From a virus: 34,818 nt of DNA. The stretch lies in IMG/VR virus record IMGVR_UViG_3300033064_002385, positions 1 through 34,818 of that record; one strand, 5' to 3'. Shown in pieces: positions 1-34,818 of the stretch. The first letter of the stretch is position 1, and the number at the start of each line of letters is the position of its first letter. A program made the translations under genes and the position numbers. The notes below the pieces were generated by a model that was not told the DNA's origin, searched no databases, and saw nothing but the letters and a program-made list of their open reading frames with translations.

Positions 1-9
1 GAGGATATT

Positions 10-1281
10 CTACAACATTTTCTCCAATTCTGCAATACGATTATTAAGTTCGTGCTTTTCAATAAGTGTTTCTGGTGAGATTGAATACTGCATAATCAAA
101 TGAGGATATAGAGAGTTCAAGTCAAAGCTGACAATCCAATCATACATTCCTGCAACAGGTTCTTTTACAAAAGCACCGGCATACTTATTACCTTTACTAC
201 TTTCTTTTTTGGGAGGAATAGTAATTTTTTGTTTTGCCAAGTAAACATAAATGATGTTATCCCACATCCGAACTTGAGAATATACATCCTCAAAATTTAC
301 TTTGGCATCGTATGCCATAGTAAAAGCAAGATCAAGTAGTTTCATCTTGTCGTCTAATTGATCAACAAGGCGAACGTCATGAATGTTATACTTGACAAAC
401 TTATCCCAATCTTTGGTGTAGAATTCTTTGAATGTATCAAACTCAGAGTGATCAAGTTTCTTTTCTTCCAGTTCCACAAAAGCAATGTGATCAAGCCTAT
501 ATGATTCTTGGTTGGTGTATGTGAACTTTTTGTAAAGTTCAAGGTAATCTAATGTGGCAATGCCCATAAGATCATAAGCAAAGTTCTTACGACCTTTAAT
601 AAAAATCTCACGAGACATAGTATTCTTCCACGGAGAGAGAAGACGAGCTTCTGTTTCTCCAATCATACGCTCAATCCTATGATAGATATATGGAATATCA
701 AACAGTTGAACATTCCATCCAGTAATTACATCAGGATAATTTTGTGTCCACCAATGAAGGAACCCATTTAATAATCCAACTTCCGATTCAAAATGTAAGT
801 AGTTAACCTCTTTATCATAATTATCATAAGCACGAGATCCAAACACAGTGATTCTATTCATATCACTATCTTTAATGCTGATCAAAAGAATCTCTTGATC
901 AGCAGATTCTATATCAGGAAATCCATTCTCTGCACCAGTTTCAATGTCAAGAGTAAATACACGAATCTTACTGGTATCGTATTTGATTTCGTCATCAGGA
1001 TATTGTTCAAATATATACTGATTCAAAAAACGAGTCTGCCCATAGATTTGAAAATCTTCAATGTCTTTATGATCTTCAATAAATTGCTTGGCGTCACGAA
1101 TGCCACCTTGCTTTACTGGACGGACGTTCTTGCCATCCAGTGTTTTCCATTCTTCCTGCTTAGCAGAAGGAAGAAATAGAGTTGGATTAAATTGAACTTT
1201 GTCTTGAAATTTTTTACCATTTTCATAACCACGAACCAGAATAGAATTTCCGGATTGTTCAACACTGGTGTAAAATTTCAT
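10..1281 (-). CDS. 43: DNA polymerase gp43, N-terminal 423 residues (interrupted by TAG)
   Basis: This is a family B replicative DNA polymerase of the T4 gp43 type; it copies the phage genome with the gp45 clamp and gp44/62 loader encoded upstream. The visible part holds the N-terminal and 3'-5' exonuclease domains: Exo I around D112-x-E114, Exo II with N190 and D195, and Exo III YNIHD near residue 297. It ends about 25 residues after polymerase motif A (DLNSLYP, near 387). The frame stops at TAG (positions 12-10), well short of the usual 800-900 residues and without motifs B and C. Only 9 bases remain in the window, so the C-terminal part cannot be seen. The start overlaps the preceding stop codon by 4 nt. 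The identity is certain. Whether this is a split gene, a nonsense mutation or recoding is unresolved. Confidence 0.93.
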   Translation of the reverse strand: MKFYTSVEQSGNSILVRGYENGKKFQDKVQFNPTLFLPSAKQEEWKTLDGKNVRPVKQGGIRDAKQFIEDHKDIEDFQIYGQTRFLNQYIFEQYPDDEIKYDTSKIRVFTLDIETGAENGFPDIESADQEILLISIKDSDMNRITVFGSRAYDNYDKEVNYLHFESEVGLLNGFLHWWTQNYPDVITGWNVQLFDIPYIYHRIERMIGETEARLLSPWKNTMSREIFIKGRKNFAYDLMGIATLDYLELYKKFTYTNQESYRLDHIAFVELEEKKLDHSEFDTFKEFYTKDWDKFVKYNIHDVRLVDQLDDKMKLLDLAFTMAYDAKVNFEDVYSQVRMWDNIIYVYLAKQKITIPPKKESSKGNKYAGAFVKEPVAGMYDWIVSFDLNSLYPHLIMQYSISPETLIEKHELNNRIAELEKML

Positions 1282-1568
1282 TCTTCAGATTCTTCAGCAA
1301 TAGGGGTAGGTTTTTCTACGTCAACTAAACCACGATATTGATTGTAAATAAAATCTGTTGGATCAGCAATCAAGCTAATCTCAGATGATCTCACAACAAA
1401 CTCACGGTCTCTGGCGTACAGAGGGAACACTCCCAAGCAAGTGCCCTCTATTTCATACGGGTATTTTAGCACACAATCCGGTTCTCCGAACTCCACATCA
1501 GGAATTTCTTCCATTTCAGAAATGATCCATATTCCAGAAAATCTAATTAATTTAATGGTTTCATTCAT
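1278..1568 (-). CDS. Small Sm-like-fold protein (96 aa), upstream of gp43
   Basis: Function not known. The pattern fits a divergent Sm/LSm-like small beta-barrel: a strand with a glycine (IKLIRFSG, residues 5-12), an acidic turn, a hydrophobic strand ending in a proline (CVLKYPY), then two strands (REFVVRSSEISLI) and a short helix (FIYNQYRGL). The same pattern occurs in the next gene upstream (1561-1953) and in 13022-13435, so I read the three as distant paralogues. It overlaps its upstream neighbour by 8 nt and gp43 by 4 nt, so the three genes are probably translated from one message. An RNA-binding or DNA-polymerase-associated role would be speculation. Confidence 0.8.
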   Translation of the reverse strand: MNETIKLIRFSGIWIISEMEEIPDVEFGEPDCVLKYPYEIEGTCLGVFPLYARDREFVVRSSEISLIADPTDFIYNQYRGLVDVEKPTPIAEESEE

Positions 1569-1953
1569 TTGGCATTACTTCTGGATTGATTACTTCGTCG
1601 GTGTTTTCTTGTTGAAGTTGCGCTTTTTGATTCATAATATCATTTAAATTTTTAATTTTATCACGATAAGCTTGCTCAAGACCAGTATCACAAACACCAA
1701 TAGCCATCACAGAATCATAAGGAATTTTGTATTGATAATCCATAGAATATGGACACCACTTACTAAATTTAACTTGAAGATCATGTGCCATATTTTCTTG
1801 AGTACTGTTAATTAAAGAAAGTTCATAAGGATGTATCATAAGAAGACAAATACCTTTTTTATTTTCTTCTTCTCCATCAAAAACTTCTTTTAAATCACAA
1901 ATAATTTGAGTCCCTATTTTCAAAATTACAATAGATGCAGTTTGAGTTTCCAT
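1561..1953 (-). CDS. Sm-like-fold protein (130 aa), first gene of the gp43 unit
   Basis: Function not known. Residues 7-90 follow an Sm/LSm-like strand pattern: ASIVILKIGTQIICDLKEV, an acidic insertion, CLLMIHPYELSL, a KWCPY segment, then YKIPYDSVMAIGV and a helix with a conserved Tyr. The last 30 residues are Gln/Asn/Glu-rich and probably disordered. It is the first gene after a terminator/promoter element at 1976-2030 and is followed without a gap by another Sm-like gene and gp43. No clear Shine-Dalgarno precedes the ATG; the leader is A/T-rich. A crystal structure of an Sm-like protein of putative cyanophage origin has been reported, which supports such proteins existing in these phages. 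Membership of this gene in that family is inference. Confidence 0.8.
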   Translation of the reverse strand: METQTASIVILKIGTQIICDLKEVFDGEEENKKGICLLMIHPYELSLINSTQENMAHDLQVKFSKWCPYSMDYQYKIPYDSVMAIGVCDTGLEQAYRDKIKNLNDIMNQKAQLQQENTDEVINPEVMPNE

Positions 1954-1975
1954 ATTTTTTTATCAAGGTATTGAC

Positions 1976-2004
1976 ATTATAGCACAAAAAGAAAAAAAGA
2001 GCAA
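1976..2004 (-). promoter_or_regulatory. Sigma70-type promoter with extended -10 for the gp43 unit
   Basis: Read on the minus strand, a perfect TATAAT -10 (1976-1981) is preceded by TGC, giving the extended form TGnTATAAT. At 17 bp spacing lies TTGCTC (1999-2004), a 3/6 match to the -35. The -35 lies in the stem of the terminator at 1991-2030, so initiation occurs just beyond the termination point. It should drive the two Sm-like genes and gp43 with host sigma70. Confidence 0.65.
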
Positions 2005-2030
2005 GGGCTGATTCTGACCAGCCTTGCTCT
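1991..2030 (-). terminator. Rho-independent terminator after the clamp/regA unit
   Basis: The inverted repeat AGAGCAAGG (1998-2006) and CCTTGCTCT (2022-2030), extended by a further CTG/CAG pair past a bulge, is followed on the minus strand by a T-rich run (1991-1997, continuing toward 1986). It lies about 30 nt after the stop of the last gene of the gp45-regA unit. Confidence 0.85.
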
Positions 2031-2061
2031 AGCGACAACGATACTCATTATTTAGTTGCCA

Positions 2062-2190
2062 TTATTGTTCGGACATCAGTATAGTATATCCTTGTTTACG
2101 ATACAAATCCAAATAATATTTTCCCCAAGGTATTAAAATCCACACCACCCTATTGTCTGGTGTTAAAAATTGAACATTAACAGTTCTCAT
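2062..2190 (-). CDS. Small hypothetical protein (42 aa) after regA
   Basis: This is a short frame starting with ATG that overlaps the TGA of regA (ATGA arrangement, 4 nt), which suggests coupled translation. It begins MRTVNVQFLTPDN and ends QGYTILMSEQ, with several aromatic residues (W17, W22, Y25, Y26, Y30, Y35). No family is recognised. The support is the coupled start, the fit between regA and the terminator, and the protein-like composition. Its small size leaves some doubt. Confidence 0.6.
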   Translation of the reverse strand: MRTVNVQFLTPDNRVVWILIPWGKYYLDLYRKQGYTILMSEQ

Positions 2191-2606
2191 TCAGGTTTTT
2201 TTCTACCAATATTATATTTGCTTTCAAGAGTCCATTCTTCTTTTTCTTTAAAAGCAAGAACTTTAATTTGATTGAGTGGAGCAACGTCTGTAATTTTGTC
2301 TGCTTCTACAACAGTAATCAATCCCCAATCAGAAAGAAGTTGAATAATTCTGTTACGACGTTGAACATCATTCAAAGAAAGGTTTGTATGCTTCCCGTCA
2401 AGAGCAAAAAGTTCTTTGAAATGAACAATATAATACCTACCTTGCTTATGTAAAATATGGCAAGATTGATAAATCTTTTTTTCCTTACGAGAAGCAACAC
2501 CGATACGAGTAAGGGTTTCACGAACTTTCAAAAAGTCGTCTGGCTCAGCCAGAGAAACCTCCACCATATCAGATTGTTGCCACTGAATTACAATATCATC
2601 TGTCAT
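2187..2606 (-). CDS. regA: RegA translational repressor
   Basis: RegA binds the translation-initiation regions of phage early mRNAs and represses them; in T4 its targets include gene 45, 44 and regA messages. This 139-residue protein aligns along most of T4 RegA (122 aa): PDDFLKVRETLTRIGVA, YQSCHILHKQGRYYIVHFKE and RNRIIQLLSDWGLI are clear matches, as is the KYNIG motif near the C-terminus. It has about 13 extra N-terminal residues and a slightly longer C-terminus. It follows gp62 with a 4-nt overlap, as part of the T4-like order 45-44-62-regA-43, here with small genes between. Confidence 0.95.
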   Translation of the reverse strand: MTDDIVIQWQQSDMVEVSLAEPDDFLKVRETLTRIGVASRKEKKIYQSCHILHKQGRYYIVHFKELFALDGKHTNLSLNDVQRRNRIIQLLSDWGLITVVEADKITDVAPLNQIKVLAFKEKEEWTLESKYNIGRKKPE

Positions 2607-2989
2607 TTTGTTCCCCCCTTGTACAATGCTTTTTTGATAGCTTCAAGTTGATCTGTTGTAAGAATCCTTAATGCTTCAAGAGCTTTGGTATGACTGTAGC
2701 CATAATACTCTTTCACCAATTCAAGATGCTCTAACGTTTGTTTTTTAACCCAAGGAGAGAATCTCTTTCTTGGCTTCAAAGTATTTATAAAAAAGTCGTA
2801 CTGTAGCTTCTTTGGTAGATGAGCATTTTTGTTCATCTCATTAGCATACAGCACAGCATCGGTAAAGGAAGATAGACATCTATTAATAATAAAAGGAGGA
2901 TATCCGGAGGTAGCTTCTGGATTATCCTTCAAAATATTCTTTTTTGTTTGGTTAATTGAATTCAAATAATCTTTCAATTCATATTTCAT
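2603..2989 (-). CDS. 62: Clamp loader small subunit gp62
   Basis: gp62 forms the gp44/62 clamp-loader complex that opens gp45 rings onto primer-template DNA. At 128 residues this protein is shorter than T4 gp62 (187), as is usual in cyanophages. It carries the cyanophage-type segment YPPFIINRCLSSFTDAV (residues 30-46), a KPRKRFSPWVKK motif near 70-82 and a C-terminal helical TDQLEAIKKAL region. The position between gp44 and regA is the T4 position. It overlaps its neighbours by 4 nt on both sides. Sequence similarity to T4 gp62 is weak, so the call rests on the cyanophage form and position. Confidence 0.88.
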   Translation of the reverse strand: MKYELKDYLNSINQTKKNILKDNPEATSGYPPFIINRCLSSFTDAVLYANEMNKNAHLPKKLQYDFFINTLKPRKRFSPWVKKQTLEHLELVKEYYGYSHTKALEALRILTTDQLEAIKKALYKGGTK

Positions 2990-3123
2990 ACAGCAGTTAC
3001 GCCCATAACTTTAGCATTTGGATTCCTAGCAAGAGCTGTCTCACGAGCTTCTTGGTAATTACGGACTTCCACTTCTTCGTAGAAAACTTTGCCGGCGACA
3101 TACAACTGAACTTTACAACGCAT
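2986..3123 (-). CDS. Small conserved hypothetical protein (45 aa)
   Basis: The start is taken at ATG 3123, where an AGGA-type ribosome site lies about 8 nt upstream, rather than at an upstream in-frame ATG that would overlap the previous gene. The product begins MRCKVQLYVAGKVFYEEVEV and then has a YQEARETALARNPNA helix. A beta-hairpin followed by an amphipathic helix is likely. It is a familiar small protein between the clamp-loader genes of T4-like cyanophages with no assigned function. It overlaps gp62 by 4 nt, so it is probably translationally coupled to it. Confidence 0.75.
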   Translation of the reverse strand: MRCKVQLYVAGKVFYEEVEVRNYQEARETALARNPNAKVMGVTAV

Positions 3124-3125
3124 GA

Positions 3126-3365
3126 TCAAAATCCTCCGTGTGTTTCCTGAATCATAGCAAAGTCCCAGACCGAGGGAGCATCGGTGAGGCCAGTTACAGA
3201 ACTGTCCCATTTGCCAGGATGGTATTTTAAAAATTCCCTAAAGGTCATTTTCATTTCTTTTTGTGTCATACCACAATGGGCAGCAGCTTGAGGTAAGTTC
3301 ATTTTAGAATGATACAATGCCCAATTAGCTTCACCAACATTTTTTGGTGTAGTTTTTACGCTCAT
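3126..3365 (-). CDS. Conserved hypothetical protein (79 aa), HTH-like
   Basis: Function unknown. Residues 23-50 (LPQAAAHCGMTQKEMKMTFR, then EFLKYHP) have the spacing of a helix-turn-helix: an alanine-rich helix, a Cys-Gly-Met turn and a second amphipathic helix. The C-terminal third is Trp/Phe/Asp-rich. It sits in the gp44-gp62 interval, overlapping its upstream neighbour by 4 nt and ending 2 nt before the next start. A DNA-binding role is inferred from the HTH-like pattern only. Confidence 0.75.
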   Translation of the reverse strand: MSVKTTPKNVGEANWALYHSKMNLPQAAAHCGMTQKEMKMTFREFLKYHPGKWDSSVTGLTDAPSVWDFAMIQETHGGF

Positions 3366-3754
3366 AGATAACGAACCTCATCAACATAACCAGCTTCAAT
3401 AGCTGTCTTAATCATATTATCAGAATAACTATTTGGTTTTGGCAAAGCAGAAAAATAAATTACATAATACGCTGAGCGATAAAGATGCTTAAGTAGAGCA
3501 CCATTACACACTGCTTTTTTAACGTTGTCAGTTCGCTGTGCTCCTGGCCGTTTTTTGCCACCAGTGTGACCACCTTTAGCTTCCACATATTCTGTTCGTG
3601 CTGGGAGATCGGCAATATAATCAAGCTCAATACCAATTTCTTTCACACAATAATCTTTACCTACTATGATTCCATTGCGAAAAACAAGATCTTGTTCTAC
3701 AAGATTTTCAAACTCGTCACCAGATTTTTTACTTTCCGATTGAAAATTATTCAT
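3362..3754 (-). CDS. Putative PD-(D/E)XK-fold nuclease (130 aa)
   Basis: The sequence carries a plausible PD-(D/E)XK nuclease signature: a helix acidic residue (E14 in DEFENLVEQ), D45 in GIELDYIADL, and the E58-A-K60 core in YVEAKGG. A Lys/Arg-rich loop and a long helix with Gln73 (PGAQRTDNVKKAV) follow. These features are typical of Holliday-junction resolvase or RecB-like small nucleases that process DNA. It lies directly downstream of gp44, overlapping by 4 nt, in a replication operon. The fold assignment is an inference from motif spacing, and the substrate is unknown. Confidence 0.72.
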   Translation of the reverse strand: MNNFQSESKKSGDEFENLVEQDLVFRNGIIVGKDYCVKEIGIELDYIADLPARTEYVEAKGGHTGGKKRPGAQRTDNVKKAVCNGALLKHLYRSAYYVIYFSALPKPNSYSDNMIKTAIEAGYVDEVRYL

Positions 3755-4701
3755 TTAAATTCACACCCCATCATAAGTTCAGTCATACAAGCAAGAAGAT
3801 TAATTTCTTGATCAACAACAACAGCAATGTCTCTCATGTACTTGGCAATGATCAATACAGCCTCAGGAATTGAAGGACCTTTAAGAGTATCGTAAAGAGA
3901 ATCATAAAGCTTCCTCATTACGATTGCTGGATCATTATCCACATTATCTACTACCCATTTTTTAACAGTAGTAAACTCTTTATTCTTCAAAGATTTGATA
4001 AGATCATCCAGATTAATGTCGGCAATGTCAACAAGAATAGCAGAATCAATCTTACCATTGGCTGAGTGACGTTGAGTTTCATTAATCAACCTACGCCAAT
4101 CAGGATAGTATCGCTTGATAAGTTTGAGAAGAATTTTATCTTGATACTCAATTTGATTGTCGTCAAGAATATGCTTCAGGCGAAACAAGAACTTTGCTTG
4201 TAGTTTATCCTCTTCAGATTTCTTGATCCTAAAGTCAACAACAGTACACCGTGAGTGTAGTGGTTCAATGATCTTGTTGGGAAAATTGCAAGTAAAGATG
4301 AATCGGCAGTTGTTATGAAACTCCTCCACAGCGGCCCTGAGCGAGAGCTGAACGTCCTGAGTGGTGTTGTCTGCCTCGTCAATAATGACGACCTTGTGAG
4401 CTGCCCCAGAGGTCAATGAGACAGTTGTGGCGAATTGCCTGACCTTGTTCCGAACCGTATCCAGAAAGCGTCCTTCATCAGATCCGTTGATCACGATGTA
4501 GGAAGCACCAATCTCATCACAGATTGCTTTTGCCACAGTAGTTTTGCCTACGCCAGCAGAACCACAAAAAAGAAGATTTGGAATTTCTTTCTGTTCAAGA
4601 AATCCCTTCATGGCATCTTTAATATTCACCGGAAGAATACAATCCTCAATTGTATGGGGCCTATAAGATTCTACCCACAAGAATGGTTTGTTTTTATTCA
4701 T
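3751..4701 (-). CDS. 44: Clamp loader large subunit gp44 (AAA+ ATPase)
   Basis: gp44 is the ATPase of the T4-type clamp loader; with gp62 it loads the gp45 ring. Visible motifs are Walker A GSAGVGKT (about residues 47-54), Walker B VVIIDEAD (about 104-111) and the arginine-finger SRC motif of clamp loaders (HSRCTVVDF, about 149-157). The length of 316 residues matches T4 gp44 (319). The start is set at the ATG that overlaps the gp45 TGA by one base (TGATG), in preference to a TTG one codon upstream. Confidence 0.97.
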   Translation of the reverse strand: MNKNKPFLWVESYRPHTIEDCILPVNIKDAMKGFLEQKEIPNLLFCGSAGVGKTTVAKAICDEIGASYIVINGSDEGRFLDTVRNKVRQFATTVSLTSGAAHKVVIIDEADNTTQDVQLSLRAAVEEFHNNCRFIFTCNFPNKIIEPLHSRCTVVDFRIKKSEEDKLQAKFLFRLKHILDDNQIEYQDKILLKLIKRYYPDWRRLINETQRHSANGKIDSAILVDIADINLDDLIKSLKNKEFTTVKKWVVDNVDNDPAIVMRKLYDSLYDTLKGPSIPEAVLIIAKYMRDIAVVVDQEINLLACMTELMMGCEFK

Positions 4702-5369
4702 CAAGGTTCAAGAGCGATGTAATAGACAAGAGGAAGACGAGTATGCTTCCATTCCGTAATCAATTTACTAGAAATTTTAACATCGTAATCTCCTGGCACA
4801 AGATTCACGTTTTCCATTTTCATTGTCAATTCATACTCGCCAGTATTATCACCAAGAATTTCTTGGGAATATACATTACTAGTTTGATTTTCTTTATCAC
4901 ACAAGCTCAAAGCAACTGTTCCGCCAGCACTAGATTTAAATACCAAGTCAGGAATGCCATAAACATTAGCTGCCTTACGGAGTGCTTCTAGTTGATTACT
5001 AGTAATAGAAAACTCAATGTCTGCTCCAGGAAAATTGACCTTAAGATCAGGAGCAGTTTTCAAAGTAATTTCTGGATCGGAGAAGTAATACTTAGCACTC
5101 CTACCATCACCACGAATTGTCAGATACTCGGCATTACTAAATTCCAGAACTGGGTTTTGAAATAGAGAAAGACCTGCCAGAAATTGATTGAGATCGTAGA
5201 TAGCAAAGGTCTGATTAAATACTTCCTCACAATCATACTGAGAAATAAGATTTTCTCCAACATTGATTGTTTTGAGTTGAGATCCTTCTCGGATTAAAAT
5301 AGAACCATTGATAGTAGAATAGTTCTTCAGAACTTCTTTGGTTTGTTGGGAAAGGATTACTTTATTCAT
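4701..5369 (-). CDS. 45: Sliding clamp gp45
   Basis: This is the trimeric DNA clamp of T4-like phages. It gives the gp43 polymerase processivity and, in T4, is also the mobile activator of late transcription together with gp55 and gp33. The protein is 222 residues (T4: 228), with the alternating beta-strand and helix pattern of two clamp domains and no catalytic motif, as expected. Its identification rests on this pattern, its length and its place directly upstream of gp44. gp55, its late-transcription partner, is also encoded in this window. The NATAAATA elements described here would be its targets. Confidence 0.93.
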   Translation of the reverse strand: MNKVILSQQTKEVLKNYSTINGSILIREGSQLKTINVGENLISQYDCEEVFNQTFAIYDLNQFLAGLSLFQNPVLEFSNAEYLTIRGDGRSAKYYFSDPEITLKTAPDLKVNFPGADIEFSITSNQLEALRKAANVYGIPDLVFKSSAGGTVALSLCDKENQTSNVYSQEILGDNTGEYELTMKMENVNLVPGDYDVKISSKLITEWKHTRLPLVYYIALEP

Positions 5370-5674
5370 TTAAACTCCGTAAGACCATTTTGAGTACGAG
5401 AATAGTGTTTGTCAAAGTGAAGCAACAGCATGGCATAGTGAATGACTTTAAGAAGGTCTCGTTTGTTGTGTCCATCCTTCTCGCCATATCTGCTGCCATA
5501 CTTAAGGATGTTTGCTTGACAAAACCCAGTGGCAAGCTTCTTAGCTGCCATCAAATCAATTGTTTGAATGTCGGCGTAACCTTCTTCGTCTCCACAATAG
5601 TGACCACGATAAGTAGTAACTATGTACTCTTCAATATCTTTGAGGATTTTGTCCTCCGTATATTTCCATTGCAT
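5366..5674 (-). CDS. Conserved hypothetical protein, DUF3310-like (102 aa)
   Basis: Residues 46-92 contain a helix reading FCQANILKYGSRYGEKDG, then a DLLKVIHYAMLLL helix. This resembles DUF3310 phage proteins, where a helix ending in KY-x-R is followed by a Lys-Asp-Leu-x-Lys helix. Some DUF3310 proteins are annotated as nucleotide-kinase-like, but the function is not established. An acidic loop (CGDEEGY) lies at 27-33. The ATG has a good ribosome site (GGAGG) 10 nt upstream, and the gene overlaps gp45 by 4 nt. The family resemblance is tentative. Confidence 0.75.
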   Translation of the reverse strand: MQWKYTEDKILKDIEEYIVTTYRGHYCGDEEGYADIQTIDLMAAKKLATGFCQANILKYGSRYGEKDGHNKRDLLKVIHYAMLLLHFDKHYSRTQNGLTEFK

Positions 5675-5678
5675 TAAT

Positions 5679-5852
5679 TCATTCCTCCATTACATAGTGT
5701 AGATCTTCATGATAGCACTCTTTTAAGATTCCGTCAAGTGTCTTCACAAATAGTTTGTGACCAGTGCCACCCAAAATTTTGACGGAACTACCGTCCTGAA
5801 GGACGGCAATATTATTCCCGTACCCGTGAAATTCAGATTTATGGGCGGACAT
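5679..5852 (-). CDS. Small hypothetical protein (57 aa)
   Basis: This short frame overlaps the end of the AAA+ gene by 14 nt and stops 4 nt before the next ATG, filling what would otherwise be a 160-bp gap. The product begins MSAHKSEFHGYGNNIAVL and is beta-rich (QDGSSVKILGGTGHKLFVKT), ending in an acidic ECYHEDLHYVMEE tail. No family is recognised. Its exact fit between neighbours in a tightly packed operon and its reasonable composition support it. The ribosome site is weak. Confidence 0.62.
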   Translation of the reverse strand: MSAHKSEFHGYGNNIAVLQDGSSVKILGGTGHKLFVKTLDGILKECYHEDLHYVMEE

Positions 5853-6999
5853 TTTGCAAATTAGAAAGTACTTCAGCTGTAGTTAGTTCTTGATCGTTTT
5901 CAGTTTCTGCCCCAACGCTGGCATCAATCTTGTCGTACAGTTCCATAAAGCTGGACTTGGTTTCATCATCAAAACGATTCACACAAACTTGAATAGCCTT
6001 CATACGCTTACCAAAGATACTGTAAGCACGAATGATGTGAGTCAAACGACGGGTGCTAATGATCTCATCTACACCACCATCCTTGAAAGTTTTGCGAATA
6101 ATGTCTGCCCAAGAAGCAAGCTTTTCGCAAAACTCAGCATCTAAGCAACCAAGCTTGGCAGAAATCTTCTCAAGAATTTTCTGTTCAGTTTTGGTGGGGG
6201 GATACTCCTGCTCAAACGTAAGAGCAAACCGCTCAAGGAAAGCTTCGTTCAAAACATTAGTGCCGATGAAACGACCATCTTCAGAACCCTTACCTTTAGT
6301 GTTGGCTGTAGCAACGATAGTAAACCCATCAACTGGTTTGACATAACGACCAGTCTTTTTCAGGAAGATACCACTACCTTCAAGAATGGACTGAAGACAC
6401 ATGATCTTGTTAGAGGCAAGGTCAATCTCATCAAGTAGCAGCACAGCACCACGCTCAAGTGCTTCAATCACAGGTCCATTGTGCCAGACAGTTTCTCCAT
6501 TAATCAAACGGAAACCACCAATCAGGTCGTCTTCATCAGTTTCAATGGTGATGTTGACACGAATCAATTCACGTTTCAACTGAGCACATGCTTGTTCCAC
6601 GCTGAAAGTTTTACCGTTACCAGACATACCAGTGATGAACACAGGATAGAAGATACGAGAAGAAATAATTTTCTTAACATCACTGAAGTTACCAAAGCTG
6701 ACGAAGTTAGCATCTTTTTGAGGAATCAAATTATGGTTATGAACTACAACGTGCTGAACAGGTTGCTCGCCAGCAGGCTCAGCAGCAGGAGCATTATAAG
6801 TGTTTTCGATATCTTGAGCAGTCAGGTTCCAGCGACCATGACCAGTTTTGTATTGCTCAAGACGTTTGGCGATAGTGGGATACGAAGATCCAAAATCTGC
6901 AGCGGCGGCAATGATAGCATTGCTACCAAAGTCGTTACCGAAGTTGACAGAAATAAAAGCAAGTAGTGCTTCTTGGTCAATGATTGATTTACGAGCCAT
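5839..6999 (-). CDS. cobS: CobS/MoxR-type AAA+ ATPase
   Basis: This MoxR-clade AAA+ ATPase is the type annotated as cobaltochelatase subunit CobS in T4-like cyanophages. Motifs: Walker A GMSGNGKT (124-131), Walker B VLLLDEID (186-193), sensor 1 ATANT (230-234) and an arginine-finger region near FLERF (254-258). The first 60 residues look like a separate helical, HTH-like domain (DFGSSYPTIAKRLEQYKTG), followed by a Pro/Ala linker. The start is set at 6999, where an AAGGAG ribosome site precedes MARKSI; an upstream in-frame ATG at 7050 lacks one. It follows a VWA-domain gene, the usual partner of MoxR ATPases. Its role could be metal chelation or chaperone-like remodelling. Confidence 0.9.
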   Translation of the reverse strand: MARKSIIDQEALLAFISVNFGNDFGSNAIIAAAADFGSSYPTIAKRLEQYKTGHGRWNLTAQDIENTYNAPAAEPAGEQPVQHVVVHNHNLIPQKDANFVSFGNFSDVKKIISSRIFYPVFITGMSGNGKTFSVEQACAQLKRELIRVNITIETDEDDLIGGFRLINGETVWHNGPVIEALERGAVLLLDEIDLASNKIMCLQSILEGSGIFLKKTGRYVKPVDGFTIVATANTKGKGSEDGRFIGTNVLNEAFLERFALTFEQEYPPTKTEQKILEKISAKLGCLDAEFCEKLASWADIIRKTFKDGGVDEIISTRRLTHIIRAYSIFGKRMKAIQVCVNRFDDETKSSFMELYDKIDASVGAETENDQELTTAEVLSNLQNVRP

Positions 7000-7029
7000 G
7001 ATGTAATTCTCCTTGATTGGAATAAAGTA

Positions 7030-7035
7030 ATTGTA
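7030..7035 (-). promoter_or_regulatory. Possible extended -10 promoter before cobS
   Basis: The minus strand reads TGC-TACAAT, an extended -10 with a 5/6 hexamer, about 30 nt before the cobS start. No -35 match exists at 16-18 bp; that region is instead occupied by the inverted repeat at 7044-7064. It may be a weak or regulated internal promoter. Confidence 0.35.
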
Positions 7036-7043
7036 GCAGAGAT

Positions 7044-7064
7044 TGGGCACTTGGGGTGTGCCCA
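7044..7064. repeat. Inverted repeat between the VWA gene and cobS
   Basis: A perfect 7-bp inverted repeat (TGGGCAC / GTGCCCA) with a 7-nt loop lies between the VWA stop codon and the possible -10 element. No T-run follows on the minus strand, so it is not a classical terminator. An operator or an mRNA stability hairpin are the alternatives. Confidence 0.5.
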
Positions 7065-7084
7065 GTGGACAGTTGTGAGATTGG

Positions 7085-9250
7085 TCAGGCGACCAGAGTA
7101 GCGAAAGACGACAGAAGCTTTTTGTTTGTCGTCTTTTTCATAAGCATAGTACGGAATGCCTTGCCGATGTCGGCAGTGGATGCCTCTTCATCAACTGTCA
7201 TAATGGCGTTGGATGAAAGGTCATGGGAAGAAATGGCATACAGGGCATCGTATCCCATGCCGTTAATTTCGTATGACTTTTCTTTACGCCACACTTTCAT
7301 AGCAATTTCGGGATCAACACCACCAACAGATTTGTAAAAATCTCGGTAAAGGTAAGAGAAACTATTACCACCCATGATTCGGAAACCAATGAGATTAACT
7401 TCAGGAAAATTGTCTTTTAAATTTTCAAGAAGAATACTGGTCGGATTATCGGACACATTACCCAGATTAAAGTTACGATAAACATAACCAATTTTACGAT
7501 CACGAAGAGCATTAGAACCACTGATGTAATTTGTTCCCATGTAGTCGTAATTATTACGATGTTGAAGCTTTACATCATAGTTAAGATGAGTGCCGTCACC
7601 GTCAGTTAAGATTACAACGTTGACTTTTTGAAGTTTATTCTGATTTTTAAATTGGGGAATAATATCATGAAGAGCAATGATGGATTCATTAAGTGGAGTG
7701 CCACTCAGATCTAATCCGTTAGGGCAACGATACATATCATTACGATATTTGGAATCTTCACGACAAGCAACACGCCACAGATTCATGATACAACGATCAA
7801 GAACTTTATTATTAGCACGAGAGCTGAGGAAATTTAAAAGACGAAAACGATTATGAACTTCAATTGTTCCGTCTTTCTTAGTGTAAAGATCTTTGGGGGA
7901 TACATAATTTGAATCTACATAAGAATTATTCCACTCGTAAGTGAAAGCATACACTTCAAAAGGAATTTGAACTTTCTTACAGAACCACACAAGGTTTAGC
8001 AATTGCTTCACCGTATCCAAAAGATAACCATCCATAGAACCAGACCAGTCTAGAATAAAAACTAGACCATGATTCTTGCCGTCAGGAATCACCGAAACTT
8101 TGCGGAAGATATCTTCGTTGTACTTGTAAGTGTGAAGTTTAGTGGTGTCCAAAGTGCCAGTCCTAGCAGTAGACATACGCTGATAAGCATCAGCCGACTT
8201 TTTCATTTCAAATTCTTTGACCAAATAGTTTACTTCTTTTTGTGCTTCAGTACGATATTTGTGATAATCTTTATCAACTTGGTGTACAGATTCTATGCCA
8301 TACTGATTAGAATCTCGGAAAAAATTATCCAAGTGCTTTAGTAGCATACTGTAATCAGCAATTACATGATCCATATTAAGCTTGGGTCGCTCAACATAAT
8401 AAGTTTCTGAACTATACTGATCGGTTAACTGTTGTGCTTGTTTGTCAAAAGCTTGTTGAGTTTTTGACACTTTCTCGTCAATTTTTTCGTTAGGACCAGC
8501 ACCAACAGATCCAGCAAGACCTTGTTGATCTTCACTGGTTTGATTCTCTTCACCGTCACCCGAAGATCCTTGACGATCTGATTGAGATCCTTCGCCATTC
8601 ATTTCCACAGATTCTCCAGATTCTCCAGAAGCACCTTGAGAATTGCCGCCACCAGATTGAGAATTTTCTGGCGTTGACAAAGAAGCAGATTCTTTTTGAT
8701 TTTCTTTCACATACTTGTGAATCAACTCACAAATAGTCAGCACCTGATCAAAGGTTTCGGCAACTTCAATCATCTCAACAAACTGTTGTTCAAATTGATC
8801 AAAAGGCATTTGAGCATAGGCACCAATCTTGAAGTGAAGATTGATACGATCAATCAACGATAGTTCGCTCAGATCTTCATCAGCAACACCAAAGAAGTCA
8901 TCCCGATTCAACTCACTGTATCCAGTGTAGAAAGTTCGGGCAAGACCCGGAAACTTACGTTTCATTAGTTTTTCAATACGAGCGTCTTCAACGACGTTCA
9001 CATAATCTTTAGGAATATTAGCAGGAACTTTAGTGGTCCAATCTTCATTCGGGGTATAGATAGCATGACCAACCTCATGCCCCACCAGAAGGTCGTATAC
9101 GACGCTAGAAGCCTTGTCCCAGATAGGTAGGGTCAGGACACGGCGAAGTACATCAAACGATGCTGTAGGCACCTTCTTGTGCTCAATGATGAGGTTTTCA
9201 GTTGCCAGTAGTTTGGCGAGGGTGCCTTTGACTTCGTGGTTAACGGACAT
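7085..9250 (-). CDS. VWA-domain protein with HExxH zincin motif (CobT-like)
   Basis: This 721-residue protein has three visible parts. Near the N-terminus is a zinc-metalloprotease motif, HEVGH (58-62), followed by VNVVEDARIE (84-93), whose Glu could be a third ligand. Residues of about 190-270 form a Ser/Gly/Gln/Glu-rich acidic linker like that of CobT. The C-terminal half is a von Willebrand A domain with the MIDAS motif D401-W-S403-G-S405 and a later VVILTDGDGT strand. Such proteins act with MoxR/CobS ATPases, and the CobS-like gene follows it. Known functions of such pairs are metal insertion and complex remodelling. Whether the HExxH site is active is not known. Confidence 0.88.
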   Translation of the reverse strand: MSVNHEVKGTLAKLLATENLIIEHKKVPTASFDVLRRVLTLPIWDKASSVVYDLLVGHEVGHAIYTPNEDWTTKVPANIPKDYVNVVEDARIEKLMKRKFPGLARTFYTGYSELNRDDFFGVADEDLSELSLIDRINLHFKIGAYAQMPFDQFEQQFVEMIEVAETFDQVLTICELIHKYVKENQKESASLSTPENSQSGGGNSQGASGESGESVEMNGEGSQSDRQGSSGDGEENQTSEDQQGLAGSVGAGPNEKIDEKVSKTQQAFDKQAQQLTDQYSSETYYVERPKLNMDHVIADYSMLLKHLDNFFRDSNQYGIESVHQVDKDYHKYRTEAQKEVNYLVKEFEMKKSADAYQRMSTARTGTLDTTKLHTYKYNEDIFRKVSVIPDGKNHGLVFILDWSGSMDGYLLDTVKQLLNLVWFCKKVQIPFEVYAFTYEWNNSYVDSNYVSPKDLYTKKDGTIEVHNRFRLLNFLSSRANNKVLDRCIMNLWRVACREDSKYRNDMYRCPNGLDLSGTPLNESIIALHDIIPQFKNQNKLQKVNVVILTDGDGTHLNYDVKLQHRNNYDYMGTNYISGSNALRDRKIGYVYRNFNLGNVSDNPTSILLENLKDNFPEVNLIGFRIMGGNSFSYLYRDFYKSVGGVDPEIAMKVWRKEKSYEINGMGYDALYAISSHDLSSNAIMTVDEEASTADIGKAFRTMLMKKTTNKKLLSSFATLVA

Positions 9251-9284
9251 TGGTTTCTTTTGAACTGAAGCTATAGTAGCCCAT

Positions 9285-9308
9285 AAAAAAGGAGGGTGTT
9301 ACCCCTCC
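9285..9308 (-). terminator. Rho-independent terminator at the gp46 end
   Basis: The 6-bp stem GGAGGG/CCCTCC (9291-9296 and 9303-9308) has a 6-nt loop and is followed on the minus strand by six T residues (9285-9290). The TAA stop codon of gp46 (9299-9301) lies in the loop, so coding sequence and terminator overlap. It ends the gp55-gp47-gp46 unit. Confidence 0.88.
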
Positions 9309-11038
9309 TGTGCCACTTCATCAACTGTCTCTCGGACGATGCTGAAGTTTTTAATTTTTTCACACTTCCAAGTCTTCTCAAACTTTTCTTCCATGCCTTC
9401 TTTGTGAGAGATCACAAAGACGTTTGTGTTGTCGTCAAAGTTTTTAAGAATCCATCCTAACTCACTGGTGCCACTTTGGTCAAGTGATCCGTCAAATATC
9501 TCATCAAGAATTAAGAGGTTAGTATCCACGCTATTCTTGAGCTTAGCAATAGCTCGCCAAGTAAGCAAGAGAGCAATATCAATACGAGCTTTTTCTCCTT
9601 CACTGAAGGACTCGTAAGAGAAAGAATCTCTGTATCTAGATTTAATAGTTTCTTCAAAGTTTTCATTTAAAGTAAAGTTTACATAGAAGTCCATGTTCTG
9701 AAGATAATCATTGATGAGTTTATTCATCACTGGTAAGTATCGTTTAATGATACGAGTTTTAATTCCATTATCTTTCAGAAGTTGTCCTGCTGCTACGAGG
9801 CAATCACGCTCCTCTTTCACAGCAATCATTTGTTGCTTAGATACCGATAAAGCTTTTTCTAATCCTTGTAATTTAGAATCTTCTTCATTACGGTTGGCAT
9901 TATTATTTTGTAGTTGAGAAATCTCTTGCTGAAGATCTTGAATCTGTGATTGATATGAACTAATTTGAAACTGATGAATTTGCATCTCGTTAAAGAGAGA
10001 TGACCATTTTTGACTTAGATCATTAAAATTAGATTCTCGTTCTTCTTCAAGCTTGATCGCTTCCTCCATTTCTTCCATACCCCGAGTGAGTTCTTTAATA
10101 GAATTCAGTATTTCAGAAACTTTTGTATCACGAAGATCTTCACTAATATGCTGAGTACATGTAGGGCAAGTAGTGTTTTCGGTAAAGAACTCATGTTCTT
10201 TTCTGTGGGAAGAAAATTTTTGTTGTATTTTACCACGAAGATTTCCTAGCTTTTTAAGTTTGGCCGTAGCGTTGGAGAACTCTTTCATCTCTTTGCTAAT
10301 TGTTTCTCTATCCTGATTCAGTTGCTCAAATTTATCAGCAACTTCTTTTTCAATTTTGGTAAAGTGAATAACTTTATTATTCTTCTCTTGAATATCATTT
10401 TGATTTTGAAGATCAAGATTGACAATAAAGTTTTTTTGCATTGTAACTTTTTCTTCAAGAAGATCAATTTGATAATCACGATCTTTAATATCATCATTAG
10501 AAAATTTAAGTTTCTCTTTAAGATTGATATTCATGATTGAGAAAATTTGAATATCAAGAATGTCTTCAATAATTTCTCTACGAGATGCTAATGGCAATCT
10601 CATGAAAGGAACAAAGGTAGATGAACCAAGAACTACAATTTGAGTAAAGGATTTGTAGTTCATCTTAAGAATATTATTCTCAAGATAATTTTGATAATCT
10701 AATGTAGAAGAAGATTGATCTAACAAAATATTATTTTGCCATACTTCAAAAATTCCTGGCTTGATACCACGAATAATTTTGTATTCATTTTTACCAGATT
10801 GAAACTCAATTTCGGTAACTAGATCAGAACCATTGACGCTATTGACAAGCATCGGTTTATTAATTTTCCGAAATGGTTTGCCAAACAAAGAGAATGTCAA
10901 AGCATCTAGAATAGTACTTTTGCCAGCACCGTTTGCTCCAACAATTAAATTAGTTTTTGCTTCATTAAGATTAAACTCGGTAAAGGTATTGCCAGTGCTT
11001 AAAAAATTTCGCCAACGTAATGTTTTAAATACAATCAT
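9299..11038 (-). CDS. 46: Recombination nuclease subunit gp46 (SbcC/Rad50-like)
   Basis: gp46 is the SMC-like ATPase of the gp46/gp47 complex that resects DNA ends for recombination-dependent replication. Motifs: Walker A GANGAGKS (34-41), a long coiled coil interrupted by the CPTC zinc hook (near 288-291), the ABC signature FSEGEKARID (near 477) and Walker B LLILDEIFDG (near 507). The length of 579 residues matches T4 gp46 (560). It starts in a 4-nt overlap with the small gene upstream. Its stop codon is embedded in the loop of the terminator. Confidence 0.97.
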   Translation of the reverse strand: MIVFKTLRWRNFLSTGNTFTEFNLNEAKTNLIVGANGAGKSTILDALTFSLFGKPFRKINKPMLVNSVNGSDLVTEIEFQSGKNEYKIIRGIKPGIFEVWQNNILLDQSSSTLDYQNYLENNILKMNYKSFTQIVVLGSSTFVPFMRLPLASRREIIEDILDIQIFSIMNINLKEKLKFSNDDIKDRDYQIDLLEEKVTMQKNFIVNLDLQNQNDIQEKNNKVIHFTKIEKEVADKFEQLNQDRETISKEMKEFSNATAKLKKLGNLRGKIQQKFSSHRKEHEFFTENTTCPTCTQHISEDLRDTKVSEILNSIKELTRGMEEMEEAIKLEEERESNFNDLSQKWSSLFNEMQIHQFQISSYQSQIQDLQQEISQLQNNNANRNEEDSKLQGLEKALSVSKQQMIAVKEERDCLVAAGQLLKDNGIKTRIIKRYLPVMNKLINDYLQNMDFYVNFTLNENFEETIKSRYRDSFSYESFSEGEKARIDIALLLTWRAIAKLKNSVDTNLLILDEIFDGSLDQSGTSELGWILKNFDDNTNVFVISHKEGMEEKFEKTWKCEKIKNFSIVRETVDEVAQEG

Positions 11039-11304
11039 CCTAAATCTTCAGGGGGAATAATAAAATCGTCTTGAGTAATTATAGCATATTTTTGGTCACG
11101 TTCTTCACAAGCAGTGACAATAACTTCTTCAGGGATTTCTACAACTTGTAATTTATATCGTTTAGATTTGACTCCAAGCAGTTCTTGGTATCGTTCAGCA
11201 TCATCTTCACACTCAAATATAGGAATAATTTGATCGCCACAGTCAGTATCAATTATAGAAAATACTCCTTCTGGCTTATCTTTGAGTGTGAGAATAAACA
11301 TCAT
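11035..11304 (-). CDS. DUF3110-like small protein between gp47 and gp46 (89 aa)
   Basis: The N-terminal half reads FILTLKDKPEGVFSIID, then a short strand and IFECEDDAERYQELLG. This closely follows the pattern of DUF3110 proteins, found widely in cyanobacteria, in which a strand is followed by EG-hS and then FEDEDDAxRY. The C-terminus ends in an IPPEDLG segment, also reminiscent of that family. The function is unknown. It overlaps both gp47 and gp46 by 4 nt, so it is co-translated with the recombination nuclease. The start could equally be the second Met at 11301. The cyanobacterial family supports a cyanobacterial host. Confidence 0.8.
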   Translation of the reverse strand: MMFILTLKDKPEGVFSIIDTDCGDQIIPIFECEDDAERYQELLGVKSKRYKLQVVEIPEEVIVTACEERDQKYAIITQDDFIIPPEDLG

Positions 11305-12350
11305 ACCACTTCACAACTTTCAGTATATAGCGACTTCATGATTTGCTTGAGTTGATTTTTATTGACGGAAATTTCTACCTCATCAATGTATTCATTGAGA
11401 AGAGAAAGAGTATCTTTAACTTCAAGATCAGCATCAACGTGTTTGACTGTATCTTTTTCTACAAGTGTTTCAACTACTTTGAGATCATGAACGTTAGCAT
11501 TAAATAATGCCTCAACCATTTTTTCAAACTTAAAATAATCAGTTTTGTTTTCTACGACAACCTTAACAAAAGTGTTTGAATACTCACTGGGATTGACGCT
11601 GAAATTAGGATCAGCATCATCATAATAAATCTTTTGGAAAATTTCGTATGGGTTTTTGATGAAAGATAACTTGTTGGATGTCGGTTCATATAAGTGAAAT
11701 CCTCGTGGATCTTTGTAGTCATTCCAAAACATCTGGTAAGGGTTGCCCAAGTATGTGATGTTTCCTTTACGTGACTTGTGATGAAAGTGACCCGAAAACA
11801 CTTGCTTAAACTTGATAAACACATCTGGGTCCATGCCACCTTCATGAAGCATACCAGGAGTAATCTCAAAACCATTCAGTTCGAGATGACCCATCACAAT
11901 CTTAGCAGACGTTTGCTTCAAGTGTTGGTAAGTCTCTGCTTCATTTTCAGAATTGATCCAAGGCAACATACAGATAGGAACACCTTCAATAGTTGTGGTG
12001 GTTGGTTTTGAGTAGACGATGATGTTTTCATAGTCAGATAAAAGAAGCTCTGGAGAATTTATATCATTTGTGTTCTTATAATACACATCATGATTTCCAG
12101 TAATCATATGAAGAGTAATGCCAAGCTCACGGATACGATCAAAGTAAAGACGGCGAATACGATTCCAAACATTAAAATCAATGCCCTTACGATTATCAAA
12201 CGTATCTCCAAGATCAATGACGGTGGTGATTCCCTTTTTTTGAAGAGTTGGAAAAAATACTTCATTATAAAATTCTAAAAAGTATTCCCAAAAAATTACA
12301 CTACCTTTTCTTCCATCGAGATGCTGATCTGTAATAAGAGCTACTGTCAT
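11301..12350 (-). CDS. 47: Recombination nuclease subunit gp47 (SbcD/Mre11-like)
   Basis: gp47 is the metallophosphoesterase-fold nuclease partner of gp46. The family motifs are all present: D8-x-H10 in TDQHLDG, DLGDTFDNRK (46-55), GNHD (85-88), GHLEL (near 154) and SGHFHHKS (near 187), which together bind two metal ions. The length of 349 residues is close to T4 gp47 (339). It overlaps the end of gp55 and the start of the DUF3110-like gene by 4 nt each, so it belongs to the gp55-47-46 unit driven from the promoter at 12914-12942. Confidence 0.97.
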   Translation of the reverse strand: MTVALITDQHLDGRKGSVIFWEYFLEFYNEVFFPTLQKKGITTVIDLGDTFDNRKGIDFNVWNRIRRLYFDRIRELGITLHMITGNHDVYYKNTNDINSPELLLSDYENIIVYSKPTTTTIEGVPICMLPWINSENEAETYQHLKQTSAKIVMGHLELNGFEITPGMLHEGGMDPDVFIKFKQVFSGHFHHKSRKGNITYLGNPYQMFWNDYKDPRGFHLYEPTSNKLSFIKNPYEIFQKIYYDDADPNFSVNPSEYSNTFVKVVVENKTDYFKFEKMVEALFNANVHDLKVVETLVEKDTVKHVDADLEVKDTLSLLNEYIDEVEISVNKNQLKQIMKSLYTESCEVV

Positions 12351-12880
12351 CGTTTGTTCTTAATCTCAAGAGTTTCTTTAATACCAGTCATATCAGAATA
12401 ATTTTGATTGAGTCCTGCCATCTCTCCCTCAAAGCTTTCTGTATACATGACATGATCATAACCAGTCCGTTCAAGGATCTTCGTTTTAATCTCTAGTTGT
12501 TTTTTCTCCTTAGCAATCCTACGAAGAAAAGCGAAATAAATTACTTGAGTAAAATAAGCAAATGGGTTAGAAGATTTTTCTGGATTAAAGTTATGAATAT
12601 ATTGTATACAATTTTCTATACCGTCTGAGATCATCTCATCTCTAAACATATAGTTTACAAAGTTTGGTTTATAGGAAAGATGTGTGGCAATCTTAAGAAA
12701 GCAGTCGCCAAGATAATTAGGAATTCTAGGTTTCCCTTCCCAAGTAGTAGATCTATCTGGCTGAGTTATTTTTCTATCATACTGTTTAAAAAAACTATTC
12801 TCAACTTTAGTTCGGTAGACCGTGATGGCTTCCAGAAATTCTTTATTATTGACGTAGTTTTCTGTCTTTTTCTTTGCCAT
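12347..12880 (-). CDS. 55: Late-transcription sigma factor gp55
   Basis: gp55 is the small phage sigma factor that directs host RNA polymerase to TATAAATA-type late promoters. The product of 177 residues (T4: 185) matches T4 gp55 at NYVNNKEFLEAI near the N-terminus, at RDEMISDGIENCIQYIHNF, and at NPFAYFTQVIYFAFLRRIAKEKK. I set the start at ATG 12880 (MAKKKTENY), which aligns with T4; an upstream in-frame ATG at 12961 would place coding sequence across the promoter at 12914-12942. No strong Shine-Dalgarno is seen. Its likely targets are the nine NATAAATA elements in this window. Confidence 0.95.
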   Translation of the reverse strand: MAKKKTENYVNNKEFLEAITVYRTKVENSFFKQYDRKITQPDRSTTWEGKPRIPNYLGDCFLKIATHLSYKPNFVNYMFRDEMISDGIENCIQYIHNFNPEKSSNPFAYFTQVIYFAFLRRIAKEKKQLEIKTKILERTGYDHVMYTESFEGEMAGLNQNYSDMTGIKETLEIKNKR

Positions 12881-12913
12881 GACACATGTATCTAACCAAG
12901 TAATTATGGTAAC

Positions 12914-12942
12914 AGTATAGACCATATTGAAGGTTTTGTCAA
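12914..12942 (-). promoter_or_regulatory. Consensus sigma70 promoter for gp55-gp47-gp46
   Basis: On the minus strand TTGACA (12937-12942) is followed after exactly 17 bp by TATACT (12914-12919), a 6/6 and a 5/6 match. Initiation near 12907 would give a leader of about 27 nt before the gp55 ATG. This is the clearest host-type promoter in the window. Confidence 0.85.
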
Positions 12943-12947
12943 GGGGG

Positions 12948-12976
12948 TTGACAAACCTCACAAAACCGAGTATGAT
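12948..12976 (+). promoter_or_regulatory. Divergent sigma70 promoter facing into the Sm-like/uvsW genes
   Basis: On the plus strand TTGACA (12948-12953) is followed after 17 bp by TATGAT (12971-12976). Its -35 is 5 bp from the -35 of the gp55 promoter in mirror orientation. A transcript would start near 12983 and run antisense to the Sm-like gene and uvsW. No plus-strand gene follows, so a non-coding antisense RNA is the obvious candidate. Activity is unproven. Confidence 0.5.
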
Positions 12977-13021
12977 AACTCTGTTAGGGGTTCAGGGTTA
13001 CTATAGAGTTCTTTAAATACC

Positions 13022-13435
13022 TTAAGATCTTTTAAAGATGTCTTCAAGAAACTCTTTATTTTCCTTTACTGATCCTAAGTAACCCATTTGTTTACTAAAT
13101 TTATTAGCTTTAACATTAATAGAATCATCAATAGATTCTTCTGAAGTATTATCTTTTAAATTATTAAGATAGAATACTTCAATTCTTTTATCTAATTGAG
13201 TCATAGTAATGACTTGTCTCATCCTAATAACAAATAATGAATCATATGTAGAGTGTATCCAATCTTTTAATATAAATCCTTGATGAATTCTACCATTCTT
13301 TTTTTGTGATAACTTTTCAACTATCATTGGATTTTCTATGAGTAAAGAATCTTCATCAGGTAAATAACATACCTTACCTATGATCTCTTCCCCAGAACTT
13401 AATTTAATAGTTGAATAAAATTCTTCTTCCATCAT
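13022..13435 (-). CDS. Sm-like-fold protein (137 aa) after uvsW
   Basis: Residues 5-90 give the clearest Sm/LSm-like pattern of the three in this window: STIKLSSGEEIIGKV (strand with a central glycine), a turn with LPDEDSLLIENPMIV (Sm1-like acidic turn and NP), then a WIHSTYDSLFVIRM strand pair and a helix with a Tyr (IEVFYLNNL). The tail is charged and probably flexible, ending in EFLEDIFKRS. Sm-like rings usually bind RNA, but the target here is unknown. It overlaps uvsW by 4 nt and is the last gene before the 140-bp promoter gap. Fold and paralogy are inferred from sequence pattern only. Confidence 0.8.
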   Translation of the reverse strand: MMEEEFYSTIKLSSGEEIIGKVCYLPDEDSLLIENPMIVEKLSQKKNGRIHQGFILKDWIHSTYDSLFVIRMRQVITMTQLDKRIEVFYLNNLKDNTSEESIDDSINVKANKFSKQMGYLGSVKENKEFLEDIFKRS

Positions 13436-14895
13436 TTTAAATTTACCTTTATTATTTCGTATTTAAAATTCTCTTCCTGATATATTTTAATCCTTTCTTG
13501 TAAATGTCTTAATGTATAATTTTGTTTTGTTCTGTTGGAGATATCATCAGCAATATCATAAAGAGTAGCTATTTCTTTTCCTTCTCCTTTTCTAAGAACC
13601 CTACCAATACTTTGGAGGTTTCTAATACGAGATTTAGACGGAGAAGCAAATACAATATTATGAAGACGTTTAATATTGATACCAGTGCTAAACGTTCCAT
13701 AAGAAGCAATGATGATAGCATTGTTTTCTAGTTCAGTAATTTTTCTTACTTCTTCACGATCATCAGTATCTACTGAACCATGAACAAAAAATACTTTACG
13801 GTTTTCTTCAACAGAATTATTTATCATTTCATATAATGGCTCACCATGTTTTTCCACATAGTTAAACAAAACTAATGTGTTGCCTTCAAGATCATTTACA
13901 AGATTTTTAATTAAAGTGTTTCTTTTTTTATTTGTAACAATATATTCCATCTCTTGATGGTAATCTTCAAAGTACTGATACTCATGAGAACACAAAAGAA
14001 TTTTAATTCTGAGATTAGATAAATGTCCTTTCTTAATTAGATCATCTGTCTTTGTAACTTTTTCACATGCTCCAAACAATCCTTCAAGAACCCACTTGTG
14101 TGTTTTAGTTCCGTCCAGTGTTCCAGTAAATCCAAAACGATACTTAGCATTATGAAGTTTTTCCATAATACCTGTGAGTGATTTAGATTTAAACAAGTGT
14201 GCTTCATCACCAATCACACAATCAATGTCATCAAAATATCTTTTAGGGAATTTATAAATGGATTGCCATGTTGTAACAATGATAGGTTTATCAGAATTCT
14301 TTTCTTTACCTGAGTAAATTTTATGAATGTGCTCATCAACGTTCCAACCATAATCAGTAAAATCTTTTACCATCTGCTCTACTAAAGAAGTAGTAGGAAC
14401 AATAATTAAAATTTTCTTATCAGTAGCAAAGTAATATCTGGCAATAGCATAAATCATTAACGATTTACCTGAGCCTGTGGGGGAGAGGAATAATCCTCTA
14501 TGATATTTGAGGGCAAGGTAAACCGTGTAGTATTGATAATCTCTTGCTTTAATGTTAGAAATTTTATCAACAAAATCTTTGACACCAGCAGGTGACACAA
14601 AATTATTTACATCGTCAGCACTGCCATACCAATCATTGTTAACTGATTCCAATGAATATCTTTTTTCTTTACACCACTCAACTAAATGATTATACAAACC
14701 AGCATATAGATCTCCTGTGCCAGGAGAATACAAACGAATAGTTCCATCCCAATATTTGTATCTGGGATTTCTTTTCAAGAATTTTGCTTCTGGAACTTCA
14801 AAAGTAAAGTAATCAGATAATTCTTGATGAACGTATGGCTCTGCTTGAATTTGTAAAAATACTTCGTTCTTCTTTTTGATTATTAATCTGGACAT
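13432..14895 (-). CDS. uvsW: UvsW DNA/RNA helicase
   Basis: UvsW is a superfamily 2 helicase that unwinds R-loops and branched DNA and, in T4, shifts replication from origin-dependent to recombination-dependent mode. The protein is 487 residues (T4: 503). Motifs: I SPTGSGKS (near 138), II GDEAH (near 229), III FTGTLDG, a TGINIK motif V and VI QSIGRVLRKG (near 430). It starts on the last base of the uvsY stop (TAATG), so the two recombination genes are probably co-translated. Confidence 0.96.
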   Translation of the reverse strand: MSRLIIKKKNEVFLQIQAEPYVHQELSDYFTFEVPEAKFLKRNPRYKYWDGTIRLYSPGTGDLYAGLYNHLVEWCKEKRYSLESVNNDWYGSADDVNNFVSPAGVKDFVDKISNIKARDYQYYTVYLALKYHRGLFLSPTGSGKSLMIYAIARYYFATDKKILIIVPTTSLVEQMVKDFTDYGWNVDEHIHKIYSGKEKNSDKPIIVTTWQSIYKFPKRYFDDIDCVIGDEAHLFKSKSLTGIMEKLHNAKYRFGFTGTLDGTKTHKWVLEGLFGACEKVTKTDDLIKKGHLSNLRIKILLCSHEYQYFEDYHQEMEYIVTNKKRNTLIKNLVNDLEGNTLVLFNYVEKHGEPLYEMINNSVEENRKVFFVHGSVDTDDREEVRKITELENNAIIIASYGTFSTGINIKRLHNIVFASPSKSRIRNLQSIGRVLRKGEGKEIATLYDIADDISNRTKQNYTLRHLQERIKIYQEENFKYEIIKVNLK

Positions 14896-15371
14896 TAAGT
14901 AGTACCATTAATGAATTTTTCCCAATCAATAGCCGATTTAATTTGAAATCCTCTGTTAGAAACCATTCTCATTACACTGTCAAGGAAGTACAGTGCCTGT
15001 TCAACATATTTTATTTTTGCTTCAATGTTTATAATGTCCTCATCTGATTCCAGATAAGTTCTCATTTTCTCTGCTGTCTTAATACTTGTGCCGAAAGGTT
15101 TCTCGGCGTATACTTTTGGGTCTGCTTCTCCTGAGTAATATTCTCTTTTTTCTTTTACTATACGTCTGAGTTCAAACTCTAAAGAAGTTTTTACTTGACT
15201 CAGATCTGTATAATAATTTAAGTATTTGTTATGTTGAAAGGGAATCTCTAATGCTAGTTTTCCCAAATCTTCTGTGTATTCTTTGTTTATAAATTGAAAA
15301 TTAACATGACTATCAATTCCCCATTCCTCTTTAATTGTTCCAAATAATTTAACGATGTTTTCAAATTTCAT
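14895..15371 (-). CDS. uvsY: Recombination mediator UvsY
   Basis: UvsY loads UvsX recombinase on single-stranded DNA coated with gp32. The product is 158 residues (T4: 137). T4 landmarks are conserved: REYYSGEAD in the middle, SDEDIINIEAKIKY, and the C-terminal SNRGFQIKSAIDWEKFINGT, which aligns with the T4 SRGFAIK end. About 20 extra N-terminal residues are present. It overlaps the tube-fold gene by 4 nt and uvsW by 1 nt. Confidence 0.93.
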   Translation of the reverse strand: MKFENIVKLFGTIKEEWGIDSHVNFQFINKEYTEDLGKLALEIPFQHNKYLNYYTDLSQVKTSLEFELRRIVKEKREYYSGEADPKVYAEKPFGTSIKTAEKMRTYLESDEDIINIEAKIKYVEQALYFLDSVMRMVSNRGFQIKSAIDWEKFINGTT

Positions 15372-15880
15372 ATTAGTTTAAAGTTTTTATCACGAAGAGT
15401 AAAGTTGGTGTACTTAAATGTTACTTGAGCTGTAAAATATTCAATGTCATCTACGGTGGCATCAAATTGAATTGGCGTTAAATTAATTGGAAACAATCTT
15501 TCAAAGTCAACAAAAAATGATGGGTTGAAGTTTGAAGTAACAATCATTAATTGACCATTAGAATATTCAACTTGATCTGACGAGTGTTCTTCTGCTCCAC
15601 CATTCTTACGAATCCAGTTTAAAACCGAACTGTAGTTTTTTAGATCTTCGTCAATTATGAAGGTTAGATTAAAATCATCATAACTAACACCACCACCAGG
15701 AGCAATTGGGAAATTTCTAAATCTTGTTGGAACATCTATGAAAGGCATTGAAACGCCAGGAAGATTTGCTTGCTGGCAAAAGAAATCTACGCCATCAAAT
15801 AATTCCAGATTTAATTGAAACCCTATAGGAGCAAGATAATTTCTATTTTGTGGTTGTTCCTTATACCATTTAGCAGTCAT
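15368..15880 (-). CDS. 3: Tail-tube-fold protein, probably gp3 tail completion protein
   Basis: This 170-residue protein shares the pattern of tail tube gp19 (21210-21857). A strand with a CQQANLPGVSMP segment parallels CKSAALPASAL in gp19. A later DDFNLTFIIDEDLKNY stretch is followed by a W(I/L) helix, and a final strand pair carries YFTAQVTFKYTNF. Several T4 tail proteins share the tube fold, and in cyanophages a gene at this position next to uvsY is usually called gp3, the tail completion and sheath stabiliser protein. It has its own late promoter (15902-15909) just after the gp23 terminator. The fold resemblance is visible; the gp3 name is from position and memory of related genomes. Confidence 0.68.
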   Translation of the reverse strand: MTAKWYKEQPQNRNYLAPIGFQLNLELFDGVDFFCQQANLPGVSMPFIDVPTRFRNFPIAPGGGVSYDDFNLTFIIDEDLKNYSSVLNWIRKNGGAEEHSSDQVEYSNGQLMIVTSNFNPSFFVDFERLFPINLTPIQFDATVDDIEYFTAQVTFKYTNFTLRDKNFKLI

Positions 15881-15901
15881 GTCAACTTCCCAAGCTATAA
15901 C

Positions 15902-15909
15902 TATTTATT
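15902..15909 (-). promoter_or_regulatory. Late promoter AATAAATA for the gp3-like/uvsY/uvsW unit
   Basis: The minus strand reads AATAAATA 21 nt upstream of the gp3-like ATG and about 5 nt after the T-run of the gp23 terminator. It matches the NATAAATA pattern seen before other late genes. Confidence 0.65.
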
Positions 15910-15914
15910 TCCAT

Positions 15915-15940
15915 AAAAAAAGAGCCCCCGAAGGGACTCT
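15915..15940 (-). terminator. Strong rho-independent terminator after gp23
   Basis: The 8-bp stem AGAGTCCC/GGGGCTCT (one G-T pair) is capped by a TTCG tetraloop (15929-15932) and followed by seven T residues (15915-15921 on the complementary strand). It lies 20 nt after the major capsid stop codon. The stable UUCG cap suggests efficient termination of the most abundant late message. Confidence 0.93.
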
Positions 15941-15960
15941 TGAAAAATGAGGAGCATTGC

Positions 15961-17400
15961 TCACATAAGGTTCTTGATACGAACTCTTCTGTAATACATG
16001 TTCTTGGAAGCGGTGAGGCTTTCGGCATCAGGAATGGGAACGCCGTCGCCATCAACACCGTTGAATACAAATGGGTTAGCAACCATGCCGTAACGAGTCT
16101 TGAAGCCAATCTTAGGCTGGAAGGTGTTAGGGTCAATGCTGCGTAGCATTTGAAGGGGAACGTAAGGACAATAGAAGAGTCCAGCATCATAAGGATTGGC
16201 TCCCTTATAACCCATGACGTAGTAATGATCGTTGGAGACGTTAGCCGAATAAGGATCAACGAAGACCTTGATTCTGCCGTTGATTGTACCAACCATGAGG
16301 TTGCCGGTGTCATCAACCTGACCGATGGAAGGACCACCAGCGCCGGTTAGACCTGAGGAATAGTCAAGAACGCCAGCAAGGGCAAGAGCCGAAGCAACGT
16401 CAGCAGAGCAGAGTAGGAAGTTACCTTTTCCTCTACGTGTTTCTTGAGCAATAGCGTTAGCGTCACGCTCTACTTGGAATAGAAGTCCTTTGAACTTCTC
16501 AACTGACCAACGACCGTTGGAGTCAACGTCAAGGTCAAATACGCCTTGCTGAGCAACGTTATTCTGAGCACCAGGCTTAGCGATGATATAAACAGTACGA
16601 ACAACTTCACGGTTGATCTCAGCGAGAATCTCGCTTGAGAGAATGTTAGCTAGCTCTTGCTCGGCATCAAGACCGTGAACAGCCTTGAGGTCCTGAGCTA
16701 GCTCTAGAGTATACTCTGAACGTAGGGCTCTGGTTCTAGCTGTAACAGCACTCTTCTCAATGCTGAAGCTCATTTCGTTGAATAGGGTTGCGCCCGATCC
16801 AAGAACTTCTGCAGTCTCACGAGCGATAGGAAGAACGCCACGCTCATAAGTACCAGCACCATTACCGTCATCGTTAAGAAGACCGGGGTTTGAAGCGGCA
16901 TAAGCAGGATCGTTAGCAACACCGATAGGTACTACAGGATCGTTATAAGCAGCAGGTCCTTGAGTGTTAGCCGAGAAGTTTACGTCAGGCTCGTTGAAGA
17001 GGGCTTCACGACCTTTACGTAAACCAGCAGCACCGTTATGCTGATAGTGAGCCTTCATGGCGAAGATGAGTCCGGTAGGACCGTTCATTGGCTGAACGCC
17101 ACAGATGTCATAAGCTACGAGGTTAGGCATAGCACGACGAACTAGGCTGATCATAACTGGATCGAAACCAGCAAGACCACCAGTTTTGGTGTCTAGACCT
17201 GAACCGGAAAGAGCATTACTACCAATAGCACCAACAGTGTTAGGGCCTTCGGTAAGCATACGATCTTGACGTAATGCTTGCTCTTGATTTTCTAGAATTA
17301 CAGCGGTGACATCTCTTCTGTGCTTGTCCGTAATAGCAGGAGCTTCGGAAGCGTTAAGAACAGGTGCCCACTTCTCTGTAAGATGTGATGCGTTAAACAT
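15961..17400 (-). CDS. 23: Major capsid protein gp23
   Basis: This is the HK97-fold major head subunit of T4-like phages. The 479-residue precursor (T4: 521) starts MFNASHLTEKWAPVL, a typical cyanophage gp23 N-terminus. A prohead protease cleavage site of the (I/L)-x-E type is visible at LTE51-G52, which would remove a 51-residue propeptide. The C-terminal half contains the family stretches VMGYKGANPYDAGLFYCPYV and IGFKTRYGMVANPF. It has its own late promoter 39 nt upstream, a strong AGAGG ribosome site and a strong terminator, so it can be expressed alone at high level. Confidence 0.98.
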   Translation of the reverse strand: MFNASHLTEKWAPVLNASEAPAITDKHRRDVTAVILENQEQALRQDRMLTEGPNTVGAIGSNALSGSGLDTKTGGLAGFDPVMISLVRRAMPNLVAYDICGVQPMNGPTGLIFAMKAHYQHNGAAGLRKGREALFNEPDVNFSANTQGPAAYNDPVVPIGVANDPAYAASNPGLLNDDGNGAGTYERGVLPIARETAEVLGSGATLFNEMSFSIEKSAVTARTRALRSEYTLELAQDLKAVHGLDAEQELANILSSEILAEINREVVRTVYIIAKPGAQNNVAQQGVFDLDVDSNGRWSVEKFKGLLFQVERDANAIAQETRRGKGNFLLCSADVASALALAGVLDYSSGLTGAGGPSIGQVDDTGNLMVGTINGRIKVFVDPYSANVSNDHYYVMGYKGANPYDAGLFYCPYVPLQMLRSIDPNTFQPKIGFKTRYGMVANPFVFNGVDGDGVPIPDAESLTASKNMYYRRVRIKNLM

Positions 17401-17439
17401 TTACTTGACCTCTTTGAACGTTGTTATTTGGTATATTAA

Positions 17440-17447
17440 TATTTATT
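17440..17447 (-). promoter_or_regulatory. Late promoter AATAAATA for gp23
   Basis: AATAAATA on the minus strand, 39 nt before the gp23 ATG, in the short A/T-rich gap after gp22. The spacing is identical to the gp22 and gp18 elements. Confidence 0.7.
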
Positions 17448-17454
17448 ATATAAA

Positions 17455-18606
17455 TTATTTCCAGCGGCTAAGAGCCTGTAAGTATTGCTCCATAATTGGA
17501 GAAACTTCGTGGCCTTCAACTGGAGTCTCATCACTTACTTCAGTTCTAGATACTGATTCTGGGAAGTATGATTTACGAAGAGTTTTTACAGCACGAGCAA
17601 ATTGCTCTCCTGTTTCAAAAGTTACACCCTCAGATAATGAAGCAAGTCTTTCTTTTTGAGTATCAGCAAGTCCTTCCGAAACTTGGTTTAGGATTACAAC
17701 TTTACTTGACTCAGAAAGGCGATTATTTAATTCCACGTTACGCTCAATTTGGTCATTGAGGCGATCTTCCATCTCACAAATAGTGTCCGCCATTTCCTGA
17801 ACGACATCAGACTTGTCTTCAGGAATATTGATCCAATGCTCTTTACAGAGATTCATTAGGCCAGCAATGAAATCTTCAGTGATCTCATTTCTGATACCAC
17901 GATCAATAGCAACTTGATTTTCTTCGATCCATTGACCGATACCATACTTGACTGTGCCATGAACTTCTTCTGAAAGTTCAGCTTTGACAACTTCAACTTG
18001 CTCAGCAAGTATAGCTTCAAAATGCTCTTCAAGTTTGGCATACTCTTCATGAAGCTTGGATTTGACCGCAGCTTCAAAAATTGTTTTTGCTTTTGTTTTG
18101 TAATCTTCTGATAGCTCTTCGCCTTCGGTTAGAGCAGCAACATCGGAAGAAAGATCAAGATCTTCAAAAGAAGGCTTGATTGGATAAGTTACATTTGGAC
18201 CAGTTGTAGTTCCATAAGCAACTTGAGTTCCCACTGAAGGAGTAGCAGCCATATCTCCAGGACTCTTTTGATGAGCTTGTTGTGGATCACCCGAAATTTG
18301 AGAAATTGGAGCAGCAGCCTTGGCACCAGGATTCTCTTCGCCATCCTCATCGTGTGAGTGTGGCGTAGTTGTGGTTCCACCTAAATCAGTGGCAGGCTTT
18401 TGACCAATAGCAACTGATGGTGAAACTGAAGGAGCTGGATCTTTTCCACCCGCCTTAGCAGTTTGAACATCTGAAACTTGAGAAGGCTCCTTGCCGGTTC
18501 CAGGAATTACCGAAGCTGAAACGGTTGGCATTGGATCGCCCGCTTCACGGATAATTTCTTGCCCCTTTACAAGCTCCTCAAATCTTTCGTTTAATACATC
18601 TGACAT
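17455..18606 (-). CDS. 22: Prohead core scaffold gp22
   Basis: gp22 is the main internal scaffold around which gp23 assembles; it is later digested by gp21. The start is set at ATG 18606 (MSDVLNERFEEL), preceded by GAGGAAA, giving 383 residues. The first 150 residues are a Pro/Ser/Thr/Gly-rich low-complexity region (for example TDLGGTTTTPHSHDEDGEE), absent from the shorter T4 gp22 (269 aa). From about 165 on it is acidic and helical, with coiled-coil stretches (KLHEEYAKLEEHFEAILAEQ; EDRLNDQIERNVELNNRL) typical of the scaffold. It has its own late promoter and lies between gp21 and gp23, as in T4. Confidence 0.93.
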   Translation of the reverse strand: MSDVLNERFEELVKGQEIIREAGDPMPTVSASVIPGTGKEPSQVSDVQTAKAGGKDPAPSVSPSVAIGQKPATDLGGTTTTPHSHDEDGEENPGAKAAAPISQISGDPQQAHQKSPGDMAATPSVGTQVAYGTTTGPNVTYPIKPSFEDLDLSSDVAALTEGEELSEDYKTKAKTIFEAAVKSKLHEEYAKLEEHFEAILAEQVEVVKAELSEEVHGTVKYGIGQWIEENQVAIDRGIRNEITEDFIAGLMNLCKEHWINIPEDKSDVVQEMADTICEMEDRLNDQIERNVELNNRLSESSKVVILNQVSEGLADTQKERLASLSEGVTFETGEQFARAVKTLRKSYFPESVSRTEVSDETPVEGHEVSPIMEQYLQALSRWK

Positions 18607-18645
18607 TTGAGTTTCCTCGATTTCTTCTAACAATTATTCTAAGAT

Positions 18646-18653
18646 TATTTATG
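18646..18653 (-). promoter_or_regulatory. Late promoter CATAAATA for gp22
   Basis: CATAAATA on the minus strand, immediately after the gp21 stop codon and 39 nt before the gp22 ATG, followed by a GAGGAAA ribosome site. Confidence 0.65.
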
Positions 18654-18656
18654 ATA

Positions 18657-19301
18657 TTACAGATTTGAAAGGAAGTGCTCAAAAGCTTTGAGCTTCCTTT
18701 CTTCTAAATTTTTCCTATTGGACTCAGAAATATATCTGTGATATTTAGCAATTTGGTGTTCACGAAGAATTCCGTTTTCCCAAATCCATTCTTTTCCTTC
18801 CATAATTCCATTAACAAAAGCAGCAGGAGCGGAAGGATCGGCAACAATATCAGCAGCCGTTGCTAACATGAAATCATCACGAACATAATTTGTTCCATTC
18901 CTTTCTTCAAGTGAACCCATACCACGAGAAGATACGCCAAGCTTTACTCCTTCTTCAAGAAGTGACTTGGCAATATTACCCATTGGAGTTTCAAGGATTC
19001 TTGCTTTACCATAAAAGTCAGAACCTTGTGATCTAAGTTCTACAATACGATGAGATACTCTATCAAGATTTACTGAGGGACCATCTGGGTGTCCAAGTTC
19101 TCCAAGAGCACGACCAGTTTTTACATACTGTTCTGTATACCTTTGAACTTCTCTATTGAGAATATTGAAAGGATACACTCTACCATTACGATTTTTAACT
19201 TCTGATTGAAGGAAAACTCCTTCAATGTAAAGATGTTTTTTGCCAGCTGTTTCTTCTACGAGAACATTAATGTCCTCAATATTTTCTGTGATGAGTTTCA
19301 T
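18657..19301 (-). CDS. 21: Prohead core protease gp21
   Basis: This serine protease of the herpesvirus-like fold matures the prohead by cutting gp23, gp22 and other core proteins. The 214-residue protein (T4: 212) has the catalytic His in ELGHPDGP (H71) and the catalytic Ser in GVSSRGMGS (S124 or S125). A third conserved block reads LATAADIVADPSAP. The N-terminus includes SEVKNRNGRVYP, a stretch common to this protease family. It overlaps the gp67-like gene by 4 nt. Confidence 0.96.
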   Translation of the reverse strand: MKLITENIEDINVLVEETAGKKHLYIEGVFLQSEVKNRNGRVYPFNILNREVQRYTEQYVKTGRALGELGHPDGPSVNLDRVSHRIVELRSQGSDFYGKARILETPMGNIAKSLLEEGVKLGVSSRGMGSLEERNGTNYVRDDFMLATAADIVADPSAPAAFVNGIMEGKEWIWENGILREHQIAKYHRYISESNRKNLEERKLKAFEHFLSNL

Positions 19302-19474
19302 TCTTCTGTTTCTAGTTGTTCTACTGGTTCGTCAAAATAAGTAGAAGCAACAGCCTTCTTGTAAAGTCCTAAAGCTTCAGCTGCTGTTGATTTCATTAGA
19401 TCACTTACCATATCTAAAGCGTCTACTTTCTTTTTATCAGAAATAGCATTAACGATATCCAAAGTATTTGACAT
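19298..19474 (-). CDS. 67: Prohead core protein, gp67-like (58 aa)
   Basis: This short gene lies between portal gp20 and protease gp21, where T4 has gene 67. The product begins MSNTLDIVNAISDKKKVDAL, continues with a helical DMVSDLMKSTAAEALGLYKK region and ends in an acidic tail (EPVEQLETEE). T4 gp67 (80 aa) also starts with an I/L-x-EAI helix and a second amphipathic helix before an acidic tail, so the architecture matches although the tail here is much shorter. ATG overlaps the gp21 ATG by 4 nt. A TATAAATT element (19489-19496) lies 14 nt upstream and may be a weak late promoter. Confidence 0.78.
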   Translation of the reverse strand: MSNTLDIVNAISDKKKVDALDMVSDLMKSTAAEALGLYKKAVASTYFDEPVEQLETEE

Positions 19475-19499
19475 ATTAATATAATTTTAATTTATAATT

Positions 19500-21182
19500 T
19501 TATTTAGCAGAACCTTTACTTGAGGCTGGTTTTGGCTTAGGCTTTGATTTTTCTAAATCAATTTTTCTATCATTCTCTGCGTCTGCTTCGGTGTCAGAAA
19601 TTTCTGGAGCATAAGCAGTATTTTCCATTTCTTTTTGTGACAAGATATTCATTTCCACTGGATCCATAGCAATACCATTTTCAATATCTTTCTTAATCTG
19701 CTTATCCATTTCCTTATATTCTTTTTCTGTCTGCATCAATACTTGCCTACGAACAAATTCGGATGACAAATATTTGCCCACAAATGGATCCATTTGAATA
19801 ACAAGACCAATACGTTCTTTCATCAACTCCATTTGCTTGAGTTCATTAAAATGATTGTCAAACAAATAGTCGTATTGGATATGCTCCTCCATATCTTCCC
19901 AATCTTCTGGGGTAATAATACCCTTAAGAATTAATTGGGTCTTGAGCATATCATTAAAAAGCTCACTAAATCTTTTACGAAGACGACCAATAAACTTAGC
20001 AAACTTAAGTTCGTCTCTAAGAATTTCAGTTGTCTTTCCAAGATTGAATGCCTTGTTATCGTCTGTTAGACGAGATGGTGGCAAGTTAAGTGAGTTGTAA
20101 AGTTTCTTTTTAAAATACTCTACGTCCTTAAGTTCGCCAAGATTCTGTCCACCGGGAAGTGTAGTAATTTCTGTTCCTCTACCACCTTCACGACGAGGTA
20201 ACCAAAAATCTTCAAGCATACTCATATGCTTTTTATCATCACGAATTTCTCCTGTAGCAGAATCGTAAACAAGTTTGTTACGATAGCGAGCCATTACCTC
20301 TCTGAGGTATTGTTCTGCTTTTACTTTGGGAAGATTACCTACATCAATGTAGAAAATTCTACGCTCAGGAGCACGAGACATCCTGTAGATAACTAGAGAA
20401 TCCTCAATCATACGAAGCTGGTTGAGAGCTTTGATAGATTTGTTAAGAAAACTAAGTGTAATTTTTTTATTTGGATCTTTTAGTCCCGAATCACATGAAG
20501 CAATTGCATCTGATGAGATACGAATTCCTTGAGTATTGGAATAATCAAAAGCTCCTGTAGTATTTGGCAATCCTGCTGTACCAAATCCTCTTGGGTTGTA
20601 TATGTAGTATTCAATATACTCACCCCAATCAAATTCTAAGGCAGATCCTCTTTCCTTCTGTTTATCTGCTTCGTCTTTTTGTAACTTGTGCCTTACTTTT
20701 TTAAGCTTCAGGGGATCAATATATCTAAGTTCAAGAATACCTTTTTTTGGGTTATCTAAATCTACTACCTTATGGTAATACATTCTACCATCAATATACC
20801 AGTTACGAATAATTTGGTGGCAGTGCTTATTAAATTGAAGTAATTTTAAAATGTGATTAAATTCTTGACGAATTTTATTTTTGATATTTGTTCCGACATC
20901 TAAATTAGATAACTCAATCTCTACAGGAGAATCGTCAGAATCAGAAACTACAAACTCATTAATGATTTCGTCAATTGCTGAGTCACATTCTGGGTGAAGT
21001 GACATGCTACGATATCTGGAAATTAATTCATACTCATTACGTGAAGCACCTTCCACGTCTACATACGTGCCAAAATAGCCACCAGCTACGGTGGCTACAT
21101 TGTCATCTTGATTAGGAGGGATTGGGGATTGACCTTGCAATCCCTCCTTCTTATTAATCTTAAATCCAAACAGCTGACTCAT
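19500..21182 (-). CDS. 20: Portal vertex protein gp20
   Basis: gp20 forms the dodecameric portal through which DNA is packaged and to which the neck attaches. The length of 560 residues is close to T4 gp20 (524). Typical cyanophage gp20 segments are visible: SRNEYELISRYRSMSLHPEC near the N-terminus, DEIINEFVVSD, LVIYRMSRAPERRIFYIDVG in the wing/crown region, RREGGRGTEITTLPGGQNLG, and LPPSRLT. The C-terminus is Lys/Pro/Ser-rich. A perfect late promoter lies 24 nt before the ATG, partly inside the end of gp19. No strong Shine-Dalgarno is visible. Confidence 0.97.
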   Translation of the reverse strand: MSQLFGFKINKKEGLQGQSPIPPNQDDNVATVAGGYFGTYVDVEGASRNEYELISRYRSMSLHPECDSAIDEIINEFVVSDSDDSPVEIELSNLDVGTNIKNKIRQEFNHILKLLQFNKHCHQIIRNWYIDGRMYYHKVVDLDNPKKGILELRYIDPLKLKKVRHKLQKDEADKQKERGSALEFDWGEYIEYYIYNPRGFGTAGLPNTTGAFDYSNTQGIRISSDAIASCDSGLKDPNKKITLSFLNKSIKALNQLRMIEDSLVIYRMSRAPERRIFYIDVGNLPKVKAEQYLREVMARYRNKLVYDSATGEIRDDKKHMSMLEDFWLPRREGGRGTEITTLPGGQNLGELKDVEYFKKKLYNSLNLPPSRLTDDNKAFNLGKTTEILRDELKFAKFIGRLRKRFSELFNDMLKTQLILKGIITPEDWEDMEEHIQYDYLFDNHFNELKQMELMKERIGLVIQMDPFVGKYLSSEFVRRQVLMQTEKEYKEMDKQIKKDIENGIAMDPVEMNILSQKEMENTAYAPEISDTEADAENDRKIDLEKSKPKPKPASSKGSAK

Positions 21183-21206
21183 ATCAAATTATTTGACGAT
21201 ATACTC

Positions 21207-21214
21207 TATTTATA
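21207..21214 (-). promoter_or_regulatory. Late promoter TATAAATA for gp20
   Basis: Exact TATAAATA on the minus strand, 24 nt before the gp20 ATG. The gp19 stop codon TAA is part of it (ATA-TAA-ATA), so four bases of the element serve both genes. Confidence 0.8.
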
Positions 21215-21857
21215 TTGTGCTTTCTCTTTCAATTAGATTAGTAGTTCCAGCGATTCCAGCGATAGCAGCACCAGTAATACTAGTAGGAGTTGGCTTTTCT
21301 ACAGTCCAATAAGAATATTGAAACTCAACTGAGAATTCAGAAATCTGATCATTGCTATCATACCCAAGATCAATTTGTGATACATTAGTTGGGAAAGCAT
21401 GATGTAAAGTATATTCTCTAATAATAGCTCCTTTATCAGTAGCATTTTTTTCCAATTGTTTCACTCTAACGGTAGCCATGTAACCACCATCAGTTGTAGA
21501 TGGTCTAAATTTAGGAGCATTATTTCCATTGTGAGTATTCATACTTTCAAGCCATTGCTCAAAATATGAACGAACCTTCATGTCCTTGTCATTGAAGAAA
21601 GTTGGAGACCAAGTATCAAACGTTCTGTCTCCAGAAATTTTTACTGTTCTGCCACGAAAAGGAACTTCAATAACACCTAGAGCTGAAGCAGGAAGAGCAG
21701 CTGACTTACAGAGAAGATCAACTAAATCTTTCTCCGATCCTGAGGGAGAAGCGTTTCCGCTACCAAGATCTGTAGGCCATGCAATATCAATAGCGAACAT
21801 ATTAGGCTTAGTGCCCTGTCCAATTAAATTAATAAATTGTGAAATTTGAGTAGTCAT
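21210..21857 (-). CDS. 19: Tail tube protein gp19
   Basis: This is the subunit of the rigid inner tail tube around which the gp18 sheath contracts. At 215 residues it is longer than T4 gp19 (163). It has the tube-fold pattern: an early PNMFAIDIAWP strand, CKSAALPASALGVIEVPFRG, RTFDTWSPTFFNDKDMKVR followed by FEQWLESMNTH, and terminal strands with SEFSVEFQYSYWTVE. The last residues (ITGAAIAGIAGT) are an Ala/Gly-rich extension. It follows gp18 after 33 nt with a GAGG ribosome site and no promoter of its own, so sheath and tube share one message. Confidence 0.95.
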   Translation of the reverse strand: MTTQISQFINLIGQGTKPNMFAIDIAWPTDLGSGNASPSGSEKDLVDLLCKSAALPASALGVIEVPFRGRTVKISGDRTFDTWSPTFFNDKDMKVRSYFEQWLESMNTHNGNNAPKFRPSTTDGGYMATVRVKQLEKNATDKGAIIREYTLHHAFPTNVSQIDLGYDSNDQISEFSVEFQYSYWTVEKPTPTSITGAAIAGIAGTTNLIERESTI

Positions 21858-21890
21858 TGTTTTTTACCTCGTTGTTTTGTTTGTGATTAA

Positions 21891-23813
21891 TCAGCGACCA
21901 ACTACTTCAGCAAACGAAACACCAGTCTTAGTAGCCGTTAAGGTTACGGTGATGTAGTTAATAGAACGAGTTGGTTTAATATAAATTTCAGCAACAAATT
22001 CGTATCTATCAATAACATCTGGAGTATTGTTTGAGTCATCACAAACAACCAGGAAGTCGGTTACACCTCTTCTTGCCTGAATTTCACTCATATAGGAGTT
22101 TAGAGCACTAGCAAAAGATGCTCTTGTTGTCTCATCGTTCTGATCAAATAGAACTTGCTTAGCAAGACCTTCTGCTCTTTTTTGAACGTTAAGGAATAAA
22201 CGACGAACGTTAATTCTGTCAAAAGCAGATGGGGAAGCAAGAGCAGTTTTATCACCAAATAGAGTTACGCCTGAACCAGGAAAAGAAACAATAGGATTGA
22301 TTCTTGCCTGATAAAGCTCATCTCTGTCAGCTTTGTTTGGGTTATAAGCAAGCTTAACAGCGTTTCTTAATGAACCTCTGTTAACACCAGCAGGAGAATA
22401 CCAATCATCTAAAGCAGATGAAGTTGCTACACACAACCCAGCAATGTCTCCATTACATGGGAGATAACGATACTTGTCGTTGAAGCGGTCGTAGAAATAC
22501 TTGTATCCGCTATCAAATACAGCATATGAAGTTGAAGTCAAACCATTAAAGAAATTAATGGTGTTGGTTTTTTGTTGTGATGTGGTCAAAGCTCCACTAG
22601 AACCTACTTGACTTCCTTTGTGTGGTGACACAAAAGCGATACAATCTTTTCTTGCTGTAGCAATTGAAATTACTTTAGATGCTTTAGCTTTAGTTTCTGA
22701 TTCTAATGCCATTGATCCACCCATGAGAACAAAATCTACAGTGGTTTCTTCCGTATCTAAGAATAGATCGTAAGCATTTCCAACTTGTCCATTATCATAG
22801 GAGTAATCATCGGTTCCGCCAGTAAGGTCAGTTGGAACAAATCCATAGATAGCAAAATCATCGCCATCCATTTCTTCTGCCGTATCTCCAAAATTAGCTG
22901 CTAAATCAGCTCCAGTATAAACAAAAGAAGATTGCTCATTTAATACATTTTTGTAGTAAGTATTGCCACCTTCAGAACCTTTGCCATCAGAAAGTTTGGA
23001 AAGATAAGTGAATCTTTCTACGATTGTATTAGCTGATCCAGAAATATTGCCAGTGGTGTCAATTACAATTACGTGAACTTCATCGTTAGCAGTGTCTCTG
23101 CTAGAAGCGTATACCGAAGTTCCTGGACGAGGACCAATAGAAGCCAGTGTTAAACCAGTAGTACCAATAGCGGTATTAATATACCAATCAGAAGTTGAAG
23201 TAACTGTTAAATTAGCATCTGCTGCTCCAGCTTCTAGAAGCACATCGCCAGAAACAACTAAAGTTCCGTCAACTGAATTTAATACTAATGTAGTTCCGTC
23301 AATAGAAACAACTGTAGATTCAGTTCCACCAACAAAAGTGAGAGTGTCTCCTACTGTAGGAGCAACAGCAAAAGCAGCATTGAAGGTTACGTATTGGTCG
23401 TAACCTCTGTCAACCACAACTACCTTGAGTGAGTTGCCCCAAGTTCCAGCGGTCTTAGCAACAAAAGTATGTGAAGAACCAGTTCCTGCTTCAAAATCAA
23501 AATCGTTTCTTACGAGAACACCAGTGCCGTTAGCAGTAGCGTTTAGAACAGAAGTAGCAGCACGAACAACTGCTAACCTACCACCGTAGTTTAGAAACTC
23601 AGAAGCAACGTACCAATCTTCGGCGTTAGCATCTGATGGTTTTCCAAAAACATCAATCATCTCCTTTTGTGAGCTGATATTTACGATTTCGTTAATAGGC
23701 CCTTTTTGGAATGTTGAAGCAAATGCTGCGGTAATCTGTTGAGCGCCAGTGATCACAGCATTTGATAGGTCACGCTCCTTGATTACAATTCCAGGCGAGA
23801 CTTGACTTGCCAT
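21891..23813 (-). CDS. 18: Tail sheath protein gp18
   Basis: This is the contractile sheath subunit. The 640 residues (T4: 659) begin MASQVSPGIVIKERDLSNAV, a standard sheath N-terminus. The middle (about 90-330) is a Thr/Ser/Gly-rich, variable domain exposed on the outside in this family. The C-terminal half carries conserved blocks, including WYSPAGVNRGSLRNAVKLAY, INPIVSFPGSGVTLFGDKTA and INVRRLFLNVQK, ending in IKPTRSINYITVTLTATKTG. A perfect late promoter 39 nt upstream and an AGAGGAG ribosome site indicate strong late expression. Confidence 0.97.
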   Translation of the reverse strand: MASQVSPGIVIKERDLSNAVITGAQQITAAFASTFQKGPINEIVNISSQKEMIDVFGKPSDANAEDWYVASEFLNYGGRLAVVRAATSVLNATANGTGVLVRNDFDFEAGTGSSHTFVAKTAGTWGNSLKVVVVDRGYDQYVTFNAAFAVAPTVGDTLTFVGGTESTVVSIDGTTLVLNSVDGTLVVSGDVLLEAGAADANLTVTSTSDWYINTAIGTTGLTLASIGPRPGTSVYASSRDTANDEVHVIVIDTTGNISGSANTIVERFTYLSKLSDGKGSEGGNTYYKNVLNEQSSFVYTGADLAANFGDTAEEMDGDDFAIYGFVPTDLTGGTDDYSYDNGQVGNAYDLFLDTEETTVDFVLMGGSMALESETKAKASKVISIATARKDCIAFVSPHKGSQVGSSGALTTSQQKTNTINFFNGLTSTSYAVFDSGYKYFYDRFNDKYRYLPCNGDIAGLCVATSSALDDWYSPAGVNRGSLRNAVKLAYNPNKADRDELYQARINPIVSFPGSGVTLFGDKTALASPSAFDRINVRRLFLNVQKRAEGLAKQVLFDQNDETTRASFASALNSYMSEIQARRGVTDFLVVCDDSNNTPDVIDRYEFVAEIYIKPTRSINYITVTLTATKTGVSFAEVVGR

Positions 23814-23852
23814 TTTTTCTCCTCTCGGTTTTATCCAGTTTAAATCTAAAAT

Positions 23853-23860
23853 TATTTATA
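23853..23860 (-). promoter_or_regulatory. Late promoter TATAAATA for gp18-gp19
   Basis: Exact TATAAATA on the minus strand, 39 nt before the gp18 ATG and just after the stop of the terminase C-half, followed by a strong AGAGGAG ribosome site. Confidence 0.85.
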
Positions 23861-23864
23861 GAAA

Positions 23865-25025
23865 TCAATAGTTCCACATGTATGAAACTGACTCTTGTGT
23901 GTCCCCATACCAGACACTACCATCATCTACAAAACCCTCATCCCCTTCCAGCCCAGTTGTTATAAAACCAAACGGTGCCATGTCTTGTTCAATCTGATTT
24001 TTTTGTTCTTCGTAGATTCTTTTACGAACATCATTGTCCGTCATTTCTTTAAAATAATCTTGAACTGCCAACCAAGCAAAGATAACTAAGCACATCACAA
24101 GGTCATCATGGAAACCATCGTCAGCCTCAAAGGATTGCTTTTTCTGAATGAACGTGGTAAGCTCAGAGATGATTTCGTAATCCCGGAACATCAACTTGTC
24201 ATCCTCAATTAGTTGCTTCAAGTTTTGACAACCAACCTTTTTCACGGTGATTGACATCTTGATACCGAGTTGAGTTTTGTTGCCAGAGAATCCTTGTCCG
24301 ACAATCTGCCCAGCACGACCTCTCATTGAGCACATTAATACGTTAGGATACTCTAAGTCATAGTTCAGAATAGAAGCTACTTGATCACCAACATCGTTTA
24401 CTTCACATAGTACGTAAGCATTATTGTATGCTCGGGCAACGTCGTTAATCACATTGGGAAATAGCATAGGTTTAATTTCGTTGTTTCTATACTTTGCTAC
24501 TATCTTGTATGGAAGTGTGGTAATATCAAATACAATAAATGCCGAGTAGTCACCACCTATGCCTCTTGATACGTCGGCTGTAATGATGTATTCTGATTTT
24601 GAACTTGGGGTTTCATAAACATCAAGACCTTTGTTGGAACTGATGGGAGTATCAAATGCTAACGTTCTTAATTTAGAAGCAGCAATAAGAGTATCAACCG
24701 ATCCTAAGAATTCACAATTATGTGATATAATATTGTTAGCATAATAAAGATTTCCATCCTCTACATCTATAGGATCATAAAGCCAAATACCTTCTTCTAC
24801 AATTTCATTATAAACAATTTTTTTATTATTTAAAATATCACCAAGTTTTAAATTTTCTGCTGTGATCTTTAATTCGCCAAAAGGATGGTTACACGAACAT
24901 TTTATTTCCGTATCATCATCAAATATAATATGATGGTAAAATGGTTTATAAACTTTTTGTATGCCTGTAAAATTTACAAACCCAGTAGGAGATAAAATTT
25001 TATAACCGGAATTTAATTTAAACAT
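23865..25025 (-). CDS. 17: Terminase large subunit gp17, C-terminal half with C-intein
   Basis: This 386-residue protein is a fusion of a C-intein and the nuclease half of the packaging terminase. Residues 1-103 are intein (described separately), ending SHN before Cys104. Residues 104-386 start CEFLGSVDTLIAASKL and form the RNase H-like nuclease: D151 in IITADVSRG, E208 in LCEVND, and H306-D307-D308 in GFHDDLVM, matching the T4 gp17 catalytic acids. There is no Walker motif; that lies on the separate N-half gene (25630-26511). The ATG overlaps the end of the endonuclease gene by 8 nt and lacks a clear Shine-Dalgarno, so translation may be coupled. Activity should require trans-splicing or assembly with the N-half. 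Confidence 0.95.
   Translation of the reverse strand: MFKLNSGYKILSPTGFVNFTGIQKVYKPFYHHIIFDDDTEIKCSCNHPFGELKITAENLKLGDILNNKKIVYNEIVEEGIWLYDPIDVEDGNLYYANNIISHNCEFLGSVDTLIAASKLRTLAFDTPISSNKGLDVYETPSSKSEYIITADVSRGIGGDYSAFIVFDITTLPYKIVAKYRNNEIKPMLFPNVINDVARAYNNAYVLCEVNDVGDQVASILNYDLEYPNVLMCSMRGRAGQIVGQGFSGNKTQLGIKMSITVKKVGCQNLKQLIEDDKLMFRDYEIISELTTFIQKKQSFEADDGFHDDLVMCLVIFAWLAVQDYFKEMTDNDVRKRIYEEQKNQIEQDMAPFGFITTGLEGDEGFVDDGSVWYGDTQESVSYMWNY
24717..25025 (-). other. C-terminal split-intein fragment (103 residues)
   Basis: This is the coding segment for the C-intein. Landmarks are KILSPTGFVNF at the start, a HHIIFDDDTEIK strand pair, the block B motif CNHPFG (45-50), a LKLGDIL strand, block F-like LYDPIDVE and block G ending NNIISHN followed by Cys+1. 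It has no endonuclease domain. Block B is normally in the N-terminal piece, so the break lies unusually early in the intein. It closely resembles what I recall of the AceL-TerL split intein from Antarctic lake metagenomes. Confidence 0.92.
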
Positions 25026-25587
25026 TTGCCCAAGTTTTTTTTTCTATAATTCTTCTGATGTTTTCTTTTGTTGTTTTATATTCTTCAGCATACTTAATAG
25101 AAAATGCTTGGGCATATGACATATATTTACCATTTTTCATTTTTCGTCCAACTCCATCAATATCAATTTTTTGTTCATACAAAGTTCTGAGATTTTTTAC
25201 TATTTGTTCATTTAATTTTGTAGGTTTCCAAATTTTACCTTTTCTTAGATTACTAAAATGCGCAATTGTTTCTGTACTAAAACATCCCGGTTTATTTTTA
25301 TTCCAAGGAATATAACCTTTATTCACTCCACCAATGCCTTCTCTGCTATAATCTTCAAATCCTTCTCCACCGGGAGATTTATTCCATCCATTATAGTAAG
25401 TATCGTATTCAGATATGAATTCTATCTCTTTTAATTTAGCAATTTCTCTATCTTCTGTAAAAAATATAATTTCAAATTTATGTTTATCTTTTGTATTTTT
25501 ATGAGCACATTTTCTTTTAGTTGGATTAATTGTCTGACCAACATATTTAATCACATCATCTTGATTTAGAGCGTAAATATAATACAT
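25018..25587 (-). CDS. GIY-YIG homing endonuclease between the terminase halves
   Basis: This free-standing GIY-YIG nuclease is encoded between the N- and C-halves of terminase. The catalytic domain is visible in residues 1-75: YYIYAL and KYVGQT (GIY and YIG equivalents), Arg25 in PTKRKCAH, Glu54/56 in LKEIEFI and Asn69 in GWNKSPGG. Residues 88-120 (NKGYIPWNK and FSNLRKGKIW) look like a NUMOD3 DNA-binding motif. The C-terminus is helical, with an ENIRRIIEKKTW stretch that may also bind DNA. It has an exact late promoter only 11 nt upstream, no Shine-Dalgarno, and overlaps the terminase C-half by 8 nt. It probably spreads the split-intein locus by cutting intein-free gp17 alleles; this is inference. 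Confidence 0.92.
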   Translation of the reverse strand: MYYIYALNQDDVIKYVGQTINPTKRKCAHKNTKDKHKFEIIFFTEDREIAKLKEIEFISEYDTYYNGWNKSPGGEGFEDYSREGIGGVNKGYIPWNKNKPGCFSTETIAHFSNLRKGKIWKPTKLNEQIVKNLRTLYEQKIDIDGVGRKMKNGKYMSYAQAFSIKYAEEYKTTKENIRRIIEKKTWANV

Positions 25588-25598
25588 TGTTTTATTTT

Positions 25599-25606
25599 TA
25601 TTTATA
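25599..25606 (-). promoter_or_regulatory. Late promoter TATAAATA for the endonuclease and terminase C-half
   Basis: Exact TATAAATA on the minus strand, 11 nt before the endonuclease ATG, in the 42-bp gap after the terminase N-half. With T4-like initiation about 6 nt downstream, the leader would be only about 5 nt. It would also transcribe the terminase C-half separately from the N-half. Confidence 0.72.
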
Positions 25607-25629
25607 TCCCAAAAAATTTACACTCATTA

Positions 25630-26511
25630 TTATATTGTATTGTAAAGTTCTTTTAAAGTAATATTTTTTTCTATTCCATTTTTTAATATAGTAATACTAG
25701 TATCTCCACCCAAACACTCAAATTCCTGCGTGAATTGTCGTTGAGAAGTATTCTTGATTGTTTCTTCTTTCCACCTAACATCACGACCAGGAACTTCTGA
25801 CCAATGAACCTCAGTCCAGATGTAATTGTTTCTTTGATTTTGAGCATCCACCCACAACTTATAGAAGTGGTTCATACCATAGGGAGTAGAAATAATAATA
25901 ACTTTAGTTTTAGTACCAGATGAAATAGTTGGATATACTGATGAAAAGAAATCTTCAGCAATGTGATTTGGAACGAAAGCAAATTCGTCCAAGAAAATAA
26001 TGTTAAATGACATTCCCCGTACAGCAGATGCTGAGGTAGATGCCGCCATAATCTTAGAACCATTCTCTAGTTCCATAGAACCTTTGTTCCATGAGAGAAC
26101 ACCTTGCTGTAACCACTTAGGAAGATTCTCGTATGCTGTCTGTAATCTACCTAGCAGGTCACGAGCAGTGGCTGCTTTGTTTGCTAGGATACCAATGTTG
26201 GAGCTACCATTAAACAGAGCATAGTGAAGAAGATACGAAACCACAACTGTAGATTTGCCTGTCTGTCTTGGCAGTTTAGCAATGTTAAATCTATTTTCGT
26301 GAAATTTTTTGACGAGTTCTTTTTGGAAATCATACATCCTAAAAGGAATCAATCCCTCATCAACGGACACAATCTTGACATAGTTTACAGCAAAGTATAC
26401 GGGATCTTCCCTACACTTAATGTATTCGGCAATTTGTTTTTTAGTCCAGTTGTGAGGAACGTTCGCTTTTTTAAGAAGCGGATTACCCAAATAAATTTGA
26501 TCAGTACTCAT
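25630..26511 (-). CDS. 17: Terminase large subunit gp17, N-terminal ATPase half with N-intein
   Basis: This 293-residue protein is the ATPase half of the DNA-packaging motor. It has Walker A PRQTGKST (81-88), Walker B IIFLDEFA (171-178), and coupling motif IISTPYGMNHFY (206-217). Residues 1-265 end at RQFTQEFE, the point where T4 gp17 continues into its nuclease domain. Residues 266-293 are a 28-residue N-intein beginning CLGGDTSITI (block A), and the frame then stops. The missing nuclease half is on the gene at 23865-25025. Joined, the exteins would give about 548 residues, normal for a cyanophage terminase. It overlaps the upstream 78-residue gene by 11 nt. Confidence 0.96.
   Translation of the reverse strand: MSTDQIYLGNPLLKKANVPHNWTKKQIAEYIKCREDPVYFAVNYVKIVSVDEGLIPFRMYDFQKELVKKFHENRFNIAKLPRQTGKSTVVVSYLLHYALFNGSSNIGILANKAATARDLLGRLQTAYENLPKWLQQGVLSWNKGSMELENGSKIMAASTSASAVRGMSFNIIFLDEFAFVPNHIAEDFFSSVYPTISSGTKTKVIIISTPYGMNHFYKLWVDAQNQRNNYIWTEVHWSEVPGRDVRWKEETIKNTSQRQFTQEFECLGGDTSITILKNGIEKNITLKELYNTI
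25633..25716 (-). other. N-terminal split-intein fragment (28 residues)
   Basis: This is the coding segment for the N-intein. It starts with the nucleophile Cys1 in CLGGDTSITILKNG, a block A match with the usual aspartate and threonine and a following hairpin glycine, then continues NITLKELYNTI to a TAA stop. Only block A is present. It ends without an endonuclease linker or zipper domain. Confidence 0.93.
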
Positions 26512-26737
26512 TCGCTCTCTTAATATCTTTTTCTAAATTATCCATATTGTTGAATCTGTTTTCCCACCCGTTACCTTTTGTGGTTCCTTTTGCTGGATTA
26601 ATACAGTTGTCATCACCAAACTTATCACACACTAAACTGGCAAGTTCTGTTTCATTGCCGAGTTTGCCTGTACCAGCCCAAAAGTGTTGCCCCCAAATCC
26701 AGCAAGCACCACACTTAGAACATCTTTTAGTATTCAT
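26501..26737 (-). CDS. Small Cys-rich hypothetical protein (78 aa) before gp17
   Basis: Function unknown. The N-terminus has a C-x2-C-x2-C cluster (RCSKCGACWIWG, residues 5-16) and two further Cys (37 and 45, in LVCDKFGDDNC), compatible with a small zinc-binding module. The C-terminal part is polar (NGWENRFNNMDNLEKDIK). It overlaps the start of terminase by 11 nt. Because it sits where small-terminase genes might be expected it could be mistaken for gp16, but gp16 is clearly 27375-27797. A possible weak late-promoter-like TCTAAATA lies at 26766-26773, 28 nt upstream. Confidence 0.75.
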   Translation of the reverse strand: MNTKRCSKCGACWIWGQHFWAGTGKLGNETELASLVCDKFGDDNCINPAKGTTKGNGWENRFNNMDNLEKDIKRANEY

Positions 26738-26824
26738 ATTTACTACATGTATGAGGTCAATATCATATTTAGAATATACTGTTCATAGTGTTACAATCAT
26801 CACCAAACTTATGTTAGTAAATGC

Positions 26825-27079
26825 TCACCCTTGATATTTGTTGTCCATGTAGGAAGCAACGGAATCCATATAGTCAGCGGCGAGAGTTACCTTTGCTTGA
26901 ACCCAACCAGGAACCTGCATGGTTGGTGAAGTGATAGAAACCTTGAGACGATCACAGCAATGCTTGATCTCATCAATCTGATTCATAATCATTGCTCCCT
27001 CATCATCAAGCTCTCTACCCATTGCCACATCAATGTGGTTTTCCGTTATAGATTCTCGGAGTTGTTTGAAAGTTTTCAT
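26825..27079 (-). CDS. Conserved phage hypothetical protein (84 aa)
   Basis: Function unknown. It is mostly helical: MKTFKQLRESI at the N-terminus, an acidic GRELDDEGAMIMNQIDEI helix, CCDRLKVSI, and a C-terminal VPGWVQAKVTLAADYMDSVA segment. The last pattern (W-x-QAK-hT-x-AADY) is one I associate with small conserved proteins in many T4-like marine phages, some found in virions. It overlaps the 91-residue gene upstream by 4 nt and is part of the late gene block between gp16 and gp17. Confidence 0.78.
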   Translation of the reverse strand: MKTFKQLRESITENHIDVAMGRELDDEGAMIMNQIDEIKHCCDRLKVSITSPTMQVPGWVQAKVTLAADYMDSVASYMDNKYQG

Positions 27080-27351
27080 CCTTGATACGAAACAGCGACA
27101 GCTCTCACATCATCATTAGAAGCAAATATTTTTTGAGTAGCAAGTTTTCGGATTACTAAAGATTCACTTGGAGCAATACTGAAAGTTGCTACCGTTGTTG
27201 GTGTTGCTGCTCCATCGGTAATTGATACGAGGTGTGTTGTATTTCCTCCAGCATCGTGAAACAAACGAACCTCAGTGGCGCCTCCAATTGTAGAAGCAGC
27301 ACCAGTGCTTGTTGCTAGGGCGGCTTCAATTCCTAAAATTTTAAGTCTCAT
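27076..27351 (-). CDS. Hypothetical beta-rich protein (91 aa), possibly structural
   Basis: Function unknown. The sequence is Ala/Thr/Ser/Gly-rich with alternating beta-type segments: EVRLFHDAGG, THLVSITDGA, TVATFSIAPSESLVIRK, then an AVAVSYQG end. That composition and its own late promoter 20 nt upstream fit a small virion or decoration-type protein, but no family is recognised. An AAAAGG ribosome site precedes the ATG. It overlaps the next gene by 4 nt. Confidence 0.75.
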   Translation of the reverse strand: MRLKILGIEAALATSTGAASTIGGATEVRLFHDAGGNTTHLVSITDGAATPTTVATFSIAPSESLVIRKLATQKIFASNDDVRAVAVSYQG

Positions 27352-27371
27352 ATCATATACCTTTTATTTTT

Positions 27372-27379
27372 TATTTATT
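27372..27379 (-). promoter_or_regulatory. Late promoter AATAAATA before the gp16-gp17 interval genes
   Basis: AATAAATA on the minus strand overlaps the TAA stop of gp16 (GAA-TAA-ATA) and lies 20 nt before the ATG of the 91-residue gene. It probably drives that gene, the two following small genes and the terminase N-half. Confidence 0.62.
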
Positions 27380-27797
27380 CTTCATCCATCTTCTTGCTCA
27401 TGTCCTTGAGCATTTTCTGAAGATCTGATGTGCTGCCAACAAACATTGTATTATTAACTGTGGTAGGACCAGCACCTTTGATAGGAGCATCCAACTCCTT
27501 CATTTTTTTCTGTAGGTCAATTAATTTATCGGTCATGTCTGAGACTTGCTTCATAGCGTTCACAGCGACCTCATATGCTCTTGGGTGTCCTGACTCCTGA
27601 GCAACCTCTAAGGCCCCTTGTACGGCCTCCTGGCCCTTCTCTATGAGGTCGTACAATTGACCTCTTGTATATTCGTAATCTTTTTCTGGATCTTCCTTTT
27701 TTACCTTAGGTAATTCCACGATAGCGTCCACTTCAGTTTCTACTTCAGAAACCTCTATGTCAAATATTTCTTCCATGTTCTTTTCAAATTCGTTCAT
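27375..27797 (-). CDS. 16: Terminase small subunit gp16
   Basis: gp16 forms rings that recognise DNA and stimulate the gp17 ATPase. The 140-residue protein (T4: 164) has an acidic N-terminus, then DYEYTRGQLYDLIEKGQEAV matching the T4 DDYGVVRRNM region, a GHPRAYEVAVNAMKQVSDM helix followed by a DKLIDLQKKMKEL coiled coil, and the C-terminal NNTMFVGSTSDLQKML, parallel to the T4 NATVFMGSPTELM. These match in order along the whole length. It overlaps gp15 by 4 nt; its stop codon is part of a late promoter. Confidence 0.92.
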   Translation of the reverse strand: MNEFEKNMEEIFDIEVSEVETEVDAIVELPKVKKEDPEKDYEYTRGQLYDLIEKGQEAVQGALEVAQESGHPRAYEVAVNAMKQVSDMTDKLIDLQKKMKELDAPIKGAGPTTVNNTMFVGSTSDLQKMLKDMSKKMDEE

Positions 27798-28606
27798 AGT
27801 AAATCAATCTCTCCATTGAATCCAAAGTCATCGTCTGGCATCACAAAAGCATCATCTGCTGAAGTGATCACTCCATCGTCGTTGTAATCTTCAAGTGCTT
27901 TTGGTGTGTATGAGAATTTAGCATTCCGTTTGTTTTCTTGTAGATCACCAACAGTTTCAAAAATGATTGCCTTACGAATGATGGCTGATTGATTGAAGGG
28001 ACCATAGACGTATGACTTAGCAGTGAATTGGAAAGTCCAAGTTATAATTCTTCGACTAGCAAATTCACCATCCCACGAATCATCAAGATCAATATCGTTT
28101 AAAACAATGGCGACATCTCTCTTTTCATCCATATCAGGAATGAAATTAATAGTGATATTAAAATTTGGTTGAAAGTATGGTAGAATTTGTTCTACAATTT
28201 GTAGTCCATCATCTTGTGATTTTGCTAACACACCCAATTCAAAATCAATATTATAAGGAATTGGAACATACTGAACTCTTACTTCATTACCATTATCAGC
28301 AATAATACTTTTATATTTTTGAACGGGGGATGTTTTTCTTGTTGAATCATAATTAATTTTTGTCATCTCAAAATACACACGAGGCAATCTCATATACTCG
28401 TATGGTGCTCCGGGTGTAGGATCTGGGTTCTGTTCAATACGAGCCAAAAATTTATCCTTTGGACCATAAGCAACAGGAACTTTTTGAACCTCTAAAACAT
28501 TATTGTTTTCGGGATTTTTACGTTGAATTTCAATGTTGTTGAATAATGTTCCGAAGCCAACTACAGTTTTTCGTATTGCTTCGTTATAAAAATGTGAACC
28601 TAGCAT
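27794..28606 (-). CDS. 15: Tail sheath stabilizer gp15
   Basis: gp15 forms the hexameric ring that caps the tail and joins it to the neck. The 270-residue length is almost identical to T4 gp15 (272). It begins MLGSHFYNEAIRKTVVGFGT, a characteristic N-terminus, and contains the conserved stretches VPVAYGPKDKFLARI, LPRVYFEMTKINYDSTRKT, and QILPYFQPNFNITINFIP. The acidic C-terminal tail is probably flexible. It overlaps gp14 and gp16. Confidence 0.96.
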   Translation of the reverse strand: MLGSHFYNEAIRKTVVGFGTLFNNIEIQRKNPENNNVLEVQKVPVAYGPKDKFLARIEQNPDPTPGAPYEYMRLPRVYFEMTKINYDSTRKTSPVQKYKSIIADNGNEVRVQYVPIPYNIDFELGVLAKSQDDGLQIVEQILPYFQPNFNITINFIPDMDEKRDVAIVLNDIDLDDSWDGEFASRRIITWTFQFTAKSYVYGPFNQSAIIRKAIIFETVGDLQENKRNAKFSYTPKALEDYNDDGVITSADDAFVMPDDDFGFNGEIDLL

Positions 28607-29484
28607 CAGAAACTATCTCCAAAATTACCATACTCACCAAATGGATTCTTTTCAGTAAAATCAAGAATATCATCTGCTTCGTCTTGAATGTATTTATTTT
28701 GATCGTAATCAGTATTAGGATCTTCTTGAGTATTAAACGATTCAACCTCCCACTCTGCATCAGATTCTGATCCTGTTAAAATCTCTTCTTCAACAAATGT
28801 ACCTGTTCTTGTAATTACAGTAAGAGTTCTTGTGGTCGGATTCCATTTAGTTACCTTTGCGGTAACACCAGAAATACTTCCTGTAACTGTTTCTCCAACT
28901 TCATATGCTATAGTACCACTGCCATTTAGCATGACAACATCAATAGCAGCAGTAAGAATATTTTCAATTAGATCAATGTCAGCAATGCCAGTGTCAATAG
29001 ATTCATTACCCATTTCATATATTTCAGCAGTGATCTGATAAAACTGTAGTTTACCAAACTGGTGAAATACTGCTTCTACTTCTACAAACTTAATTTCGTA
29101 AAGATCTTTAGTGAGTGGAAAGAATAATAAATCTCCTTCCAACGGTCTGTTAATACTCTTATATTCATTAGCAGTTGCTTCTTGAATCCATCTTCTTTGT
29201 GATACAATAAATTTGATTTCGTCTGTTACCTTGAGACCAAACTTACTAATAAATTCTGATTGACCAAATCCTTCTACGTTTTGAAGATACATTTCAATTT
29301 GAAATTGGTCTTCAAATTTTGAATAGATGATATCATCTAAAGTATTGTCGTTGAGTAAAGTTCTTGGTAGATAATAAATATCTGTTCCAAACAGTTTAAT
29401 CTGTTCGTCAGCAAGATCCTGAACGAGATTTTGCTCGCCTGAGTATCCGCTATAGTAATCTGGAAAGTAAGGGCTGGTAGGCAT
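28606..29484 (-). CDS. 14: Neck protein gp14
   Basis: gp14 and gp13 form the neck between portal and tail. At 292 residues it is near T4 gp14 (256) plus an insertion. It begins MPTSPYFPDYYSGYSGEQNL and has the conserved EQIKLFGTDIYYLPRTLLND and FGLKVTDEIKFIVSQRRW segments. A middle Gly/Thr-rich section (GSGTIAYEVGETVTGSISGV) looks like a small beta-domain insertion. The C-terminus has an FTEKNPFGEYGNFGDSF ending typical of cyanophage gp14. The start overlaps the stop of the GIY-YIG gene as TAATG. Confidence 0.95.
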   Translation of the reverse strand: MPTSPYFPDYYSGYSGEQNLVQDLADEQIKLFGTDIYYLPRTLLNDNTLDDIIYSKFEDQFQIEMYLQNVEGFGQSEFISKFGLKVTDEIKFIVSQRRWIQEATANEYKSINRPLEGDLLFFPLTKDLYEIKFVEVEAVFHQFGKLQFYQITAEIYEMGNESIDTGIADIDLIENILTAAIDVVMLNGSGTIAYEVGETVTGSISGVTAKVTKWNPTTRTLTVITRTGTFVEEEILTGSESDAEWEVESFNTQEDPNTDYDQNKYIQDEADDILDFTEKNPFGEYGNFGDSF

Positions 29485-30026
29485 TATTTTACTCTTTTAA
29501 AATGATAACCTTTAGATGATTTTGCTTCTCCTCTTAAACATTTTGAAATTTGACTATGATCAGCACCTGTTACTATTGAAGCAGATTTAATTGATGGAAA
29601 TAATTGATTCAATTCAACCACAAATACAGGAATTGTTGGTAAATGATTCGTTCCTGCTTTCTTTTTAGTTGCTGATATTTTTTCTCCTCTGCGCTTTCGT
29701 TCTTCGTCCGATAAATTATTCCAAAAATTTTGAATACCTTTAATTCTATTTTTTTGACCTTTTTTTGCTATTGGCGGAGAATCTCCTCCATCAGTTTTAT
29801 TATGTAAAATACCACCAAATTCTTTTCTACCGTATTTTGCTATTAACTGTTTTTCTAATTCAAGAGCTTCTTCATTAGTTAAATTATTTTTTAATACAAC
29901 TCTTCTTTCTATTGGAGGCAAATTAACATTATGAACTGTTAAATGTATTCTTTTACCAGATCCTTTTCCAATATAATAAAAAGAGCCATCTTCTCTCAAA
30001 TAAGCGTAACAATAATACTTTTTCAT
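29484..30026 (-). CDS. GIY-YIG homing endonuclease between gp13 and gp14
   Basis: This free-standing endonuclease is inserted in the neck gene pair. Residues 1-85 are the GIY-YIG domain: KYYCYAYL and FYYIGKG, Arg in KRIHL, Glu in ALELEKQLIAKYG and Asn in LHNKTDGGDSP. A middle Lys/Arg-rich NUMOD3-like stretch follows (KGQKNRIKGIQNFWNN), then a C-terminal NUMOD1-like DNA-binding module (VFVVELNQLFPSIKSAS and QISKCLRG). I prefer the ATG at 30026 (MKKYY), which has AGGA 8 nt upstream, over one three codons earlier. It overlaps gp14 by one base, so neck-gene expression may be preserved by coupled translation. Confidence 0.92.
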   Translation of the reverse strand: MKKYYCYAYLREDGSFYYIGKGSGKRIHLTVHNVNLPPIERRVVLKNNLTNEEALELEKQLIAKYGRKEFGGILHNKTDGGDSPPIAKKGQKNRIKGIQNFWNNLSDEERKRRGEKISATKKKAGTNHLPTIPVFVVELNQLFPSIKSASIVTGADHSQISKCLRGEAKSSKGYHFKRVK

Positions 30027-30031
30027 TTTAA

Positions 30032-30862
30032 TCATCCTATAAGATCCATCGGCGGAAGAGAGTAATCTGTAAGCATTCTTGCTTCTAAATCTTTAACCTC
30101 TACATTGCCGTCCTCCCAGATTTGACGACCGTTTAATGTAATACCGCCTGGCAGTTGAACATTGTTATACTTAATAAGGTTCTGTCCCCACATACGCTTC
30201 ATGAGAGCAGTAGCGTAACGCTTCAAAAAACTATCATCATATACTTGAGACCATTCTTGTGGATCTAAAGCACGATAACAATCAATAACCAAATAGTTAC
30301 CCGCTTTGATTCTTTTTACATCAATATCAATATAAAGACGATCTTGCCTTCTGTTGTGGCGATACTCAACAAGAGCACCAGTATTAATTACCATGTCAAT
30401 GGTTTCAAAATACTGTTTAATCATATAATAATTTGCTAAATCAAAATGGCCAAACGTATAACCAGCAGAGAATGAAAAAATATCCATCAAGAAATACTGG
30501 TTACTAAAACCCCACATATCATTGCTAGCAAAATTAGAAGTTACTCCAAATACTTTTTGAATACCGATTACGTGATCAGGAACTTCAATAAAGTTTTTTC
30601 TGTTGGTCCATTCTGATCCATCTGGATCTGCTGTGCTGGTAAGTTCGTCAGTTTCATTAAAACGAATTACATCTTCTTCAGTAAATTCGTGCTTGAGATA
30701 CATTCTCTCAATACCATCAAAGTGATACTCTTGATAATACTGAACAGCAGTATCAATGATATCATCAACTTGATCGTCGTCAATGTTGATCTGAAGAACT
30801 GGGGCACCCAATTGGCGCTTGCAGTAATCAATAAGTTCTTGCCTGGTGGATGGCTTTGCCAT
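30032..30862 (-). CDS. 13: Neck protein gp13
   Basis: gp13 is the neck ring protein binding the portal. The 276 residues compare with 309 in T4. It begins MAKPSTRQELIDYCKRQLGA and has the conserved INIDDDQVDDIIDTAVQYYQ, EYHFDGIERMYLKHEFTEED, YRHNRRQDRLYIDIDVKRIK and LMKRMWGQNLIKYNNVQLPG segments of the family. It is the first gene of the neck-tail unit, driven by a late promoter inside the terminator hairpin just upstream (30875-30907). It overlaps the endonuclease upstream region through its stop codon. Confidence 0.95.
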   Translation of the reverse strand: MAKPSTRQELIDYCKRQLGAPVLQINIDDDQVDDIIDTAVQYYQEYHFDGIERMYLKHEFTEEDVIRFNETDELTSTADPDGSEWTNRKNFIEVPDHVIGIQKVFGVTSNFASNDMWGFSNQYFLMDIFSFSAGYTFGHFDLANYYMIKQYFETIDMVINTGALVEYRHNRRQDRLYIDIDVKRIKAGNYLVIDCYRALDPQEWSQVYDDSFLKRYATALMKRMWGQNLIKYNNVQLPGGITLNGRQIWEDGNVEVKDLEARMLTDYSLPPMDLIG

Positions 30863-30874
30863 TTAAATTGATAC

Positions 30875-30907
30875 AAAAAATCCCTTCTTGTATTTATCAA
30901 GAAGGGA
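30875..30907 (-). terminator. Rho-independent terminator upstream of gp13
   Basis: A perfect 10-bp stem (TCCCTTCTTG / CAAGAAGGGA on the minus strand reading) with a 7-nt loop is followed by six T residues (30875-30880). It begins 9 nt after the stop of the 60-residue gene. The loop contains the core of a late promoter. Confidence 0.92.
30891..30898 (-). promoter_or_regulatory. Late promoter GATAAATA inside the terminator loop, for gp13
   Basis: GATAAATA on the minus strand occupies the 7-nt loop and first stem base of the terminator, 28 nt before the gp13 ATG. A transcript starting about 6 nt downstream would contain only the 3' arm of the hairpin and so would not be terminated. Confidence 0.7.
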
Positions 30908-30915
30908 CTTAGCGA

Positions 30916-31098
30916 TTATTCTTCTGTTACTGGCTCTTCTTCCTCTTGCTTTATAAGAAGCTCTAGAGTTTCTAGACCACCAAGAAGTTTAAGTTTATAT
31001 TCTTTTGCTTTTTCTAAATCGGCTTCAAGTTGTTTAATTTGGTCTTCAACGCCTTTAATTTGACTTGTAAAATTTTCTTTAAGTGAAACAGGATCCAT
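30916..31098 (-). CDS. Small coiled-coil protein (60 aa)
   Basis: This protein is almost entirely one predicted coiled coil: MDPVSLKENFTSQIKGVEDQ, then IKQLEADLEKAKEYKLKLLG and GLETLELLIKQEE, with an acidic tail. It is a small protein commonly found upstream of gp13 in cyanophages; function unknown. Its own late promoter lies 27 nt upstream and a strong terminator follows its stop, so it is a single-gene late unit, which suggests a product needed in its own amount. Confidence 0.8.
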   Translation of the reverse strand: MDPVSLKENFTSQIKGVEDQIKQLEADLEKAKEYKLKLLGGLETLELLIKQEEEEPVTEE

Positions 31099-31124
31099 AG
31101 TATTTTCAAAACATAACTACTGCA

Positions 31125-33680
31125 TTATTTATTGAGAAAATAATCGTTAACTTTTTTAATATTGTTATCAGAAGAAATTAATTTATTTAAAATTTGTTCA
31201 TCAATAAGTTCTGAATGTACCCACCAATCTTCAAATGTACTTACTCCATCTGCAGAAATATCATTGACAATTAAAAGATATCCCATAGATTGTAAATATC
31301 TTCTAGATTTTTCTCTATAAGATTTTGATATATCAATATAATAATCATGTTCATATGTTATTACTTTGAACTTGTAGTCATCAAAAGGAATTGATAAAAG
31401 AACTTCAAAAGTATTTTTTGCTGGTTCAATATCTAATTGAAGATAATCAATGACATTTGAAGAATAATTTTCTTTTAATAATTTGGAGTAATTTATTTTA
31501 GTAGCATCGGCATGAACCAAATTTACATTTGGTCTATCCTTGCGATATTGCTCAACAAATTGCTCATTCAATTCAATAGAAACTCCAGTCCAATCATACT
31601 TTAATTCTAACAATGCGGTATTATTATTATGAAAAGGTTCTGCTCCTCCTATTTCTAAAAATGTTCCATTCTTTTTTCCGCTTGTTGCAGCAAGAACAAA
31701 CATGTCCTGATATACTTGAGAAAAATTGTTATCTATGTTTTCACATTCATTGAATTTAAATTTTAGTTGAATATAATTTGATTTATTATAACGAATATAT
31801 GACTGAGAATGTTTAGTTAATCCTAAACGAGAATGATTATTTTCTACAGATGCTTGATAATCTGTTGGCATTTCATCCCAATGATTTTCTGTTAAATCCT
31901 GTAGTACTTGTCTGCATTCATCAGCTTTTCCCCACCACCAGCCAGAAAGAACTTTTTGAAATTTTAATGCATAAATTCCTGGATACTCTACATCTGTTTT
32001 GAGTGAATTGCATTCAAAATTGGATAACTGAAGTCCAAGATCTGCAAACATATAACATCTCATCCAATCTTCCTTTTTTTCATAATATTTGCTAAGAAGA
32101 TAATATGCTTCTGGACGTTTTGGATTTACAATTAATGCTTGATGAAGCATACTTTGTGCAGATACTTCTCTATGACCTTGTTTGTCGTAGCAGAAGAAGC
32201 CATTAATTAAAGATTCGTAAGCTAAGTCAATATCCTCTGTTCTTTCGGAAGCTCTTAGAAAATATGTTAATGCTGGAGCTAAATGGTTTTGATTTTTGTA
32301 CCACATACCCAGCTCAAAATTTGCTTTTGGATTTTCTGTATCCATTGCAAATACGTTTAAACTATTTTTTGATGGTGTACCCACACGATAGATCCAACAG
32401 TTTTCTGAAGTTTCAAAATTATCTAAACAGTTATTAACCGCTTGTTTAACACCAGGAAAATAGTCATGAGTGTTTACGTAATAATCATGACCAGCTAGAA
32501 TACCACCAGGCTTTACTTTTTTAATCCAAGCTTTAATATCTTCTTTAACATCTTCATATTCGTGAGAAGCATCAATAAAAACAAAATCCAGTGAACTATC
32601 ATCAAAAAGATGTACAGCTTCTTGAGAAGTCATTCTTTTAGAAACATAAAATTCTTCAACTGGTTTCATGTTTTCAATAAAAACATCATAGAGTTGATGC
32701 AGATCTTTTTGACCCTGATGTTCTACACTCCCTTCCCATGTATCAACGCAAGTAAACTCAATATCCTTTCTTGAATTAGCAATTTCAATTGCCATAAAAG
32801 CAGAAGATTTTCCTTTCCAAGAACCAACCTCAACAAATTTACTACCAGTAGGAAACTCATTAATTACATTTTTATATAAATTTGGATAACTAAACCAATC
32901 TTCTCCAAATTGCTCTTCTTGGTAAATATGTTTCATTGTCATTATTTCATCAATTGTTAATTTTGTTCCTTTTGTTTTCCACCAATACATGATATATTCA
33001 TGAGAAGTAACGTGGCAGTCACCTTGACCAGATACAATGGTTGAATCTGTGCCGTCAAAGGTAGATGCAACATTATAAACATCCTCTGTAAAGAGAGGAA
33101 AATTATAAACTGTTCCCATACCAGTAAACATAATATTTTCAATGATGGGAAGAATAGTTCTGTTGGGAACTTCTAAGTGATATCCATCTGGTTTGATATA
33201 AGTATCAATTAATTTTTTTGCGTAGTCTCTTTTAATCAGATATGCACAAGCTCCCCAATCAGTCTCAACTCTTTTCCTGAAACAGGGATCTAGATTATCT
33301 GGACGAATCCAAGACATTTGAATCACATCCCATTTTTTAGGAAGTCTTTCATAAAATTCTTTCCAAGTAAAGTTCCAATACTTGACTGGTTCTAGAGAAA
33401 TGTCATCTTCAATAATAAAGCAATAGTCTTCGTCCGTATTTTCTACCCACCACTTTATCCCATTTAAATGTGATGTTACAGGTCCTTTACTATTATGATG
33501 AAGTTGATCAACATATTTACCGTAAAGATGAAAATTATATTCATAAAATCTTTTGTACACTAACCCGTTTAAATTAGTAATACCATATTCAGCAAATTGC
33601 TTGAACATATGTTCACGCCTTTGTGTAGACTCTTCAATACTAATATAATAGATTGAAGGCATTCCATCAAGTTTATCCAT
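31125..33680 (-). CDS. Glycosyltransferase 25 / methyltransferase / TPR / FkbM fusion protein
   Basis: This 851-residue protein has four modules in order. Residues 8-205 are a GT25-like glycosyltransferase (IYYISIEESTQRREHM, FIIEDDIS with EDD at 91-93, DWGACAYLIKRDYA). Residues 278-400 are a class I methyltransferase (FVEVGSWKGKSSAF, VFIDASHEYEDV, GHDYY). Residues 450-555 hold about three TPR-like helical repeats (ANFELGMWYKNQNHLAPAL; AYYLLSKYYEKKEDW). Residues 654-840 are an FkbM-type methyltransferase (FLEIGGAEPFHNNNT, LQLDIEPAKN). Such enzymes build and methylate glycans; the substrate is unknown, and virion glycosylation or host surface change are possible. It overlaps the propeller gene upstream by 8 nt. 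Confidence 0.9.
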   Translation of the reverse strand: MDKLDGMPSIYYISIEESTQRREHMFKQFAEYGITNLNGLVYKRFYEYNFHLYGKYVDQLHHNSKGPVTSHLNGIKWWVENTDEDYCFIIEDDISLEPVKYWNFTWKEFYERLPKKWDVIQMSWIRPDNLDPCFRKRVETDWGACAYLIKRDYAKKLIDTYIKPDGYHLEVPNRTILPIIENIMFTGMGTVYNFPLFTEDVYNVASTFDGTDSTIVSGQGDCHVTSHEYIMYWWKTKGTKLTIDEIMTMKHIYQEEQFGEDWFSYPNLYKNVINEFPTGSKFVEVGSWKGKSSAFMAIEIANSRKDIEFTCVDTWEGSVEHQGQKDLHQLYDVFIENMKPVEEFYVSKRMTSQEAVHLFDDSSLDFVFIDASHEYEDVKEDIKAWIKKVKPGGILAGHDYYVNTHDYFPGVKQAVNNCLDNFETSENCWIYRVGTPSKNSLNVFAMDTENPKANFELGMWYKNQNHLAPALTYFLRASERTEDIDLAYESLINGFFCYDKQGHREVSAQSMLHQALIVNPKRPEAYYLLSKYYEKKEDWMRCYMFADLGLQLSNFECNSLKTDVEYPGIYALKFQKVLSGWWWGKADECRQVLQDLTENHWDEMPTDYQASVENNHSRLGLTKHSQSYIRYNKSNYIQLKFKFNECENIDNNFSQVYQDMFVLAATSGKKNGTFLEIGGAEPFHNNNTALLELKYDWTGVSIELNEQFVEQYRKDRPNVNLVHADATKINYSKLLKENYSSNVIDYLQLDIEPAKNTFEVLLSIPFDDYKFKVITYEHDYYIDISKSYREKSRRYLQSMGYLLIVNDISADGVSTFEDWWVHSELIDEQILNKLISSDNNIKKVNDYFLNK
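31126..31133 (-). promoter_or_regulatory. Late promoter AATAAATA for the 60-aa coiled-coil gene
   Basis: AATAAATA on the minus strand overlaps the end of the glycosyltransferase fusion gene (AAT-AAA-TAA stop) and lies 27 nt before the ATG of the coiled-coil gene. Confidence 0.62.
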
Positions 33681-34650
33681 TGATAAAATTCTCCACTACA
33701 ATTTCTGGAACTTTGAGAATATATGCTGCGTTATCTTGATAACCAAATGTAATTAAAAAATGATCTTGGTATAAATCCATACCAACTGCAAACTCAATGT
33801 CGGCATTCATGAAAGAAAATTCTTTAGAGCAATTTACAAATCTCCAATGTTCATCCCAAATAACAAATCTATGACGATATACTGCATCTTTTCTTCCTGC
33901 TTCACTCCACAAAAGATTTGTTTCGTGAATCAAACAGATATAATAGTCTCCCCATTTAACGACTTGAGACCCACCACGCCAATCTTTATGACCTGGAATT
34001 AAAGGGCCATTTAAAATTGTGTTGCAAGTAATTCCATTAATATCAACATCAACTAGTTCAAGAGCATTAGACCACTTGACAAATCTGTATGGCTGGTCTA
34101 AAATAGGCATCCAATTTTTTTCACAATACGAATCATCATTACCAGGACATGGAATGCGTGTTCTTTGAATTTCTATAACTTTGTTACCATCTAAAACAAG
34201 TTCAGATAGTTCCATTCTACCTTGACCATTTGTGGTAGTGTCTCTTCTTACACCACATAGGTAAAGTTTATTGTCCCAATAAATCAAACGACCATCTTCT
34301 AGGCCAACGAATTCCCAAAGAGGTTCTTGATCTATATTAGAAGTATCAATTGAAGTATAATTTTTAATACTAAGATCTGAATTTAACTCACAAAAAACAT
34401 TTGTGGTTTTTAGCTTATGTTCATTCTCTGGATGAATATAAACAAGCGGACCCCACACATGCTCATATTTTTTCTTTTCTGAGTGATATAGAGTATAGTT
34501 AATATTTCTTAGATTAACAAAAATCCTATCTTCTACAACTAAAATTGATGGATTTGTTAATGCTGGGCCATTTAAATCTTGGGATGGAATTAATAAAGGA
34601 GCAATAGTACCATTGTTATCCAATGCATACTTAACAAAAGTTTCATTCAT
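33673..34650 (-). CDS. Five-bladed beta-propeller, glycosidase-like protein (GH43/GH130-like)
   Basis: The 325-residue sequence has repeated strands with W/D/G turns: TNPSILVVEDRIFVNLR, GLEDGRLIYWDNKLYLCGVR, RGGSQVVKWGDYYICLIHET and DIEFAVGMDLYQDHFLITFG. The GLEDGR and GGSQ positions resemble catalytic-site loops of GH130-type phosphorylases and related propellers, but activity cannot be inferred. It is encoded with the GT25/FkbM fusion gene, overlapping by 8 nt, so a joint role in glycan handling is likely. A perfect inverted repeat lies just before its ATG and no Shine-Dalgarno is seen. Confidence 0.78.
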   Translation of the reverse strand: MNETFVKYALDNNGTIAPLLIPSQDLNGPALTNPSILVVEDRIFVNLRNINYTLYHSEKKKYEHVWGPLVYIHPENEHKLKTTNVFCELNSDLSIKNYTSIDTSNIDQEPLWEFVGLEDGRLIYWDNKLYLCGVRRDTTTNGQGRMELSELVLDGNKVIEIQRTRIPCPGNDDSYCEKNWMPILDQPYRFVKWSNALELVDVDINGITCNTILNGPLIPGHKDWRGGSQVVKWGDYYICLIHETNLLWSEAGRKDAVYRHRFVIWDEHWRFVNCSKEFSFMNADIEFAVGMDLYQDHFLITFGYQDNAAYILKVPEIVVENFING

Positions 34651-34651
34651 A

Positions 34652-34673
34652 TAGTATCATGGTCTTGATACTA
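34652..34673. repeat. Inverted repeat directly before the propeller gene start
   Basis: Perfect 8-bp arms TAGTATCA/TGATACTA with a 6-nt loop end one base before the ATG of the propeller gene. No T-run follows, so it is not a standard terminator. It could be an mRNA hairpin affecting initiation or an operator. Confidence 0.55.
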
Positions 34674-34681
34674 ATATTTAG

Positions 34682-34818
34682 TTAGGCATTAAATGCAATG
34701 GTCCAACCTCTAGAAATTAGAGTGTCGTAAGCTGTGTTAGCTGCCGTCGTCCAAGTAGATTTGGTGGCGTTGGTGCCTCCGCTCAGGCCAAGCGTGATGT
34801 TGAATTGGCCGTTGGTGA
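34682..34818 (-). CDS. C-terminal end of a virion structural protein (partial)
   Basis: The frame is open to the window edge and ends at TAA (34684-34682). The last 45 residues include GQFNITLGLSGGTNATKSTW and end AYDTLISRGWTIAFNA. The A-x-N-T-A-Y-x-x-L-x-x-RGW-x-I-x-x-N pattern is typical of the end of BspA-type repeat surface proteins and some phage tail or fibre proteins. The rest of the gene lies outside the window, so function and length cannot be given. Confidence 0.68.
   Translation of the reverse strand, partial: TNGQFNITLGLSGGTNATKSTWTTAANTAYDTLISRGWTIAFNA

Follow-up and report, generated by a model that had tools for sequence, protein, structure and literature searches.

Why is the gene for the large terminase subunit gp17 (TerL), an essential phage gene, present in two separate pieces, and can the pieces still provide one DNA-packaging protein? 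The question is raised by a 34,818-base virus record (the window, by which we mean the whole stretch of DNA that was analysed), which represents a genome fragment of a marine T4-like phage of the Synechococcus type. In addition to gp17, which is located on the minus strand in two open reading frames (ORFs), the window contains the genes for gp43, the clamp, the clamp loader, UvsW, gp20, gp23, the scaffold, the protease, the sheath, and the neck. We assign a probability of nearly 0.9 to the reading that the large terminase gene of this T4-like cyanophage carries a mobile split-intein cassette equipped with a homing endonuclease and a late promoter motif, for which we infer splicing, homing, and repression from the sequences.

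The two halves of gp17

The ORF for the N-terminal half (25630-26511, minus strand) encodes 293 aa, namely 265 aa of TerL ending with QEFE, followed by CLGGDTSITILKNGIEKNITLKELYNTI and the stop codon, and the ORF for the C-terminal half (23865-25025, minus strand) encodes 386 aa, namely a 103-aa C-terminal intein half (IntC) and 283 aa of TerL starting with CEFLGS. The N-extein (25717-26511, minus strand) represents the ATPase domain, as indicated by matches to Pfam Terminase_6N (E 6.1e-23) and phrog_5989 (E 6e-69) and by its alignment to T4 gp17 (PDB 3ezk), and the C-extein (23865-24716 including the stop codon, minus strand) represents the nuclease domain (Pfam Terminase_6C, E 1.5e-13), with the break point QEFE|CEFLGS located between the two domains. 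The predicted spliced protein of 548 aa can be aligned with T4 gp17 from end to end (E 6e-103), and the alignment is free of gaps at the junction. The C-terminal half is 84-87% identical to that of cultured Synechococcus phages, e.g. Sf-FR1, Syn1, and S-RIM44, and the gp17 matches of these phages begin only at the C-extein, i.e. without the intein of the window. A structure model of the C-terminal half had a mean pLDDT of 47.7 and was too poor for use. No second terL was found in the 34.8-kb record, which is a fragment of the genome, and in a 188-kb relative terL is present only as the two halves.

The initial annotation had described gp17 as two genes with a split intein, which keep ATPase and nuclease apart and together make up one complete gp17, the N-terminal intein half (IntN) following QEFE and an IntC with HPF and a terminal SHN preceding CEFLGS. 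This description was confirmed and was exact with respect to coordinates and motifs (NHPF and ISHN in the window); an intact gp17 gene elsewhere, which had been named as a finding that would speak against it, was encountered neither in the record nor in the 188-kb relative.

The split intein

Relatives were collected by scans of IMG/VR with an alignment of IntC, from which the best 80 of 303 relatives were taken, and with an alignment of the endonuclease encoded between the halves (best 80 of 133). Both intein halves were present in 72 of the 82 relatives examined, giving 73 loci together with the window; in the remaining relatives, the contig mostly ends too near to IntC to reveal IntN. The gene is split at the identical point in all 73 loci, which come from many samples, and a contiguous intein was found in none of them. 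Although the window is a metagenomic contig, a sequencing or assembly artefact can practically be dismissed, because the same layout is repeated in these independent loci and because TerL is split at the same residue in the cultured Vibrio phages VP-1, K469, and 1.244.A.

IntN (28 aa, CLGGDTSITILKNGIEKNITLKELYNTI) is encoded at 25633-25716 (minus strand), followed by the stop codon at 25630-25632, and IntC (103 aa, with the motif NH(47)PF and the terminal residues ISHN) is encoded at 24717-25025 (minus strand). IntC matches CatC (PDB 6dsl_B) with an E value of 2.9e-41, the match spanning positions 26-129 of the joined query, and IntN with its extein matches CatN (PDB 6dsl_A) with an E value of 0.0065, which is that of a short peptide; CatN also has EFE before residue 1. 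On account of the CatC and CatN matches and the shared EFE start, the intein is classified as a member of the AceL/GOS/Cat family of TerL split inteins, located at the identical site. The splicing residues are complete in the window (C1, NH at positions 46-47 of IntC, SHN, and C+1), and C1, SHN, and C+1 are invariant in the 73 loci, as is the block-B His in the aligned relatives. IntN comprises 28-37 aa and IntC 103 aa across all 73 loci. For IntC as well as for the endonuclease, dN/dS values of 0.03-0.12 (e.g. in the pairs L083/L084, L126/L150, and L099/L147) indicate purifying selection. A chance similarity to inteins was rejected on the basis of the CatC match and the invariant splicing residues of the 73 loci, and the split itself is not a chance event either, because all of these loci break at one point with C1, SHN, and C+1 retained.

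The best reading of these data, and the one that the initial annotation had proposed, is that gp17 is a split gene whose product would be joined by trans-splicing; it is supported by the presence of the splicing residues and by the lack of a second terL in the record. The 28-aa IntN would dock onto IntC, class 1 splicing involving Cys1, the block-B His, the terminal Asn, and Cys+1 would join QEFE to CEFLGS, and this joining would restore the 548-aa DNA-packaging motor.

The endonuclease gene between the intein halves

The initial annotation, which was right about the halves, had overlooked a 189-aa ORF between them (25018-25587, minus strand) and the promoter of this ORF. The predicted product is a free-standing homing endonuclease of the GIY-YIG type according to its match to phrog_314 (E 3.7e-13); the match to the Pfam family GIY-YIG (PF01541; E 0.012) has a score of 16.4 bits, which is below the cut-off of 22.6. 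The tyrosine residues of the GIY and YIG motifs and the conserved Arg, Glu, and Asn residues are invariant in seven aligned relatives, and the endonucleases of the relatives are only 51-55% identical to that of the window. With a mean pLDDT of 62.8, the structure model of the endonuclease was poor, and no match was obtained when its fold was searched. The endonuclease is located between IntN and IntC in all 70 listed loci, three of which reach the contig end before IntC, and no other home of this endonuclease subfamily was found among the 70 loci.

Fractured genes, reportedly described by Dassa and co-workers in 2009, are conserved genes that a split intein has divided into two halves, which are separated by a free-standing endonuclease gene. 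Since the ORF between the halves is predicted to encode a GIY-YIG-type homing endonuclease, gp17 of the window is to be regarded as such a fractured gene, and it is the homing endonuclease to which we attribute its broken state. The stop region of the endonuclease gene and the start of IntC overlap by 8 nt (AATGTTTAA; 25018-25025, minus strand). Because the endonuclease stop overlaps the ATG of IntC in this manner in 65 of the 67 endonuclease-bearing loci, the overlap is a candidate for translational coupling, by which synthesis of the terminase C-half may depend on that of the endonuclease.

Loci without a functional endonuclease gene

The intervening gene is gone in L086, L107, L127, L145, and L159/L162, where gaps of -8 to 44 bases are left, and in L119 the endonuclease contains an internal stop. 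The tree requires at least five separate changes for this loss or breakage. In every one of these loci the gene is still split and the splicing residues are intact, and in the L086 and L159/L162 groups the halves are separated merely by in-frame stop codons. The persistence of the split and of intact splicing residues after loss of the endonuclease argues for working trans-splicing.

The two halves might instead act unspliced, as separate ATPase and nuclease subunits with decaying intein remnants, similar to nrdA of phage Aeh1, which is broken by mobE. Precedents exist for genes that were broken by a homing endonuclease in the absence of an intein (PMC10448857; PMC2988022), and the break in gp17 falls between two domains, as would suit separate subunits. 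However, decaying remnants would not keep their splicing residues in loci with a missing or broken endonuclease, nor do invariant residues and an IntC of exactly 103 aa in 73 loci, together with strong purifying selection on IntC, fit such decay, and we therefore consider independent subunits very improbable and retain the trans-spliced gp17.

Mobility of the cassette

An empty, uninterrupted terL allele (QFTQEFECEFLGS / QFTQEFECEFLGSVDTLI) is present in L003, whose DNA is about 82-85% identical to that of the window over the aligned stretches and 80-98% identical near the site. In a tree of C-exteins, the rows of which were picked by similarity and therefore represent an uneven sampling, the window falls into a strongly supported clade whose other members are all empty alleles, and it is sister to L003 (100/92). 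With L083, the window shares 90% identity in IntC and 79% in the endonuclease, and only 59% in the C-extein. Among the pairs formed by 48 distinct loci, the cassette has fewer synonymous differences than the exteins in 1091 of 1128 cases; in 14 pairs, the exteins differ by 0.4 or more and the cassettes by 0.1 or less, and the reverse pattern (cassettes 0.4 or more, exteins 0.1 or less) occurs in none. In close pairs, the identity steps up at the ends of the cassette.

These comparisons show that the cassette occupies exactly the site that is empty in its closest relatives and that its history differs from that of the exteins. Because of the tree, the identities to L083, the synonymous differences, and the identity steps, we infer that homing transfers IntN, endonuclease, and IntC as one unit. 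In mixed infections, the endonuclease would cut intein-free terL alleles, and repair after cutting would copy the whole cassette into the intein-free allele. The absence of the intein in the sister phages could also reflect loss rather than a recent gain in the window, given that tree parsimony alone cannot set the direction and that the rows of the tree were chosen by similarity searches. This alternative is improbable, as the intein of the window has its closest counterpart in phages whose exteins are distant (90% versus 59%), which requires transfer and not loss alone; furthermore, a cassette of three parts is unlikely to be removed precisely, and the copies that have lost the endonuclease remain split. 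The reading preferred for the window is a recent gain of the cassette.

Late promoter motif and a near copy of the empty site

A T4-type late promoter motif, TATAAATA (25599-25606, minus strand), is located upstream of the endonuclease gene. It is found in 66 of the 67 loci with an endonuclease-sized gap, usually 8-13 bases 5' of the endonuclease ATG, and in the window it is also present 5' of gp18 (23853-23860) and gp20 (21207-21214). As the total of four motifs in the window is not above chance expectation, the argument for a promoter rests on the position of the motif.

Directly upstream of this motif and abutting it lies a close but imperfect copy of the uninterrupted terL site (25607-25626, minus strand; TGAGTGTAAATTTTTTGGGA versus TGAGTGTGAATTCTTAGGAT), which we propose as a putative operator. 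In the best stretch, 15 of 18 positions are identical to the terL site, and 1 of 1500 shuffles was equally good; with 15 of 20 positions, it is surpassed in the window by nothing except the C-extein itself, the runner-up having 14 of 20 and thus being one base behind. The family consensuses of site copy and terL site are identical in 19 of 21 positions (2 of 20,000 shuffles). The match is strong in most relatives and weaker in L083, L085, and L088, for which 44-74 of 1500 shuffles were equally good.

For the GIY-YIG endonuclease I-TevI, it has been proven that a 15/20 copy of the homing site, which overlaps the endonuclease's own late promoter, serves as an operator for autorepression (PMC2988022). 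The layout of promoter motif and site copy in the window corresponds to that of the I-TevI operator, and by analogy we propose that the endonuclease would also bind the target copy beside its own late promoter and thereby repress itself, a step suggested with less confidence than those of splicing and homing. An RNA hairpin over the endonuclease start in the style of I-TevI was considered and rejected, since z values varied from -4.9 to +1.1 across 19 loci, were mostly not significant, and revealed no consistent structure.

The strongest competing explanation, which we judge to have almost an even chance, is that the site copy has no regulatory role and is either a relic of the entry of the endonuclease into the intein or a shared promoter flank. 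The site copy supplies the stop codon of IntN in a large number of loci, as would be expected of an insertion scar, the operator role is proposed from sequence likeness, and the weaker matches concern three lineages. A relic or flank does not readily account for the pattern of conservation, which mostly amounts to 1.2-2 bits per position from the site copy to the promoter and is much lower just upstream, although the endonucleases are only 51-55% identical, nor for the finding that the copy is missing or degraded in loci without the endonuclease; the agreement with the layout of I-TevI also favours an operator. As IntC starts inside the stop region of the endonuclease gene, this self-control may extend to the synthesis of the terminase C-half. 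The cassette might then contain an I-TevI-like switch, in which the endonuclease would bind the target copy at its late promoter; since the C-half follows downstream and its start lies within the end of the endonuclease gene, a selfish element would determine when and in what amount an essential packaging protein is made. We regard this as a tentative and rather doubtful proposal. The combination of a late promoter motif and an abutting site copy at the endonuclease gene is provisionally considered new, as no prior mention of a site copy at the promoter was found in the literature searched, to which the original descriptions of fractured genes and of AceL-TerL did not belong.

Implications

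TerL split inteins are known as tools for protein engineering, and their natural life and spread have so far been little visible. The locus and its relatives display empty alleles, full cassettes, split cassettes without endonuclease and, in cultured Vibrio phages, fusions of endonuclease and IntN. This range of allele states makes it possible to test by which routes split inteins originate, spread, and turn irreversible, and also whether a selfish nuclease is in control of an essential phage gene. In addition, dozens of natural intein pairs are supplied for engineering.

Comparison with known systems

TerL split inteins of this kind are already known. Cat (PDB 6dsl) is a consensus design derived from AceL-TerL and GOS-TerL, which are atypical TerL split inteins (PMC11766414; PMC13014065) with an IntN of 25 and 37 aa, respectively, the range of the family being approximately 25-37 aa (PMC11766414). 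The intein of the window shares with AceL-TerL, GOS-TerL, and Cat the host gene terL, the EFE junction (in CatN), a short IntN split after the first helix, and a homologous IntC, which comprises about 104 aa there and 103 aa in the window. It differs from AceL-TerL and GOS-TerL by the length of its IntN (28 aa), and it has Cys1, whereas Ser1 is present in GOS-TerL.

An endonuclease gene between the intein halves is a feature that the window has in common with fractured genes and with AceL NrdHF, for which a GIY-YIG gene was reported at this position (PMC7891396). Unlike these, the window has terL as host gene, an atypical early split, predicted class 1 chemistry, and a near copy of the empty site at the endonuclease promoter. 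The cultured Vibrio phages VP-1, K469, and 1.244.A contain a related IntC, and the endonucleases of the window and VP-1 share 30% identity (E 4e-12). In these phages, however, IntN and the endonuclease are encoded as an in-frame fusion by a single ORF, with no separate promoter between them. Other phages are split elsewhere in TerL: in Providencia phage PSTRCR_127 the split is one residue away, with the TerL-N half and the ORF between annotated as hypothetical, and in E. coli phage HY03 and Campylobacter phage CP81 it is located at the Walker B site.

The closest parallel to the proposed regulation is I-TevI in the td intron of phage T4 (PMC2988022), with which the window shares a predicted endonuclease of the GIY-YIG type, an own late promoter motif, and a sequence resembling the homing site at the promoter. 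The carrier of I-TevI is a self-splicing RNA intron and that of the window a split intein, the site copy overlaps the promoter in the case of I-TevI and abuts it in the window, and, unlike for I-TevI, half of an essential structural gene is located downstream of the endonuclease in the window.

Related loci and other genes of the window

A second insertion, located at the Walker A motif of the N-terminal, ATPase half of the terminase large subunit (TerL-N), was observed in several of the related loci that were compared with the window. Locus L005 (203-1906) has a large, contiguous intein at this position, and in the records of L086, L093, L110, and L147 the match to the N-half is broken at Walker A and the ORF is longer. 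With such a second insertion in TerL-N, one terminase would require both cis- and trans-splicing. In another related locus (L119), the endonuclease ORF is disrupted by an internal stop, while the promoter, the site copy, and both intein halves (IntN and IntC) are all still present; this locus is a snapshot of a decaying endonuclease.

Among the neck genes of the window, an ORF at 29484-30035 contains an I-HmuI NUMOD-like domain (Pfam, E value 2.9e-7) and likely encodes another homing endonuclease. The ORF of DNA polymerase gp43 (10-1281, 423 amino acids) terminates directly behind the residues SLYPH, and 9 bases separate it from the end of the window; this stop may reflect a split gene, a frameshift, or an assembly edge.

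Split terminases in named phages

In the Vibrio phages VP-1, K469, and 1.244.A (L233, L238, and L239), IntN and the GIY-YIG endonuclease form a single ORF, annotated as terminase large subunit or coil-containing protein, and the ORF for IntC and the nuclease half (TerL-C) carries the annotation terminase-like protein or hypothetical protein. Campylobacter phage CP81 (L237 and L243; NC_042112.1) has its TerL divided at Walker B (IDE|C). Its N-half, carrying an IntN of 30 amino acids (CVAGDTKITVRNKKTGVIEDITMEELYNRIG), is located at about 125.5 kb on the plus strand, whereas IntC-TerL-C is encoded at 101876-103204 on the minus strand, about 22 kb away; CP81 is a cultured phage with a split intein whose halves are far apart. 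The split intein of the T4-like E. coli phage HY03 (L235; KR269718.1) also breaks TerL at Walker B, and the ORF between the TerL halves looks, by eye, like a different, Vsr-like nuclease. HY03 is a handy laboratory test case.
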